Shown piece by piece: positions 1 to 60,524 of a DNA stretch of 60,524 bases. The notes under the pieces were generated by a model. That model made no database searches, was not told the DNA's origin, and saw nothing but the letters and a program-made list of their open reading frames with translations. Positions within the stretch are counted from its first letter, which is position 1; every line of letters starts with the position of its first letter. The DNA comes from Lachnospiraceae bacterium (GTDB taxonomy: Bacteria; Bacillota; Clostridia; Lachnospirales; Lachnospiraceae): NCBI GenBank assembly GCA_017540265.1, contig JAFYBJ010000014.1:1-60524 (forward strand). Direction: 5' to 3'. Both the position numbers and the translations under genes were made by a program.

Positions 1-33
1 ATGGGTATGACTATATAATACGAGGATATAAAA

Positions 34-309
34 ATGCTGGCAGAAAAAAACGAAGCGATCGATGATGCGGCTACAACTGTATATCAGCTTTCCGAGGATG
101 AGCGCATACGCCTTCAGTGCCAGGCAAGAGAAGACTATGAGCGTGACCAGCGCACGGTACAGCACTATATTGAGATGCAGGCAAAAGCCTTTGAGGAACA
201 AACAAAAGCCTTTGAGGAACAAACAAAAGCCTTTGAGGAACAGACTAAGGCTCTTGCTGAAAAAAGCGCACTGATCGCAGAATATGAAGCCAGATACGGC
301 AAGCTGTAA
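34..309 (+). pseudogene. C-terminal remnant of an Rpn/PD-(D/E)XK nuclease-family protein
   Basis: This 91-residue reading frame has the alpha-helical tail seen at the end of Rpn-type (recombination-promoting nuclease / putative transposase) proteins, including the stretch LSEDERIRLQCQAREDYERD. Three AFEEQTK heptads follow, and it ends EYEARYGKL. The nuclease domain is absent, and an in-frame TAA at 16-18 closes the frame upstream, so this is a broken copy or the tail of a gene starting left of the window. The tail is nearly identical to the end of the intact paralog ending at 1660 (EYEAKYGRL), and both are followed by the same downstream sequence. Family assignment is by resemblance; translation of this fragment is uncertain, although GAGGAT lies before the ATG. 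Confidence 0.5.
185..250 (+). repeat. 21-bp tandem repeat (3 copies) encoding AFEEQTK heptads
   Basis: Three near-perfect copies of a 21-bp unit (gcctttgaggaacaaacaaa plus one base) sit in frame and encode AFEEQTK three times, a heptad coiled-coil pattern. The copies are almost identical at the DNA level, which suggests recent expansion by slippage or unequal crossing over. Confidence 0.85.
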
Positions 310-389
310 TTAAAAAAAGAATCATATGTCCGTTGATACCTGAGGTGTTGATAAGTATCCGGAATGAACGGATAAAAACAAACAATTAG
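280..389 (+). repeat. Upstream copy of the Rpn-tail / glycosyltransferase-start junction
   Basis: This segment matches 1631-1735. Across 321-380 I count 5 differences in 60 bases against 1671-1730. The match covers the last codons of the Rpn-like frame, the stop, and then the first codons of a glycosyltransferase: at 321-389 it reads IICPLIPEVLISIRNERIKT and stops at TAG 387-389, while the downstream copy reads IIRPLIPEVLINIRNERINT and continues. The upstream copy is therefore a glycosyltransferase N-terminal fragment left by a duplication or recombination. An imperfect inverted repeat (TCCGTTGATAC at 329-339, GTATC at 355-359, AACGGA at 367-372) lies inside it. Confidence 0.75.
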
Positions 390-565
390 TAACACAATAA
401 TAGTGAATGTCTGCATTGCCGTTTCATGCGGCAGAGCATCTTTGGAATCTATCATTCCGAAATTCACGTATATATAGCACAAAAGATCAGCAAAGTGACA
501 TATGCGGGTATGATCATTTTTCTGTCCGCATGATCATTCCTTATATGCCACGGAAGGGAAAAAAC

Positions 566-1660
566 ATGAAAAAAGAAAACAATTACACACAGGCTGACAT
601 TTTCGGTATACCTGCATCGAGAGAAAGCATTATTGACATATTAAAAGATGATGAATCAATTTACAGAAGATTCTGTACTCTTAAAGAAAAGCAGCAGGAT
701 AATATCCTTGGTTTTCTGAGCGGGGAACGGGGACTTGAGGTTCTTTTGGACAGTTTCTTCAGGAAAATCTTCAATCCCTTGGATAATAAGGAACGCATGT
801 GCAGTCTTTTGTCTGCGTTGATGGGAGAGTGTGTGGAGGATTATACAGTTATCCCCAGAGAGGGGACTCAGATGTATGAAAAGTGCAGTCTTGTCATCAT
901 GGATATCCTTGTACGTCTGGGCGATGACAGACTTGTAGATGTGGAGATGCAAAAGATAGGATACAGGTTTCCTGCGCAGAGAAGTACCTGCTATGCATCG
1001 GATCTTGTTATGCGTCAGTATAATGCGCTTAGAGCAGAGCATGGATGGGATTTTAATTATGATATGATCCGGCCTGTAAGCATCTTTGTGATAATCGAAT
1101 CACCGAGTAAGGAATTTGGAATATCACCTGATTATGTGCACCGGAGACAGGTGTCCTACAGCAGCGGCATAGAGCTTTCGGAGACTGTAAATATCACTTA
1201 CTTCACACTTGACAGGTTTCAGAAATCCATTGAAAATATAGTAAGTCCTTTGGATAAATGGCTTGCTTTTTTCACTTATAAGAAGCCAAAGGATATAATA
1301 TCATTAGTAAACAGATATCCGGAATATCTGCCTTTGTATCATGAAATCTCTGAATTTCGCAAAAATCCAAAGGAGGCGGTCTTTATGTATTCAGAAGCTT
1401 TAGCTGTGCTTGATCGTAATACGGAACTATACATGATAGAGGAAATGCGACAGGAGAAAGAAGTGCTTTCGCAGGAGAAAGAAGCACTTTCGCAGGAGAA
1501 AGACGCACTTTCGCAGGAGAAAGAAATGCTTGTTAAGGAGAAAGACGCACTTTCGCAAGAGGTAGAACATCTGGAAAAGTGTATAAGTGAGAAGAACAGA
1601 GAACTTTCCGAACAGTCAGCAAGACTTGAGGAATATGAAGCAAAGTATGGCAGGCTGTAA
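566..1660 (+). CDS. Rpn family PD-(D/E)XK nuclease / putative transposase
   Basis: The product is about 364 residues and belongs to the Rpn (recombination-promoting nuclease) family, also annotated as PD-(D/E)XK nuclease-family transposase. Members cut DNA and in E. coli raise RecA-independent recombination. A conserved catalytic-type block GDDRLVDVEMQ carries the acidic and E-x-Q positions of the fold. The middle region (SPLDKWLAFF, DRNTELYMIEEM) is typical of clostridial members. The tail is a coiled coil with five EKExLSQ-type heptads at 1456-1560. I chose the ATG at 566 because GGAAGGG precedes it at 552-558; an upstream in-frame ATG at 407 would add 53 residues unlike the family. The stop overlaps the likely start of the next gene. 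Cellular role here is unknown. Confidence 0.75.
   Translation: MKKENNYTQADIFGIPASRESIIDILKDDESIYRRFCTLKEKQQDNILGFLSGERGLEVLLDSFFRKIFNPLDNKERMCSLLSALMGECVEDYTVIPREGTQMYEKCSLVIMDILVRLGDDRLVDVEMQKIGYRFPAQRSTCYASDLVMRQYNALRAEHGWDFNYDMIRPVSIFVIIESPSKEFGISPDYVHRRQVSYSSGIELSETVNITYFTLDRFQKSIENIVSPLDKWLAFFTYKKPKDIISLVNRYPEYLPLYHEISEFRKNPKEAVFMYSEALAVLDRNTELYMIEEMRQEKEVLSQEKEALSQEKDALSQEKEMLVKEKDALSQEVEHLEKCISEKNRELSEQSARLEEYEAKYGRL
1456..1560 (+). repeat. 21-bp tandem repeat encoding EKExLSQ heptads
   Basis: Five consecutive 21-bp units (gagaaagaagcactttcgca and variants, one diverged to EKEMLVK) encode heptads in the coiled-coil tail of the Rpn-like nuclease. The two Rpn-type frames use different heptads (AFEEQTK and EKExLSQ), so each tail expanded independently. 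Confidence 0.85.
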
Positions 1661-2893
1661 TTTAAAAAAAATCATACGTCCGTTGATACCTGAGGTGTTG
1701 ATAAATATCAGAAATGAACGGATAAACACAAAAGAGATCATCACCGCGGCAGAGAAAAAAACGGCACCATTTTCGAAAGATGCATTTCCATATGGGATCA
1801 GGCTGTTTGGTGACGGGGATTCGGGTACGGGTATAGGCGAAGAAGTAAATCGTATGTTGGAAGTCGCAAAGAAAAGCGGGATATCGTATACGTATATTCA
1901 AATACCGGAAGATGGCAGGGGTGTTTTTCCGAATGAAAAAAAATGTCGGAAAGTGATCGTGGCATTAATATTTTTGCGGTACAACCAGATAAATGGCCGA
2001 GAGTCAGGAATGCGTTGCCTGACAGCGTTATTGATAACCATTATAATATTGCTTACTGGGCCTGGGAAACTCCGGTAATTCCAAAAGAGTGGGTGCCGTT
2101 ATGCGGATGGTTTGATGAGGTCTGGGGTATTTCGGATTTTGTCGCTGATGCAATAAGAAAAGTATCAGACAGACCCGTGAGGGAGATGCGACTCTGTTTT
2201 GATGTATCAGATATGAAGATGGATAATTGTAAAGATGCAGCTGTCAGCTTCAGGTCTGATCATGGAATACCGGAGGATTCCATTGTTTATCTTACCATGT
2301 TTGACGGCAGAAGCTGCATGGAAAGAAAAAATCCGGCAGGCGCTATAGAAGCCTTTAAGAAGGCTTTCCCGGAAGAAAAGGATGATGTTTTTCTTATTGT
2401 AAAGGGAAAAGAGACGTATAAAAAAAGAAAGAAGAAGCTTAGAGAGTCGCTTTCAAAATACAGAAATGTGATCTGGATAGATGAACGTCTTTCCAGAGAA
2501 AAACTGGATGGAATGATGGCAGCGTCTGATGTGCTGATATCACTTCACCGTGCGGAAGGCTTCGGTCTTCCCGTAGCTGAAATGATGCTGCTTGGGAAGG
2601 CTGTGGTATCAACAGGATATTCGGCAACGGTTGAGTTTACGGATGAAAGCTGTGCAGTGATGGTTCCTTATGAACCGGTGACACTTAAGCATGATGTGAT
2701 AGTTTACAGGAAGGGAACTGTTTGGGCAGAGCCGGATGTTGATGCTGCCGCAAAAGGGATACGAAAGCTTTATGACGATCCGGAGTTCAGAAAGAGGATT
2801 TCAGAGGCGGCAATAGCAAAGGTTAAGGAAACGCTGTCGATTGATATTGCGGCAGATAAGATGAAGCGTTATATAAATGAGATATATGAGTAA
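1647..2893 (+). CDS. Glycosyltransferase (GT4-like), interrupted by a frameshift at a poly-A run
   Basis: Two overlapping frames together make one glycosyltransferase. Frame 3 encodes the N-terminal part (IIRPLIPEVLINIRNERINT, then FPYGIRLFGDGDSGTGIGEE, a nucleotide-sugar transferase N-terminus) and runs to a stop at 2078. Frame 2, from 1943, encodes the rest: HYNIAYWAWETP, the GT4-like HRAEGFGLPVAEMMLLGKAV motif, and the C-terminus. The shift is at the eight-A run 1936-1943; one more A would join the frames as NEKKMSESDRGINIF. The downstream part alone is 316 residues. The start is uncertain: ATG 1635 or 1647, overlapping the nuclease stop. It could be a true pseudogene, a phase-variable gene or a consensus error. 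The N-terminus is duplicated at 312-389. Confidence 0.7.
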
Positions 2894-2924
2894 AGCGGCA
2901 ACTTGAATAAGGTTGCCGCTTTTA
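2891..2924 (+). terminator. Rho-independent terminator after the glycosyltransferase
   Basis: A 9-bp perfect stem, AGCGGCAAC at 2894-2902 with GTTGCCGCT at 2912-2920, closes a 9-nt loop and runs into a short T stretch. It begins at the glycosyltransferase stop codon. Confidence 0.85.
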
Positions 2925-2945
2925 CTATAATCATTTCATAAAAAC

Positions 2946-2975
2946 AAAAATCCCGGAAGCCTGTGCATTCCGGGA
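2946..2975 (-). terminator. Terminator of the tRNA-Trp gene
   Basis: Read on the minus strand, TCCCGGAA and TTCCGGGA (plus-strand 2951-2958 and 2968-2975) form an 8-bp stem followed by TTTTTG. It lies just downstream of the tRNA on its strand. Confidence 0.85.
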
Positions 2976-2979
2976 TGAG

Positions 2980-3050
2980 CAGGGGCAGAAGGAGTCGAAC
3001 CCTCTTCGACGGTTTTGGAGACCGATGTTAAACCGTTTAACTATGCCCCT
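2980..3050 (-). tRNA. tRNA-Trp (anticodon CCA)
   Basis: The minus strand folds as a full cloverleaf. The acceptor stem is AGGGGCA/TGCCCCT, the D arm GTTA/TAAC, the anticodon loop CTCCAAA gives CCA at positions 34-36, and the T arm GAGGG-TTCGACT-CCTTC is intact. The discriminator base is G, as usual for bacterial tRNA-Trp. The 3' CCA is not encoded. The first anticodon-stem pair is a T-T mismatch. Confidence 0.95.
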
Positions 3051-3066
3051 TTAGCCAACAGGTGAT

Positions 3067-3095
3067 ATATTAACAGATGAATCTTTAATTGGCAA
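3067..3095 (-). promoter_or_regulatory. Sigma-A promoter of tRNA-Trp
   Basis: On the minus strand TTGCCA (plus 3090-3095) and TAATAT (plus 3067-3072) are separated by exactly 17 bases, placing a start about 10 bases before the tRNA. The element lies directly against the divergent kinase gene start at 3111. Confidence 0.7.
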
Positions 3096-3110
3096 GGGAA
3101 AATTTTCTTG

Positions 3111-5909
3111 ATGGATACGCAGCTTGCGATTTTATACATACCGGCGCTTTTGTTTACTGCTTTTTCTTTGTGGCTGATAAACCGGGCGGGAAGCTCCACC
3201 ATGGTAAGGAGCGTGAATTTTACGGGTTTTTCATGCCTGGCATTCTTTCTTTCACTCATATCCGCAATGGCTGTCGGGAAGGGTGGTTTTGAAGCAGAGG
3301 GGGTCATCCTCTGCATGGTGGTCACTTTTTTAGTCCTGTCACAGACTATGCTTTCAATAATATCCTGCGGAGTGGATATCCCGGAAGCTTTCTCTGCAAC
3401 TATTCTGCTTTTTAATGTCATATACGGTGTGTTTCTGCTCATAATGGCCCGTTCCGGCCTGGCACCCTTTGTACTGAGCCCGCCCGACCGCCTGGGGAGC
3501 GGCGCCGGATGCCTTCTTGGAATGCCGTATTTTGCCGGTATAGCGGTCTGGATCATCACGGCATCTGCAGGTTTTATGATCACCTTTAATTATTACAGGG
3601 CGGGAAAGAAGGAGACCAACAGAGGAACACTGCGTCTTGCGTTTACTGATCTGGTCCTTCCCGTATTTGCCGTATTAACTCTTTTTATGCCCGGTGCGAT
3701 CCTGTACATGCTTTCGGCGGGGGTATTCTTAAGCTGGGTGATCACGGTATTTGTCATCTGGCGTTACAGGATGTTTGATCCACTCCAGATGGCAAGGGAT
3801 GATATAATCGAGACTATCGAAGAGGGATTCGTTGTTATAGATAATGCGGACAGGCTTCTTTTTAAGAATGACCGCGCAGCAAAGATATTTCCGGGGCTTA
3901 ATTATGAAGCTACCACACCGGATGTTGTAAGCCTTCTTAAGGAAAATGACAGAAAAGAGCTTGAACTTGATGACCGCATATATATGATCTCCATGGCACC
4001 TTTCTATTCCGCGGAAGAGCTTAAGGGTACCACAATATGGATCTATGACAAGACAGAAGAGCATGAATTCACCGACAGGCTCATAGAGCTCAGGAATGAA
4101 GCAGAGAAGGCAAATGAGGCAAAGTCACTTTTCCTTGCAAATATGAGTCATGAGATCAGGACCCCCATGAACGCCATCATAGGCATGACGGAGCTGATCC
4201 TTAATGACAATATAAGCAGCAAGGTGGCAGAAAATGCAAATAATATCAGAAATGCCAGTGCCACGCTCCTTTCGCTGATAAACGGGATACTGGATTTTTC
4301 AAAAATAGAGACCGGCAAGATGGAGGTTTCGGAAACGGAATACAATCCGGGACTTCTTTTAAAGGATATCTGTAATATGGCCGGTATGAAATTAAAAGAT
4401 AAGAATGTTGAACTCATTGTCCATGTGGATGAGAGCCTGCCCGGCGTGCTGCTTGGGGATGAGACCCATGTCAGGCAGATATATACAAATATTATCTCAA
4501 ATGCCGTAAAATATACAAAGAGGGGCTATATCCGCACCGATGTGACCTGGAAGGAAGAGGGCGGCAATAAGATCAGGATAATGGTATCCGTAGAGGATAC
4601 CGGCGTGGGAATAAAGCAGGAAAGTATCCCCACACTCTTTGAGAGCTTCCAGAGAGCGGATATGATCCAGAACAGGACTATAGAAGGAACAGGCCTCGGT
4701 CTTGCCATATGCAAGAGGATAGTGGAAACCATGGACGGCAGGATAGATGTGAGGAGCACCTATGGCGTCGGCAGCGTATTCACTTTTGAATATGTCCAGA
4801 AAGTGGCGGACAGGACTCCTCTTGGAAATTACGACCACATAGAGCTTCCGATTGACAGTGAAAGCGACAGGAAGACTTTTATTGCTCCGCTTGCGAGGAT
4901 ACTGGTTGTAGACGATAATATAACCAATATAAAGGTTGCCCAGGGAATACTCGGAATGTATCAGGTGAGGGTGGATACCTGCATGAGCGGAAGGGAATGT
5001 CTGGAGAAACTCTCAAAGAACCGTTATCATATGGTATTAATGGATCAGATGATGCCGGAGATGGACGGTATAGAGACCACCAGGCTCATACGTTCTTCTG
5101 CCGATGCGGATATCCGGGATATCCCCGTCATAGCCCTTACCGCTAATGCCATAAGCGGCACCAGGGAGATGTTTTTGCAGAATGGCTTCCAGGAATATAT
5201 TTCAAAGCCGATAGCTCTCTCAGCCATAGAGGATGTGCTTGGGAGGTTCTTACCTCCGGAGATAATCCATTATGTGGACAGGGCGGATGTGCCGGAAGCC
5301 GCCGAGCTTGCCGATATCGAGATAGAAGATGTTAATATTGATGTCGGGATGCAGAATTACGGTAATGATGCGTCGAGATATATACAGATACTCAAATATA
5401 TATGCGAGGATGGCGAGGGACATCTGGAACGTATAAAGAAGTGCCTTGAGGCAGATGATATAGAACAGTATGTTTATGAGGTCCATGCTTTAAAGGGGCT
5501 GATGGCCGGTATAGGAGCAAAGAGCCTTTCCGATTTTGCAAGGATGCAGGAGATGGCTGCCAGGGAGGGACGTACTTCTGTAATAAAAGAAGAGGGCATG
5601 CTTCTTTATGAACGTTACGGCAGGATGCTTTATAATATAAGTTCGGCACTTGAAGAGGGCGGTCTTTTAAGGAATGAAAAGAGGGAGATGCATGATGAGC
5701 CTCTGACCTGGGAAGAGTTTTTAACAAGGTTAAGATCCCTTGAGAATTCCCTTGATATGCTGGAACAGTCGGAGGCGGCAAGGAAGATAGACGATCTGCT
5801 TTCCTATCCGCTTGATGAGGGTATAAGGGAAGCGCTGTTAAACGTAAAAAAGGCAACTGCGGATTTTGATTATGAGGAAGCTTCCGAATTGATAAAGATG
5901 ATGATGTAG
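3111..5909 (+). CDS. Hybrid sensor histidine kinase with 7TM sensor, receiver and HPt domains
   Basis: This membrane protein of about 932 residues holds a whole phosphorelay. Residues ~5-215 are hydrophobic with about seven membrane segments (histidine-kinase 7TM type). A PAS-like linker follows to ~325. HisKA has the phospho-acceptor in NMSHEIRTPMN (His about 347). HATPase_c has NIISNAVKYT, DTGVGI and TGLGLAI boxes. A receiver (ILVVDDN, phospho-acceptor Asp about 645 in LMDQMMPEMDG) and an HPt module (HALKG, His about 792) come next. The output regulator is not in the window. ATG 3111 is preceded by AAGGGA; a TTG at 3108 is also possible. The next gene starts 17 bases on, so the two may be co-transcribed. 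The ligand is unknown. Confidence 0.92.
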   Translation: MDTQLAILYIPALLFTAFSLWLINRAGSSTMVRSVNFTGFSCLAFFLSLISAMAVGKGGFEAEGVILCMVVTFLVLSQTMLSIISCGVDIPEAFSATILLFNVIYGVFLLIMARSGLAPFVLSPPDRLGSGAGCLLGMPYFAGIAVWIITASAGFMITFNYYRAGKKETNRGTLRLAFTDLVLPVFAVLTLFMPGAILYMLSAGVFLSWVITVFVIWRYRMFDPLQMARDDIIETIEEGFVVIDNADRLLFKNDRAAKIFPGLNYEATTPDVVSLLKENDRKELELDDRIYMISMAPFYSAEELKGTTIWIYDKTEEHEFTDRLIELRNEAEKANEAKSLFLANMSHEIRTPMNAIIGMTELILNDNISSKVAENANNIRNASATLLSLINGILDFSKIETGKMEVSETEYNPGLLLKDICNMAGMKLKDKNVELIVHVDESLPGVLLGDETHVRQIYTNIISNAVKYTKRGYIRTDVTWKEEGGNKIRIMVSVEDTGVGIKQESIPTLFESFQRADMIQNRTIEGTGLGLAICKRIVETMDGRIDVRSTYGVGSVFTFEYVQKVADRTPLGNYDHIELPIDSESDRKTFIAPLARILVVDDNITNIKVAQGILGMYQVRVDTCMSGRECLEKLSKNRYHMVLMDQMMPEMDGIETTRLIRSSADADIRDIPVIALTANAISGTREMFLQNGFQEYISKPIALSAIEDVLGRFLPPEIIHYVDRADVPEAAELADIEIEDVNIDVGMQNYGNDASRYIQILKYICEDGEGHLERIKKCLEADDIEQYVYEVHALKGLMAGIGAKSLSDFARMQEMAAREGRTSVIKEEGMLLYERYGRMLYNISSALEEGGLLRNEKREMHDEPLTWEEFLTRLRSLENSLDMLEQSEAARKIDDLLSYPLDEGIREALLNVKKATADFDYEEASELIKMMM

Positions 5910-5926
5910 GATAAGGAGAGCGGCTT

Positions 5927-6385
5927 ATGAACAGCAGAAAGGCTGGAATCGAGGAGATAATAGGAAAGTATCAGACGGATACCATGGAACTGTCGCGTTA
6001 CCTGCCATGGCTTGAAAATAAAAGAGGGGAAAAACTTTCCGAGTCTTATGATCCCAGCAAGGGCGAAGGGACTACCATGATGTTTCCAGTTTTTGACGGA
6101 ACTCTCATGAACTTTGTGAGAGCTGCGGAAAAAACCGTCTTCATAAACCGAAATTATATGTACAGTATGAAAAAATACGGCATGAAAAGTGCGAATGATG
6201 AGCTTAAGTTTATCGAGGGCGCACAGATAACAGATATGCAGGTATTAGGAGATATACTTTCATCGTATATAATAAAGGGACGGGTGAGGGGACTTGCCTG
6301 GACAGAGGGGGTAAAGAACGGAGTTTATCTGGCAGTGATCACAAAAATGAAGGAACTCATAGAATTCTGGACAAGCCCGTTTTAA
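5927..6385 (+). CDS. DUF6508-like hypothetical protein
   Basis: This is a small soluble protein of 152 residues with no signal peptide or membrane segment. The C-terminal pattern (ILSSYIIKGRVRG...GVYLAVITKMKEL) resembles DUF6508, a family of unknown function; this is recognition by eye. An AAGGAG site precedes the ATG, and the gene follows the hybrid kinase by 17 bases, so it is probably in the same transcript. No function is proposed. Confidence 0.6.
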   Translation: MNSRKAGIEEIIGKYQTDTMELSRYLPWLENKRGEKLSESYDPSKGEGTTMMFPVFDGTLMNFVRAAEKTVFINRNYMYSMKKYGMKSANDELKFIEGAQITDMQVLGDILSSYIIKGRVRGLAWTEGVKNGVYLAVITKMKELIEFWTSPF

Positions 6386-6446
6386 GAAAGGTTATCCTTA
6401 AGAAAGAGATAAACAGTGCCCTGTTTGGGCGGAAAGGAAAAGAGAA

Positions 6447-9400
6447 GTGGGAAGCGTTAGACGAGTATTTGCGGCAAAGAAAAAGGAATATGCGGGGAAG
6501 GAGAGGGAGCTGCTTTCAGAGATAAAAGATTATCTCGGTATAGAAGGTATAGAGGATCTTCGTATCTATATAAGATATGACGTGGAGAATATATCTGATA
6601 AGGTATTTGAAAAAGCCTGCAGGGGGATCTTTTCGGAACCTCCTGTTGATGAGATATTTCTTGAAGAGATAGAAGTTCCCGCAGGCGCAAGATGTTTTGG
6701 CGTGGAATATCTGCCGGGGCAGTATGATCAGAGAGCGGATTCTGCCGAGCAGTGCATAAGGCTTTTAAAAGAAGATGAGGAGGCTGTGGTAAAGACAGCC
6801 GTGGTTTATGTGCTTTCAGGCAATATAAGCGATGCGGATTTTGACCGTGTTAAAGCGCATTGCATTAATCCGGTGGATTCCAGGGAAACAGGGATGGAGA
6901 AAAAAGAAACCCTGATCATGGAATATGAGGAGCCTGCGGATGTAAAGATCTTTGACGGCTTCAAAGATATGGATGAAGAAAGCTTAAAGGCTCTTTATGA
7001 TTCCCTTGGCCTTGCAATGACATTCAGGGATTTCAAACATATACAGGGATATTTTAAGAATGAGGAAAAAAGAGATCCTTCCATGACCGAGATAAGGGTT
7101 CTCGATACCTATTGGTCGGATCATTGCAGACATACCACATTTGCCACAGAGCTTAAGAATGTTGAATTCGGAGACGGATATTTAAAGACTCCCATTGAAA
7201 CAAGCTACTTAAGCTATCTTGATACAAGAAATGAACTGTATAAGGACAGGGATGATAAATTTGTCTGCCTTATGGATCTGGCTCTCATTGCAATGAAGAA
7301 GCTTAAGAAGGACGGCAAGCTCACGGATATGGAAGTATCCGATGAGATAAATGCCTGCTCCATAGTGGTACCAATAGAGATCGATCCTATGGACGGAGGC
7401 GAAAAATATACCGAAGAGTGGCTCATAAGCTTTAAGAATGAGACTCACAACCATCCTACAGAGATAGAACCTTTCGGTGGCGCTGCAACCTGTCTTGGCG
7501 GAGCCATAAGAGATCCCCTTTCGGGCAGGTCCTATGTTTATCAGGCAATGAGGATAACAGGCGCTGCAGATCCCACGGTTCCCGTGGCGGAAACATTAAA
7601 GGGCAAGCTCCCCCAGATGAAACTGGTAAGGGGCGCGGCTAAGGGCTATTCCTCTTACGGAAACCAGATAGGCCTTGCGACCGGTCTTGTTAAAGAAATA
7701 TATCATCCGGGATATGTGGCAAAGCGCATGGAGATAGGCGCTGTTATGGGCGCGGCACCCAGAAAAAATGTAAAGCGTTTAAATTCAGATCCGGGAGATA
7801 TCATAATACTTCTTGGCGGACGCACAGGAAGAGACGGCTGCGGCGGTGCAACAGGTGCTTCCAAGGCACACACCGAGAGTTCGATAGAGCAGTGCGGAGC
7901 GGAAGTTCAGAAGGGGAATCCGCCTACAGAGAGGAAGCTTCAGAGGCTCTTCAGACGCCCTGAAGTAAGTAAGCTCATAAAGAAGTGCAATGACTTTGGT
8001 GCAGGCGGAGTATCCGTTGCAATAGGAGAGCTGGCTGATGGTCTTAAGGTGGATCTTGACAGAGTGCCTAAAAAATATGCGGGTCTTGACGGAACCGAAC
8101 TGGCAATATCCGAATCCCAGGAGAGGATGGCAGTTGTTGTAGATCCCGCGGATGTGAAGGAATTCATGGGATATGCTGCGGAAGAAAATCTTGAAGCTAC
8201 CGAGGTGGCTGTGGTCACAAGGGAAAAGCGCCTGGTACTTTCATGGAGAGGGAAGGATATCGTAAATATAAGCCGTGCTTTCCTGGATACAAACGGGGCA
8301 CATCAGGAGACGGATGTATTTGTGGAGATACCCGATGAGAAGGATGATTATCTTAAGAAGACAGCTATCCCTGCGGTAGAAAAAGATCTTGAAAAAAATG
8401 ATATAAGGGCTGCATGGCTGGATACTCTGGCGGATCTTAATGTCTGCTCCCAGAAGGGGCTTGTTGAGATGTTCGATTCGTCCATAGGCGCATCCAGCGT
8501 ATATATGCCTTACGGCGGAAAGAAACAGCTTACGGAAACACAGGTGATGGCTGCAAAAGTGCCCATGACAGGCAAGGCTGATACGGATGCGGTTACACTC
8601 ATGAGCTACGGTTTTGATCCTTATCTTTCTGCGTGGAGCCCTTATCACGGTGCCATTTATTCGGTACTCAGGTCTGTATCCGCAATAGTTGCGGCAGGCG
8701 GTGACTATAAGAAGATCCATTTCACTTTCCAGGAATATTTTAAGAGAATGAAAGAGGATAAGCGTGGCTGGAGCGAACCTTTTACAGCGTTACTTGGTGC
8801 TTATGATGCACAGCTGGGCTTTGGACTTGCGTCCATCGGCGGCAAGGATTCCATGAGCGGAAGCTTTAACGATATCCATGTGCCTCCCACACTTGTATCT
8901 TTTGCGGTTGCTGTTGCATCCGGAAAGAATATCATAACCCCCGAACTTAAAAAGGCGGGAAACAGGCTTGTGGTATTTGAAATAGAAAAAGATGAATATG
9001 ATGTTCCTGTATATCGTTCCGTGATGGAAATGTACGATGAGGTGGCAGAGCTCATAAAGGATAAGAAGATATGCTCTGCTTATGTGCTTGATGCATCGGG
9101 AATAGCTGCTGCGGTTTCGAGGATGGGATTCGGAAACGGCCTTGGCGTAAGTTTTGAAAAAGACTTCCCCGCAAAGGCAGCTTTCGAAAATATGACGGGC
9201 GCGCTTATATGCGAGATGCCTGCCGATGCGGCAGAGGGCTTGAAGTCTTCGCACATTGTTGTCGGTACTGTATCAGAGGGTGACTTTGAATTGGCAGGAA
9301 CCGTGATAAGCGCAGAGGATGCGTTAAAGTCATGGACCTCTAAGCTTGAAAAAGTTTATCCTTCAAAAGCTTCCAAAGAAAAGACTCCCGTGGATATGCC

Positions 9401-10244
9401 TCTCTGGAAAGAAAAAGAGATCTATGTATGTAAGAATAAGGTTGCAAAGCCTAAGGTGTTCATCCCCGTAATGCCGGGAACAAACTGTGAATATGATACA
9501 GCAAGGGCATTTGAGATAGCAGGCGCGGAGACGGAGACCTGTATATTCAGGAACAGAAATGCAGAGGATATACTGCTTTCCGCTTCTGACCTCGCAAAGG
9601 CGATAGACGATGCACAGATACTTATGTTCCCGGGTGGTTTCTCGGCAGGTGATGAGCCTGACGGATCCGCAAAATTCTTTGCCACGGTCTTTCAGAATGA
9701 AAGGCTTAAGGAAGCTGTAAACAGGCTCCTTAAAGAAAGGGACGGACTTGTGCTTGGCGTCTGCAACGGCTTCCAGACTGTTATAAAACTGGGACTTGTG
9801 CCTTACGGTGAGATAAGGAGGCAGGATGAGGATTCTCCGACTCTTACCTTCAATACGATAAACAGACATATTTCAAAGATAGTTTATACAAAGGTTGTAT
9901 CTGACAAGAGCCCGTGGCTTAGGGGGGCAGTATGCGGCGAAACCTACTGTTCGCCTGCTTCACACGGTGAGGGACGTTTCGTTGCATCAGATGCATGGCT
10001 TAAAGAGCTTAGGGCAAATGGACAGATAGCTACCGTATATTCAGATCCCGAAGGCAATGTTTCGATGGATGAGGAATGGAATGTTAACGGATCCTTTGAA
10101 GCTGTGGAAGGTATTACTTCTCCGGACGGAAGGGTATACGGAAAGATGGCACATCCCGAAAGAAAAGGAAACGGTGTTGCCATAAATATCTACGGAGATC
10201 AGGATCTTAAGATATTTGAATCGGGAGTGGAATATTTTAAATGA
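6447..10244 (+). CDS. purL: Phosphoribosylformylglycinamidine synthase, single-chain
   Basis: This enzyme converts FGAR to FGAM with ATP and glutamine in purine synthesis. At 1265 residues it is the large single-polypeptide form, with the N-terminal PurS-like region (VRRVFAAKKKEY), the duplicated synthetase core (TYWSDHCRHTTF, NETHNHPTEIEPFGGAATCLGG, GGKDSMSG) and a C-terminal class I glutaminase domain. In the glutaminase domain the nucleophile is Cys 1106 (LGVCNGFQ), and His 1236 and Glu 1238 lie in HPER. The start is GTG at 6447, behind GGAAAGGA. Its stop overlaps the next start by 4 bases, so it is translationally coupled to the dGTPase-like gene, which fits purine nucleotide balance. No PurR box or purine riboswitch is evident upstream. 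Confidence 0.97.
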   Translation: MGSVRRVFAAKKKEYAGKERELLSEIKDYLGIEGIEDLRIYIRYDVENISDKVFEKACRGIFSEPPVDEIFLEEIEVPAGARCFGVEYLPGQYDQRADSAEQCIRLLKEDEEAVVKTAVVYVLSGNISDADFDRVKAHCINPVDSRETGMEKKETLIMEYEEPADVKIFDGFKDMDEESLKALYDSLGLAMTFRDFKHIQGYFKNEEKRDPSMTEIRVLDTYWSDHCRHTTFATELKNVEFGDGYLKTPIETSYLSYLDTRNELYKDRDDKFVCLMDLALIAMKKLKKDGKLTDMEVSDEINACSIVVPIEIDPMDGGEKYTEEWLISFKNETHNHPTEIEPFGGAATCLGGAIRDPLSGRSYVYQAMRITGAADPTVPVAETLKGKLPQMKLVRGAAKGYSSYGNQIGLATGLVKEIYHPGYVAKRMEIGAVMGAAPRKNVKRLNSDPGDIIILLGGRTGRDGCGGATGASKAHTESSIEQCGAEVQKGNPPTERKLQRLFRRPEVSKLIKKCNDFGAGGVSVAIGELADGLKVDLDRVPKKYAGLDGTELAISESQERMAVVVDPADVKEFMGYAAEENLEATEVAVVTREKRLVLSWRGKDIVNISRAFLDTNGAHQETDVFVEIPDEKDDYLKKTAIPAVEKDLEKNDIRAAWLDTLADLNVCSQKGLVEMFDSSIGASSVYMPYGGKKQLTETQVMAAKVPMTGKADTDAVTLMSYGFDPYLSAWSPYHGAIYSVLRSVSAIVAAGGDYKKIHFTFQEYFKRMKEDKRGWSEPFTALLGAYDAQLGFGLASIGGKDSMSGSFNDIHVPPTLVSFAVAVASGKNIITPELKKAGNRLVVFEIEKDEYDVPVYRSVMEMYDEVAELIKDKKICSAYVLDASGIAAAVSRMGFGNGLGVSFEKDFPAKAAFENMTGALICEMPADAAEGLKSSHIVVGTVSEGDFELAGTVISAEDALKSWTSKLEKVYPSKASKEKTPVDMPLWKEKEIYVCKNKVAKPKVFIPVMPGTNCEYDTARAFEIAGAETETCIFRNRNAEDILLSASDLAKAIDDAQILMFPGGFSAGDEPDGSAKFFATVFQNERLKEAVNRLLKERDGLVLGVCNGFQTVIKLGLVPYGEIRRQDEDSPTLTFNTINRHISKIVYTKVVSDKSPWLRGAVCGETYCSPASHGEGRFVASDAWLKELRANGQIATVYSDPEGNVSMDEEWNVNGSFEAVEGITSPDGRVYGKMAHPERKGNGVAINIYGDQDLKIFESGVEYFK

Positions 10245-11272
10245 TGCTCATACGTGAGGAACTGGAGAAGGCTGAAAAGGAAAGCTTAAGTCCATATGCT
10301 GTTTTAAGCACGGCGTCAAAGGGCCGGAATAAGGAAGAGGAACCCTGTGATATCCGGCCTGTATTCCAGCGGGACAGGGACAGGATCATACACTCAAAAG
10401 CTTTCCGCCGCTTAAAGGATAAGACACAGGTTTTCTTAAATCCCGAGGGTGATCATTACAGGACAAGACTTACGCATACGCTTGAGGTGAGCCAGATAGC
10501 GCGGACGATCGCAAGGGCGCTTAAGCTTAATGAGGATCTTGCCGAAGCCATAGCTTTGGGCCACGATCTGGGGCATACGCCTTTTGGTCATGCCGGTGAG
10601 AGGGCGCTTAATGCGGCGATAAAGGATTGTTTCGGAGATAAGCCTCCTTTTGTATTCCGTCACAATGAACAGAGCGTGAGAGTTGCTGAACTCTATGAAA
10701 GAGATGGCTCAGGTTTAAATCTTACCTGGGAAGTAAAGGATGGAATGCTAAACCACCAGATGAGCTGTAAACCTTCCACACTTGAAGGTAAAGTGGTCAG
10801 GCTTTCCGATAAATTCGCATATATCCATCATGATATGGATGATGCAATAAGGGCAAAGGTACTTACGGATGCGGATGTGCCTGAGTCCATAGGGAAGGTG
10901 CTTGGCTTTACCACAAAGGAAAGGCTTGACCGCCTCATACATAATACGATCAAGAGCAGCGAGGGGAAAGACGATATCGTCATGGGACCTGAAGTGATGG
11001 ATGCGATGCTTAAGATGCGTAAATTTATGTTTGAGGCTGTCTATTCCAATCCTGTGGTAAAAGGTGAAGAGTCAAAGGCAGAAACACTTATAGAAACACT
11101 TTTTAAGCATTATCTGAATGCGCCCGAGACACTTCCGGAGGAATACAGGCTGCTTCTTGAAAAGGGAGAGACACCTGCCAGGGTAGCCGCCGATTATATT
11201 GCTTCAATGACTGACAGATATGCGATCCAGAAATATGAGGAGCTTTTTATCCCCATATCCTGGAAGTACTAG
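10241..11272 (+). CDS. Deoxyguanosinetriphosphate triphosphohydrolase-like protein
   Basis: This HD-domain phosphohydrolase of 343 residues belongs to the Dgt-like group that removes triphosphate from dNTPs. Metal-binding residues are visible in RTRLTHTLEVSQIARTIAR and GHDLGHTPFGHAGE, and a later HHDMDD supplies a further set. The length matches the short, non-E. coli subclass. It overlaps purL by four bases and precedes dnaG by 20, an arrangement (dgt-dnaG) common in clostridia that links dNTP pool control to replication priming. Substrate range is not readable from sequence. Confidence 0.9.
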   Translation: MMLIREELEKAEKESLSPYAVLSTASKGRNKEEEPCDIRPVFQRDRDRIIHSKAFRRLKDKTQVFLNPEGDHYRTRLTHTLEVSQIARTIARALKLNEDLAEAIALGHDLGHTPFGHAGERALNAAIKDCFGDKPPFVFRHNEQSVRVAELYERDGSGLNLTWEVKDGMLNHQMSCKPSTLEGKVVRLSDKFAYIHHDMDDAIRAKVLTDADVPESIGKVLGFTTKERLDRLIHNTIKSSEGKDDIVMGPEVMDAMLKMRKFMFEAVYSNPVVKGEESKAETLIETLFKHYLNAPETLPEEYRLLLEKGETPARVAADYIASMTDRYAIQKYEELFIPISWKY

Positions 11273-11292
11273 AAAAACCGACCGGGGGAAAG

Positions 11293-13083
11293 ATGCCTTA
11301 TTATCCTGAAGAACTGATAGATGAGATCAGAAATAAAAATGATATTGTCGATGTGATAAGCGGGCATGTCGCTTTGAAGAAAAGCGGCAGGAGATATACG
11401 GGCCTGTGTCCTTTTCATTCCGAAAAGACAGGCTCTTTTTCTGTAGATCAGGATAAGCAGCTTTATTACTGTTTCGGATGCCATGCTGCCGGGAATGTTT
11501 TTACCTTTGTGGAGCAGTATGAGAATATGACTTTCCCGGAGGCGGTAAAATATCTGGCCGACAGGGCAAGGATAGAGCTTCCGGAGATAAATTATACGGA
11601 TGAAATGAAGCAGCAAAGGGACAGGAAGGGCAAGCTTCTTGAGATAATGTATGAGGCTGAAAAATACTTCTTTCATCAGTTAAAGACCCCCGAAGGCGCA
11701 TTGGGGCTTAAGTATTTCAAAAGCAGAGAGCTTGATGATGAAATAATAAAAAGTTTTGGTCTGGGCTATTCACTGCAGAGGAGCCATGATATCGTGGACT
11801 ATCTGAGGCAGAAAGGATATGATGACGAACTCATAAGAGAGGCCGGTCTTGGCGTGTTCTATGAAAAAGAAGGCATGAAGGACAAATTCATAAACCGCGT
11901 GATGTTTCCCATACAGGATATGAACGGAAAGGTGATAGGCTTTGGCGGAAGGGTCATGGGAGAGGCGAAACCCAAGTATTTGAATTCTCCCGAAAATCTG
12001 ATATTTGAAAAAAGAAAAAACCTGTTTGCCTTAAACCGTGCCAGATCCGCAAGAAAGGGAAGGATAATACTCTGCGAAGGATATATGGATGTTATAAGCA
12101 TGCATCAGGCGGGTTTTACGGAAGCGGTGGCATCTTTGGGAACAGCTTTTACGCCGGAACAGGCGGCGCTCCTTAAGCGCTTTACAGACAGGGTGCTGCT
12201 TGCCTATGACAGTGACGGCGCAGGAAAAAATGCGGCTTTAAAAGCTATCGATATACTTGCCTCTGCCGGGATAGAGGGAAGGGTGATAGATTTAAAGCCC
12301 TATAAGGATCCGGATGAATTTATAAAAGCCCTGGGCTCGGAGAAATTCGAGGAACGTCTTAATGCAACAGAAAACGGATTCCTTTTTAAGATCGATGAAC
12401 TGCGGGGAAAATATACCCTTGATGATGCCCATCCCGAGCAGAAGACTGCCTTTGAGAGGGAGACGGCAAGGCTTTTGTGCAGCTTTGAAGATGAGCTTGA
12501 AAGAGAGAATTATATAAGAGCCGTATCCGCAAGATACGGCATAGATGAAAGTATACTTAAGAGGGCTGTCATATCACAGGCGTCGGCAGGTGTAAACGTC
12601 TCACAGCCTAAAATTTCGGTGGATGAGAATAAAGACAGGAGGAAAAGGGCAGAGGATGCGCAATACAATAATGAAAGGCTGTTTATCGCATGGATTGTGG
12701 CAAAGCCCGGTCTTTATGAGCAGATAAAGGATGATATAAAGCCGGAGGAATTTACGGATCCGGTATGTGAAAAAACTGCCCGCCTTGTGTTTGAGGGGAT
12801 TGAAAACGGAAAGCTCGACCCTGCAGCAATAATAGACCGTTTTGAGGAAGATGAAAGATCGAAGGCTGCGGCCTGCCTGCAGGATGATCCCTATCTTTTC
12901 AGGGACGGAGGAAGTGACATAGACGGTATGGATAACGATCAGGCGGCCGTATTTAAAAATACCCTTCTTAAGATAAAAAGGGCAGGTGCGGAGAAAAAAG
13001 AAGGCGCCGCCGGAAGTATTGACGAGCTGATAAAAAACAAGCGCCTCATGCAGGAGCTTGAAAAAAAGCGATATATATTATGA
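11293..13083 (+). CDS. dnaG: DNA primase
   Basis: DnaG makes RNA primers at the replication fork. The 596-residue protein has the CHC2 zinc finger (Cys39, His42, Cys60, Cys63), then the catalytic core with TOPRIM residues Glu262 (EGYMDV) and Asp306/Asp308 (YDSDGAG). The C-terminal helicase-interacting part is diverged, as is usual. The ATG follows a GGGGGAAAG site. Its stop overlaps the start of trmK (ATGA). In many clostridia rpoD lies directly after dnaG; here it is missing. Confidence 0.97.
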   Translation: MPYYPEELIDEIRNKNDIVDVISGHVALKKSGRRYTGLCPFHSEKTGSFSVDQDKQLYYCFGCHAAGNVFTFVEQYENMTFPEAVKYLADRARIELPEINYTDEMKQQRDRKGKLLEIMYEAEKYFFHQLKTPEGALGLKYFKSRELDDEIIKSFGLGYSLQRSHDIVDYLRQKGYDDELIREAGLGVFYEKEGMKDKFINRVMFPIQDMNGKVIGFGGRVMGEAKPKYLNSPENLIFEKRKNLFALNRARSARKGRIILCEGYMDVISMHQAGFTEAVASLGTAFTPEQAALLKRFTDRVLLAYDSDGAGKNAALKAIDILASAGIEGRVIDLKPYKDPDEFIKALGSEKFEERLNATENGFLFKIDELRGKYTLDDAHPEQKTAFERETARLLCSFEDELERENYIRAVSARYGIDESILKRAVISQASAGVNVSQPKISVDENKDRRKRAEDAQYNNERLFIAWIVAKPGLYEQIKDDIKPEEFTDPVCEKTARLVFEGIENGKLDPAAIIDRFEEDERSKAAACLQDDPYLFRDGGSDIDGMDNDQAAVFKNTLLKIKRAGAEKKEGAAGSIDELIKNKRLMQELEKKRYIL

Positions 13084-13835
13084 CGGAATTATCAAAAAGA
13101 CTTGAAGATGTGCTCGCCCTTGCAGGCGGTGGGGAATGCGTGGCTGATATCGGCTGCGACCATGGTTATCTAAGCATAGAGCTTGTAAGGCGGGGACTTT
13201 TTAAAAGAGCTGTTGCGATGGATCTGAGAAAGGGCCCGCTTAAGGCAGCAGAGGAAAATATAAAAGAAGCGGGGCTTGAGGAAAGAATAGAATGCAGGCT
13301 TTCAGACGGGCTTGAAGCCCTTGAGGAGGGTGTGGCGGATACCGCCGTATGTGCGGGAATGGGCGGCATGCTCATCATAGATATCATGAAAGATTCTCTT
13401 TTGAAATTTAAGAGCCTTAAGAAATTTGTACTCGCTCCGCAGTCGGATATGTCTGCCGTGAGGCGTTATCTTAAGCAGGAAGGTTTTCATATAAAGGATG
13501 AAGGGCTTTCGGAGGATGCAGGTAAATATTATCAGATGCTCCTTGTAAGCGCCGATGATGCTCCCGATGAATATGCGGAGTATGCCGGGACAGAAAGCCT
13601 GCTTGATGCAGCATATTCCTACGGACCGGTGCTGTTAAAAAAAGGCGGCGATCTGTTTAAAGAGTATATTGCAAGGCAGAGGGGATTAAGCCTTGAAAAA
13701 TATGAAAGCGTAAAAAAAGCGCTTGAAGCGGATCCCGGAAATCCAAGGCTTAAGGAGAGATTTTCGGAGATATGCAAAGAGCTTGAGACGGAGGATAAGG
13801 TATCGGAATACGCAGATAAGAGGGAGGTACGATGA
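13080..13835 (+). CDS. trmK: tRNA (adenine(22)-N1)-methyltransferase
   Basis: This 251-residue class I SAM-dependent methyltransferase modifies A22 in the D-loop of tRNAs (COG2384 family). The SAM-binding motif is VADIGCDHGYLSIEL; CAGMGG and LAPQSDMSAVRRYL are family hallmarks. A charged coiled C-terminus follows. It overlaps dnaG by 4 bases and the next gene by 4, and the trmK-nif3 pairing is conserved across Firmicutes. Confidence 0.92.
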   Translation: MTELSKRLEDVLALAGGGECVADIGCDHGYLSIELVRRGLFKRAVAMDLRKGPLKAAEENIKEAGLEERIECRLSDGLEALEEGVADTAVCAGMGGMLIIDIMKDSLLKFKSLKKFVLAPQSDMSAVRRYLKQEGFHIKDEGLSEDAGKYYQMLLVSADDAPDEYAEYAGTESLLDAAYSYGPVLLKKGGDLFKEYIARQRGLSLEKYESVKKALEADPGNPRLKERFSEICKELETEDKVSEYADKREVR

Positions 13836-14614
13836 AACTTTCTGAAGTGATAGCAAGGTTTGAAGAATTCTCACCGGCGGATTTCGCTGAAAAATGGGAT
13901 AATTCGGGACTTATGTGCGGCAGGTATGACAAGGAGATAAAAAGAGTCCTTATTGCCGTGGATGCCGGAGATGCAGTGGTCGAGGAAGCGCTGCTTACGG
14001 AGGCCGATCTGCTGCTTACCCATCATCCGCTCATCTTTCCGGGCATAAGCCACATATCAGACAGGGATATAACCGGAAGGCGTTTATATAAGCTTATACA
14101 GGGCGATACGGCCTGCTATGCCATGCATACGAATTTTGATGTGGCGGGAATGGCGGATGAGGCTGCGGATAGATTAAAGCTTACAGACAGGAAGGTGCTC
14201 ATGGTCACAAGAACTGACGCCCTAGCCGAGGAAGGCATAGGCAGGACGGGCAGGCTTCCCTATGAGATGAGCCTTAAGGAATGCGCTGAGTTTGTTAAGG
14301 ATGTGTTCCTGATAGATAATGTGCGGATATTCGGTGATCCGGAAAAAAGGGTAAGAACGGCGGCAGTATCGCCGGGATCGGGAAGGCATATGAGCCATTA
14401 TGCGGTGGAAGCCGGAAGCGATGTGTTCATAAGCGGAGATATTGATCATCATGAGGGAATAGATGCAGTGGCTGCAGGTATTTCGGTAATAGATGCCGGG
14501 CACTGGGGAATAGAAAAGATATTCTGCACATATATGAGAGATTTCATAAAAAGGGAAATGCCGGAGCTTATACCTGAGATAGCGTCAGAAACCGCACCGT
14601 TTATGGTTGTATAG
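13832..14614 (+). CDS. Nif3-like dinuclear metal-center protein
   Basis: This 260-residue protein of the Nif3/YqfO family forms hexameric rings with a two-metal site. Its biochemical role is still debated; it is often annotated as GTP cyclohydrolase I type 2. Metal ligands appear in LLTHHPLIF, HTNFD and GHWGIE. It is the short form without the inserted PII-like domain found in YqfO of Bacillus. It is translationally coupled to trmK. Confidence 0.9.
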   Translation: MKLSEVIARFEEFSPADFAEKWDNSGLMCGRYDKEIKRVLIAVDAGDAVVEEALLTEADLLLTHHPLIFPGISHISDRDITGRRLYKLIQGDTACYAMHTNFDVAGMADEAADRLKLTDRKVLMVTRTDALAEEGIGRTGRLPYEMSLKECAEFVKDVFLIDNVRIFGDPEKRVRTAAVSPGSGRHMSHYAVEAGSDVFISGDIDHHEGIDAVAAGISVIDAGHWGIEKIFCTYMRDFIKREMPELIPEIASETAPFMVV

Positions 14615-14662
14615 GAAGAGACAAAATAGTTTTTGCACAGATTTAAAAAGGAGATAAACACT

Positions 14663-16330
14663 ATGGGGATGATCACGATAAAGATAAACGGAGAAGAAAA
14701 GCAGTATGCGGCCGGAACTACGTACGATGAGGTTGCCGCAGGATATGCGGATAAGTTAAATGCCCCTGCCGCTCTTGTGATGGAGAACGGAAGATTAAGG
14801 GAGCTTACAAGAGAAGTAAAGCAGGGGGCGGAAGTGAGCATTCTGACGCTTGCCGATAATCCGGGACACAAGAGTTATGTCCGTACTGCGGTCTTTATGC
14901 TGGTAAAGGCCATATACGAGGTGACGGGAAGAGATAAGGAAAAGCGCGTTAAGGTTGAATTCTCCATTGGAAACGGTTATTTCATAAGACCTTTATGGGA
15001 AAATGCGGATATAGATGAGGCGTTCCTTGCCAAAGTAAAGAACTTCATGGATGAGATGGTAAAAGCAGATATAAAGATAACCAAGACCTCTTACTCAACC
15101 GATGAAGCGCGTGAGATATTCAGGGAAGCCGGAATGCGTGATAAGGACAGGCTCTTTAAATACAGGAAGAGCTCCTCCGTGAATGTGTATGATCTGGACG
15201 GATACAGGGATTACTATTACGGATATATGCTGCCGTCAACAGGAAGGGTGAAATATTTTGAGCTTGAGAAATACGAGGACGGTTTCATGCTGCTGCTTCC
15301 GGAAACTGCGGCTCATGACAGCGTGGATAAATTTAAGCCAAGAAAGAAGCTTTTCAATGCGCTTGACACCGCATCGGAATGGGGTCAGAAACTCCATATA
15401 AATACCGTGGGAGATCTCAATGAGAGGATATGTGAAGACGGTATAGAAAATGTGATACTTGTGCAGGAGGCGCTTCAGGAGCGCAGGATAGCCGAGATAG
15501 CTTCGGATATAGTAAGCCGCGGCGGAGTGAAATTTGTGATGATAGCAGGTCCGTCATCATCGGGAAAGACAACCTTCTCCCACAGGCTTTCCATTCAGCT
15601 TGCAAGCTTCGGGCTTACTCCGCATCCCATTCCTGTGGATGATTATTTCAAGAACAGGGTGGATACGCCTAAGGATGAAAACGGAAATTATAATTTCGAG
15701 TGCCTTGAAGCTATTGATATAGAGCTTTTTAATCATGATATGCTTGCGTTGCTTGGCGGTGAGGAAGTGGAACTGCCTACATTCAATTTTGTGACAGGTG
15801 AACGTGAATATAATAAGGGCAAAAAGAAGCGGCTTGGCCCCGATGATATACTTGTGATAGAAGGGATACACGGCTTAAACGACCGCATGAGCTATGCGCT
15901 TCCGGTAGAGAGCAAATACAAGGTTTATATAAGCGCGCTCACGGCACTCAATATAGACGGTCACAACCGCATACCCACCACGGATAACCGCCTTATAAGA
16001 AGGCTTGTAAGGGATGCACGTACAAGAGGTGCATCTGCTGTACGTACCATAGGAATGTGGCCTTCGGTCAGGAAAGGGGAGGAGGAGAATATATTCCCCT
16101 TCCAGGAAAATGTGGATGCAATGTTCAATTCGGCTTCCATCTACGAGTTGGCTGCCCTTAAGCCTTTTGCGGAACCGTTACTTTTCTCGGTCCCTGCTGA
16201 TGCTCCGGAATACAGGGAGGCAAAGAGGCTGCTTAAGTTCCTTGATTATTTCTTAAGCATAAGCAGCGAGAAGCTCCCGAATAATTCGATCGTAAGGGAA
16301 TTTGTGGGCGGCAGCTGTTTTAACGTGTGA
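14663..16330 (+). CDS. Nucleoside kinase (TGS domain plus uridine-kinase fold)
   Basis: The protein has about 555 residues. An N-terminal TGS/ThrRS-like region comes first (ITIKINGEEKQYAAGTTYDE, then SIGNGYFIRP resembling the ThrRS second additional domain). A uridine-kinase-type P-loop kinase follows, with Walker A GPSSSGKTTFSHRLS, HPIPVDDYF and EGIHGLN. The fusion is widespread in Clostridia and predicted to phosphorylate a nucleoside. I chose ATG 14663 because AAGGAGAT sits 7 bases upstream at 14648-14655; an ATG at 14633 would add ten residues without a good site. Confidence 0.88.
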   Translation: MGMITIKINGEEKQYAAGTTYDEVAAGYADKLNAPAALVMENGRLRELTREVKQGAEVSILTLADNPGHKSYVRTAVFMLVKAIYEVTGRDKEKRVKVEFSIGNGYFIRPLWENADIDEAFLAKVKNFMDEMVKADIKITKTSYSTDEAREIFREAGMRDKDRLFKYRKSSSVNVYDLDGYRDYYYGYMLPSTGRVKYFELEKYEDGFMLLLPETAAHDSVDKFKPRKKLFNALDTASEWGQKLHINTVGDLNERICEDGIENVILVQEALQERRIAEIASDIVSRGGVKFVMIAGPSSSGKTTFSHRLSIQLASFGLTPHPIPVDDYFKNRVDTPKDENGNYNFECLEAIDIELFNHDMLALLGGEEVELPTFNFVTGEREYNKGKKKRLGPDDILVIEGIHGLNDRMSYALPVESKYKVYISALTALNIDGHNRIPTTDNRLIRRLVRDARTRGASAVRTIGMWPSVRKGEEENIFPFQENVDAMFNSASIYELAALKPFAEPLLFSVPADAPEYREAKRLLKFLDYFLSISSEKLPNNSIVREFVGGSCFNV

Positions 16331-16361
16331 TAGCAGGTTCGCTGCAGCTGTGAATATTTTA

Positions 16362-16391
16362 CTGGCAGTTCACCGGATTTTAAGTTAAAAT
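16362..16391 (+). promoter_or_regulatory. Probable rnpB promoter
   Basis: TAAAAT at 16386-16391 with CTGGCA at 16362-16367 (18-base spacing) sits just ahead of the RNase P RNA 5' end. The -35 match is moderate. Confidence 0.45.
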
Positions 16392-16396
16392 GAAAT

Positions 16397-16745
16397 GAGC
16401 GGAACGGATGATCGCGGGCCTTTTGGCACGAGGAAAGTCCGGGCTTCACAGGGCAGGATGCCGGATAACGTCCGGCGGAGGAAACTCCCGGGAAAGTGCA
16501 ACAGAAAACAAACAGCCCCCTTAAGGGGGTAACGGTGAAAAGGCAGTGTAAGAGACTACCGGTACTGCGGTAACGCAGGACGCATTGTAAACCCCATCCG
16601 AAGCAAGGTCAAACGGAAAGACTATGGGCCTGCCCGGTCCGTCTTCAGGTAGACCGCTTGAGCCCTGCGGCGACGCAGGGCCTAGACAGATGATCATCCC
16701 GGCGCGTTAAGCGCTATGACAGAACCCGGCTTACAGTTCCGCTTT
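16397..16745 (+). ncRNA. rnpB: RNase P RNA component (type A)
   Basis: This is the catalytic RNA of RNase P, which matures the 5' ends of tRNAs. The terminal P1 helix is AGCGGAAC (16398-16405) with GTTCCGCT (16736-16743). Inside are the invariant blocks GAGGAAAGTCCGGGC near the 5' side and ACAGAACCCGGCTTA near the 3' end, with the GGCCTAGACAGATGATCATC-type core before it. Length about 349 nt is normal. The P1 3' strand runs into a T tract that serves as terminator. Confidence 0.96.
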
Positions 16746-16750
16746 TTTTA
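16736..16750 (+). terminator. T-tract terminator at the rnpB 3' end
   Basis: The 3' strand of P1 (GTTCCGC) is followed directly by TTTTTTT. Transcription probably ends here, separating rnpB from the following small ORF. Confidence 0.55.
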
Positions 16751-16757
16751 AAAGATT

Positions 16758-16934
16758 ATGAAGACTCCTGATACAGACAGATTATCAAGAAAGCTTGTGC
16801 ATGCGGAGGAATTTCCTGCGTATGAGCTTTCCGACGATAATGAATACAAGGCAGCAGAAGGCTTTAATGATCTGATCCGTGAACATCTTGCGGGGGTCAG
16901 AAATATGAGAAAGGGGGAGGGAAAAAAAGAATAA
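16758..16934 (+). CDS. Small hypothetical protein, 58 residues
   Basis: An ATG-to-TAA frame encodes a charged soluble peptide beginning MKTPDTDRLSRKLVHAEEF and ending in a Lys/Glu-rich tail (MRKGEGKKE). Codon use resembles the neighbours, and it sits between rnpB and a LytTR gene. There is no strong ribosome-binding site (AAAAGA upstream), so expression is uncertain. I do not recognise a family. Confidence 0.45.
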   Translation: MKTPDTDRLSRKLVHAEEFPAYELSDDNEYKAAEGFNDLIREHLAGVRNMRKGEGKKE

Positions 16935-16976
16935 AGGGTCAGGATGTGTCTGTTACAGCGTGATTGGGGGTAAAAA

Positions 16977-17405
16977 ATGGAGGCAACAGCTTTTAGAACA
17001 GAGGGCGGAAGAAGGCTTACCGCCAGATCAAGGGGGAAGATACGCTTTTTAAGCGCGGATGAAGTGATACGGGTTTTGCACAAGGGCCGAAAGGCTTTTT
17101 TTTATTGCCGTGACGGAAGGCTTACGGAGGGTGTGGTCAGTCTTGGATATTTAAACAGCGAACTGGAATGCTTCAAAGAAGAGTTTGTAAGAATATCCCG
17201 AAATGAATATGTTAACTTCAGTTATGTAGATTCGATAGAGGGGAAGAATATGATACTCACAAACGGAGTGCGCTGCATGATAAGCAGAGCCAGGGTCAAG
17301 GAAGTGACGGAAATCTGCTGTTTAAGATTTTCATCCGTAAACTCAAAGGGGAAGATAATCTTTTTAGCGTCTAAATGTGCAAAATGTAACATTAAAAGAA
17401 CATAA
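16977..17405 (+). CDS. LytTR-domain DNA-binding protein
   Basis: This 142-residue transcription regulator consists of a LytTR DNA-binding domain and little else. KIRFLSADEVIRVLHKGRK and the end FVRISRNEYVNFSYVDSIEG...ISRARVKEV match the beta-rich LytTR core (FFRISRS-like motif followed by the specificity strand). There is no receiver, so it is not a classical LytR/AgrA response regulator. It lacks the DUF3021 partner that accompanies the second LytTR gene at 53494. The GTG 'gggggt' stretch at 16965-16970 may serve as ribosome-binding site. Targets are unknown. Confidence 0.8.
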   Translation: MEATAFRTEGGRRLTARSRGKIRFLSADEVIRVLHKGRKAFFYCRDGRLTEGVVSLGYLNSELECFKEEFVRISRNEYVNFSYVDSIEGKNMILTNGVRCMISRARVKEVTEICCLRFSSVNSKGKIIFLASKCAKCNIKRT

Positions 17406-17437
17406 GTTTACATAACTCTTTTAATTTCTCATGTGCC

Positions 17438-17446
17438 TGTTATAAT
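17438..17446 (+). promoter_or_regulatory. Extended -10 promoter TGTTATAAT
   Basis: A perfect TATAAT (17441-17446) is preceded by TGT, giving an extended -10 element, after the LytTR gene stop. There is no convincing -35, which extended -10 promoters can do without. It would start a transcript near 17453 that ends at the terminator at 17581-17620. Confidence 0.5.
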
Positions 17447-17452
17447 CCGCAT

Positions 17453-17620
17453 TGCCCGTTAACTGCATATCAGAAGCGCCGTATCACACGGCGTGATGCC
17501 ATGGCACATCTATTTCTAAGAGAGGTAACATGCAGAGGGCTGCAGTATCTTTATACAGGGGGAGATGCTGTAAAAAAAAGCTGCCGCCTTGATGAAGTGC
17601 TCATCCGGGCGGCAGTTTTT
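17453..17620 (+). ncRNA. Candidate small RNA or micro-ORF transcript
   Basis: Between the extended -10 promoter and a strong terminator lie about 165 bases that encode no normal gene. They include a small hairpin (GCCGT...ACGGC near 17478-17493), a palindrome TGCCATGGCA, and a 20-codon ORF at 17530-17592 (MQRAAVSLYRGRCCKKKLPP) with AGAGAGG six bases before its ATG. The next gene is convergent, so this cannot be its leader. It matches no RNA family I can recognise. Inference only. Confidence 0.3.
17581..17620. terminator. Bidirectional terminator between convergent transcripts
   Basis: CTGCCGCC (17581-17588) pairs with GGCGGCAG (17608-17615), flanked by eight A on the left and five T on the right. 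It can therefore end both the + transcript and the minus-strand SDR transcript. Confidence 0.85.
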
Positions 17621-17664
17621 GTATGTAATGATCATGGTCTGCGGTTTAAATACGGGCTTGTTTT

Positions 17665-18402
17665 TTAAGTCCAGCCCCCGTCCATCGTTATCACCTGGCC
17701 GGTAAGATACTCCGGCATCTGCGCAAGGTGAAGTATTGCGGCAGCGGCTTCTGAAACGCTTCCCGCCCTGTCCGCAGGTATCTCTTCAATGACGGCTTCA
17801 AGCTCCTCCTTACTGTAGCAGGAATTCATCTTTGTATCTATGAGGCCGAAGGCGAGGGCATTGACTGCGATTCCCGAAGGCGCAAGCTCTTTGGCAAGGG
17901 CTTTGGTTAAGGCGTTGACACCCCCTTTTGCTGCTGAATATGCAGCCTCGGCAGCGGCACCTGTATTGCCCCATACGGAAGATATATTTATTATCTTTCC
18001 GCTTCCCTGTTTTAAAAACAGAGGGATAGCACTGCGGCAGCAGTAGAATACGCTGTCCAGATCCGCTCCCGTGACACGTTTCCAGTCATCATCGCTCATA
18101 TCCTGAAGGAGGCAGGTATATGCAGCCCCTGCGCAGTTTATCATAAGGTCAAGGCTTTTTATCTCACTAAAGATGTTCCTTACGGTATCCGGATCGGAAA
18201 GATCGCCGGAAAAGACTCTGCAGAGTATGCCGTGTTTTTCGGAAAGATCTCCCGCGTATTCTTTGAGAAGATCCGCATTTTTAAACCCGGTAAGATAAAG
18301 GTTTGCGCCTTCCTTAGCGAAAACCTCAGCGGTCTTGCTGCCTATATCTCCGGATGCTCCGCTTATGAATATTTGTTTTCCGGTAAAACTTCCACTGGAC
18401 AT
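17665..18402 (-). CDS. SDR-family oxidoreductase
   Basis: This is a 245-residue NAD(P)-dependent short-chain dehydrogenase. The cofactor loop is ISGASGDIG (TGxxxGxG type), the NAG-like motif is INCAGAAY, the catalytic Ser lies in INISSVWG and the catalytic pair is YSAAK. The C-terminus ends in GQVITMDGGWT, typical of FabG-like members. Start is ATG at 18400-18402 with GGAG eight bases upstream on the minus strand; a longer frame from 18471 lacks a site. The only protein gene on the minus strand, it is divergent from the amylase. The substrate is not readable. Confidence 0.9.
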   Translation of the reverse strand: MSSGSFTGKQIFISGASGDIGSKTAEVFAKEGANLYLTGFKNADLLKEYAGDLSEKHGILCRVFSGDLSDPDTVRNIFSEIKSLDLMINCAGAAYTCLLQDMSDDDWKRVTGADLDSVFYCCRSAIPLFLKQGSGKIINISSVWGNTGAAAEAAYSAAKGGVNALTKALAKELAPSGIAVNALAFGLIDTKMNSCYSKEELEAVIEEIPADRAGSVSEAAAAILHLAQMPEYLTGQVITMDGGWT

Positions 18403-18497
18403 ACTGATGACTCCATAAAAAATAAATATGCATACAATGTTCTGTTGTGGTATCATTATATAGTTATTCAAAGATATTTAAAAGAGAGGAAAGGCTT

Positions 18498-19811
18498 ATG
18501 TGGGCTGAAGAGAGCGTGTTTTACCAGATTTATCCCCTTGGATTTTGCGGGGCTCCTTTTGAAAATGACGGTGTCCTTGAACACAGGATACTTAAAGTCA
18601 TCGACTGGATACCTCATATAAAGAAGCTTGGCTGCAATGCTGTTTATTTTTCTCCGGTATTCGAATCCGATACCCACGGATATAATACCAGGGATTATAC
18701 AAAGCTCGATGTGCGTTTAGGCACAAACGAGGATATGAAGAAGGTCTGCGATGCCCTCCATGAAGAAGGCATAAAAGTAGTGCTCGACGGCGTGTTCAAT
18801 CACGTGGGCAGGGGATTTGGAGCATTTCAGGATGTTCTGGCAAATCGTGAAAATTCAAGGTATAAGGACTGGTTTGCCCGTATTGCCTTTGACGGTAATT
18901 CGAATTACAATGACGGTCTCTGGTACGAGGGCTGGGAAGGTAATTATGACCTTGTAAAATTAAACTTAAGAAACGAGGAAGTGATACAGCATATATTAAA
19001 TGCTGTGGACGGCTGGATAAAGGAATTTGATATAGACGGCATCAGACTTGATGTGGCATATTGCCTGGATCATGAATTCTTACGGAGGCTTCGTGAATTC
19101 ACGGATTCAAAGAAGCAGGATTTCTTCCTTTTAGGCGAGGTCCTTCACGGGGAATACGGCAGGATGTTAAATGAGATGCATATTCATTCACTTACGAATT
19201 ACCAGTGCTACAAGGGGATTCATTCTGCGATCAATTCCGACAATCTTTTCGAGATAGTCCACAGTCTGCTCAGGCTCTTCGGACCGGAAGACTGGTGTGT
19301 GGCAAGAGGCGCTCATCTCCTCTCATTTGTTGATAATCACGATGTGTCAAGGATAGCCTCACTCATAAATGATGAAGAGCGACTTAAGATAGCGTATGGC
19401 ATCATTTTCGGCATGCCGGGAATACCTATCATTTATTACGGAAGCGAGTGGGGTGCGAAGGCTGATAAATCCGAAGGAGATCCTGCCCTCAGACCTTCAT
19501 TTGATGCGCCTGTATGGAATGAGCTCTCGGATGTGATAAGCAGGATGGCTGAGGCAAAGAAGGCATCAAAAGCTTTGAATTACGGCGGTTTCAGAAGCGT
19601 GCTCCTTAATAATAAGCAGTGCATCTGGGAGAGAAAATGCGATGATGAGAGGGTGCTTGTGGCGATCAACCTTGACGGCGCACCTTTTACGGCACATTTC
19701 GATGCAGGCTGCGGGCAGGCTGAAGAACTAATAAGCGGCAAAATGCATGATTTCGGCGGCGGAAGTGAGCTTCCTCCCCATTCCGTGCAGTTCTGGAAGA
19801 TGGAAAGATAA
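18498..19811 (+). CDS. Alpha-amylase family glycoside hydrolase (GH13)
   Basis: This 437-residue GH13 enzyme has no signal peptide and should act in the cytoplasm on imported maltodextrins or related oligosaccharides. The nucleophile is Asp185 (DGIRLDVA), the acid/base Glu214 (LLGEVLHG) and the third acidic residue Asp282 (FVDNHD). DGVFNHVG is conserved region I. The C-terminal beta domain is short. ATG 18498 follows AGAGAGGAAAGG; an upstream in-frame ATG at 18447 has no site. valS starts 21 bases after its stop. Confidence 0.92.
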   Translation: MWAEESVFYQIYPLGFCGAPFENDGVLEHRILKVIDWIPHIKKLGCNAVYFSPVFESDTHGYNTRDYTKLDVRLGTNEDMKKVCDALHEEGIKVVLDGVFNHVGRGFGAFQDVLANRENSRYKDWFARIAFDGNSNYNDGLWYEGWEGNYDLVKLNLRNEEVIQHILNAVDGWIKEFDIDGIRLDVAYCLDHEFLRRLREFTDSKKQDFFLLGEVLHGEYGRMLNEMHIHSLTNYQCYKGIHSAINSDNLFEIVHSLLRLFGPEDWCVARGAHLLSFVDNHDVSRIASLINDEERLKIAYGIIFGMPGIPIIYYGSEWGAKADKSEGDPALRPSFDAPVWNELSDVISRMAEAKKASKALNYGGFRSVLLNNKQCIWERKCDDERVLVAINLDGAPFTAHFDAGCGQAEELISGKMHDFGGGSELPPHSVQFWKMER

Positions 19812-19832
19812 AGAAGACAGAGGTGAACAAAA

Positions 19833-22507
19833 GTGGCTAAGGAATTGTCAAAAACATATGATCCCAAGGGGATAGAAGACAGGATATATAAAAACTGGCT
19901 TGATAAGAAGTATTTTCATGCGGAAGTTGATGAGACAAAGAAGGCGTTCTCAATAGTGATGCCTCCTCCCAATATCACGGGACAGCTCCATATGGGACAT
20001 GCCCTTGATAATACCATGCAGGATATCATCATAGGTTTAAGAGGATGCAGGGATACAATACACTCTGGCAGCCCGGAACCGATCATGCTTCCATAGCGAC
20101 TGAAGTTAAGATAATAAGTACTCTTAAAGAAGAAGGGATCACAAAGGAAGATCTCGGAAGAGACGGCTTCCTGGAGAGAGCCTGGGCGTGGAAGAAGGAA
20201 TACGGCGGAAGGATCATAAGCCAGCTTAAGAAGCTCGGAAGTTCCTGCGACTGGGACAGGGAGCGCTTCACCATGGATGAAGGCTGCAATAAGGCAGTCA
20301 ACGAAGTCTTTGTGAAGATGTATAACAAGGGATATATATATAAGGGTGCGCGTATGATAAACTGGTGCCCCGTATGTAATACATCCATATCCGATGCTGA
20401 GGTTGAATATGAAGAACAGAAGGGGCATTTCTGGCATATAAAGTATCCGATCTTAAATGATGACGGCTCGGAAAGCGGAGAATACATCACCTTTGCCACC
20501 ACCCGTCCCGAGACCATGCTCGGAGATACTGCAGTGGCGGTAAATCCCGGGGATGAGCGTTATACCGCTCTTGTCGGAAAATATATGATGCTTCCGCTTA
20601 TGAACAGGAAGATACCCATCATTGCGGACGAATATGTTGATATGGAATTCGGTACCGGTGTTGTTAAGATAACTCCTGCCCATGACCCCAATGACTTTGA
20701 GGTGGGGAAGAGGCATGATCTCCCGGTTATAAATATAATGAACGATGATGCCACCATAAATGAGAATGGCGGAAAATATGCGGGCATGGACCGCTATGAG
20801 GCCAGAAAGGCTATAGTAAAGGATCTGGATGAGCTGGGACTGCTTGTAAAGATAGAGGATTATGCACATAATGTGGGAACTCATGACAGGTGCCATACCA
20901 CCGTTGAGCCTCTTGTAAAGCTCCAGTGGTTTGTAAAGATGGATGAGCTCATAAAGCCGGCAAGAAGGGCAGTTGAGACAGGTGAGATAAAGCTTGTTCC
21001 CGAGTCCATGGCAAAAACGTATTACAACTGGACGGATAATATAAGAGACTGGTGCATATCCAGACAGCTTTGGTGGGGGCACAGGATACCCGCGTATTAT
21101 TGTGATGACTGCAAAGAGACCGTGGTGGCGCTTAAGGCTCCGGAGAAATGTCCTAAGTGCGGAGGCACTCATTTTACACAGGATCCCGATACGCTGGATA
21201 CCTGGTTTTCATCCGCTCTCTGGCCGTTTTCCACACTTGGCTGGCCTGAGCAGACAAAAGAGCTTAAATACTTTTATCCCACGGATGTACTGGTGACGGG
21301 GTATGACATCATATTCTTCTGGGTCATCAGGATGATATTCTCCGGATATGCGCATATGGGGGATAAGCCTTTTAAGACAGTGCTCTTCCATGGGCTTGTG
21401 CGTGACGATAAGGGCAGAAAGATGAGCAAATCCCTCGGAAACGGTATCGATCCCCTTGAGGTTATCGACAAGTATGGCGCTGATGCACTGAGGCTTACGC
21501 TCATAACCGGAAACGCGCCCGGAAATGACATGCGTTTCTACTGGGAGAGAGTTGAGTCCAACAGAAATTTTGCAAATAAGATATGGAATGCATCCCGTTT
21601 TATAATGATGAACCTTCCCGAAGAGGCACCTTCGCTTCCTGCAGAAGGTGAAAGGACGCCCGCGGATAAGTGGATACTGTCAAAGCTTAATAATCTCGTA
21701 AAAGAAGTCACTGCCAATATGGAAAAATATGAACTGGGCGTGGCTGTTCAGAAAGTATATGATTTCCTCTGGGATGAGTACTGTGACTGGTATATAGAGA
21801 TGGTTAAGCCCAGGCTCTATAAGAAAGAGAATGAGACTGGGGACGATGTCCGTTCAAGAAATGCTGCGCTTTATACTTTAAAGGAAGTGCTTACGGATGC
21901 TTTAAAGCTCCTTCATCCTTATATGCCTTTCATTACCGAAGAGATATTTACGACTCTTCAGGATGATGAGGAATCCATAATGATATCTTCATGGCCGGAG
22001 TACCGCGCAGACAGGGAATATGCGAAGGAAGAAGCAGAGATAGAGACCGTGAAGGAGGCGATAAGAGGCATACGTAATGTCCGTACACAGATGAATGTTG
22101 TTCCTTCGAGAAAAGCAGAAGTCTATGTGGTTACGGAGAATGATGACGTAAAGGCAAGCTTTGCCGAGAATGAATATTTCTTAAAGACTCTGGGTTCGGC
22201 ATCGGGAGTAAATATCCAGTCCGATAAAACGGGAATAGCGGAAGATGCGGTTGCAGTGATGCTTCCTCATGCCGTATTATATATGCCTTTCTCTGATCTT
22301 GTGGATCTTGAGAAAGAGCTTGAAAGGCTTGAAAAAGAGGAAAAACGTCTTGAGTGTGAGCTTAAGAGATCGAACAGCATGCTTTCAAATGAACGCTTCC
22401 TTTCAAAGGCTCCCGCGGAAAAGATAGAGGAAGAAAAGGCCAAGCTTGCGGATTATGAAAAGCTCATGGAACAGGTAAAGAAGCAGATAGCTGATCTTAA
22501 GAAGTGA
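19833..22507 (+). CDS. valS: Valyl-tRNA synthetase, read as two frames (apparent 1-nt deletion)
   Basis: Class I synthetase that charges tRNA-Val. Residues 1-67 (GTG start at 19833) carry [14 protein letters not shown], the HIGH box. The frame then shifts at ATA/GG near 20033 and would stop at 20096. The frame from 20045 carries the rest: [20 protein letters not shown], the editing domain, the zinc-like CDDC...CPKCGG insert, KMSKSLGNG and the C-terminal coiled arm. Rejoined, [11 protein letters not shown] is restored exactly and the protein is about 891 residues, normal for ValRS. Without rejoining, the two active-site boxes are on separate polypeptides. Since ValRS is essential, a missing A in the consensus is likelier than a dead gene. 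No T-box leader is visible. Confidence 0.9.
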
Positions 22508-22523
22508 GGATACGGAGTAAAAT

Positions 22524-22685
22524 ATGATCATTTTTGAAGAGGAACTTAAGAAATTTCATAAGAGCCTTGAAATGCCGGATGCTGAATCCGATATTTACTC
22601 GAAGCTGGAAACAGCGGACGTTCTGGATGTGATCCTTGGGATAGCATCAGCGCCTGCCGGTTATGATGAGAATCTTGATGAGTAG
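22524..22685 (+). CDS. Small acidic hypothetical protein, 53 residues
   Basis: The frame starts MIIFEEELKKFHKSLEMPDA and ends YDENLDE, 17 bases after valS and 12 before the zinc-ribbon gene start. It is acidic, has no membrane segment and uses codons like its neighbours. GGATACGGAG lies upstream of the ATG. Position in a tight operon argues that it is real. I do not recognise a family. Confidence 0.55.
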   Translation: MIIFEEELKKFHKSLEMPDAESDIYSKLETADVLDVILGIASAPAGYDENLDE

Positions 22686-22697
22686 GAGAGTTTTTCA

Positions 22698-24100
22698 TTG
22701 AAGTGTTTTAACTGCGGCTGTGAACTTTCGGAGCTGGATTATTGCACGAATTGCGGCGCCGATGTGAAGCAGTACAAAATGATAAATATACCGCTGCAAG
22801 GCTCTATAACGAGGGCCGTGAGAGGGCATGCGTAAGGGATCTTTCCGGCGCAAAGAAAGCGCTTGTGGAATGCCTTCGCCTTGATAAAAGACACATTGAT
22901 GCCAGAAATCTTCTGGGGCTCATATATTATGAGACGGGTGAATGCGTAGAGGCTTTATCGGAATGGGTGATAAGCCAGAATTACCGTTCAGGCAAGAATG
23001 TGGCGAATGAGTATATAAATATCGTTCAGACAGGACAGGGCAGGCTTGAGACATTAAAGAATGTCATACGCAAGTATAATAAGGCTCTGGAGCTGTGCAT
23101 GCAGGACAGCCCGGATATGGCTATGATACAGCTTAAAAAGGTCATCAGCATGAATCCGAACTATGTCCGGGCAAGGCAGCTTCTTGCTCTTCTCTATATG
23201 AGAAAAGAAGAGTGGGAGAGAGCAAGAAAAGAGCTTAAGGCTGCGCTTAAGACAGATTGCGGGGATCTCATGACGCTGCGCTATCTTAAGGAAGTGGAAC
23301 GTGTAACGGGCTCTTCAGGAGATAAGCGTGATAAGAAGAAGGGGACAGAGAGTTCTGCTGCCGTATATTTAAAAAACGGAAATGAGACCATAATACAGCC
23401 TGCCGGTTTTAAAGACGGTCCGGGGATAGGAGCACTGCTTCAGATATTCATAGGTGTGTTGATAGGTCTCGGTGTTTCGTATTTTCTTGTATTCCCCTCA
23501 AGGATAGGGGCGGTGCGTGAAGCTGCAAATTCAAAAGCGGCTGAGTACGGGGAACTTATCGATACGAAGAATGCAGAGATATCCGATCTGGAGGCAAAGA
23601 TAAGCGAACTTCAGGCTGATATACAGACCCAGAAAGAGACGATAGATGATTATTCCGGGAACGGAGGCGTGATAGAAGTTAATAACCGTCTTATTTCCGC
23701 AGCATATGCATATCTGGATGACAGTCAGGACAATCTCAAAGTCGATGAGTTTCTGGACCTGATACCGGATTCATACGTGGAAGAAACGGCATCAACAGAA
23801 TTTAAGGACCTTTATCACTTTTTAAAAGGCGGAATAGGCAATACCGTATCGGGAAGCTATTATGACAGCGGTATCAAGGCTTACAATGCCATGGATTATG
23901 AAAAGGCTATAGAGAATCTGAAAAAAGCCGTACAGTATGATGAATCCAATGATGAGGCTCTTTATTATCTGGCTCTTTCATACTATGACAGCGGTGACAT
24001 GACAGGAGCTTATGACGGTTTTTCGAAACTGCTGGAGAAGTTCCCCGACAGTGACGAGGCAGATAAAGCAAGACAGCATCTTGAGGAAATCGGAGATTAG
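22698..24100 (+). CDS. Zinc-ribbon TPR membrane protein, interrupted by a frameshift
   Basis: The true start is TTG 22698 with TAGGAG seven bases before it. The first frame encodes a zinc ribbon (CFNCG...YCTNCG, two CxxC knuckles) and would stop at 22835. The remainder, in the next frame, has an N-terminal TPR block (NLLGLIYYETGECVEALSEW), one membrane helix (LLQIFIGVLIGLGVSYFLVF), a periplasm-side coiled coil and C-terminal TPRs (ALYYLALSYYDSGDMTGAY). The frames join near 22782-22787 if one base is restored (KMIxYTAARLYNEG). The C-terminal frame alone, taken from 22742, is 452 residues. The architecture suggests a membrane scaffold; the function is unknown. Confidence 0.75.
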
Positions 24101-24170
24101 ATGTAAAATATAAAAGCTTGCGTGTGAAGGCACGCTCAAATGTTGCATTGTACAGGAAAGGGGAGGAATA

Positions 24171-24686
24171 ATGGCAACTATCAAGGTTAAACCGAAGCAG
24201 GAAGTGGAACCCAAGGACGTAGCGGGAAGGATAATCGGACTGTTATTTTTCCTGATGCTGGCAGCAGGAGCATATTACCTCTTTGATATGTTCAGAGGGC
24301 TTGATATAAACAATGAGAATCTGCAGGGTGAGTGGAGGATACCGGCCCGCTTTGATGAAACTACAGAGGAATACTGGCAGTTTACTCCGGCAGCGGACGG
24401 AACTCAGACGGGTATCGCATTAAACTATAAGAGAAACAAGAAGACTGCGGAAAGAACTGATGAGATCGAATATGATTACGTCCTTGAAGAATACGTAAAT
24501 GAAAACGATGAGGAGCAGAAGACAAGGCAGCATATACTTATCACCACAAGAAATGTGAAGAGATCTGAAAAAAAGACCTACGAGATCAGGATAACAAGCC
24601 TTTCGAAGATGGAACTTTCGGTTACATTCGTATACGACCGGTTCACCACGGAACTTACAAGACTTACAAGACCTTCGATGTTCTAA
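24171..24686 (+). CDS. Single-pass membrane protein of unknown function
   Basis: This 171-residue protein has a short basic N-terminus, one membrane helix at about residues 20-42 (IIGLLFFLMLAAGAYYLFDM) and an exported domain containing LQGEWRIPARFDETTEEYWQF, a lipocalin-like opening strand pattern. The ATG follows GGGGAGGAATA. It is the last gene before a strong terminator, so it probably ends the valS-TPR operon. Confidence 0.65.
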   Translation: MATIKVKPKQEVEPKDVAGRIIGLLFFLMLAAGAYYLFDMFRGLDINNENLQGEWRIPARFDETTEEYWQFTPAADGTQTGIALNYKRNKKTAERTDEIEYDYVLEEYVNENDEEQKTRQHILITTRNVKRSEKKTYEIRITSLSKMELSVTFVYDRFTTELTRLTRPSMF

Positions 24687-24701
24687 AATAAAGCACCCGG
24701 G

Positions 24702-24735
24702 AACCTGCCCGAAGGGGCAGGTTTTTATTTTTTTA
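24702..24735 (+). terminator. Rho-independent terminator
   Basis: AACCTGCCC (24702-24710) and GGGCAGGTT (24715-24723) form a 9-bp stem with a GAAG loop, followed by a T-rich run. Confidence 0.92.
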
Positions 24736-24750
24736 CCGCTTGGGATCGTT

Positions 24751-25872
24751 ATGGAAAATGTAAAGAATAAAAAAAGCAGACTGGCATTCCCGGATATGGC
24801 CAAAGCGGCCGGCATAGCGCTTGTGGTCGTATCACATGATCTTTATGCCCCGGAAAAGCTGCGTTCATATGCGTGCACTGTCTCGGTGGCGGTTTTTTTT
24901 GTGATCGCGGGGATGCTTGTTTTTCTTTCCGGAAAAAAGGACAGACCTTTTACCGCCATCCTTAAGGACAGGGCTTTAAGGCTCATTGTTCCCTATATCT
25001 GTTTTTCGGTCATAGATATACTTATGCTTATGTACATGAATAAGAAAACCGGCGCAGAGCTTATAAGCGGCATAGATACAGCTGTTATAAGGACGGTGTC
25101 CTTAAACGGGGTATCGGTATTGTGGTTTTTATCGGCGATCTTTTTTTCTGAGTTCCTGTGGCTTTTACTTTTAAAATGCGGCGACAGGTGTTTTAAGAAT
25201 GAGACTGCAGGCGCGGTATTTTCCTTTGCGGCGGCAGGTTTTCTGTGGGGGCTGGCAGAGGTGCTGTATGGATTTTTTACAGCAGAAGAAAAAAGTATGA
25301 CAGCTCTTATGGTAATGCAGACTATCCTCAGGATCTTTCCTGCTACAGTCCTTATGGGGTACGGGCATATTTTTTATCTGCTTTATGAACGCACGGGACT
25401 TAAGGATGCGCTTGCCGGGAAAAAACGAAGCATTGCGGATATGCTTACAGCCCTGCTTCTTCTTGGTGTATCCTTTGTGGCCTCATCAAAAAATGTAACG
25501 GCGGATTTAAGAACCTTTTTCTTCGGAAATATATTTCTTTATGTTGTGACGGCCCTCGCCGGCAGCTTTGGGCTTCTGCTTTTCTTTAAGGCCTTTGAGA
25601 GTCTTAAAGAAAAGCTCATATTTAAGATCATATCTTTTTACGGACGGGAATCCCTTATCATCATGCTCACGCATACGGATCTTCTGGTGCTGTATTATGC
25701 AGAGGTGATCAGTTTTATCCTGATGAACAGGATAAGCTTTATCGGACCGCTTCTTCAGACCTTTATCATCATAGGAGGGGTTTTTGTTCTGGAACTTCCT
25801 TTGATATTTGTCATTGAACGCTTTTTCCCTTTTCTTGCGGGGGGAGGATCACGGCATGGCAGGAAGGCTTAA
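24751..25872 (+). CDS. Acyltransferase-3 family membrane protein
   Basis: This 373-residue polytopic protein has about ten membrane segments. The N-terminal motif FPDMAKAAGIALVVVSHD corresponds to the acyltransferase-3 signature in which an Arg/Asp pair and a helix-end His support acyl transfer. Family members acetylate cell-wall, exopolysaccharide or antibiotic sugars. It overlaps a second member of the same family by 17 bases. The acceptor is unknown. Confidence 0.8.
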   Translation: MENVKNKKSRLAFPDMAKAAGIALVVVSHDLYAPEKLRSYACTVSVAVFFVIAGMLVFLSGKKDRPFTAILKDRALRLIVPYICFSVIDILMLMYMNKKTGAELISGIDTAVIRTVSLNGVSVLWFLSAIFFSEFLWLLLLKCGDRCFKNETAGAVFSFAAAGFLWGLAEVLYGFFTAEEKSMTALMVMQTILRIFPATVLMGYGHIFYLLYERTGLKDALAGKKRSIADMLTALLLLGVSFVASSKNVTADLRTFFFGNIFLYVVTALAGSFGLLLFFKAFESLKEKLIFKIISFYGRESLIIMLTHTDLLVLYYAEVISFILMNRISFIGPLLQTFIIIGGVFVLELPLIFVIERFFPFLAGGGSRHGRKA

Positions 25873-26878
25873 GTCTTATGATCTGATAAGGGCTGTAAGT
25901 GCCCTGTGCATTGTCTTTTTTCATTTCTCATATGCTCTTATCTCAAACGGTCTCTCTGAAGGAGTGCCGGTATTCTTTCAATATGCAAACGGAGATTTCG
26001 GTGCCGTATTTGTGGCAGTGTTTTTCATGCTCTCCGGTGCGGTGCTGCATTTGGGCTGGAAGGATAAGCTTAAAGGCTTTAACGGAGAAGGGGGGATCAT
26101 TTCGTTTTATAAAAAGAGAGCGCTTTCCATATTTCCTGCTTTCTACACCGCGTGGGCGGCAATGTATGCCCTGAAAGTCCTGATGACAAAGAAACCTTTC
26201 TGGGGCGGACATCCCCTTAAGATATTATTATCCATTGTCGGGATGGATGGATATATATCCTTCTTCGGTGAAGATTATTATTCCGTGGGAGAGTGGTTTT
26301 TGGGAGCACTCATACTGCTCTACCTTCTGTTTCCGTTTATGGAAATCCTCTTAAGGAAGTCAGTTTTTGCTCTTATGCTTCCTTCTGCAGTTCTTTTCCT
26401 TGCTTCGGTAAGATTTATCGCTTCCGAGGCGTCGTTTCTTTTGTGTGTATTTTATTTTTCCTGCGGTATGGTTTTCGAAAAGTATAAAAAGATATTTACG
26501 GGAAAGATATGTATGGCACTTTCATTTGCTCTGCTTCCGTCTGTTATGTTTATGTATCTTCCCATCGGGGCAAGAATGGCATCTACACTTCTTGCTTTTT
26601 CGCTGTTTGTCTGCCTTTACGGTACAGGGGAGATATTCTGCGGGAACTCGCACATAAGAGATTTTTTGAGCAGATATTCATATGAGATATTTTTGGTCCA
26701 TCATGTAACGGTGGATCTGGTGTGCGCAAAGGCGGCGGGGAAAGGAAGCGGAAGCCTGTTTGCGTTTATTTTGCTTTGTGTTTCTGCCGCCTTTACGGCT
26801 ATGTCAGCTGTGGTGCTGAATAAGCTGTCAAAAGGGCTTGTTTATTGCATAAGACGTTATATTTTGATATCATTATAA
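25856..26878 (+). CDS. Acyltransferase-3 family membrane protein (second copy)
   Basis: This 340-residue polytopic protein begins MAGRLKSYDLIRAVSALCIV, with the conserved FFHFSYAL helix bearing the active-site His. It is a distant paralog of the preceding gene. I chose ATG 25856, behind GGGGGAGGAT; a frame from 25808 lies inside the previous gene. The overlap suggests co-translation. The two may act as a pair or on different acceptors. Confidence 0.85.
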   Translation: MAGRLKSYDLIRAVSALCIVFFHFSYALISNGLSEGVPVFFQYANGDFGAVFVAVFFMLSGAVLHLGWKDKLKGFNGEGGIISFYKKRALSIFPAFYTAWAAMYALKVLMTKKPFWGGHPLKILLSIVGMDGYISFFGEDYYSVGEWFLGALILLYLLFPFMEILLRKSVFALMLPSAVLFLASVRFIASEASFLLCVFYFSCGMVFEKYKKIFTGKICMALSFALLPSVMFMYLPIGARMASTLLAFSLFVCLYGTGEIFCGNSHIRDFLSRYSYEIFLVHHVTVDLVCAKAAGKGSGSLFAFILLCVSAAFTAMSAVVLNKLSKGLVYCIRRYILISL

Positions 26879-26910
26879 TTTGTATAAGAATGCGGTAATG
26901 GATTTACATA

Positions 26911-27423
26911 ATGTCTGAAGAAATGCTTGAAAATACAGAAGATAAAAGCGCTCTTTGCTTAAGCGTACAGATGACGGACAAGATACTTTATGATTATCTT
27001 ATCCATCATGCCTATACGCATTTTCCGGGCATAATGAGCGTCTGCTTTGCTGTCCTTGGGCTTTTATTCTATGCAAGGACTTCGGAGATCATATACCTTG
27101 CTCTTGCCGTGCTGCTCATCTTCTATCTTCCGGTTAATCTGGGATACAGGGCGAAGGTGCAGATGATGAGCCCTGTTTTTAAAGAACCCATTGATTATGA
27201 GGTTTCCGAAGCCGGGATAAGGATGAGGCAGAATGAGGCTGAGAGCCTTGCAACATGGGATATGATAGAAAAAGCTGTTTCAACAAAGAAATCCATAGTG
27301 ATGTATACGGGGAAAAATTCCGCCACCATATTTCCGAGAGAGGCCCTGGGAGAGGATCTGACGGCGTTTCTTAGTATTGCGGCAGCAGGAATGAAGCCCG
27401 GCCGTATGAAGGTGAGGTTTTGA
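26911..27423 (+). CDS. YcxB-like membrane protein
   Basis: This 170-residue protein has two closely spaced membrane helices (about residues 45-80) and a C-terminal domain of the YcxB type (IDYEVSEAGIRMRQNEAESLATWDMIEKAVSTKKSI...FPREAL, seen in part). The function of the family is unknown. Its stop overlaps the start of tsaE, so it heads the t6A operon here. Confidence 0.75.
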   Translation: MSEEMLENTEDKSALCLSVQMTDKILYDYLIHHAYTHFPGIMSVCFAVLGLLFYARTSEIIYLALAVLLIFYLPVNLGYRAKVQMMSPVFKEPIDYEVSEAGIRMRQNEAESLATWDMIEKAVSTKKSIVMYTGKNSATIFPREALGEDLTAFLSIAAAGMKPGRMKVRF

Positions 27424-27869
27424 CTGTGGAGCGGATCATAAGGGAAAGCAGGGATGCCGGGAAAACCTATGCTTTGGGTAAAGAGCTTGGACTTAAAGCA
27501 TCGCCCGGAGATATATATGCCTTAACGGGGGATCTGGGTACGGGAAAGACCGTATTTGCCCAGGGCTTTGCAGAGGGACTTGGGATAAATGATACGGTAA
27601 ATTCTCCCACCTTTACCATACTTAAGGAATATGAAGGTGGCAGGCTTCCTTTTTATCATTTTGACGTATACCGGATAGAGGAACCCGAAGAGATGTATGA
27701 GGTGGGGCTTTCAGAGTATCTTACGGGGAACGGCGTATGTCTTATAGAATGGGCTGAACTCATAGAAGAGCTGCTTCCTGAAGAAACAGTTCATATAGAG
27801 ATCAGGAAAGATCTGGGGAAGGGTGAAGACTTCAGATATATAACCATAGGGAAGGAGGAACGGGCATGA
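27420..27869 (+). CDS. tsaE: tRNA t6A biosynthesis ATPase TsaE
   Basis: TsaE is the ATPase that supports the TsaBD complex in making N6-threonylcarbamoyladenosine at A37 of ANN-decoding tRNAs. The 149-residue protein has the P-loop GDLGTGKTVFAQG, switch-like SPTFTILKEY, HFDVYRIEEPEE and a C-terminal LIEWAELI. The start is TTG 27420 overlapping the previous stop, or GTG 27426. It is coupled to tsaB by ATGA. Confidence 0.95.
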   Translation: MTVERIIRESRDAGKTYALGKELGLKASPGDIYALTGDLGTGKTVFAQGFAEGLGINDTVNSPTFTILKEYEGGRLPFYHFDVYRIEEPEEMYEVGLSEYLTGNGVCLIEWAELIEELLPEETVHIEIRKDLGKGEDFRYITIGKEERA

Positions 27870-28615
27870 ATCTTATAGCCCTCGAATCCTCGGGAATGAC
27901 TGCAGGTGTTGCGGTGTTTAAGAACGGAGAGCCTGCGGGAGTATATGATATAAACAATACAAGGACTCATTCAGAAACACTTATGCCCATGCTTGAAGAA
28001 TTAAAGCTGATGACGGGTATCAGTCTTTCGGATATAGATGCCGTGGCGGTGTCCGCCGGCCCCGGTTCCTTTACGGGACTCAGGATAGGAGCGGCGGCGG
28101 CAAAGGGGATAGCGGAAGCTCTTGATATCCCTGTTATCCCGGTGCCGGCCCTTGAGGCGCTTGCGTTCAGGATGTATGCGTATCCGGGTTATATATGTCC
28201 AATGATGGATGCCAGGCATTCGCAGGTATTCAGCGGCATATATGCTTTTTCATCTGATAAGGAAAATGACTTTGAGCTTAAGCTGATAAAAAAGGGTGAG
28301 GCCATTTCTCTTGATGAACAGCTTAATGCGTTAGCTGAGCTTGCACAGGAAAAGCAGTCGGCATTTCCTGTGATGTTTACGGGAGACGGCGCAAAGGTAT
28401 ATGGAGATGAGATAAGAAAAAAGGCAGAGTTTCCCTTCAGTATCGCGCCCGGTTTTTTAAGAGAGCAGGATGGTGCAGCACTTGCGGCATACGGAGAGAT
28501 CCTGTATTCAAAAGGGCTTTATAAGGACGCGGCGGATTTTGCGCCGGAATATATGAGACTTTCCCAGGCGGAGCGCCTGCGTAAGGAAGCGGACGGAGAT
28601 AAGAGCCTTGTCTGA
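27866..28615 (+). CDS. tsaB: tRNA t6A biosynthesis protein TsaB
   Basis: This 249-residue ASKHA-fold partner of TsaD in t6A synthesis begins MNLIALESSGMTAGVAVF and has SAGPGSFTGLRIGAAAAKG and MDARHSQVFSG, both family hallmarks. It overlaps tsaE by 4 bases and rimI by 8. Confidence 0.95.
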   Translation: MNLIALESSGMTAGVAVFKNGEPAGVYDINNTRTHSETLMPMLEELKLMTGISLSDIDAVAVSAGPGSFTGLRIGAAAAKGIAEALDIPVIPVPALEALAFRMYAYPGYICPMMDARHSQVFSGIYAFSSDKENDFELKLIKKGEAISLDEQLNALAELAQEKQSAFPVMFTGDGAKVYGDEIRKKAEFPFSIAPGFLREQDGAALAAYGEILYSKGLYKDAADFAPEYMRLSQAERLRKEADGDKSLV

Positions 28616-29054
28616 TCTCCTTATATCGGAACTTACGGAGGATATGCTGGAGGGCGCCGCTTTACTTGAAGCGTCCTGCTTTTCGAGACCGTGGAGCATG
28701 GAAGATCTTAAGGATGCTATGGAAAAAAAGGATATATATCTTTTCCTGACATCTCTTTATGAGGGAAAACCTGCGGCCCAGGCCTGTCTTGTGATGGCGG
28801 GGGACGAAGCGGATGTGACGAATGTAGCCTGTAATGAGGAATTCCGCAGGAGAGGCTTTGCGGGAGAAATCCTCGTTAATCTGATAGAGAAGGGAAAGGA
28901 AAGAGGCATAAAGGCTTTTTTTCTGGAGGTCAGAAGCTCCAATACAGCAGCTATAGGTCTTTATGAAAAGCTCGGTTTTAAGACTGAGGGCGTAAGAAAA
29001 AGTTTTTACAGGGATCCAAAAGAGGATGCCCTGATCATGTGGAAGAGAGATTAA
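28608..29054 (+). CDS. rimI: Ribosomal protein S18 alanine N-acetyltransferase
   Basis: This is a 148-residue GNAT-family acetyltransferase. The acetyl-CoA loop is FRRRGFAGEILVNLI (R-x-x-G-x-A type), preceded by VTNVACNEEF and followed by LEVRSSNTAAIGLYEKLGF, the RimI signature. The start is TTG 28608 inside tsaB. rimI between tsaB and tsaD is the common bacterial order. Confidence 0.92.
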   Translation: MSDLLISELTEDMLEGAALLEASCFSRPWSMEDLKDAMEKKDIYLFLTSLYEGKPAAQACLVMAGDEADVTNVACNEEFRRRGFAGEILVNLIEKGKERGIKAFFLEVRSSNTAAIGLYEKLGFKTEGVRKSFYRDPKEDALIMWKRD

Positions 29055-29060
29055 AGGAAC

Positions 29061-29984
29061 ATGCTTGATATATGCCTGCTGGGTACAGGCGGGATGATGC
29101 CCTTGCCCAGGCGATACCTGACATCACTTATAGCCAGATATAACGGACTCAGCATTCTTATAGATTGCGGAGAAGGTACGCAGATCGCATTGCGGAAAAA
29201 AGGATGGAGCGCAAATCCCATAGGGATCATGCTCTTTACCCATTATCATGCCGATCATATAAGCGGTCTCCCCGGAATGCTCCTTAATATGGCAAATGCG
29301 GAGCGTACGGAAGATGTGCTGATGGTGGGGCCTAAAGGCCTTCAGAGGATAGTCGAGTCCCTTAAGGTGATAGCCGGAGAACTGCCTTTTAAGATCAGAT
29401 ATCATGAGCTTTCCGAGAGGGAAGAGGATATTCCTCTTGAAGGCGGTTATATAAGAGCGTTTAAGGTCAATCATAATGTTACCTGCTATGGTTACAGCAT
29501 AAATATCGAAAGAAAGGGGCGCTTTGATGCCGAAGCAGCAAGAAGCTTAGGGATCCCCCTTGAATACTGGAATAAGCTGCAGCATGGTCAGACCATTGAA
29601 GACGGTGAAAAGATATATACACCCTCCATGGTTATGGGTCCTGACAGGAAAGGGCTTAAGGTCACTTACGCTACTGACACAAGGCCCGCACGCAGCATAA
29701 TAGATAACGCCAAAGGCGCAGATCTTCTTATCTGTGAGGGAATGTACGGAGAGGATGATAAGCTGCCGAAGGCAAAGGAAAAAAAGCACATGACCTTCAG
29801 GGAGGCTGCAATGCTTGCAAAGGAAGCAGGCCCTTCAGAGATGTGGCTTACACATTACGGACCTGCCATGGGAAAACCTGATCCTTTCATGCCTATGGTG
29901 CAGGGAATCTTCCCGGAAGCGAAGGCGGGTAAAGACGGGATGTCAAAGGAATTTGTTTTTGAGGATGAAGTCGTCTCCGGTTAA
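29061..29984 (+). CDS. rnz: Ribonuclease Z
   Basis: This metallo-beta-lactamase-fold endonuclease of 307 residues matures tRNA 3' ends, which is needed here because the tRNA in this window lacks an encoded CCA. The zinc motif is FTHYHADHISGL, with later ligands in NHNVTCYGYSI, YATDT and WLTHYGPAM. It starts six bases after rimI and its 3' end overlaps the next gene by 20 bases. The length fits the short RNase Z form. Confidence 0.9.
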   Translation: MLDICLLGTGGMMPLPRRYLTSLIARYNGLSILIDCGEGTQIALRKKGWSANPIGIMLFTHYHADHISGLPGMLLNMANAERTEDVLMVGPKGLQRIVESLKVIAGELPFKIRYHELSEREEDIPLEGGYIRAFKVNHNVTCYGYSINIERKGRFDAEAARSLGIPLEYWNKLQHGQTIEDGEKIYTPSMVMGPDRKGLKVTYATDTRPARSIIDNAKGADLLICEGMYGEDDKLPKAKEKKHMTFREAAMLAKEAGPSEMWLTHYGPAMGKPDPFMPMVQGIFPEAKAGKDGMSKEFVFEDEVVSG

Positions 29985-30573
29985 GACAATCATCATAATG
30001 GTTCTTATTGTCGGCGGGCTTATTGCAGCTTTTATTTTCGTATCTTCAAAAGACCGTTCGGGAAAGGCCGCGGAAAAGATAGAGGACCAGGCTTCCCAGG
30101 AAATGACTGCCGTACAGAAGCTCATTGCCGAGGCTCCCTACAGGGATTATCCGGCCACGCCTGTCCAGGTAGTAAAATACTACAATGAATTTACAGCGGC
30201 ATTTTATAACGAAAAATACAGCGATGAGGAACTGATGAGCATAGCAAGGCTTTCGAGAGGTCTTTTTGATGAAGAATTAAAGGCCACGCAGTCGGATGTT
30301 GATTACCTTGTGGCGCTTAAGTCGGATATAGATACTTTCAAAGCAGGAAATATCACGGTATACAACAGTGTGGTATCTTCCTCGACGGATGTGGATTATT
30401 TTACTCATAAAGGATTTGAATGCGCAAGGCTTTACTGTACATATACCCTTAAATCAGGCACTGTCTACCAGGCCAGCAAAGAGGTATATATACTGAGAAA
30501 GGATGCGGACGGGCATTGGAAGATATTCGGATTTGATATCGTAACCGGGGAGGATGTGGAAGGAAATGGCTGA
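29965..30573 (+). CDS. Single-pass exported protein of unknown function
   Basis: This 202-residue protein has an N-terminal membrane anchor ([19 protein letters not shown]) and an exported domain with alpha/beta NTF2-like features ([39 protein letters not shown]). I chose ATG 29965, which overlaps the end of rnz; a longer frame from 29815 is internal to rnz. No family is recognised. Its position between rnz and tsaD suggests only co-transcription. Confidence 0.7.
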
Positions 30574-31588
30574 TGTAAGGATACTGGCGATAGAATCTTC
30601 CTGTGATGAGACGGCTGCGGCTGTGGTGGAAAACGGAAGAAAGGTACTTTCAAATATCATTTCCTCCCAGATAGACATTCATACGCTTTACGGCGGTGTA
30701 GTGCCGGAGATAGCATCAAGGAAGCATACCGAGAGGATAAATTTTGTGGTAAGGGAGGCTCTTGATACCGCAGGCCTTTCCATACAGGATGTGGATGCCG
30801 TGGCCGTGACATACGGTCCGGGGCTTGTGGGAGCGCTTCTTGTGGGAGTTTCCTTTGCAAAAGGCCTTGCATTTGCTTCCGGCAAACCTCTTATAGGCGT
30901 GCATCATATAGAAGGGCACATATGCGCGAATTTTTTAGATCATCCGGAGCTTGAACCTCCTTTTCCCTGCCTGGTGGTATCGGGCGGACATACAAATCTT
31001 GTAAGGGTAAAGGATTACGGTGTGATCGAGGTCCTCGGGCAGACAAAGGATGATGCGGCAGGGGAAGCCTTTGACAAGGTGGCGCGTGCCATAGGCTTAG
31101 GTTATCCGGGCGGCCCGAAGATCGATAAGATATCAGATGAAGGTGATCCCCTGGCCATAGAATTTCCCAAGGGAAAAGTGAGGGATTCCGTATATGATTT
31201 TTCCTTCAGCGGTTTAAAGAGTGCGGTATTAAATTACCTTAATTCCTGTGAAATGGCAGGAAAAGAGATAAACAGGGCAGATGTGGCCGCCTCTTTCCAG
31301 CGTTCTGTTGTGGAGGTGCTTACGGAGCATGCCTTTGAGGCTCTTGAGGAAAGCGGCGATAAGGTATTTGCCTTAGCCGGGGGAGTGGCTTCAAACAGAC
31401 ATTTAAGAGAGGCTTTTGAAAAAGGCTGTAAAGACAGAGGTATAAGCTTTTACAGGCCTGAACCCGTGTATTGCACGGATAATGCTGCGATGATAGGCGC
31501 AGCCGCTTATTATCAGTATTTAAAAGGAGAAAGGTCCCCTATGTCGCTTAATGCGGTACCGGGACTCGCCTTTGGAAATAACAAATAA
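30566..31588 (+). CDS. tsaD: tRNA N6-adenosine threonylcarbamoyltransferase TsaD
   Basis: This catalytic ASKHA protein of about 340 residues transfers the threonylcarbamoyl group to tRNA A37. It starts [16 protein letters not shown]. The metal-binding site is HHIEGHI, the nucleotide loops are VSGGHTNLV and GGPKIDK, and [12 protein letters not shown] lies near the C-terminus. ATG 30566 gives the usual short N-terminus; a GTG at 30554 would add four residues. With tsaE and tsaB the t6A set is complete except for TsaC, not in the window. Confidence 0.95.
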
Positions 31589-31608
31589 CAAATAAAAAGG
31601 AGAAAAAA

Positions 31609-32247
31609 ATGAAGATCGCACTTATCAATGAGAACAGCCAGGCAGCAAAGAATGCAGTTATCGAAAAGGCATTAAAGAAGGTTGTGGAGCCCATGGGACA
31701 TACCGTTATCAATTACGGCATGTACAGTGCTGAGGATGAGGCGCAGCTTACATATGTGCAGAACGGCATACTCGCTGCGGTATTACTTAATTCAGGTGCA
31801 GCAGATTATGTTATCACGGGCTGCGGAACCGGTGCGGGAGCGATGCTTGCACTCAATTCCTTCCCCGGCGTTATCTGCGGACATGTTGAGGATCCTCTTG
31901 ATGCTTACACCTTTGCACAGATAAATGACGGAAATGCAATAGCCATTCCTTTTGCAAAAGGCTTTGGCTGGGGCGGAGATCTTAATCTTGAATATATCTT
32001 CGAGAAGCTTTTCTGTGAGGAGAGCGGACAGGGCTATCCCAGGGAGAGAGCGGTGCCCGAGCAGAGAAACAAGAAGATCCTTGACGGTGTAAGGGCTGTG
32101 AGCTTAAGAAAGCTTACGGACATTCTTCCGGAGCTTGATAAGGATCTTGTAAAGGGTGCATTTGCCGGAGAGCATTTCAAGGAATATTTCTATGCCGACT
32201 GCAAGGATGAGGAGATCCTTAAGACAGTTAAGAGCTTTATCGAATAA
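31609..32247 (+). CDS. RpiB/LacA/LacB-family sugar-phosphate isomerase
   Basis: This 212-residue soluble protein has an RpiB-like fold: MKIALINENSQAAKNAVI, then GCGTGAGAMLALNSFPGVICG, the anion-hole and active-site Cys region of the family. The family converts aldose and ketose phosphates. The longer C-terminus and neighbourhood (acetylesterase, kduD) suggest use in uronate or pectin catabolism, which is an inference. A strong AAAAAGGAG site precedes the ATG. Confidence 0.85.
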   Translation: MKIALINENSQAAKNAVIEKALKKVVEPMGHTVINYGMYSAEDEAQLTYVQNGILAAVLLNSGAADYVITGCGTGAGAMLALNSFPGVICGHVEDPLDAYTFAQINDGNAIAIPFAKGFGWGGDLNLEYIFEKLFCEESGQGYPRERAVPEQRNKKILDGVRAVSLRKLTDILPELDKDLVKGAFAGEHFKEYFYADCKDEEILKTVKSFIE

Positions 32248-32267
32248 GATTTCCGGAGGTAAGGGTT

Positions 32268-32984
32268 TTGAAACGCATCATCTATGCAGGTGACAGCACG
32301 GTCACTTATAACCGCATCGATACTTATCCGCAGGCAGGGCTTTCGCAGGGGCTTCTCTATTATCTGAATGATGAGGTGTTCTTAAGGAGCTTTGCCGTAA
32401 ACGGCCGCAGTACCAAATCTTTCATCGATCAGGGCAGGCTTGCCGTGATAGATGCTTATCTGAAAGAGGGGGATATCTTTCTCATACAGTTCGGTCACAA
32501 TGATGAGAAGAAGGCAGATGAGAGCAGATACACTGAACCTTTCGGAAGCTTTAAGGACAATCTTAGGAAATTCATAGCCACGGGGCGCGCTCACGGCGCT
32601 TACCCCGTGCTGCTTACCCCTATCGCAAGAAGGATGTTTGATGAGGCGGGAAATTTTATTCCCGGAAGCCATGGTGATTATCCTGCGGCCATGAAGGAGA
32701 CTGCAAAGGAGGAAGGTGTCCCGGTCATCGATACCACAAGCCTTACGGAAAATTATCTTAAGGCTGTAGGTGATCATGCCTCCAGGCCAATGTATATTTA
32801 TCCTAAGGATAATTCACATCTTCAGATACACGGCGCTGTGGTATATGCGGGATTTATAGCACAGGCCATGAGAAAACTGGGCGGACCTTATGCGGAAGTG
32901 TTAAGCCCTGAGTATGCGTCAGCACAGAGTTTATCTTCTGAGGGTAAGCTTGAAGAGGCTTTTAAGGTGGAAACAGAGGATTAA
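32268..32984 (+). CDS. Rhamnogalacturonan acetylesterase-like SGNH hydrolase
   Basis: This 238-residue SGNH esterase has all four blocks: AGDSTV (nucleophile Ser), NGRSTKSF (Gly), FGHND (Asn) and DNSHLQIHGA (Asp-x-x-His). It matches the rhamnogalacturonan acetylesterase group that removes acetyl from pectin backbones. There is no signal peptide, so it would act on imported oligosaccharides. The start is TTG 32268 with CCGGAGGT nine bases upstream. Confidence 0.82.
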   Translation: MKRIIYAGDSTVTYNRIDTYPQAGLSQGLLYYLNDEVFLRSFAVNGRSTKSFIDQGRLAVIDAYLKEGDIFLIQFGHNDEKKADESRYTEPFGSFKDNLRKFIATGRAHGAYPVLLTPIARRMFDEAGNFIPGSHGDYPAAMKETAKEEGVPVIDTTSLTENYLKAVGDHASRPMYIYPKDNSHLQIHGAVVYAGFIAQAMRKLGGPYAEVLSPEYASAQSLSSEGKLEEAFKVETED

Positions 32985-32992
32985 GTTTTATC

Positions 32993-33706
32993 ATGAATGG
33001 GGATTTAAGAAGCGCTGCTGTGATACTTTGCGGCGGGACAGGGAAGAGAATGGGGACAAATGTCCCCAAACAGTATATGCTGCTTAAGGGAGCGCCTCTT
33101 GTTTATTATACCCTGAAGGCTTTTGAAGACAGTAAAACGGACGATATCATTTTAGTTACGGGCGCCGGTGATGAAAAGCGGGTGAGGGAAGAGATAGTGG
33201 AGGCTTTTGGCTTTAAGAAGGTAAGAGCCGTGATATGCGGCGGCGCAGAACGATATGACTCCTCCTTTGAGGGGATAAAAAAGGCTGCAGAGCTTAAGGC
33301 TGATATCGTGATGATACATGACGGGGCCAGACCGCTTGTTACAAAGGATATCATAGAGCGCTGCCTGGAAGATGTTAAAAAATTCGGAAGTGCGGTGACT
33401 GCGGTTGCCTCAAAGGATACGGTAAAGATAAGGGATAAGGACGGGTATGTTACGGATACGCCTGAGCGTGCAAGCGTGGTGAATGTCCAGACACCACAGT
33501 GTTTTAAAACAGAGCTTATCCTTGCCGCATACGGGAACATGTATAAAAGCAGAATGACAGCGGGCATAACGGATGATGCCATGGTGGCAGAGCGCTTTTC
33601 GGATATCAGGGTCCATATAACGGAAGGAAGCTACGAGAACATAAAGGTGACAACTCCGGAGGACAGATTTACGGCGGAGACGCTGCTTGGAGAAAGAGGT
33701 TTTTGA
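32993..33706 (+). CDS. ispD: 2-C-methyl-D-erythritol 4-phosphate cytidylyltransferase
   Basis: IspD makes CDP-methylerythritol in the MEP isoprenoid pathway. The 237-residue protein has LCGGTGKRMGTNVPKQYMLL (nucleotide-binding), HDGARPLV, VQTPQCF and TDDAMVAE, all conserved. It is embedded between carbohydrate genes. The downstream thioesterase starts at its stop codon. Confidence 0.93.
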   Translation: MNGDLRSAAVILCGGTGKRMGTNVPKQYMLLKGAPLVYYTLKAFEDSKTDDIILVTGAGDEKRVREEIVEAFGFKKVRAVICGGAERYDSSFEGIKKAAELKADIVMIHDGARPLVTKDIIERCLEDVKKFGSAVTAVASKDTVKIRDKDGYVTDTPERASVVNVQTPQCFKTELILAAYGNMYKSRMTAGITDDAMVAERFSDIRVHITEGSYENIKVTTPEDRFTAETLLGERGF

Positions 33707-33707
33707 T

Positions 33708-34106
33708 ATGGCGGGTATACTTAAAGAACAGCTTGATAATCCCTTTATAAACAGTCTGGGACTTGAGGTGCTTGAAGCCTCTGTCTGGCACAGCAAAGGC
33801 CGCATCCCTTTTAAAGAGGATCTTTTAAATCCTTTTGGCAGCATGCATGGAGGAGTTCTGTATTCACTTGCGGATATTGTATCGGGCATAGCGGCACAGA
33901 TGAGCGGCAGTATATGCGTAACGCTTTCGGGAAGCTTAAGCTTTTTAAGGCCTGCCATTGATACGGAATATATATATTGTGAGGCAAAGGCGCTCAGGGA
34001 CGGAGAACATACACTGGTATACAATGTGGAGATAAGCGATGATAAAGGCACCCTTCTTGACAGCGGGAGCTTTACCTTCTTTAAGACCGGGAGGGCGATA
34101 TCTTGA
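33708..34106 (+). CDS. PaaI-family hotdog thioesterase
   Basis: This 132-residue hotdog-fold protein has the PaaI/acyl-CoA thioesterase core MHGGVLYSLADIVSGIAA with the conserved HGG and following acidic residue, and VTLSGSLSFLRP. I chose ATG 33708 (AAAGAGG upstream); a TTG at 33687 inside ispD is an alternative. The substrate is unknown. Confidence 0.85.
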   Translation: MAGILKEQLDNPFINSLGLEVLEASVWHSKGRIPFKEDLLNPFGSMHGGVLYSLADIVSGIAAQMSGSICVTLSGSLSFLRPAIDTEYIYCEAKALRDGEHTLVYNVEISDDKGTLLDSGSFTFFKTGRAIS

Positions 34107-35002
34107 TCATTGTAAGATTCAGGGGCGGAATGGGCAATCAGATGTTCCAGCACGCCTTCCTGCTTTATTTAAGGCGCCTTGGAATTCCCGTTAAAGCTGA
34201 TCTTTCGGAATACAGATGCATGGAGACCCATAAGGGCTATGAGCTGGATAAAGCCTTCGGGATTTCCTGCGAAATGGCTTCTGCAAAGGAAATAAGAGCG
34301 CTTGCCGATTATATTCCGGTGATGCACCGTTTTCCCTTTTCAAAGCAGGTATTTCAGTATTTATATAAGCAGCAGTATAAGAAAGTAGAGAAAAACGGAC
34401 ATAAAAAAAGCCATATCGAAGAAGGCGTTCTTTTTTCGCTTGAAGAAAATGAGCGGCTTACGAGGCTTAGATCCGGAGAGGATATGTATCTTGACGGATA
34501 CTGGATATATCCGGAACTTTACGATGACGGCATCACGGACAAATTCTCATTTACCGGGAAGCTGTATGAATTATATAAAGCTACCCTCGGGAAAATGAAA
34601 GAAAAAAAGACCTGCTCCATACATGTGCGCTGCGGGGATTATACCGGAAGCGCTCTGGATATACTTGACGAAGTTTATTATAAAAAGGCGGCGGATCATA
34701 TCAGGGAAAAACGGGGAGAGGATGTATGTTTTGTGCTTTTTTCGGATGACTGTGAAAGAGCATCCGCAATGTTAAAAAAAGCAGGGATAGAGCCGGTCAT
34801 ATATGAAACGGATAAAAGGCATGCTTATGATGATATGTTCCTTATGAGCTGCTGTGATGATAATATAACCGCCAATTCCACTTACAGTTTCTGGGGGGCG
34901 AGATTAAACAAAAACAGTGATAAGCTTGTGATCTGTCCGGAGTATGAGGACAGGGAGGGAAGCATAAACAGACTTGCCATGAATGAATGGATAAGGCTAT
35001 AA
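34103..35002 (+). CDS. GT11-family alpha-1,2-fucosyltransferase-like protein
   Basis: This 299-residue GT11 enzyme has all family motifs: FRGGMGNQMFQHAFLLYL, HVRCGDYTG (HxRxGDY), FVLFSDD and DDMFLMSCCDDNITANSTYSF split over the C-terminal lobe. GT11 enzymes add fucose to galactose using GDP-fucose; the neighbour genes do not show the acceptor. Start TTG 34103 overlaps the thioesterase stop. It may decorate a surface glycan. Confidence 0.9.
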   Translation: MIIVRFRGGMGNQMFQHAFLLYLRRLGIPVKADLSEYRCMETHKGYELDKAFGISCEMASAKEIRALADYIPVMHRFPFSKQVFQYLYKQQYKKVEKNGHKKSHIEEGVLFSLEENERLTRLRSGEDMYLDGYWIYPELYDDGITDKFSFTGKLYELYKATLGKMKEKKTCSIHVRCGDYTGSALDILDEVYYKKAADHIREKRGEDVCFVLFSDDCERASAMLKKAGIEPVIYETDKRHAYDDMFLMSCCDDNITANSTYSFWGARLNKNSDKLVICPEYEDREGSINRLAMNEWIRL

Positions 35003-35040
35003 TAACCTACAGTATATAAAACACACAGGAGGAAAATGTA

Positions 35041-35799
35041 ATGAATGATCTTTTTGACCTTAAAGGCAAAGTCGCAGTTGTAACAGGAGCTAATACCGGT
35101 CTCGGACAGGGTATGTGCAAGGCTCTTGCATCCGCAGGCGCTGATATCGCAGGTGTTGCAAGAAGGGACTGCTCGGAGACTAAGGCATTAGTTGAAAAGG
35201 AAGGCGTAAAATTCTTAGAGGTTATCGCCGATCTTTCTTCAACCGAGCCCTGTGAAAGGATCCTTAAGGAAGTCCTCGATGCATACGGACATGTGGATAT
35301 ACTTGTAAACAATGCCGGCATTATAAAGAGAGAGGATGCTATCGATTTCTCACTTGAGAGCTGGGATTCCGTTATCAACGTAAATCTTCGTACCGTATTC
35401 TATCTTTCGCAGGTATTTGCAAGACAGTTTGTAAAGCAGGGTAACGGCGGAAAGATAATAAGCACTGCATCAATGCTTTCATACCAGGGCGGTATCAGGG
35501 TTCCTGCTTATACCGCAAGCAAGAGCGCTATACTCGGACTTACAAGGGCGCTTGCAAACGAGTGGGCTAAGTATGATATCAATGTAAACGGCATAGCTCC
35601 CGGATACATGGCTACAAACAATACCGCACAGCTTCGTGATGATGAGAAGAGAAGCGAGGAGATCCTCGGACGTATACCTGCAGGCCGCTGGGGCACACCC
35701 GATGATATGGCAGGCGCTGTTATCTTCCTTGCATCAAAGGCATCCGACTATGTGAACGGTTTTACCATCGCTGTTGACGGCGGCTGGCTTGCAAGATAA
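35041..35799 (+). CDS. kduD: 2-dehydro-3-deoxy-D-gluconate 5-dehydrogenase-like SDR
   Basis: This 252-residue short-chain dehydrogenase matches KduD, which acts after KduI in breakdown of unsaturated uronates from pectin. MNDLFDLKGKVAVVTGANTG holds the cofactor loop; VNNAGII, STASMLSYQGG, YTASKSA and the end FTIAVDGGWLAR fit KduD closely. A strong AGGAGGAAAATGTA site precedes the ATG. No kduI or pectate lyase is in the window. Gluconate 5-dehydrogenase is the main alternative. Confidence 0.85.
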   Translation: MNDLFDLKGKVAVVTGANTGLGQGMCKALASAGADIAGVARRDCSETKALVEKEGVKFLEVIADLSSTEPCERILKEVLDAYGHVDILVNNAGIIKREDAIDFSLESWDSVINVNLRTVFYLSQVFARQFVKQGNGGKIISTASMLSYQGGIRVPAYTASKSAILGLTRALANEWAKYDINVNGIAPGYMATNNTAQLRDDEKRSEEILGRIPAGRWGTPDDMAGAVIFLASKASDYVNGFTIAVDGGWLAR

Positions 35800-35813
35800 G
35801 GACGGAGACATAT

Positions 35814-36470
35814 ATGAGATATAAGGCGGTTCTCTTTGACCTGGACGGGACCATAAATGATTCCGGCCCCGGTGTCATGAATTCCGTACAGTATGCGATC
35901 CGGAAGCTTGGGCTTCCGGATCTGTCTCCTGAAACATTAAGGCGCTTTATCGGCCCTTCTCTTATGTATTCCTTTCAGAATTACGGAGGCTTAAGCGAGG
36001 AGGATGCCGCAAAGGCTGTTGTGTTTTACAGGGAGTGCTATAGCGCGGGAGAGCTTTTTAATTTCACTGTTTATGACGGCATTAAAGAGCTTTTTGACAA
36101 GATAAAGGCTGCGGGACTTAAGATGGCTGTTGCCACCACAAAACCGGATCATATGGCGTTTAAGGTGCTTGAGCATGAAGGTTTTCTTGATCTTTTCGAT
36201 CATGTGGCCGCTCCTTCGCCGGATGATTCTTCAAATGATAAGAGTGTACTCATAAACAGGGCGCTTGAGGCCATGTCCCTTACAAAGGACGATGTGGTGA
36301 TGATAGGCGATACGCGTTTTGATATAAAGGGCGCAGTTAAGGCAGGCTGTGATTCCATCGGTATCACTTACGGTTATGGCAGCAGGGAAGAGCTTTTGGA
36401 AAACGGCGCGGTTTATATTACCGATACGCCGGAAGGTGCCTGGAAGATAATATCGGGAGCAGAGAATTAG
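35814..36470 (+). CDS. HAD-family hydrolase (phosphoglycolate phosphatase-like)
   Basis: This 218-residue HAD phosphatase has motif I FDLDGTINDSGPG, motif II VATTKPD (Thr), and motifs III/IV around MIGDTRFDIKGA. The cap region is Gph/PpaX-like. Its position 14 bases after kduD suggests shared transcription. The substrate may be phosphoglycolate or a sugar phosphate. Confidence 0.9.
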   Translation: MRYKAVLFDLDGTINDSGPGVMNSVQYAIRKLGLPDLSPETLRRFIGPSLMYSFQNYGGLSEEDAAKAVVFYRECYSAGELFNFTVYDGIKELFDKIKAAGLKMAVATTKPDHMAFKVLEHEGFLDLFDHVAAPSPDDSSNDKSVLINRALEAMSLTKDDVVMIGDTRFDIKGAVKAGCDSIGITYGYGSREELLENGAVYITDTPEGAWKIISGAEN

Positions 36471-36473
36471 GCT

Positions 36474-37643
36474 GTGGAGGATTTTACCTTTTATTCTCCG
36501 ACGATGTTTGTCTTCGGCAGGGGAAACGTGAAGAAAACAGCAAAGCTCATTAAGCGTTTCAGGGGAAGCCGCGTACTCCTTGTATGCGGTAAGGAAAGCG
36601 CTTTAAAGAGCGGGCTTGTCATTAAACTGGAAGAGATCCTTAATGCGGCAGGGCTTGAGCATGAAAGGCTTTCCGGTATCGAAGCAAATCCTTTATGTGA
36701 TAAGGTTTATGAAGGTATAGAAAAAGGACGCGGCATGGGAGCGGACTTTATCCTTGCTGCGGGAGGCGGAAGCGTTATGGATACGGCGAAGGCTGTGGCA
36801 GCAGGCATACCGTATGATGGCGATTTCGCTGATTTTTTTTATGGAAAAAGAATAGAAAAGGCACTGCCTTTGGGAACCATACCGACAATATCGGGTTCGG
36901 GAAGCGAGGCTTCGCACGATGCCGTGATAAGCTTTGGCGGAGGTAAATATAAAAAGAGCGCTTCGGGTGATGCAATAAGGCCCGTCTTTTCAATACTTGA
37001 CCCGGAACTGACATTTACGGTTCCCGTATATCAGAGCGCCTGCGGCATAACGGATATAATATCCCATCTTTATGAGCGGTATATAAGTGACAGCGAAGAT
37101 ACAAATGTCAGCGACAGGCTTATAGAGGGAGCTCTTAATGCGGTAAAAGATGCAGCGCCTCTTGTAATGGCAGATCCGAAAGCATATGCGCCCAGAGCAG
37201 AGATCATGTGGGCTGCGGCCGTTTCCCACGGCGGCATGCTCGGAATGGGAAGGCATGAGGACTGGAACAGTCATTTTATCGAACATGTACTTTCCTCGCA
37301 TTACGGCTGTGCACATGGGGCGGGGCTTGCCGTGGTAATGCCTGCTGTATTTAAATATTATATCAGGCAGGGGGTTGATAAGCCGTTTAAGAAGCTGGCG
37401 GAGCGGGTATGGGGTATCAATGCGGATGTGGATCCCGCACTTAAAGGCATCGCGGCATTAAGTGATTTTTTCAGAATGATGGATATGCCCTCATCCCTTG
37501 GAGAACTTGGAGGAAGTCCTAAAGATATCGACAGCCTGATAAGTGAACTCCTTTATGAAGACGGGGGAAAAGGCTTTGCGGGGGGAATAATAAAACTGGG
37601 TGAAGACGCATGCAGGGAGATCCTTGCATCAATGCTTCAATGA
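36474..37643 (+). CDS. Iron-containing alcohol dehydrogenase
   Basis: This 389-residue enzyme of the butanol-dehydrogenase-like group has ILAAGGGSVMDTAKAVAAG (NAD(P)-binding), GTIPTISGSGSEAS, and the metal histidines in GRHEDWNSHFIEH and the HGAGLAVVMP block. The start is GTG 36474, three bases after the phosphatase stop. It probably reduces an aldehyde or ketone in fermentation; the true substrate is unknown. Confidence 0.9.
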   Translation: MEDFTFYSPTMFVFGRGNVKKTAKLIKRFRGSRVLLVCGKESALKSGLVIKLEEILNAAGLEHERLSGIEANPLCDKVYEGIEKGRGMGADFILAAGGGSVMDTAKAVAAGIPYDGDFADFFYGKRIEKALPLGTIPTISGSGSEASHDAVISFGGGKYKKSASGDAIRPVFSILDPELTFTVPVYQSACGITDIISHLYERYISDSEDTNVSDRLIEGALNAVKDAAPLVMADPKAYAPRAEIMWAAAVSHGGMLGMGRHEDWNSHFIEHVLSSHYGCAHGAGLAVVMPAVFKYYIRQGVDKPFKKLAERVWGINADVDPALKGIAALSDFFRMMDMPSSLGELGGSPKDIDSLISELLYEDGGKGFAGGIIKLGEDACREILASMLQ

Positions 37644-37652
37644 AAGGAATTA

Positions 37653-38492
37653 ATGATGACGAAGAAGAAAGCCGGTATGTTTGGAAGGATTACAGCCTGG
37701 ATAAAGGATGTTTGGGAATGGCTTAGTGACATGGAGGACTGGAAGCGGCTGCTGCGCAGCGTGCCGTCCCTCGTGGTCACGGCATTTGCCGTATCCGTAG
37801 TGGTTATGAACCTTATGGCGGCAAAGACCATCATAATGACGGATCCTTCGTGGTTAGGGATCACAGGCGGCCTGTTTATCAGCTGGGTCCCTTTTTTATG
37901 TATGGATGTGGTGACCAAGACCTACGGCGCAAGGGCAGCGACAAAGCTTAATATACTGACACTTATCATAAATCTGATATGCATTGCATTTTTTCATTTG
38001 ATATCCCATATATATATCGGCCCTGCGGCAGAGGAATATCCTTATACGTCTTTTGACGCTACCTTCTCCCAGACCTGGCAGATATTTACGGCAAGCTCTG
38101 TGGCTTTTCTTCTTTCGGGGATAGTTAATAACTGCCTCAATGTCCTTATAGGAAACCGCTTTAAGAAGGATCCGGAGGGCAGGGCTGCATATATGACGAG
38201 AAGCTATATTTCAACGGCTGTCGGACAGTTTGTTGATAATTACGTCTTCACGGGTCTTGCATTCCTTGTATTTTTCAAGATGAGCATCGGATCAACACTT
38301 GGCTGGACGGGGGCAACGGTGTTGGGGACAGCTTTGTTTGGCGCACTTTTGGAGCTCCTCATGGAGGTAGTCTTTTCGCCCATAGGGTATAAGGTATGCC
38401 AGAACTGGCGAAAAGAAGAGGTGGGGAAGGATTATCTGGAATACTGCAGGCGCATGGAAGTTTATAAGGACAGGGGAAGAGTGAATTATTAG
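37653..38492 (+). CDS. VUT-family (queuosine precursor-type) transporter
   Basis: This 279-residue membrane protein has about six membrane helices and matches the VUT/YhhQ family of small-molecule importers: VVMNLMAAKTIIM, CMDVVTKTYGARAATKLN and VGQFVDNYVFTGLAF. YhhQ carries queuosine precursors; other members carry vitamins. No neighbouring queuosine gene is present. Confidence 0.8.
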   Translation: MMTKKKAGMFGRITAWIKDVWEWLSDMEDWKRLLRSVPSLVVTAFAVSVVVMNLMAAKTIIMTDPSWLGITGGLFISWVPFLCMDVVTKTYGARAATKLNILTLIINLICIAFFHLISHIYIGPAAEEYPYTSFDATFSQTWQIFTASSVAFLLSGIVNNCLNVLIGNRFKKDPEGRAAYMTRSYISTAVGQFVDNYVFTGLAFLVFFKMSIGSTLGWTGATVLGTALFGALLELLMEVVFSPIGYKVCQNWRKEEVGKDYLEYCRRMEVYKDRGRVNY

Positions 38493-38498
38493 GAACAG

Positions 38499-38518
38499 AA
38501 GCGAAGCGAAGGATCTTA
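38499..38518 (+). repeat. Half copy of the GAAGCGAAGGATCTTA repeat
   Basis: AAGCGAAGCGAAGGATCTTA matches the right half of the palindromic repeats at 48086, 53412 and 60311. It ends 16 bases before the amidase ATG. The left half is not present. Confidence 0.7.
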
Positions 38519-38534
38519 TCCCGGAGGTAAAACT

Positions 38535-39980
38535 ATGGAACGCTTGGAGCTGCTTTCCGCGGCCGAACTTGGAAAAGAGATACTTGCAAGGAACCTTGGG
38601 CCCAAAGAGGTCGTCAGGTATTTTGCGGATCGCATAGAAGCTTATAACAAGGACATAAATGCTTTTGTATATACGAAGACTGATGAGGCCCTCGAGGCTG
38701 CAGGGCTCTTAGATAAAAGGCTTGCGGCAAAAGAAGATACGGGGGTCTTTTCAGGAGTTCCTTTCGGCTTAAAGGATTTCCTTCCGTCCAAAAAAGGATG
38801 GACCAATACCCATGGCGGGGTGAAGTCGCTTACTGCGGTTGATGCATATGATTCCGTTTTTACCGCCGCAATGGAAAAAGCAGGCGGGGTAGCGATAGGA
38901 AAGACCAATGCCCCTGCTTTCGGTTTCAGGGGAACCACTGATAATAAGCTTTTTGGTCCGACGAAAAATCCTTTCGATACGAGATATAATTCGGGCGGCT
39001 CATCCGGCGGAAGCGCAGCGGCGGTTGCAGCCGGGCTTGTGCCGGTTTCAGAGGGCGGTGATGCGGGAGGTTCCGTAAGGATACCTGCTTCATGGTGTAA
39101 TCTGGTGGGATTTAAAGCATCTGCGGGTCTTATACCAAACTATTGCAGACCGGATGCTTTTTGCGCCACCCATCCTTACTGCACTCCCGGAGGACTTGTA
39201 AAGACGGTAGAGGATGCAAGGCTCCTTTTTGAGCTGATGCGGGGATATGATGAGCGTGATCCTTTAAGCATAAGGTTCTCTGATATCATGCCCCGTGATA
39301 TAAAGGGGTTGAGGATAGCTTTTACTTATGATTTCGATTCTTTTGCAGTAGATGAAGAAGCAGGGAAGATAGTTTACGCAGCTGCAAAAAAAATGGAAGA
39401 TGCAGGCGCTGTGGTGGAGCCGGTAAGTTTTAATCTAAAGAGGGATGCTTATGAATATGCCTGTATATGGGATATGGCCATAACCATAGACAGTGTGATC
39501 GAATTCGAACATAAGAAAAAAGAAGGCTTTGACCTTATCGGAGACCATATGGATGAGCTGCCGGAGGAGTTCATTTACTGGTATAAGAGGGCTGCGGCTT
39601 TAAACATCATGGATTATCATGAATGGAACCTGGCAAGGACGGAAATTTTTGACGCCCACAGGGAAGTCTTTAAAAATTATGATCTTATCATATCGCCGGT
39701 CACTGCCTGCCCGCCCGTATTAAACACAGAGGATGGCAATACAAAGGGCCCGGAAATGATAAACGGCAGGAGATCAGAGACTCTTATCGGTTTCTGTGAG
39801 ACCTTCTATGAGAACATACTGGGAAACCCGGCCTGCAGCGTGCCTGCAGGCTTTACGAAGGAAGGACTCCCGGTTGGGATGCAGATCATCGGAAACAGAT
39901 TGAATGACCTTCTGGTGTTGCACGCGGCGGAGGTTTATGAAAAGATCAATCCATGGAGAGATGATTACAGGATGAGGTAA
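38535..39980 (+). CDS. Amidase signature-family protein
   Basis: This 481-residue Ser-cisSer-Lys amidase has the catalytic Lys in VPFGLKDFLP and the Ser pair in YNSGGSSGGSAAAVAAG and EGGDAGGSVRIPA. It is GatA-like, but gatB and gatC are absent and the protein is probably a stand-alone amide hydrolase. There is a CCGGAGG site ahead of the ATG. The substrate is unknown. Confidence 0.9.
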   Translation: MERLELLSAAELGKEILARNLGPKEVVRYFADRIEAYNKDINAFVYTKTDEALEAAGLLDKRLAAKEDTGVFSGVPFGLKDFLPSKKGWTNTHGGVKSLTAVDAYDSVFTAAMEKAGGVAIGKTNAPAFGFRGTTDNKLFGPTKNPFDTRYNSGGSSGGSAAAVAAGLVPVSEGGDAGGSVRIPASWCNLVGFKASAGLIPNYCRPDAFCATHPYCTPGGLVKTVEDARLLFELMRGYDERDPLSIRFSDIMPRDIKGLRIAFTYDFDSFAVDEEAGKIVYAAAKKMEDAGAVVEPVSFNLKRDAYEYACIWDMAITIDSVIEFEHKKKEGFDLIGDHMDELPEEFIYWYKRAAALNIMDYHEWNLARTEIFDAHREVFKNYDLIISPVTACPPVLNTEDGNTKGPEMINGRRSETLIGFCETFYENILGNPACSVPAGFTKEGLPVGMQIIGNRLNDLLVLHAAEVYEKINPWRDDYRMR

Positions 39981-39985
39981 ATGAT

Positions 39986-41353
39986 ATGGGATTATTTGAA
40001 GTATTCCTTCTTGCGTTCGGTGTTTCAATGGATGCCTTTGCCATATCCATATGCAAGGGGCTTGCAATAAAAAAGGCGGGATTTAAGGAAAGCGTTATAT
40101 GCGGAGTGTGGTTCGGGGGCTTCCAGGCTCTTATGCCGCTTATAGGTTTTTTCCTGGGAACCCGTTTTGAAAGCATAATAACAAGAGTGGCGCCCTGGGT
40201 TGTTTTTACCATATTGTCTGTGATAGGCGCGGGCATGCTTAAGGAAGCCTTCGGAGAAGATGAAGAGACCGATCCTGACATAAGCGTTAAAACCATGCTT
40301 CCCATGGCGGTTGCCACCAGCATAGATGCCCTGGCAGTAGGTATCACTTTTGTGGCAGCGCCGGTAAAGGTTCTGGCTGCGGGAAACGCGGCAAATACTT
40401 TTTTTGCCGTAAGCATTATAGGTGTGATCACGTTTTTTATGGCTGCCATCGGCGTAAAGATAGGCAATCTCTTCGGTTCCAGGTACAGGTCCGGTTCTGA
40501 GGTCGCAGGCGGAAGCATACTTATATTCATAGGTTTAAATTCGCTTTTAGGTTCACTTGACAGATCAAATGTAATGGGCGAGTCCGATGTGGTGTTCGGC
40601 ATGCTCCTTCCCCTTGCGGGAACGGCGCTTGGAGCTCTCTCCGTATACATGAAAAAAGGGAGGCTTCGTTCGGACAGTGCCGTAAAGGTTATGTCGGGAA
40701 GTTCTGCAGGCATAATGGTATCTGCCGCTGTATGGTGTATGTTAGGTCCCTCGATGCAGAGCGGCATATCCGGAGAAATATCAGTTTTTCCGGTTTTTGC
40801 AGGTTTCTGGGCAGGAATATTTATACAGTATGTTCTGGATAAGACAGTACCCCATATACATTCGGGTTTAGGGATCACCGAAGGTCCGGCAAGCAGTTTA
40901 AAGGATGAGACAAAGATAATGCTTTCGGAAGTGATACATCATGTTCCCGAAGGTATCGCAGTGGGGGCTCTCTTTGCGGGACATTTTCTGGGAGTTCCCT
41001 GGATATCCGCATCTACCGCAATGATACTTGCGGCGGCCATAGCGCTGCAGAATATACCGGAGGCGGTGATGGTGGCGCTTCCCATAAAGGATAAGGGTAT
41101 AAGCAACGGAATGGCTGTCTTTATGGGCATGGTATCCGGAGCGCATGAACCCATACTTGCAGTGATAACGGTTATCATCATGGTTATTTTCCCGGCAGCC
41201 CTTCCTTATGTGATGAGTTTCGCGGGAGGCGCTATAATATTTACCGTGGTGGAGGAGCTTATACCCGGCATGTCAAAAGGAAAGGATAATGATATAGGGA
41301 CTTTTTCTTTTGCTGCCGCATTTTCACTTATGATGTTGTTTGTATTCTTATAA
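39986..41353 (+). CDS. Fused MntP-type manganese exporter and ZIP-type metal transporter
   Basis: The 455-residue ORF combines two transporters. Residues 1 to ~190 are MntP (LAFGVSMDAFAISICKGL and MAVATSIDALAVGI, the two conserved Asp half-repeats, six helices). Residues ~200-455 are a ZIP/GufA-type protein (SEVIHHVPEGIAVGALFAGH, QNIPEAVMVALP and AGGAIIFTVVEELIP, the metal-site helices). The would-be ZIP start ATG 40574 has no ribosome-binding site, which supports a real fusion. MntP exports Mn2+; ZIP proteins carry divalent metals, usually inward. One 14-helix protein that might couple opposite directions is unusual. No Mn riboswitch or Mur/MntR box is recognised. Confidence 0.85.
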   Translation: MGLFEVFLLAFGVSMDAFAISICKGLAIKKAGFKESVICGVWFGGFQALMPLIGFFLGTRFESIITRVAPWVVFTILSVIGAGMLKEAFGEDEETDPDISVKTMLPMAVATSIDALAVGITFVAAPVKVLAAGNAANTFFAVSIIGVITFFMAAIGVKIGNLFGSRYRSGSEVAGGSILIFIGLNSLLGSLDRSNVMGESDVVFGMLLPLAGTALGALSVYMKKGRLRSDSAVKVMSGSSAGIMVSAAVWCMLGPSMQSGISGEISVFPVFAGFWAGIFIQYVLDKTVPHIHSGLGITEGPASSLKDETKIMLSEVIHHVPEGIAVGALFAGHFLGVPWISASTAMILAAAIALQNIPEAVMVALPIKDKGISNGMAVFMGMVSGAHEPILAVITVIIMVIFPAALPYVMSFAGGAIIFTVVEELIPGMSKGKDNDIGTFSFAAAFSLMMLFVFL

Positions 41354-41387
41354 GGGGAAAGGTGATTTCCTTTCGTGGAGGTCAAAG

Positions 41388-42458
41388 ATGAATAAAACCG
41401 CACTTATTGCCATGAGCGGGGGAGTTGATTCCTCAGTGGCGGCATATCTCATAAAAAGCGAAGGTTATGATTGCGAAGGCGTTACCATGCGTCTCTTTCA
41501 TAATGAGGAAAATGTCTGCAATTTTAAGACCTGCTGCTCGGATAAGGATGTGGCGGATGCAAGGCGCGTGGCAGGGAGGCTCTCCATACCTTACTCCGTT
41601 GTAAATTACATGGAGGATTTTGACGAGAAGATAATAAAGAAATTTGTACGTACCTATGAAAACGGCGGTACGCCCAATCCCTGCATAGACTGCAACCGGT
41701 ATATGAAGTTTAAAAAGCTTCTGGATGCCGCCATTTCAAGAGGCAGGGATTTTATAGTCACAGGACATTATGCAAGACGGGAATTTGATGAGGCAAAAGG
41801 CAGATACATTTTAAAGAAGGGGCTTGATGCCGCAAAGGATCAGTCCTATGTGCTCTACGGTCTTACACAGGATGAGCTTGCTCATACCCTGCTTCCCCTC
41901 GGAGGGCTTGGCAAGGATGAGGTGAGAAAGATCGCCGGTGAACAGGAATTTATAAATGCCGGTAAAGCGGAATCACAGGATATATGTTTTGTGCCGGACG
42001 GAGATTATGCTTCTTTCATAGAAAGGTATACCGGAAGATCATATGCCCCGGGTGATTTTGTGGATCATGAGGGGAAGCTTTTAGGTAAGCACAAGGGGCT
42101 CATTCATTATACGATAGGCCAGAGGAAGGGCCTTGGAATCGCGGCGGAAAGCCCTTATTTTGTAACAGGGCTTGATACGAAGAATAACCGCGTGATGCTC
42201 TCACACGGTGAAGGACTTTTTTCCGATACACTTACAGCTTCCGATATTAATCTTATCTCGGTTCCGGAAATAAAGGGTGAAATAAAATGTGCGGCCAAAG
42301 TGCGTTACCGCCAGAAGGAACAGCCCTGCAGTGTGATACAGACGGGACCCGACAGTATAAAGGTGGTCTTTGACGAACCGCTAAGAGCAATTACGAAGGG
42401 CCAGGCTGTGGTACTTTATGACGGAGATACGGTCATAGGCGGCGGCACGATAGATTAA
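41388..42458 (+). CDS. mnmA: tRNA-specific 2-thiouridylase
   Basis: MnmA puts sulfur on U34 of Lys, Glu and Gln tRNAs. The 356-residue protein has the PP-loop AMSGGVDSSVAAYL, the Cys pair of NPCIDCN and AESQDICFVPDGDY, and the GQRKGLGI region. ATG 41388 has GGAGGTC seven bases upstream; the track of residues from 41340 lies in the preceding gene. Clostridial MnmA often has a Cys-rich insert like NFKTCCSDKD here. Confidence 0.95.
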   Translation: MNKTALIAMSGGVDSSVAAYLIKSEGYDCEGVTMRLFHNEENVCNFKTCCSDKDVADARRVAGRLSIPYSVVNYMEDFDEKIIKKFVRTYENGGTPNPCIDCNRYMKFKKLLDAAISRGRDFIVTGHYARREFDEAKGRYILKKGLDAAKDQSYVLYGLTQDELAHTLLPLGGLGKDEVRKIAGEQEFINAGKAESQDICFVPDGDYASFIERYTGRSYAPGDFVDHEGKLLGKHKGLIHYTIGQRKGLGIAAESPYFVTGLDTKNNRVMLSHGEGLFSDTLTASDINLISVPEIKGEIKCAAKVRYRQKEQPCSVIQTGPDSIKVVFDEPLRAITKGQAVVLYDGDTVIGGGTID

Positions 42459-42466
42459 AATCGAAT

Positions 42467-42480
42467 CGAACACATGTTTG
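42467..42480 (+). promoter_or_regulatory. LexA (SOS) operator CGAACACATGTTTG
   Basis: The 14-mer fits the Gram-positive LexA box CGAAC-N4-GTTYG, with both half-sites intact. Its last three bases overlap the -35 TTGACA, so bound LexA would block RNA polymerase. It serves the Y-family polymerase gene downstream. Confidence 0.85.
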
Positions 42481-42506
42481 ACAAATAAATCCCCTTATTT
42501 TAAAAT
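42478..42506 (+). promoter_or_regulatory. Sigma-A promoter of the Y-family polymerase gene
   Basis: A perfect TTGACA (42478-42483), a 17-base spacer and TAAAAT (42501-42506). The transcript would start near 42512-42514, leaving almost no leader before ATG 42516. Confidence 0.8.
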
Positions 42507-42515
42507 TAAATGATC

Positions 42516-44042
42516 ATGGATGATGACGGAAGAATATATGCAGCCATAGATTTAAAGAGTTTCTATGCCTCTGTCGAAGCAGCTGACAGAGGTCTGGATC
42601 CTCTTGGCGTAAATCTGGTGGTAGCCGATCCCACACGTACGGAAAAGACCATATGCCTTGCAGTATCACCCTCGCTTAAAGCCTGCGGAGTATCGGGCAG
42701 GGCGAGGCTTTTTGAAGTGGTTCAGAAGGTTAAGGAAGTCAATAACAGGCGTCTTAGGGAAGCAGGAGGCAGCTTTAGAGGAAAATCCTTTATCGATGCG
42801 GAGCTTAAGACGGACAGGAGCTTAGAGCTTGATTATATCATTGCGCCCCCGCGTATGCAGCTGTATATGGATGTCAGCAGGGAGATATACTCCATATATT
42901 TAAAATATGTGGCGCCTGAGGATATGTTCCCTTATTCCGTTGACGAGGTGTTCATAGATATCACGCATTACCTTAAAACTTCCGGCATGAACGCCAGGGA
43001 ATTTACAAGGACCATGATAAAGGATGTGCTAAATACCACCGGCATCACTGCCACCGCGGGCATAGGTACCAATATGTACCTTGCAAAGATAGCGATGGAC
43101 ATCACGGCAAAGCATATGGCGGCGGATGAGGATGGCGTGCGCATAGCATGGCTCGATACCTTAAGCTACAGGAAACAGCTCTGGACCCACAGGCCGCTTA
43201 CGGATTTCTGGAGAGTGGGAAGGGGGACAGCGAGCAAGCTTTCCGAATACGGGATAAACACCATGGGGGATGTGGCGCTCTGTTCCCTGGGGCAGGACGG
43301 AGATTTCTATAATGAAGAGCTTTTATACAGGCTCTTTGGGATAAATGCGGAGCTCCTGATAGATCATGCATGGGGGGAGGAACCCTGTACCATTGCGGAG
43401 GCAAAAGCCTACCGTCCGGCGGCTAAGTCCGTAAGCCAGGGACAGGTTTTAAAGGAACCCTATACGGCTGAAAAAGGAAAGCTCATAGTGAGGGAGATGG
43501 CTGATCTCCTTTCTTTAGAGCTTACAGACAAAGGGCTCGTGACGGATAAGCTGGTGCTTACCGTTATATATGATATAGAGAATCTTGAAGATCCGGAAAG
43601 AAGAAGGAATTATAAGGGGCCGGTCGAGCGTGAGCATTACGGGAGACTGGTCCCGAAGCATGCCCACGGTACGGAGAATCTTTCGCACCGCACCAGCTCC
43701 AGCAGACAGATAGCGGAGGCAGCTGCGCGTCTCTACGACAGGATAATCAATTACGACCTGCTGATCCGCAAGGTATATGTGGCGGCGGAAAATGTGCTTT
43801 CCTTCGGGGAAAAAGAGGAGGAGGTTTATAAGGGTAAACAGCTTTCGGTATTTGACATGCTTCAGGATGAAAGCGAAAGGAAGGCGGAAGAAGAAAAAGA
43901 GGCGCGTGAGCTTAAGCTCCAGAAGGCTGTGCTTGCGATGCAGAAGAAATACGGAAAGAATGCCGTTGTTAAGGGGATGAATCTGGAAGAGGGGGCGATG
44001 ACTATCGAACGCAACAGCCAGATCGGTGGCCACAAGGCGTAA
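42516..44042 (+). CDS. Y-family DNA polymerase (UmuC/DinB-like)
   Basis: This is a lesion-bypass polymerase of 508 residues. MDDDGRIYAAIDLKSFYASVE holds the first catalytic Asp and steric-gate region, and YSVDEVFIDI holds the second pair. Next come helix-hairpin-helix GRGTASKLSEYGINTMGDVA, the little-finger domain, and a Lys/Glu-rich coiled C-terminus. ATG 42516 is preferred over ATG 42510 because the promoter would start transcription after 42510, which implies leaderless or near-leaderless translation. The LexA box makes it an SOS gene. Confidence 0.9.
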   Translation: MDDDGRIYAAIDLKSFYASVEAADRGLDPLGVNLVVADPTRTEKTICLAVSPSLKACGVSGRARLFEVVQKVKEVNNRRLREAGGSFRGKSFIDAELKTDRSLELDYIIAPPRMQLYMDVSREIYSIYLKYVAPEDMFPYSVDEVFIDITHYLKTSGMNAREFTRTMIKDVLNTTGITATAGIGTNMYLAKIAMDITAKHMAADEDGVRIAWLDTLSYRKQLWTHRPLTDFWRVGRGTASKLSEYGINTMGDVALCSLGQDGDFYNEELLYRLFGINAELLIDHAWGEEPCTIAEAKAYRPAAKSVSQGQVLKEPYTAEKGKLIVREMADLLSLELTDKGLVTDKLVLTVIYDIENLEDPERRRNYKGPVEREHYGRLVPKHAHGTENLSHRTSSSRQIAEAAARLYDRIINYDLLIRKVYVAAENVLSFGEKEEEVYKGKQLSVFDMLQDESERKAEEEKEARELKLQKAVLAMQKKYGKNAVVKGMNLEEGAMTIERNSQIGGHKA

Positions 44043-44166
44043 GGTGAGAGATTGGAACACAGATAAAATATAAACAATTTCAAAAAAGATGTAGAAAAGT
44101 ACACACAAACAATATGGCGTACATAAAAAGTTAACAAAAATAAATGAATTGCACTAAAAAGAGGAC

Positions 44167-44195
44167 TTCATTTTTCCCAAAAAAGCTAATATAAT
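44167..44195 (+). promoter_or_regulatory. Probable promoter of the pilin-like gene
   Basis: TATAAT at 44190-44195 with a weak TTCATT 17 bases upstream, in an AT-rich gap. A small hairpin CCGAT...ATCGG lies downstream in the leader. The 235-base gap 44043-44277 shows no ORF of interest. Confidence 0.5.
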
Positions 44196-44277
44196 ATACA
44201 TGTGATACCGATATATTAATCGGACAGGCAATTGGGGGTTGAGATTAAAAAAATATAGAAGAAAGGAGGAACGATCT

Positions 44278-44934
44278 ATGAAGAAGAATAAAGGTTTTTC
44301 ATTGATAGAGCTCATAATAGTCGTTGGTATAATGGCTGTTCTTGTAGCTATAGTCGTTCCGAGCCTCATCATGTATGTTGATAAGGCGAGAAAAGTGCGT
44401 GACATGGACATGGCCAGAGTGCTGGGGGAGGCACTGCAGCGTGTGGTAGCCACAAATCCCGAGGCCAGCGATGAATGGGACGGCATAGCCACAAAAAATG
44501 CACCGGTATATTTTAATGTGAACGATCCCGTTACAGGGCAGCCTTATAAAGTGGTAAACGGCTTTGAATGGACGCTTACGACAAAAGGTTCCATCAAAGG
44601 CAAATATGCAAATAATTTCCGTAACGGCATACTCAGAGATCCTTACGGAACAGGTAAGCACCCGATACTTTATGATGCATATGTTGACGAGCTTCAGCAG
44701 TATGACATAAACATCTTCTACAGAAAATATAATATAAACCAGTACAGGATACTCAAGCGTGCTGATAATGATAAGATAGAAGTGTGGGTATGCCCCGTAA
44801 AGAGCGGTACCGACGGAGAGGGTATAACCAATGGCTTTGTATATTACAGGCTCTGGCCCGATCCGGATCCCAATTACTTAAAGAATATCCCCCCTACGGC
44901 TATCAATGCCAACGGTAAGGGCGGCAGTCTCTAA
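44278..44934 (+). CDS. Type IV pilin-like prepilin
   Basis: This 218-residue protein starts MKKNKGFSLIELIIVVGIMA, a class III/prepilin-peptidase signal with cleavage after Gly and Glu at +5, followed by the hydrophobic helix of pilins. The globular part ends in a Pro- and Gly-rich tail. AAAGGAGG precedes the ATG. A terminator follows, so it is monocistronic. No assembly ATPase, platform or peptidase gene is nearby; it may be a minor pilin or pseudopilin working with machinery elsewhere. Confidence 0.85.
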   Translation: MKKNKGFSLIELIIVVGIMAVLVAIVVPSLIMYVDKARKVRDMDMARVLGEALQRVVATNPEASDEWDGIATKNAPVYFNVNDPVTGQPYKVVNGFEWTLTTKGSIKGKYANNFRNGILRDPYGTGKHPILYDAYVDELQQYDINIFYRKYNINQYRILKRADNDKIEVWVCPVKSGTDGEGITNGFVYYRLWPDPDPNYLKNIPPTAINANGKGGSL

Positions 44935-44950
44935 GCTGTGATATAAAAGT

Positions 44951-44991
44951 GACAGAAGGAAGGCTTACAAACCTCCTTCTGTCTTTTTTTT
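44951..44991 (+). terminator. Strong terminator after the pilin-like gene
   Basis: GACAGAAGGA (44951-44960) and TCCTTCTGTC (44974-44983) form a perfect 10-bp stem followed by eight T. The next 160 bases before 45152 are AT-rich and hold no gene, so the diguanylate cyclase must have its own promoter there, which I could not place with confidence. Confidence 0.95.
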
Positions 44992-45151
44992 ATATTATTG
45001 AAAACAAAAGAACCGAACAGGCGTAAAAAGAAACTTTTTTGTATTGCTTAATATACATCGGCAGTCATATTTGGTAAAATATTTTGAAAGTGCAATTTGT
45101 TAATTCGTTTCCTATAACATCAAATTTTTATCATTAAAGGGGAGGTAAGAA

Positions 45152-46309
45152 ATGGATACAAACGGTATGGGTTTCAATCCTGCAGACGGATCAGGCATAT
45201 TGGGGGTTGCTCCGGAGAATATACCCCAGTCGGTTCCCGGTATCACCGCGACTGTGGAAGATGATAAGGAAGCTCTGGAAAGCAGTTATTACGGGGAAGA
45301 CCTTTTAAATAATATTTTTGAGATCTCCAATGAGTTATATCTGGAAATGCGCAATACCGATACAGGCGTGGAAGAAGATCATCTTACGATCATAAAGCTT
45401 CTTACGGATCTTGGAAGGCGCCTTGTAAATGCGGACAGGGCAAGTTTCTGGAGGATCGATAATGAAGAAGGAAAGATATGGACAGTATCCTCTACCGCCA
45501 CAGGAAAGATAGAGATACCTATAGGAACAGGTATGGTAGGAAAGGCTCTCGCAGAGGGTAGAACACTTGTTACAAACGATCCATATCATGATCCCTTCTT
45601 TAATCCTGAAGTAGACAGAAAGACAGGCTATGTGACACGTTCCATCCTTGTAATGCCCATTACAAACAGCAGGGGCGAGTTCATCGGGGCGTATCAGGTA
45701 ATAAATAAGCTTGACGGCGACGGAAAATTTAATATGCGCCGTGACTGTAAGCGCCTTTCGCTTGCGGCTTTTATTTGCTCATTGACCCTGGAGAGCGAAC
45801 TTTTCTTAGCGGATGCCGAGCGTGACCGTCTTACAAAGGTACGTAACCGTATAGGTTTTTATCATGATTTCGGAGTAAGATACGGCAACGGCATAGACCG
45901 TCGCGGCAATGCGGGCGGCTCCATGATAATGTGTGACATAGATCATTTCAAAGCTGTTAATGATACCTACGGACATAATGCCGGCGATGCTGTGCTCAGG
46001 CATGTGGCAGCTATGCTTGAAAGTAATGTGCGTAAGGATGATGTGGTTTACAGATGGGGCGGAGAGGAATTCATCATACTGCTTTCGGATACGGATTTAG
46101 ACGGTGCTGCTGCGACTGCGGAAAAAGTAAGGGCAGCCATAGAAGCCTCCGAATGCATATTTGAAGGAACTACCATAAATGTGACCATGAGCTTTGGCTG
46201 CGGCGTGATAGATCCCGCTCATACTGCTGAAGAAAATATTGCTGTTGCTGACAGACGCCTTTATGTCGCTAAAGAAAGCGGAAGGAACAGGGTGGTGAAG
46301 GAGGGGTAG
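45152..46309 (+). CDS. Diguanylate cyclase with GAF sensor domain
   Basis: This 385-residue cytoplasmic enzyme is predicted to make c-di-GMP from two GTP. GAF spans about residues 60-215 (ASFWRIDNEEGKIW, IPIGTGMVGKAL). The GGDEF domain has DIDHFKAVNDTYGHNAGD and the active loop GGEEF at residues 303-307. The inhibitory I-site R294-K-D-D297 is present, so product feedback is expected. The GAF ligand is unknown. It heads an operon ending with a CHASE2 adenylate cyclase, with one base between its stop and the next gene. Confidence 0.93.
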   Translation: MDTNGMGFNPADGSGILGVAPENIPQSVPGITATVEDDKEALESSYYGEDLLNNIFEISNELYLEMRNTDTGVEEDHLTIIKLLTDLGRRLVNADRASFWRIDNEEGKIWTVSSTATGKIEIPIGTGMVGKALAEGRTLVTNDPYHDPFFNPEVDRKTGYVTRSILVMPITNSRGEFIGAYQVINKLDGDGKFNMRRDCKRLSLAAFICSLTLESELFLADAERDRLTKVRNRIGFYHDFGVRYGNGIDRRGNAGGSMIMCDIDHFKAVNDTYGHNAGDAVLRHVAAMLESNVRKDDVVYRWGGEEFIILLSDTDLDGAAATAEKVRAAIEASECIFEGTTINVTMSFGCGVIDPAHTAEENIAVADRRLYVAKESGRNRVVKEG

Positions 46310-46310
46310 G

Positions 46311-47090
46311 ATGGCCGCGTTTCAGATCATACCGGATCCGGAGCATCTTAAAGAGAGTATAGCCCTTGCAGAAGAATATAGTCTGGGCTTTGAATACAAT
46401 GATTTTTTTTCACCGTCTGTACTCGATGATGAAAGAAAGGCAGAAGAACTGATCGAAAGATACCGTCAGATCAAAGTACCGGGGCCTGTGACCAGTCACG
46501 GGGATTTCTTTGATGTGCTGGTGTTCAGCGAGGATAAGGAAGTAAGGGAGATTTCCCTTAAGCGCATAAGGCAGAGCCTGAAAATATCAGAGCGCCTTGG
46601 GGCTGTTGGAACGGTCTTTCATTCAAATATATGCCCGCAGCTTTCCGCAAAGAAATATATTGATAACTGGCTCTCAAGCAATGAACATTGCTGGAGAGAG
46701 ATATGCGCGGAATATCCGGGGCAGCAGATATGGCTTGAAAATATGTTTGATGCCGATCCGGCGCCTATGGCAGAACTTGCTTTGCGGCTTAAGGATATAG
46801 AAAATTTCGGCATCTGCTTTGACTATGCACATGCATGCTGCTTTGGCATGGAACACGGCGTAGATGAGTGGGCAGAGGCCATAGGTCCGTATATAAAGCA
46901 TGTCCACATAAATGATAATGATCTGAAGCGGGATCTGCATCTGGCTGTGGGAAATGGAAAGATCGATTGGGAAGTATTCAAAAAACATTTTGAAAGATAT
47001 ATGAAAGACGCATCCATACTGATCGAAAATAACGGCATTGATGCGCAGAGAGCATCAATAGAATACCTGAAAAAGGCAGGGCTCATGTGA
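46311..47090 (+). CDS. Sugar phosphate isomerase/epimerase-type TIM-barrel protein
   Basis: This 259-residue protein of the AP-endonuclease-2 TIM-barrel family has VTSHGDFFD, WLENMFD, CFDYAHACCFGMEHG and HVHINDND, supplying the Glu, His and Asp metal ligands. The family includes xylose isomerase-like sugar isomerases and epimerases. The substrate is unknown. It sits between the diguanylate cyclase and FecR genes; why is unclear. Confidence 0.82.
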   Translation: MAAFQIIPDPEHLKESIALAEEYSLGFEYNDFFSPSVLDDERKAEELIERYRQIKVPGPVTSHGDFFDVLVFSEDKEVREISLKRIRQSLKISERLGAVGTVFHSNICPQLSAKKYIDNWLSSNEHCWREICAEYPGQQIWLENMFDADPAPMAELALRLKDIENFGICFDYAHACCFGMEHGVDEWAEAIGPYIKHVHINDNDLKRDLHLAVGNGKIDWEVFKKHFERYMKDASILIENNGIDAQRASIEYLKKAGLM

Positions 47091-47126
47091 GCTTCCGGCA
47101 TCATAAACCCCCGGGGGATATAAGTT

Positions 47127-48059
47127 TTGGAAGAAAAAAAGAACGGCAGCAGGAAAGTGATGATCATAGTGGCGGCGGCAGTGGCAGTACTTGCGGCGGT
47201 TCTTATTTCTGTTTTATTTATCACGAGAAATAAAGATACCTACAGGGTGTTAAAGGTCTATAAGATAGAGGGAAATGCGAATGTCATCCATCCTGACGGA
47301 ACGGAGATCGCACCTTATGAGAGTATGTTGCTGCAGAGCGGAGACAGGATATCCTTAGAAAGCGGATATTTTGTGATAAAAGCCGATGAGGATAAATATA
47401 TCTATCTTGAAGATGATACCGAGATACTGCTGCAGGCAGACGGTACGCAGGCAGATTCCCATACAAGAATAGAGCTGGTAAAAGGTGCCATCATAAATCA
47501 TATCGAAAAGCCTTTAAGCGATGGTTCGGTTTATGAAGTAAATACCCAGAACGCGACCATGTCTGTCAGAGGTACCATATTCAGGGTTAATGTGACAGTA
47601 TCGTCAAATGGTGTTGTATATACGGATGTACAGGTCTTCGAAGGAGATGTGGAGACAGATCTTATTATGCCTGACAAGACTCCGGGCGGCAGAAGGGTAA
47701 CGGTATCCATAGGAAAGCAGATACGCATCTTTATGGATACGACGATCACGGATTATGTGGGGGATCCCGATGATATAGATTATGAGAAGCTTGCAGAGCA
47801 GACCCTTGAATATCTGGGGATAGTAAGCGATAACACCGACAGGAAGATGTCCATATCCGTGGGCGATCTTTTGGGAGATGAGGGCGGTACGGTTACCGTC
47901 AGGTTTATGTATAATGGTTCGGTGTTCGGAGAAACCACTGTGGATAAGGGCGAGAGGGTAGATGAACCTCTGCTCATGCCTACGGAAAACGGACACTGGA
48001 ATTTTAAATTTGATAAAAAGATCACAAAGGATACTGATATAGACTGGATAGAAGAGTAA
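47127..48059 (+). CDS. Membrane-anchored FecR-domain protein
   Basis: This 310-residue protein has one N-terminal membrane helix (VMIIVAAAVAVLAAVLISVL) and an exported FecR domain at about residues 50-185 (LLQSGDRISLESGYFVIKA, TRIELVKGAIINHI, VNTQNATMSVRGTIFRVNV, the typical opening of a FecR repressor-type module). A C-terminal InlB-like beta region follows. There is no FecI sigma factor next to it, so this is a stand-alone envelope version. Start TTG 47127 follows GGGGGATATAAG. Confidence 0.88.
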   Translation: MEEKKNGSRKVMIIVAAAVAVLAAVLISVLFITRNKDTYRVLKVYKIEGNANVIHPDGTEIAPYESMLLQSGDRISLESGYFVIKADEDKYIYLEDDTEILLQADGTQADSHTRIELVKGAIINHIEKPLSDGSVYEVNTQNATMSVRGTIFRVNVTVSSNGVVYTDVQVFEGDVETDLIMPDKTPGGRRVTVSIGKQIRIFMDTTITDYVGDPDDIDYEKLAEQTLEYLGIVSDNTDRKMSISVGDLLGDEGGTVTVRFMYNGSVFGETTVDKGERVDEPLLMPTENGHWNFKFDKKITKDTDIDWIEE

Positions 48060-48085
48060 CGTATGTCGTCCTGACACTGCATACT

Positions 48086-48141
48086 GTCATCCTGAGCGTA
48101 CAGCAAACGGATGGATCCGTTTGTTGCAGCGAAGGATCTTA
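48086..48141 (+). repeat. Palindromic dispersed repeat, long form
   Basis: GTCATCCTGAGCG (48086-48098) and GCGAAGGATCTTA (48129-48141) bracket an inner hairpin, CAAACGGAT (48104-48112) with ATCCGTTTG (48115-48123). It ends 14 bases before the ATG of the surface protein. A degraded left half (TGTCGTCCTGA) lies at 48064-48074. Confidence 0.75.
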
Positions 48142-48154
48142 GGGAGGAAAAAGC

Positions 48155-51100
48155 ATGAAAAAGAAAAACTGGATCGGCATATTCCAAAGAACAGTGGCGC
48201 TGCTGCTTGCAGCCATGCTTTTAGCTGATATGGAAGGGATGCGGGGATTTGGAACATTAACCGCCCTTGCAGACGAGGATTCGGGTATAGTGGAAGAGTC
48301 GAATTATCCCGATGAGCTGGAGCCGGAGGAGAGCATACAGATAGTTAATGATAATACAAGAGTTGCCTTCTGCTTTTATTCGGGTTCGGCGGAACTCTAT
48401 CTGAAGAATTTTGGTAACGGCTCCTTTACGGGGGATCCTACTTCAGCGACATCTGATACGTATACTGCCGGAGCAACTGCGACTGCGGTAAATGAGGATG
48501 TGATCAGTTCACCTTATGAAATAACCGGCTGGAAAAAAATAGGAGAAAAGGGGAATTCAGAACAGCACATAGTTGCATATGCGGCGAAGTTTTCAATGTT
48601 CTTCCAATATTGCCCGGATGGTGCCGATCCTGAGCTGGGCGTGACAGTGACCGCCTCCAGCATGATCACTTCGGGAACTACTAATGTGACATTCAATCTG
48701 CTGACCGAAGAAGTATTTATTTCGGAGTTGTCCAATACTTTTGAGGATTATACTATCGGCAGGCGTGAGCTTACCGGCTGGGAGTCGGATACGGATGAGC
48801 ACGAGCCGGGCGCTGAGATCACCATACCGTTTGAACCGGAAACAATGGTGTATTTTGACGCTATATGGGACAGCTACATTGATGTTACTTATGATCCAAA
48901 CGGCGGAGTCGGAAGTGCCATCACTGAAAAATCCTATATCACCGAAGGTGTGGATATAATGAGCACCACGCTCTTGTCTTCTGAAGAATGCTTTTTTTAC
49001 CGTGAAGGATATTATCTTGCAGGATGGGAGATATCCGCAGATGATTCTTCAAAAGTAAATGACAGCGGTCTCTATGAGCTGGGAGGCAGCTGTTTACATG
49101 TGACCGGAGCGGAAACACTTACATTTAACGCTGTGTGGGAAGAGATACCTTCCGTTACGGTTACTTATAGTTCCGGCGAGGGAACAGGAGAAAATTTACA
49201 GAAAGTCTACACATTTGAGCCGGAAGAAGTAACAGAATCAAAAAATATAGAATTGCTTTCCGAGGCATCATCGTTTACCCGTGAAGGTTATGAACTTGCC
49301 GGTTGGAAGCTTACGGAAAAGTCAAAAAGCACCGACGGAACTACTGTGAGCTACGAACTTGGAGGAACCTGCAGTTTAGTGAAAGATTGCGATGCCGCAA
49401 CATTTGAAGCTGTTTGGGCGGAAATAGAAAAGCCTTCCGTTACGGTTACGTATCGTCCAAACGGCGGAACAGGAGAAGCTGAATCGAAGATAATAATATT
49501 TGAACCGGACACCGGGGCGGATATGCGCAGCATCGAGCTGCTTTCGGAAGCCTCATTTACCCGTGAAGGATATGAGCTTGCCGGCTGGAAGCTTACAGAT
49601 GCGGAGAGCAGTGCCGATGAAAAGACGGATTACGATCTTGGAGAGTCCTGCAATTTCTGGGCTAACCGCGAAGAACTTATTTTCGATGCCGTATGGAAGG
49701 AAATAAAGAAACCCACAGTTACCGTAACCTATCGTCCGGGAGAGGGAAAGGGAACTGAAATCACAAAGAAGCTTGAATTTGATGCGGATACGGCAGGAAA
49801 AAGCCACAGCATCACGCTCTTATCCGAAGCCTCATTTACCCGCGACGGATATGAGCTTTCAGGCTGGAAGCTTACGGATAAAAACAACAGCTCAGACGGA
49901 ACCACAGACTACGAGCTCGGCGGAAGCTGCAGCGTAAAAGCAGATATCGAAGAGGTAACCTTCGATGCCGTATGGAAAGAAAAGGAGAAGGAGGAAGAAA
50001 AGAAAGAAGAGAAAAAAGAGGATCTGCTTAAGGGCGAAGTGAATCTTAAAATGGACAGCCGCTTCTATCTGGGAACCGAGATAGAATATGAGATAAAGAA
50101 GAATTCCAAGGGTGCTGTGACCGTTGAGTATAAAAAGAAAGATGCGAAGGATGATACCTATACTTCAAAGGAGCCTACGGAAGTAGGAACATATATCGCG
50201 CGTGCGAAGCTTAAGAAAACTTCCACCTATTCATCTGATACAGATACAAAAGAATTTGAAGTGGTATATCTTGATGTTCCTGAGGAGCCTTATACCTACA
50301 CGGAGGTAAAAAACAGCAAGGGTACCGTTAAGGATCTTAAGATCGTACCGGCTTCGGGATACCATATAGGCGTATCTCCTTCCGGGAAGTTTGAAACATC
50401 TGTTTTGCATTCTGCTGCAAAGACAGGGGGCTATGTACATTTAAGGAGAGATAAGGACGGTGCCATTACCGGGCCTGCAGCCCTTATTCCTTATACAGCG
50501 AAGGATGATCCTCAGATATCGCTTCCGGTAAAGATCTATGCAGGCGCAGGTTTTGAAGTGGAAGCGAGTGCCTTAAGTGAGGCTGTGCTTATAGTTATGT
50601 ATAAGGAATACGGGGCGCCGGATGAAACCTACACAACAGAAGTGCCTACAGCATATGGAAAATATACCGTAAGGATCACATCGTCTGCCGATGGTTTTTA
50701 CGCGCCCGTTAATTTTGAAAAGGATTTCAGCATCGACTATCTTGAAGCACCGGCTAAGGGGGCGGCACCGACGGGAGTAAAGGGAAACGGTGACTGGTAT
50801 ACCTCAGATGTTGTCCTTACGGCCCCCGACGGATATCTTGTAAGCACCAGCCGTGACGGTAAGTTTACTGAGTCTGTTACATGGAATGAGAATATAAAAG
50901 AATTGTTCTATAAGAGAAAGTCTGACAATGCCGTTACGGATGCAGTGAAGGTTTCATTTAAACTTAAGATAGACAAGGATATTCCGGAAGTGAGTTTTGA
51001 TCCCGCATACGGAGTGCAGGCGCCCCGTAACGGAGAAACGCTCAGGGTTTACGCCGACGAGCTGCGTTTTACATTCAGTGATCTGAATCTTAAGACTGTT

Positions 51101-51424
51101 ATCGCAGACGGTAAGGAATATGCTGCTTCAGACGGTTTGTTTGAAGTGTTGTTTGCAGCGGGTGAGGATGTCGAATCAAAGACCGTAACCGCATTTGATG
51201 AAGCAGGAAACAGCTATTCATTTACTGTTGAGATCTGGCCTGCATGGCGCAAGGATAATACGGTTCCGGAGGGGAAGGAAATCCTTTTGACTCAGGGAAT
51301 CGAATACAACTTAAAAGGCGAAAGCTCCTGGAAGATAAAAGGTGATAAAACCGTTTACAGTGGCGGAGGAAAGTTCTATATCAGAACATCCGGAAAATAT
51401 ACCTTCGGAAAAGCCGAAAAATGA
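48155..51424 (+). CDS. Large secreted surface protein with InlB-type repeats
   Basis: This 1089-residue exported protein has a signal peptide (RTVALLLAAMLLAD, likely cleavage after ALA about residue 39). Residues ~246-608 hold four ~90-residue repeats of the InlB B / Flg_new type, each with VTYxxxxGxG...FTREGYELAGWKLT...FDAVW. A Lys/Glu-rich linker follows (~609-623), then two MBG-like and one Ig-like beta domain. There is no LPxTG or other wall-anchoring motif, so it may stay attached by other contacts or be released. N-x-S/T tripeptides occur (N177-V-T; N577-N-S with Asp575 at -2). It overlaps the adenylate cyclase start by 4 bases. Confidence 0.88.
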   Translation: MKKKNWIGIFQRTVALLLAAMLLADMEGMRGFGTLTALADEDSGIVEESNYPDELEPEESIQIVNDNTRVAFCFYSGSAELYLKNFGNGSFTGDPTSATSDTYTAGATATAVNEDVISSPYEITGWKKIGEKGNSEQHIVAYAAKFSMFFQYCPDGADPELGVTVTASSMITSGTTNVTFNLLTEEVFISELSNTFEDYTIGRRELTGWESDTDEHEPGAEITIPFEPETMVYFDAIWDSYIDVTYDPNGGVGSAITEKSYITEGVDIMSTTLLSSEECFFYREGYYLAGWEISADDSSKVNDSGLYELGGSCLHVTGAETLTFNAVWEEIPSVTVTYSSGEGTGENLQKVYTFEPEEVTESKNIELLSEASSFTREGYELAGWKLTEKSKSTDGTTVSYELGGTCSLVKDCDAATFEAVWAEIEKPSVTVTYRPNGGTGEAESKIIIFEPDTGADMRSIELLSEASFTREGYELAGWKLTDAESSADEKTDYDLGESCNFWANREELIFDAVWKEIKKPTVTVTYRPGEGKGTEITKKLEFDADTAGKSHSITLLSEASFTRDGYELSGWKLTDKNNSSDGTTDYELGGSCSVKADIEEVTFDAVWKEKEKEEEKKEEKKEDLLKGEVNLKMDSRFYLGTEIEYEIKKNSKGAVTVEYKKKDAKDDTYTSKEPTEVGTYIARAKLKKTSTYSSDTDTKEFEVVYLDVPEEPYTYTEVKNSKGTVKDLKIVPASGYHIGVSPSGKFETSVLHSAAKTGGYVHLRRDKDGAITGPAALIPYTAKDDPQISLPVKIYAGAGFEVEASALSEAVLIVMYKEYGAPDETYTTEVPTAYGKYTVRITSSADGFYAPVNFEKDFSIDYLEAPAKGAAPTGVKGNGDWYTSDVVLTAPDGYLVSTSRDGKFTESVTWNENIKELFYKRKSDNAVTDAVKVSFKLKIDKDIPEVSFDPAYGVQAPRNGETLRVYADELRFTFSDLNLKTVIADGKEYAASDGLFEVLFAAGEDVESKTVTAFDEAGNSYSFTVEIWPAWRKDNTVPEGKEILLTQGIEYNLKGESSWKIKGDKTVYSGGGKFYIRTSGKYTFGKAEK

Positions 51425-53322
51425 AGTCTTCAGAGGATAAAGCAGGCAGAAATGCCCTCATCGTGGATATCCTGTTCATGCTTGGCGTGGCGGCAGCGGT
51501 ATTCCTGCTTACCGTGACCAATGCATTTTCGGGTCTGGATCATATACTTACTGATGCCCTCTATCAGGTACCGAGAGGTGTGTCCGGAAAGATAAAGATA
51601 ATAGGTGTTGATGAGGAGACTCTGGAAGTATACGGGCCTATCAATACCTGGTCCAGAGGAATTTATGCAAAGCTTATTGATGATCTTACGGGCAATCCGG
51701 AATTCGGCCCTGATATCATAGGCTTCGATATACAGTTTTCGGGACATGTGGACGAAGAGGGGGACAGGGAGTTTGCCCTTGCCGCAGAGAGGTACGGGAA
51801 TGCTGTGACCGTGATGCAGTTTCTTTACGAGCCGGTGCTTGTAAAGGATAAGGACGGGAACATGGGCTACAGGATAAAAGAGCTTTATCTGCCCTATGAT
51901 GAGCTAAGGGAAGTATGTGACACCGGCTTTTCAAATATATCCCAGGATTCAGACGGTACGGTAAGAAGGATAACCACGGTAACGGAATATGAGGGAAATG
52001 AATATTACAGTTTCCCTTATATGATATACAGCAGGTATTGCAGCCTTAACGGCACAGCGCCGGAAGCTTATCCCATTGATAAATACGGGCAATCCATCAT
52101 AGATTATTCCGGAAAGCCCGGTGATTACGAGTATATATCCATGGCCAGGGTGCTTAGCGGAGATATAGATCCAAGGGCTTTCGATGACTGCATCGTGCTT
52201 GTGGGAGCGTATGCGCCGGGGATGCAGGATGCCTTTAATGTACCTACAGGCGGATCCAGGCAGATGTACGGGGTTGAGGTCCATGCCAATATACTCCAGG
52301 GATTCATTCAGAATCGTTTTTCAATAAACGGCGATCCGAAGTTTTATGCTCTTATAACGGCTGTTTTTGCGGCGCTGCTCACTCTTTTATTCAGAAAAAA
52401 GCGTATGGTGGTATCTGCCGTATGTCTTATCATTGCGATAGTCTGTGAGCTTGCTGCCGGCGTGATGCTTCATAACAAAGGTACAGTCATAAGCTTGCTT
52501 TATTTCCCTCTGGTGATAGTTATCTCGTATGTGGTGTGCATGGTGGAGGGCTATATCACCGAATACAAAAACAGGGCGCGCATACTTAAGGCCTTCAGCA
52601 AATACGTGGCGCCCCAGATCATTGAGGAAATAGCCCGTAAAGGAAATTATAAGGTAAGCTTAGAAAGTAAGTCCAGGGATATTTCCGTACTATTCGTAGA
52701 TATCAGAGGCTTTACTACCATGTCGGAGGCTCTCTCGGCAGAGGATGTGGTAAAGATACTCAATCGTTATCTGGAACTGACCACGAAGGCTGTATTTGAT
52801 AATATGGGAACCCTTGATAAATTCGTGGGAGACTGTACGATGGCGGTATTCAATTCTCCCTTTGATCTGGAGGATTATGAATTCAAGAGCGTTTGCGCTG
52901 CGATGGATATCGCCATGGGAAGCGAGCCTTTAAATAAAATGATAGAAGAGGAATTCGGCCGTAAGATAGGCTTCGGAGTGGGGGTAAACTGCGGTCATGC
53001 CGTTGCCGGGAATATAGGCTGCGATTTCCGCATGGACTATACAGCTATAGGCGATACCGTAAATACGGCGGCAAGGCTCGAAGCCAATGCAGGCGCGGGC
53101 AAGGTCTATATAAGCGATGTGCTTTATGCAAGGATAAAAGAAAGAGTGGATGTGGAGGAAGTGGGAGTCATCCCTCTTAAGGGTAAGAAAAACGGTGTAG
53201 TAGTATATTCGGTGACTGCTGTTCATAAGGATATTCCCGCACCTTCCCCGGAAGAGATGGAACGAAGAAGAAAGCTGTACAATGTTGCAGGTAATATGCC
53301 GGAATCAACCGATGCAGAATAG
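51421..53322 (+). CDS. CHASE2-domain class III adenylate cyclase
   Basis: This 633-residue membrane protein has an N-terminal helix, an extracellular CHASE2 sensor (about residues 40-290; IKIIGVDEETLEVYGPINTW, GPDIIGFDIQF), three more membrane helices (~300-375) and a cytoplasmic class III cyclase. Metal Asp427 (FVDIRGFT) and Asp471 (KFVGDCT), adenine-type Lys467, and transition-state Asn548 and Arg552 (NTAARLE) are all present, so it should make cAMP. Such enzymes are uncommon in Clostridia. The ATG overlaps the surface-protein stop and a terminator follows, closing the operon. Confidence 0.93.
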   Translation: MKSSEDKAGRNALIVDILFMLGVAAAVFLLTVTNAFSGLDHILTDALYQVPRGVSGKIKIIGVDEETLEVYGPINTWSRGIYAKLIDDLTGNPEFGPDIIGFDIQFSGHVDEEGDREFALAAERYGNAVTVMQFLYEPVLVKDKDGNMGYRIKELYLPYDELREVCDTGFSNISQDSDGTVRRITTVTEYEGNEYYSFPYMIYSRYCSLNGTAPEAYPIDKYGQSIIDYSGKPGDYEYISMARVLSGDIDPRAFDDCIVLVGAYAPGMQDAFNVPTGGSRQMYGVEVHANILQGFIQNRFSINGDPKFYALITAVFAALLTLLFRKKRMVVSAVCLIIAIVCELAAGVMLHNKGTVISLLYFPLVIVISYVVCMVEGYITEYKNRARILKAFSKYVAPQIIEEIARKGNYKVSLESKSRDISVLFVDIRGFTTMSEALSAEDVVKILNRYLELTTKAVFDNMGTLDKFVGDCTMAVFNSPFDLEDYEFKSVCAAMDIAMGSEPLNKMIEEEFGRKIGFGVGVNCGHAVAGNIGCDFRMDYTAIGDTVNTAARLEANAGAGKVYISDVLYARIKERVDVEEVGVIPLKGKKNGVVVYSVTAVHKDIPAPSPEEMERRRKLYNVAGNMPESTDAE

Positions 53323-53349
53323 ACAATAAAAACGACCAAATAGCATGTT

Positions 53350-53385
53350 AAGACCGTCACAATGTAACGTGGCGGTCTTTTTTAT
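53350..53385 (+). terminator. Terminator closing the cyclase operon
   Basis: AAGACCGTCAC (53350-53360) and GTGGCGGTCTT (53369-53379) form an 11-bp stem with one G-T pair, followed by a T run. A TATAAT (53383-53388) just after it could start the next operon. Confidence 0.92.
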
Positions 53386-53411
53386 AATATAATTACTAAA
53401 ATTTCCAATAT

Positions 53412-53468
53412 GTCATCCTTGAGCGGACAGGAAACGGGCTCGCACGTTTGCTGTTGCGAAGGATCTTA
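53412..53468 (+). repeat. Palindromic dispersed repeat, long form
   Basis: GTCATCCTTGAGCG and GCGAAGGATCTTA bracket an inner inverted repeat (CAGGAAACG with CGTTTGCTG). It ends 26 bases before the LytTR gene ATG at 53494. Confidence 0.75.
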
Positions 53469-53493
53469 CTGGTTTGAAAAACGGAGCAGATCA

Positions 53494-53955
53494 ATGAAGA
53501 ATATGGTCGACATCGCTGTGGTGCTGGATGAAAAATATTCAGATCCAAAGGTCACTATACAGACGAAGGAAAAGACAAAGCAGGTAGAAAATATCATATA
53601 TGCCATTGAGAATATTTCTGACAACGATTTTCCTGTTATTCCTGCCTATAAGGATTCGTTTCTGGAATTTATTTCACAGAGGGATATCATCAGGATCTAT
53701 GTGCATAACCGTCGTGTTGTGATCGAAACAATATCCGGGGAATATGTGATAAGGAAGCCGCTGTCATCCGTTGAGGAACTCTTAAACGTTGAAAGATTTT
53801 TCCGTATCTCACAATCAGAGATAGTTAACCTTTATAAAGTAAAAGGCTTTGACTTAAGCGTGGCTGGGACCATAGGCATAGAATTTGATAACGGAAACAG
53901 ATCATGGGTGGCAAGAAGCCGTGTAAAGCTTCTTAAAGAGAGGCTTATGAAATGA
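53494..53955 (+). CDS. LytTR-domain transcription regulator
   Basis: This 153-residue regulator has a short N-terminal alpha/beta part and a C-terminal LytTR domain (FLEFISQRDIIRIYVHNRRV, FFRISQSEIVNLYKVKGF, RSRVKLLKERL). It pairs with DUF3021, a membrane protein that overlaps it, as in the common LytTR regulatory system of Firmicutes. The chosen ATG 53494 is preceded by GGAGCAG; an ATG at 53410 lies in the repeat. It leads the glycosylation operon and may control it. Confidence 0.9.
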   Translation: MKNMVDIAVVLDEKYSDPKVTIQTKEKTKQVENIIYAIENISDNDFPVIPAYKDSFLEFISQRDIIRIYVHNRRVVIETISGEYVIRKPLSSVEELLNVERFFRISQSEIVNLYKVKGFDLSVAGTIGIEFDNGNRSWVARSRVKLLKERLMK

Positions 53956-54461
53956 GAGACGGAGATATGAGTTTAAAAAACAGGATCATAGTGCTCTCAT
54001 CTTTAGGGTTGGCACTCGGAGTGCTGGTGGGGGATATTATCACAGCGCTCTCCGCAACTCACGAGTATAATGACGGCATGCTTTATGTCTGCACCAAAGA
54101 ACTAACAGAGGCTGTCGGCAGTGAGCTTGGAGCGTTTATATTGCAGACCCTTCTTTCAGGTCTGCTTGGCGCTGTGGGGATGGGACTTTCTTCCGTATAC
54201 CGGATAGAGAGCTGGAGCATAGCAAAAGCTACAGGAATTCATTTTTCCATTACGCTTGTCTTCTTTTATCTCACGGCATTTACTTTGAAATGGTGGAGTA
54301 TAAGGGATGCAGAGTGGTGTCTTATCATGCTTGCCATTTTCATTGCGGAATATCTGATCATATGGCTGGTAAATTATCTGACAAACAGGAAAAGTGTCAG
54401 GGAGATGAACAAAGCTTTAAATGAGATGAAGCTCAAAAACTCAGCGGAGAGTGAAAAATGA
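53952..54461 (+). CDS. DUF3021 membrane protein (LytTR partner)
   Basis: This 169-residue protein has four membrane helices (IIVLSSLGLALGVLVGDII; FILQTLLSGLLGAVGMGLS; FSITLVFFYLTAF; LIMLAIFIAEYLIIWLVNYL) and a basic tail, the DUF3021 layout. Such partners usually restrain their LytTR regulator. It overlaps the regulator by 4 bases and the GT4 gene by 4, so the regulatory pair and the glycan genes share a transcript. Confidence 0.88.
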   Translation: MRDGDMSLKNRIIVLSSLGLALGVLVGDIITALSATHEYNDGMLYVCTKELTEAVGSELGAFILQTLLSGLLGAVGMGLSSVYRIESWSIAKATGIHFSITLVFFYLTAFTLKWWSIRDAEWCLIMLAIFIAEYLIIWLVNYLTNRKSVREMNKALNEMKLKNSAESEK

Positions 54462-55582
54462 AGCTTACCTGGATAGTGCCTCATTTTCCGCCGCACGTAG
54501 GGGGAGGGGAGAAGCTCTACTGTGATGTCTGCAGTGAACTTGTAAAAAGAGGGTTTGATATAAGGGTGGTCACCAGCGCCTCAGGCGGTTTAAAAGGTCA
54601 TTATCGTATAAAGGGCATGGATGTTTATTACTGTGACTGGCCCATGCTCTTCGGGCATCCCATAGTAAGGTTTAAGGATATCATAAGACATATAAAGTGG
54701 TGTGACATAGTCCATACCGCGATCTACTCCACGGCCATAAAGACGAATCTTGCCGCGGCGCTCCTTGGTAAAAAATGCGTTACCACCATTCATGAGGTCA
54801 TGGGGGATAAATGGTTTTTCTTTGAGAAGAACCGCTTAAAGGCGATGGCTTTCAAGATATATGAAAAGCTTATCATAAGCCTTTGCTCTTACGTTCATGT
54901 GATATCGGAGGCTACTGCAGCTGATTTTAAAAAATACGGCGGAAGATGCAGACGTTTGTTTAAGATATATTGTTTTTTAGATTTGCCGCCAAAGTCACTT
55001 ATTGAAAAAGCGGACATTGAATTTAAGGAATTATTTTCCGTGAAGCCTGAAGAAAAGGGAATACTGTATTTCGGCAGGCCTGCAAAGAATAAGGGGATAT
55101 TCGTGCTCTTAAAAGCGATACGACTGTTTGCTTCTAAGGCTGATATTAATGGCAAGGCGGTTTTCTGCATGATACTGGCAGATGAGCCTGCAGACTGCAG
55201 AAAAAAAGTCCTGGAATATATAGATCAAAATAATATGTCTTCCTTTGTGAGGGTGATACCTTCGCTTCCCAGGGCAGAGCTTTTAAAGGCTGTATCGGGC
55301 TGTGACCTTTGCGTGATCCCTTCCGTAACGGAGGGCTTTGGTTATTCCGCGGCAGAGGCCTGTGCGCTTAAAGTACCGGTGATAGCTTCCGACGGGGGAT
55401 CTTTAAAAGAGGTTGTGAGCGGGAATTGTCTTTTCTTTAGGAACAGGGACAGCAGGGATCTTGCGGAAAAGCTTAATGAATTTATCAAAAACGGAACGGC
55501 TCATTTTATGTCCGTAAAGGAAAAGAGCTTTGACCGGGACAGGGTGACAGATGAATACATCAGAATGTATGGATCACTCTGA
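54458..55582 (+). CDS. GT4-family glycosyltransferase
   Basis: This 374-residue GT-B retaining enzyme has the N-terminal WIVPHFPPHVGGGEKLYCDV (acceptor-side loop) and the C-terminal nucleotide-sugar site PSVTEGFGYSAAEACALKVP with the E-x7-E pair. It is cytoplasmic or membrane-associated and would extend a lipid-linked sugar. The donor is unknown. It overlaps the flippase-like gene by 32 bases. Confidence 0.9.
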   Translation: MKLTWIVPHFPPHVGGGEKLYCDVCSELVKRGFDIRVVTSASGGLKGHYRIKGMDVYYCDWPMLFGHPIVRFKDIIRHIKWCDIVHTAIYSTAIKTNLAAALLGKKCVTTIHEVMGDKWFFFEKNRLKAMAFKIYEKLIISLCSYVHVISEATAADFKKYGGRCRRLFKIYCFLDLPPKSLIEKADIEFKELFSVKPEEKGILYFGRPAKNKGIFVLLKAIRLFASKADINGKAVFCMILADEPADCRKKVLEYIDQNNMSSFVRVIPSLPRAELLKAVSGCDLCVIPSVTEGFGYSAAEACALKVPVIASDGGSLKEVVSGNCLFFRNRDSRDLAEKLNEFIKNGTAHFMSVKEKSFDRDRVTDEYIRMYGSL

Positions 55583-56816
55583 AAATGGCAGCGCTTTTCT
55601 TAAGAAAAGCGATCTGATATGGACAATATTCGCAAATATCATAACAATTACGGCCGCGGTACTTATCGGGCTTTTCATGCCGGCGCTTACGGATTATGAG
55701 ACCTATGCCGGATACAGGGGATATACGCTTTTTGTGGCTTATGTGCAGTTTGTCCAGCTGGGTTTTGTAAACGGAATGTCGCTGCGATACGGAAATCTGG
55801 ATAAAAATAAGCTTCCTGCAGGGCTTTTCAGATCCTATACAAGATTTTTGATATTAAGCCAGTTTTTTATAATCCTGCTTGCGGCACCTGTGCTGTATGC
55901 GGCAAAGGGCTTTAAGCTAACGCCGTTTTTATTTGTGATACTGACCATACTTCCGGATAATATGAGGCTTTATTACGGAGCAGTATATGCAAATACCGGT
56001 AGATTTAAGGAAAATGCGCTCTGCCAGATCATATACAGGCTTTCACTCCTTATATGTTTTGCTGCGCTGTTTATAACAAAAAAGAACGGCTGGATATATT
56101 ATCTTGGCTGCACCCTTATATTAAACCTGCTTTCATTCCTTACCTATATCCTTGTCGATCCGTCACTTACATTTGGAAGAGCAGCAAGGGAAAGGGGCTT
56201 CTTTTCGGAAGTAAAGGAAAATATAAGGAGAGGTGCGCCTGTAATGTTTGGAGAGCAGCTTGGGATACTTATGCTTGGCGCCGACAGCATGTTTGCACTA
56301 TTTCTTTTTGACAGCAGGCAGTTTTCCTTTTATTCCTTTGCTGTATATGTGGTGGTGACAGCCTATACGGTATTAAATGCAGCAAATGCCGTGATATTTC
56401 CGTATCTTAAGCGTCTTGATAAAAAAGATATGGGAAGCAGGTACAGCATTTTAAAAAAGATGTCCCTTGGCATGTTTATCATCTCCGTTCCGTGCTTTAT
56501 CCCGGCACGCCTGCTTATAAACAGGTTTATGGGGAATTATGCAGGGGCTCTGCCATATCTCGATATCCTTATGTTTACACTGCTGTTCAGACTTCTTGGT
56601 GAGATGGCCTGCGCAAATGCCATGAAGGCCATGGATATGGAGAAGGAATTTTTTTATTCAAACCTTGCGGCATGCATACTTGCCTTTGCTGCAGATGCGC
56701 TTGCCTATGCGCTGTGGAAGGATTTAAGGATGATAGCCGCGGCAAGCGTACTGGTATACGCGGTATGGTTTTTTATCTGTGATATGAAGATAAGGCGCAG
56801 GTTACAAAAGATATGA
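55551..56816 (+). CDS. Wzx-like polysaccharide flippase
   Basis: This 421-residue MOP-superfamily transporter has about twelve membrane helices, beginning SDLIWTIFANIITITAAVLI and with a conserved central RGAPVMFGEQLGI region. It would move undecaprenyl-linked glycans across the membrane to the oligosaccharyltransferase encoded three genes later. ATG 55551 lies inside the GT4 gene; ATG 55569 is an alternative. Confidence 0.85.
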   Translation: MNTSECMDHSENGSAFLKKSDLIWTIFANIITITAAVLIGLFMPALTDYETYAGYRGYTLFVAYVQFVQLGFVNGMSLRYGNLDKNKLPAGLFRSYTRFLILSQFFIILLAAPVLYAAKGFKLTPFLFVILTILPDNMRLYYGAVYANTGRFKENALCQIIYRLSLLICFAALFITKKNGWIYYLGCTLILNLLSFLTYILVDPSLTFGRAARERGFFSEVKENIRRGAPVMFGEQLGILMLGADSMFALFLFDSRQFSFYSFAVYVVVTAYTVLNAANAVIFPYLKRLDKKDMGSRYSILKKMSLGMFIISVPCFIPARLLINRFMGNYAGALPYLDILMFTLLFRLLGEMACANAMKAMDMEKEFFYSNLAACILAFAADALAYALWKDLRMIAAASVLVYAVWFFICDMKIRRRLQKI

Positions 56817-57499
56817 AGGATTTACTGATAATCATTCCCGCATACAATGAAGCTGAGAATCTCCCTGATGTCATAAAGGCGTTAAGGGGGATGGTCGACA
56901 CGCCGCAGATACTGGTGGTGGATGACGGTTCTTTGGATGACACTTTTGATATCTGCAGGAAACTTGGGGTGAAGGCAGTAAGGCATAAAGTTAACTTAGG
57001 CTTATCCTCGGCTATAAGGACGGGCATGCAGTATGCCCTTGTGAAGGGATACCGCTATGCAATGCAGTTTGATGCGGACGGCCAGCATGATGCGTCTTAC
57101 GTAAAGGAACTTTATGACACGATAAAGAAATCAGGCGGAGATATAGTCATAGGCTCGCGATATCTGGAAAGTAAGGGAAATGCCAATGCCAGATATATGG
57201 GAGGCAGGGTGATATCGGGCTGCATAAGATTTATGACCGGAAAGAAGATAAAGGATCCGACTTCCGGCATGAGGGTATATTCAGACCGGGTGATGAAGCT
57301 CTTTACGGAATCATCCCTGTATTCACCGGAACCGGATACGTTATCTTATCTCATTAAAAAAGGCTTTAAGGTTTCGGAAACCGGCGTGGAGATGAAGGAG
57401 AGGATGAGAGGGAAGAGCTATCTCGATATCGTGGGATCTGCAAGATATATGTTCAGGATGTGCACATCCATACTTTTTATTTCGCTTATAAGGAGCTGA
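56813..57499 (+). CDS. GT2 DPM1/DPG-synthase-like glycosyltransferase
   Basis: This 228-residue GT-A enzyme has IPAYNEAENLPDVIKAL, VVDDGSLDDT and the metal site QFDADGQH, followed by IGSRYLE and DPTSGMRVY, as in polyprenyl-phosphate mannose or glucose synthases. The short C-terminal stretch is amphipathic. It probably makes a polyprenyl-phosphate sugar donor; DUF2304 next to it is a frequent partner. It overlaps the flippase by 4 bases. Confidence 0.9.
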   Translation: MKDLLIIIPAYNEAENLPDVIKALRGMVDTPQILVVDDGSLDDTFDICRKLGVKAVRHKVNLGLSSAIRTGMQYALVKGYRYAMQFDADGQHDASYVKELYDTIKKSGGDIVIGSRYLESKGNANARYMGGRVISGCIRFMTGKKIKDPTSGMRVYSDRVMKLFTESSLYSPEPDTLSYLIKKGFKVSETGVEMKERMRGKSYLDIVGSARYMFRMCTSILFISLIRS

Positions 57500-57500
57500 C

Positions 57501-57857
57501 ATGCCGTTAATGTTAAGGATCTTATTATTAATATCATCGCTTTTAAGTTTTATTTTTGTGGCGAGAAGGCTAAAAAAATCAGCGGTGAAGCTTTATGATA
57601 CCACCTTCTGGATCTTTCTTTCCACGGTGTTTGTTATCCTAAGCGCTTTTCCGGGGCTTGGAATAGGCCTGGCAGAGCTTATAGGCATACAGTCTCCCGT
57701 AAATCTTATATTCCTGATAATAATATTCTGCCTTCTGGCACATTGTTTTGTACAGTCCTTAAGGTTTTCGGCTCTTGAGGATAAATTCGAACGCTTTGTT
57801 GAAAAAGATGCTTTAAGGGATGAGGCTGCCACGGAAAAGCCCGGAGGAGAAGAGTGA
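57501..57857 (+). CDS. DUF2304 membrane protein
   Basis: This 118-residue protein has three membrane helices (LRILLLISSLLSFIFVARRL; FWIFLSTVFVILSAFPGLGI; LIFLIIIFCLLAHCFVQSLRF) and a charged tail, matching DUF2304, a family often found beside GT2 enzymes of this type. It overlaps the oligosaccharyltransferase gene by 4 bases. Confidence 0.85.
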   Translation: MPLMLRILLLISSLLSFIFVARRLKKSAVKLYDTTFWIFLSTVFVILSAFPGLGIGLAELIGIQSPVNLIFLIIIFCLLAHCFVQSLRFSALEDKFERFVEKDALRDEAATEKPGGEE

Positions 57858-60139
57858 ATAAGCAGGTGATAAAAAATATCATAATATCCGTATTCTGTAT
57901 GCTTTTGCTGATGTCGGGAGCGTTTATGTTCAGGCTTTTTGCCCATAATAAGACAGTATCGGAAATGGGTGAGGAATATATCGATCCCGAAACAGAGCTC
58001 CCGTATCTTACTGAAATGGATTCCTATTATCATCTAAGGATGACAAAGGATATTGCTGAGACAGGCGTACCCGGTGGCGGGTATAAGGATGGTGAAGCCT
58101 GGGATTCTTTAAGCTATGCCCCTTACGGAAGGAGCACAGCGGAATACAAGCCTTTGATGGCGGATACCGCTGTCTTTGCAAAAAAGCTTATTTCACAGTT
58201 TAAAACTGTTTCAATTGAGCAAGTTGCTTACTGGCTGGGGGCTGTGCTTTCCGTGCTCATAGTGATCCCTGTGTTTATCATGGCTTTTAAGCTTGGCGGT
58301 TTTATACCTGCCATAATTGCCGCATTTTTAGCTTCCGTTAATTACGGATATTTCGTTCATACGACACCGGGCTTTTATGATACGGATAATGTGCTTTCCG
58401 TGGGGGCCTGTCTTTTCTTCCTCTCGGCGCTCCTGCTTGCGGGTGCGTTTAAAAAAGATGATGAAGGAAAAAAGAGATATGTATCCAAGGCTTTAAGCGT
58501 ATTGTTCTTTGCGCTCACTCTTGGCCTTCTTATCTTTTCCTGGAGTGCTTATGCATTGTTCGTCGGAATACTTGCGGCTTCCTCGGCTTTGTATCTTATT
58601 GCCGCAGGATGCCTGGGTGGAAAGAATGGTGTTAAGAGGTCTTATCTTATACCTGTTTTGATACTTTTTATTTCCTTTGTGCTTGTACTCATACTGGACA
58701 GGGCGTTTTTCAGAAATCTCATAGCGCAGTTTATGTCCGTTTTTGCGGGTGGTAAAGGTATATTCCCGGATGCATATGTATCCGTTTCCGAAATGAGAAA
58801 GCCTGCCCTTACAGCAGGAGGACTTACGGGACTCTTCCAGATGAAGGTGCTTTCGGGAAAAAATATCGGCGTATTGAATGCCGTTGGCGGGATAGTTCCT
58901 TCGGGACTTGCCCTTGCTATGTGCATCATGCTCATAAAGGGGATGATAAAAAAGAAGGATGCGCGCTTTGATCATATACTGCTTGTGGTCTGGTATCTCG
59001 TATCTTTCATACTGGCTTTCAGAAGCTGGCGTTTTATCATGCTCTTTGCGGTGCCGGTAGCTATACTTGCGGGAATGTTTGCCGGATGGCTCATATCGCT
59101 TATGAGGGAAAAGAAGATGATGGACTATCCGGTATATGCGGCGATGCTCATCCTGCTCATCATCTTCCCTGCGCTCTACGGTGTATACAGATCCACAGGG
59201 GATTCAAGGCCTTCAGTAAGCATGAGCCTTCATGAGGGCCTTGCAAATATAAGGGATAACTCATCCGAAAACGTGATACTTGCAAGCTGGTGGGATCTTG
59301 GATACTTCTATGAGGAAAAGGCTGAACGAAGGACAGTGTTTGACGGAGGCTCCCAGAACGGTATACGTGTTTACTGGGTGGGAAAAGCCTTATCCACAAC
59401 AGATGAAAGATTATCAAAAAATATCCTGCGGATGCTTGCGGGAGAGGGCGATACCGCTACGGATGAGATGATAGCTGAATTTGGAGAGGAGCAGGATACT
59501 TTAAGCTTTATGACTGCCCTCCTTTCGGGGACAAAGGAAGGGGCGGTAGATGAGCTTAAAGGAAAGGGGCTTTCCATAGAGGAAGCAGAGAGGCTTGGAA
59601 GTCTTCTCTTTCCTGAAACGGAAGATGAGATACTCCTTCTCATCACACCGGATATGTTTTCAATTTCAAACTGGTTTTATACCTTTGGCACCTGGGGAGA
59701 AGAAGGTGTGGATGAGGATGATTATTCTGTGCTGTTTGGCCCGTCACAGGTGGATATGAGCAGAGGAGAAGCTGCATGGCGCTTTAACGGCAAGGAGCAG
59801 CCTTTTGATCTTGTCCTTAAAAGGGAGGATGGCAGATATGAAGCACACACAAGGGCTGTGAATGAAGGCGATGCCATACCTGTAGTGGACAGAGTGGTGA
59901 TCAGGGAAGGCGGCATGATGTTTAATGAGCAGCTTGCGGATGTATCCGACAATGATACAGGAATAGTGGTTTATCTGGAGATACGAGGGGATGAGGATCC
60001 GATGATGACGGTAATGACGGATGAGCTTTATGATTCCGTATTCGGGAAACTCTTCTTTGGTAATACAGAGGATATGCAATGCTTCAGACCGTCTGCTTAC
60101 GGAAACGGATACCTGAATGTATATAGTGTACAGCCGTAA
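57854..60139 (+). CDS. STT3/PglB-type oligosaccharyltransferase
   Basis: This 761-residue membrane protein has an N-terminal region of about 11-13 helices and an exported C-terminal domain. The catalytic motifs of STT3/PglB/AglB enzymes are visible: Asp56 in EMDSYYHLRM, the DxD-type Asp176-T-Asp178 in TTPGFYDTDN, and W479-W480-D481-L-G (WWDxG) in ASWWDLGYFYEE, followed by VFDGGSQ. These bind the lipid-linked glycan, the metal and the sequon. The enzyme would transfer a glycan to Asn of exported proteins. The gene is the last of the LytTR-GT4-flippase-GT2-DUF2304 operon. The residual possibility is a GT-C enzyme with another acceptor. Confidence 0.88.
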   Translation: MNKQVIKNIIISVFCMLLLMSGAFMFRLFAHNKTVSEMGEEYIDPETELPYLTEMDSYYHLRMTKDIAETGVPGGGYKDGEAWDSLSYAPYGRSTAEYKPLMADTAVFAKKLISQFKTVSIEQVAYWLGAVLSVLIVIPVFIMAFKLGGFIPAIIAAFLASVNYGYFVHTTPGFYDTDNVLSVGACLFFLSALLLAGAFKKDDEGKKRYVSKALSVLFFALTLGLLIFSWSAYALFVGILAASSALYLIAAGCLGGKNGVKRSYLIPVLILFISFVLVLILDRAFFRNLIAQFMSVFAGGKGIFPDAYVSVSEMRKPALTAGGLTGLFQMKVLSGKNIGVLNAVGGIVPSGLALAMCIMLIKGMIKKKDARFDHILLVVWYLVSFILAFRSWRFIMLFAVPVAILAGMFAGWLISLMREKKMMDYPVYAAMLILLIIFPALYGVYRSTGDSRPSVSMSLHEGLANIRDNSSENVILASWWDLGYFYEEKAERRTVFDGGSQNGIRVYWVGKALSTTDERLSKNILRMLAGEGDTATDEMIAEFGEEQDTLSFMTALLSGTKEGAVDELKGKGLSIEEAERLGSLLFPETEDEILLLITPDMFSISNWFYTFGTWGEEGVDEDDYSVLFGPSQVDMSRGEAAWRFNGKEQPFDLVLKREDGRYEAHTRAVNEGDAIPVVDRVVIREGGMMFNEQLADVSDNDTGIVVYLEIRGDEDPMMTVMTDELYDSVFGKLFFGNTEDMQCFRPSAYGNGYLNVYSVQP

Positions 60140-60153
60140 ACGGACCAAACGGG

Positions 60154-60195
60154 TACCCAAAATGACCGAAGAGACAAGGGGCGGATTTTGGGGTA
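60154..60195 (+). repeat. Inverted repeat after the oligosaccharyltransferase gene
   Basis: TACCCAAAAT (60154-60163) pairs with ATTTTGGGGTA (60185-60195). There is no T run, so it is not a clear terminator; it could be an operator or an RNA hairpin. Confidence 0.55.
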
Positions 60196-60203
60196 TCTGT
60201 ATA

Positions 60204-60212
60204 TGGTAGAAT
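60204..60212 (+). promoter_or_regulatory. Possible extended -10 promoter (TGGTAGAAT)
   Basis: TAGAAT at 60207-60212 preceded by TGG could start a transcript for the secreted protein at 60363. No -35 match at the right spacing. Confidence 0.3.
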
Positions 60213-60242
60213 CAAGCATTATATCTGCGGGGGATATAAGGA

Positions 60243-60308
60243 GTGTCATCCTGAACATCACCTGGTGTCATCCTGAACATCACCCGGTGTCATCCTGAAC
60301 ATCACCTG
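60243..60308 (+). repeat. 22-bp tandem repeat, three copies
   Basis: Three copies of gtgtcatcctgaacatcacc plus two bases (one with a single change) lie back to back and lead into the palindromic repeat at 60311. Each begins with the GTCATCCTGA core of the dispersed repeat. Confidence 0.9.
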
Positions 60309-60310
60309 GT

Positions 60311-60337
60311 GTCATCCTGAGCGAAGCGAAGGATCTC
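60311..60337 (+). repeat. Palindromic dispersed repeat, short form
   Basis: GTCATCCTGAGCG joined directly to AAGCGAAGGATCTCA, with no inner hairpin insert. It ends 26 bases before the ATG at 60363. The 220 bases 60140-60362 hold only these repeats and the promoter-like element. Confidence 0.8.
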
Positions 60338-60362
60338 ATATTACTTACAAGGAGGTAACAAC

Positions 60363-60524
60363 ATGTTCAAACTGAAAACACTACGAAGACTGACAAGATT
60401 CGCCATGTGCTTTTATGTGTTCTCATACTGCATGTCATTTACCGTATGCGCGGAGGAATATCCCTTCCATGATGCATCGGCAAATGAGATAGGTTTTTAT
60501 GCAGGCAATGAGAGCACTGATGAG
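60363..60524 (+). CDS. Secreted protein, partial (runs off the window)
   Basis: The first 54 codons are present. A signal peptide is clear: basic N-terminus (FKLKTLRRLTRF), hydrophobic core (MCFYVFSYCMSFTV) and cleavage after VCA/EE near residue 30. A strong AAGGAGGT site precedes the ATG. The mature part begins EEYPFHDAS and includes NES, an N-x-S tripeptide. Family cannot be told from this fragment. It follows the glycosylation operon and could be one of its targets, which is inference. Confidence 0.8.
   Translation, partial: MFKLKTLRRLTRFAMCFYVFSYCMSFTVCAEEYPFHDASANEIGFYAGNESTDE

Follow-up and report, generated by a model that had tools for sequence, protein, structure and literature searches.

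Contig C55, which the window covers completely (60,524 nucleotides), belongs to a Lachnospiraceae assembly of 1.9 Mb with 72.9% completeness. Seven reading frames occupy positions 53494-60139 in the order LytTR, DUF3021, GT4, polytopic membrane protein, GT2, DUF2304 and STT3, and the spacings between successive genes are -4, -4, -32, -4, +1 and -4 bases, so the first-pass annotation was right in describing seven overlapping or abutting genes; its LytTR, DUF3021, GT4, GT2, DUF2304 and STT3 assignments are all backed by Pfam. An eighth gene, which it had overlooked, encodes a secreted protein from 60363 and is interrupted by the contig end. The features are as follows, all on the plus strand.

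53350..53379, plus strand: terminator-like hairpin, 11 pairs followed by a T-rich tail (pattern scan), between the upstream CHASE2-cyclase gene and the operon; this is a consensus match only, with 12 such sites in the window where 5.6 are expected
53494..53955, plus strand: LytTR DNA-binding regulator (PF04397, E 5.3e-20)
53952..54461, plus strand: DUF3021 membrane protein with 4 hydrophobic segments (PF11457, E 9.5e-25)
54458..55582, plus strand: GT4 glycosyltransferase (PF00534, PF13692 and PF13439 above cut-off)
55551..56816, plus strand: polytopic membrane protein, candidate flippase, with 10 hydrophobic segments and no Pfam match above cut-off
56813..57499, plus strand: DPM1-like GT2, candidate polyprenyl-phosphate sugar synthase (PF00535, E 2.2e-25)
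57501..57857, plus strand: DUF2304 small membrane protein, GacJ-like (PF10066, E 8.1e-22)
57854..60139, plus strand: STT3/PglB/AglB-type oligosaccharyltransferase (OST), GTG start, 761 residues (PF02516, PF21436, motifs and fold)
60243..60335, plus strand: tandem repeat with a 22-base unit (3.5 copies, ending at 60320) and 24-base element (60312-60335) in the gap ahead of the secreted-protein gene
60363..60524, plus strand: start of a secreted protein, the predicted glycosylation substrate, 54 residues (signal-peptide family A3, E 1e-24, the window sequence being one of the 15 training rows of that family)

By family, predicted fold and motifs, the product of 57854..60139 is an OST. It matches PF02516 with E 4.7e-37 and 128.9 bits (cut-off 24.5), the search that had been proposed earlier as a possible refutation, and PF21436 (STT3-PglB_core) with E 6.4e-8 and 33.6 bits (cut-off 23). 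Asp56, D-T-D 176-178 and WWDLG at 479 had been claimed and lie at these residues; the motifs comprise EMD 54-56, DTD 176-178, SVSE 310-313, WWDLG 479-483, DGGS 497-500 and MFSI 601-604. PMC8342417 lists two DXD motifs, TIXE/SVSE, WWDYG, a DGGK-type motif and DK/MI for OSTs, and assigns SVSE, WWDxG and MxxI to binding of the peptide sequon. An exact SVSE is present in 15 of 43 rows, the window included, and MxxI varies among the relatives and is not conserved across the alignment (A4). The AlphaFold model (pLDDT 88) matches PglB, STT3A and AglB over the full length and has a GT-C membrane fold with a PglB-like C-terminal globular domain. This fold comparison, which had also been proposed earlier, left the STT3 assignment unrefuted, as did the PF02516 search. 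Scores against two narrower families are far below their cut-offs: 47.1 bits against 1300 for the PglB equivalog NF050801, and 80.8 bits against 450 for the archaeosortase-associated OST TIGR04154.

The GT4 protein is 69% identical to its L015 homologue. The closest solved structure to the GT2 protein is dolichol-P-mannose synthase (5mlz, E 1.2e-14), and its best NCBIfam matches, to PpgS (106.1 bits, cut-off 370) and the AglJ family TIGR04182 (63.7 bits, cut-off 325), are both below cut-off. The sequence of a DPM1-like GT2 followed by DUF2304 is that of a GacI/GacJ-type pair, and GT2, DUF2304 and STT3 remain clustered even where the contig label is Myxococcota, Syntrophobacterales or Tenericutes. 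The 421-residue membrane protein had been called a flippase, a designation that found no family match above cut-off in Pfam or NCBIfam, the MOP/Wzx flippase profile PF01943 included; a flippase role is presumptive. Homology between this protein and the Polysacc_synt type of sister loci, a family that Pfam identifies in L015 and L039, was considered and none was found (hhalign probability 0.2%). Among 22 relatives, the window-type membrane protein occurs in 5 and the Polysacc_synt-type flippase in 9, never together.

The visible 54 residues of the secreted protein contain one sequon. A nearly identical start directly follows STT3 in L033, which is outside the A3 training rows. Of the 20 assemblies that carry this OST clade, 19 have a member of the A3 signal-peptide family, and 13 of these contributed to training the profile. 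A search of the L052 genome for the A3 signal peptide gave no match, and such a secreted partner was not found in C. aminophilum or AD3010, which have related STT3 proteins (34-35%). N-X-S/T sequons occur at 1.7-3.3 times expectation in 15 of 16 A3-type proteins tested, with no more than 9 of 1000 shuffles reaching the observed count. At +2 from the Asn, Thr is preferred and Ser comes next, with no other residue favored, and Pro is avoided at +1. An acidic residue at -2 is found in 36 of 411 sequons versus 75 of 583 other Asn residues, pooled over proteins that are kin and hence not independent; there is no excess, and the pattern is not that of the extended Campylobacter sequon, which has D or E at -2. 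The protein of L014 (identical to that of L051) is not clearly enriched, with 10 sequons versus 6.2 expected and 74 of 1000 shuffles as high, and some short or truncated members carry little weight (L047, 2 versus 1.6; L139, 5 versus 3.3; L138, 1 versus 0.1). A structure predicted for a portion of an L034 protein as a model of the substrate (A7, 4 rows; mean pLDDT 62) has a stretch resembling a beta-helix at residues about 63-343, and Foldseek gave no match reaching E 0.001. A general enrichment of sequons in surface proteins is rejected for the controls tested, which are near expectation: the gene at 48155 has 5 versus 5.9, ORFs in two Big_2-chosen G000 stretches have 29 versus 27.8, 16 versus 9.9 and 5 versus 6.2, and the 41 window ORFs of at least 200 residues have 63 versus 63.8 when pooled.

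It is very likely, on these sequence comparisons, that this OST N-glycosylates the neighboring sequon-dense secreted protein in Lachnospiraceae. What the computations show is that the enzyme has the family, fold and motifs of an OST, that the gene set recurs, and that there is a sequon pattern tied to the OST clade; Asn as the acceptor is supported by the sequon statistics of the neighboring secreted proteins. In the mechanism we propose, GT2, aided by DUF2304, would load the first sugar onto undecaprenyl phosphate, GT4 would extend the lipid-linked sugar (the order of sugars also being putative), the polytopic membrane protein would flip the lipid-linked glycan outward, and STT3 would transfer it to the Asn of N-X-T/S in proteins leaving the cell. 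The main acceptor would be a dedicated sequon-dense surface protein with a private signal peptide, encoded immediately downstream.

The polyprenyl-phosphate donor suggested by the first-pass annotation is plausible because the DPM1-like GT2 and DUF2304 fit it, and we give a donor of the undecaprenyl-phosphate type an even chance. A variant, to which we give somewhat less than an even chance, retains N-glycosylation with an undecaprenyl-diphosphate donor begun by a phosphoglycosyltransferase encoded elsewhere, GT2 and DUF2304 feeding a side reaction with Und-P-sugar. This route is kept in play by three PF02397 phosphoglycosyltransferases on other contigs of the genome, and the Polysacc_synt-type flippases within the operon of nine relatives also favor it, since flippases of this type usually carry diphosphate-linked glycans. 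However, the window cluster has no phosphoglycosyltransferase, yet GT2, DUF2304 and STT3 stay linked across phylum labels, and among the seven genes there is no second GT-C enzyme to consume Und-P-sugar.

GacL belongs to the GacI/GacJ/GacL three-component system, and by analogy an STT3-like GT-C enzyme might decorate a cell-wall polysaccharide rather than protein. The GT2 and DUF2304 genes do correspond to the streptococcal GacI/GacJ pair, DUF2304 being the domain of GacJ-like proteins according to PMC8327497. In contrast to that system, the partner gene here encodes a complete OST carrying SVSE, WWDxG and MxxI, motifs to which PMC8342417 gives peptide-sequon roles. A protein is the likely acceptor, sequon selection being seen in the secreted proteins next to the OST; the polysaccharide reading is therefore improbable.

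A genuine OST beside proteins whose sequons are dense only because of their beta-helix or Ig-like repeats is, if anything, a little more improbable. Some of the secreted proteins carry Chlam_PMP repeats, in which N-C-T-F recurs. The 37 ORFs in Big_2-chosen stretches of OST-lacking congeners are also slightly enriched (360 versus 295.9 pooled; largest z 3.6), and on the z scale 11 of the 16 proteins lie above this largest control value, L043, L044, L050, L137 and L014 being those that do not. Against a repeat origin, the excess survives removal of sequons with Cys at +1 (in 15 of 16 proteins, 3 or fewer of 1000 shuffles still reach the observed count) and persists past residue 450 in 10 of 11 sufficiently long proteins, the exception being L123 (3 versus 5.1 expected). 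Proteins of unlike body that have the signal peptide alone in common are likewise sequon-rich, and the excess is specific for T/S at +2 with avoidance of proline. That the enzyme is a C- or O-glycosylating GT-C protein (DPY19- or PMT-like) acting on proteins is the least credible reading, with a very slight chance of being correct.

The predicted N-glycosylation system resembles Campylobacter pgl in having a single-subunit bacterial OST of common fold and motifs encoded beside its own glycosyltransferases. It differs in that GT2 and DUF2304 are in the cluster, a phosphoglycosyltransferase is absent from it and a dedicated substrate gene adjoins; the window OST is apart in the tree from three Helicobacter PglB rows, and there is no acidic preference at -2, unlike C. 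jejuni, for which PMC9561416 gives D/E-X-N-X-S/T. With Haloferax, where, according to PMC3871713, AglJ and further glycosyltransferases charge dolichol-phosphate stepwise and AglB transfers to the surface-layer protein, it would share the stepwise lipid-carrier scheme, the GT2 matching AglJ weakly; here, however, the host is bacterial, a single operon includes a regulator and DUF2304, and the monophosphate donor is putative. The minimal N-X-S/T sequon with T preferred and the exact SVSE motif, assigned to Eukarya in PMC8342417, are as in eukaryotic STT3A/B, whereas partner subunits are not seen here, and DGG and, in the window, MxxI are as in Bacteria and euryarchaea.

The survey of gene order proposed earlier showed that GT4, membrane protein, GT2, DUF2304 and STT3 recur in this order in L036, L037 and L055, although in L055 the sequence breaks off within STT3; L034 has the same genes rearranged. 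Of 35 genomes from the genus, one has a match to the STT3 protein. The PF02516 cut-off is exceeded in 8 genomes out of 397 from the family and in 2 out of 398 from the phylum (the second at 25.5 bits), some of these assemblies being incomplete; these counts reject STT3 as a broad trait. Mis-binning of the contig was also rejected, the CHASE2 gene adjoining the operon having 68-73% identity in seven congeners. A tblastn search of the operon genes against four congener stretches gave zero matches at E 1e-8, and, as the CHASE2 gene is kept in congeners, the operon seems to be an accessory island within the genus. A tree of the OSTs, made by a quick method with outgroups only from one peptide-pattern scan and with ten of 80 rows (L040, L052, L053, L055, L078, L079, L085, L093, L103 and L110) omitted as short, near copies or of odd length, requires two changes for the label Bacillota; it says that Bacillota OSTs separate from Helicobacter and Desulfovibrio-type OSTs and nothing further.

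Asn glycosylation is familiar chiefly from animals, plants and archaea, with Campylobacter and similar organisms as its best-known bacterial examples; OST-based bacterial systems have been shown mainly in Campylobacterota and a few deltaproteobacteria. A literature search on N-glycosylation and DUF2304/GacI gave no earlier account from Bacillota among the matches listed (titles and abstract openings). Clostridia probably contain at least one lineage of single-subunit OSTs with a eukaryote-like minimal sequon and a donor made by DPM1/DUF2304 proteins, each with its own surface glycoprotein, which would have a private signal peptide and carry tens of N-glycans. If so, there would be true OST-based N-glycosylation in Gram-positive-type bacteria through dedicated OST-substrate pairs, an independent case of OST-acceptor co-evolution, a way for such bacteria to coat their surface, and a single-subunit OST of relaxed sequon useful for glycoengineering. 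The imprint of the sequons in genomes makes the claim testable in the sequenced strain MC2017 (L037), which has the operon together with a protein of 1267 residues that contains 54 sequons.

DUF3021 genes commonly adjoin LytTR genes, and the pair at the head of the operon may control its expression; of 22 relatives, one has both of them close to the OST. The LytTR frame at its longest begins at 53410, but its L015 homologue (78% identical) starts to align at residue 29, and this residue corresponds to the start at 53494 given in the first-pass annotation.

All seven genes that the first-pass annotation placed in the putative N-glycosylation operon at 53494–60139 are real and tightly packed, and six of its identities (LytTR, DUF3021, GT4, GT2, DUF2304 and STT3) are named by Pfam. 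The LytTR start at 53494 agrees with the homologue in a related locus, L015, and the STT3 matches PF02516 (128.9 bits) and the PglB/AglB core domain PF21436. The 421-residue membrane protein that had been called a flippase falls into no Pfam family, despite its ten hydrophobic segments. The inventory was incomplete, because a further gene, for a secreted protein, starts at 60363 and continues for 54 codons to the contig end. It follows the STT3 gene after a 223-base gap holding a 22-base repeat, and the signal peptide at its start includes ...RRLTRFAMCFYVFSYCMSFTVCAEE... The features flanking the operon are as follows; the element is present as a single copy in the window.

53350–53379, terminator-like hairpin between the CHASE2 cyclase gene and the operon
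60243–60335, 22-base tandem repeat and element TCATCCTGAGCGAAGCGAAGGATC, between the STT3 and secreted-protein genes

The region upstream (48155–53322) encodes a large surface protein with Flg_new repeats and then a CHASE2-adenylate cyclase, two genes that are also adjacent in three of the four congener stretches examined.

When genome contigs were scanned, 83 stretches were confirmed and 79 loci kept. In 22 of these (L033–L053 and L055), STT3 identity is 41% or higher; the 22 come from 20 assemblies and are all labeled Lachnospiraceae, Clostridia or another Bacillota name, and several titles mention rumen or gut. The nearest relative, L033 (74% STT3 identity), has a nearly identical secreted-protein start directly after its STT3, with 6 sequons in the 170 visible residues as compared with 2.2 expected. 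A3, a 15-row profile built for this signal peptide, matches 17 of the 22 loci, and a whole-genome search matched 8 of 11 genomes. Together these place the signal peptide in 19 of the 20 assemblies with this OST clade; in the assemblies of L036, L045 and L049 it is on other contigs, for L055 it is on the contig of L053, and the whole-genome search gave no match in the assembly of L052. Thirteen assemblies contributed training rows, and six of the remaining seven match. Among 397 family genomes, three (G000, G052 and G160) have strong matches, with E no weaker than 7.2e-11, and these are the three whose STT3 falls in this clade; G000 and G052 were included in training and G160 was not. Weak matches (E 8.9e-4 or weaker) were found in six more, and neither of the two inspected is sequon-rich.

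The proteins that carry this signal peptide are enriched in sequons. In a screen of 766 ORFs of at least 200 residues from loci L033–L111, a shuffle z above 4 was obtained for 15, ten of which carry the A3 signal peptide. All screened ORFs lie, by design, no more than about 10 kb from an STT3, which called for a control from elsewhere. It comprised 37 ORFs of at least 400 residues, in 18 stretches chosen by Big_2 matches from 18 congeners without this STT3, and gave z values of at most 3.6 (mean 0.41; pooled, 360 sequons versus 295.9 expected). Sixteen signal-peptide proteins tested singly had observed/expected ratios of 1.6–3.3. For 15 of them, at most 9 of 1000 shuffles were as high (for L014, 74 of 1000), and on the z scale of the control 11 exceed its maximum, the others being L043, L044, L050, L137 and L014. 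The 16 leave out L053 and the protein of the window itself, which are too short, together with L033, L040 (a near copy of L039; 30 sequons versus 12.3 expected), L046 (219 residues with unknown letters; 13 versus 4.1), L047 (2 versus 1.6), L139 (5 versus 3.3) and L138 (1 versus 0.1). The excess persists with cysteine at +1 left out and, past residue 450, in 10 of the 11 proteins that are long enough, the exception being L123. At +2 after Asn, Thr is enriched 3.2-fold and Ser 1.7-fold, and no other residue is (14 proteins); Pro is avoided at +1 (5 of 416 versus 43 of 578). Pooled counts combine related proteins, so the argument should rest on the per-protein figures. A third to two thirds of sequons keep their positions between relatives (for example, 23/43 and 12/35), and therefore density outlasts position. 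The signal peptide and the enrichment are common to proteins with unlike bodies (a β-helix plus Big_2, a family with no Pfam match, and Big_3_5).

The other five high-scoring ORFs (z 4.3–7.1) encode large proteins adjoining, or four genes from, an STT3 of other Clostridia clades, and the A3 signal peptide has no match on them.

L060 4662–7877, sequon-rich large protein
L063 5139–9812, sequon-rich large protein, directly preceded by LytTR and DUF3021
L075 1975–5082, sequon-rich large protein
L076 2369–5287, sequon-rich large protein
L078 2150–5068, sequon-rich large protein, 94% identical to that of L076

For L056, L057 (C. aminophilum) and L054 (AD3010), where the STT3 is 34–35% identical, no neighbor exceeds a sequon z of 3, and the genomes of L054 and L057 have no A3 match.

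OSTs as such are known. The STT3 of the window differs from PglB in scoring below NCBI's PglB cut-off, in its separate position in the tree and in being accompanied by a predicted dedicated substrate; in contrast to the extended sequon, the predicted substrates of its clade show no preference for Asp or Glu at −2. The literature searched yielded no description of N-OST glycosylation in members of the Bacillota. A few bacterial homologues have been placed inside the euryarchaeal clade, in a study whose text does not contain the string "clostridi" (PMC4973528).

The GT4-membrane protein-GT2-DUF2304-STT3 order recurs, as the first-pass annotation proposed to check, in L036, L037 (strain MC2017) and L055. 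In the 22 loci, many of which are incomplete, profiles show DUF2304 in 12 and a GT2 of the window's kind in 13. The membrane protein of the window's type is found in five loci and a Polysacc_synt-type flippase in nine, never both; eight have neither by these profiles, one of which (L051) has a flippase-LicD fusion. This mutual exclusion is the sole reason for keeping the label of candidate flippase. LicD genes, visible in six of the 22 loci and Pfam-supported for L014, L039 and L041, may indicate a phospho-substituent such as phosphocholine on the glycan.

L039 7517–8473, LicD-family gene beside or fused to the flippase gene
L041 7556–8473, the same
L014 (same as L051) 6261–8615, the same

GT4-GT2-DUF2304-STT3 is also present in contigs labeled Myxococcota (L087) and Syntrophobacterales (L093), and GT2-DUF2304-STT3 in a Tenericutes MAG (L082). 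Pfam bears out all three DUF2304 assignments. The position of DUF2304 next to STT3 in these contigs suggests a broader bacterial N-glycosylation module that includes this small protein.

L087 2340–6631, DUF2304 adjoining STT3
L093 7819–11479, DUF2304 adjoining STT3
L082 8865–11962, DUF2304 adjoining STT3

The nearest solved structure to GT2 is dolichol-phosphate-mannose synthase, and its nearest NCBIfam families include PpgS and AglJ, both under cut-off. DUF2304 is the domain of GacJ (PMC8327497), and in Haloferax AglB transfers a dolichol-phosphate-linked chain started by AglJ (PMC3871713). By analogy, the GT2-DUF2304 pair would load undecaprenyl phosphate, GT4 would extend the lipid-linked sugar, the candidate flippase would flip the lipid-linked glycan and STT3 would transfer it onto N-X-T/S. 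A diphosphate-linked donor in place of undecaprenyl phosphate is possible because the genome has three PF02397 enzymes, all on contigs other than that of the window.

The short signal-peptide protein of L044 (12343–13419) ends in a sortase-like C terminus (PQTGD, a hydrophobic stretch and arginines), and some substrates may thus be anchored to the wall. One assembly, G822, has two OST genes of this clade (L033 and L048), each adjoined by its own signal-peptide protein, possibly as private OST-substrate pairs.
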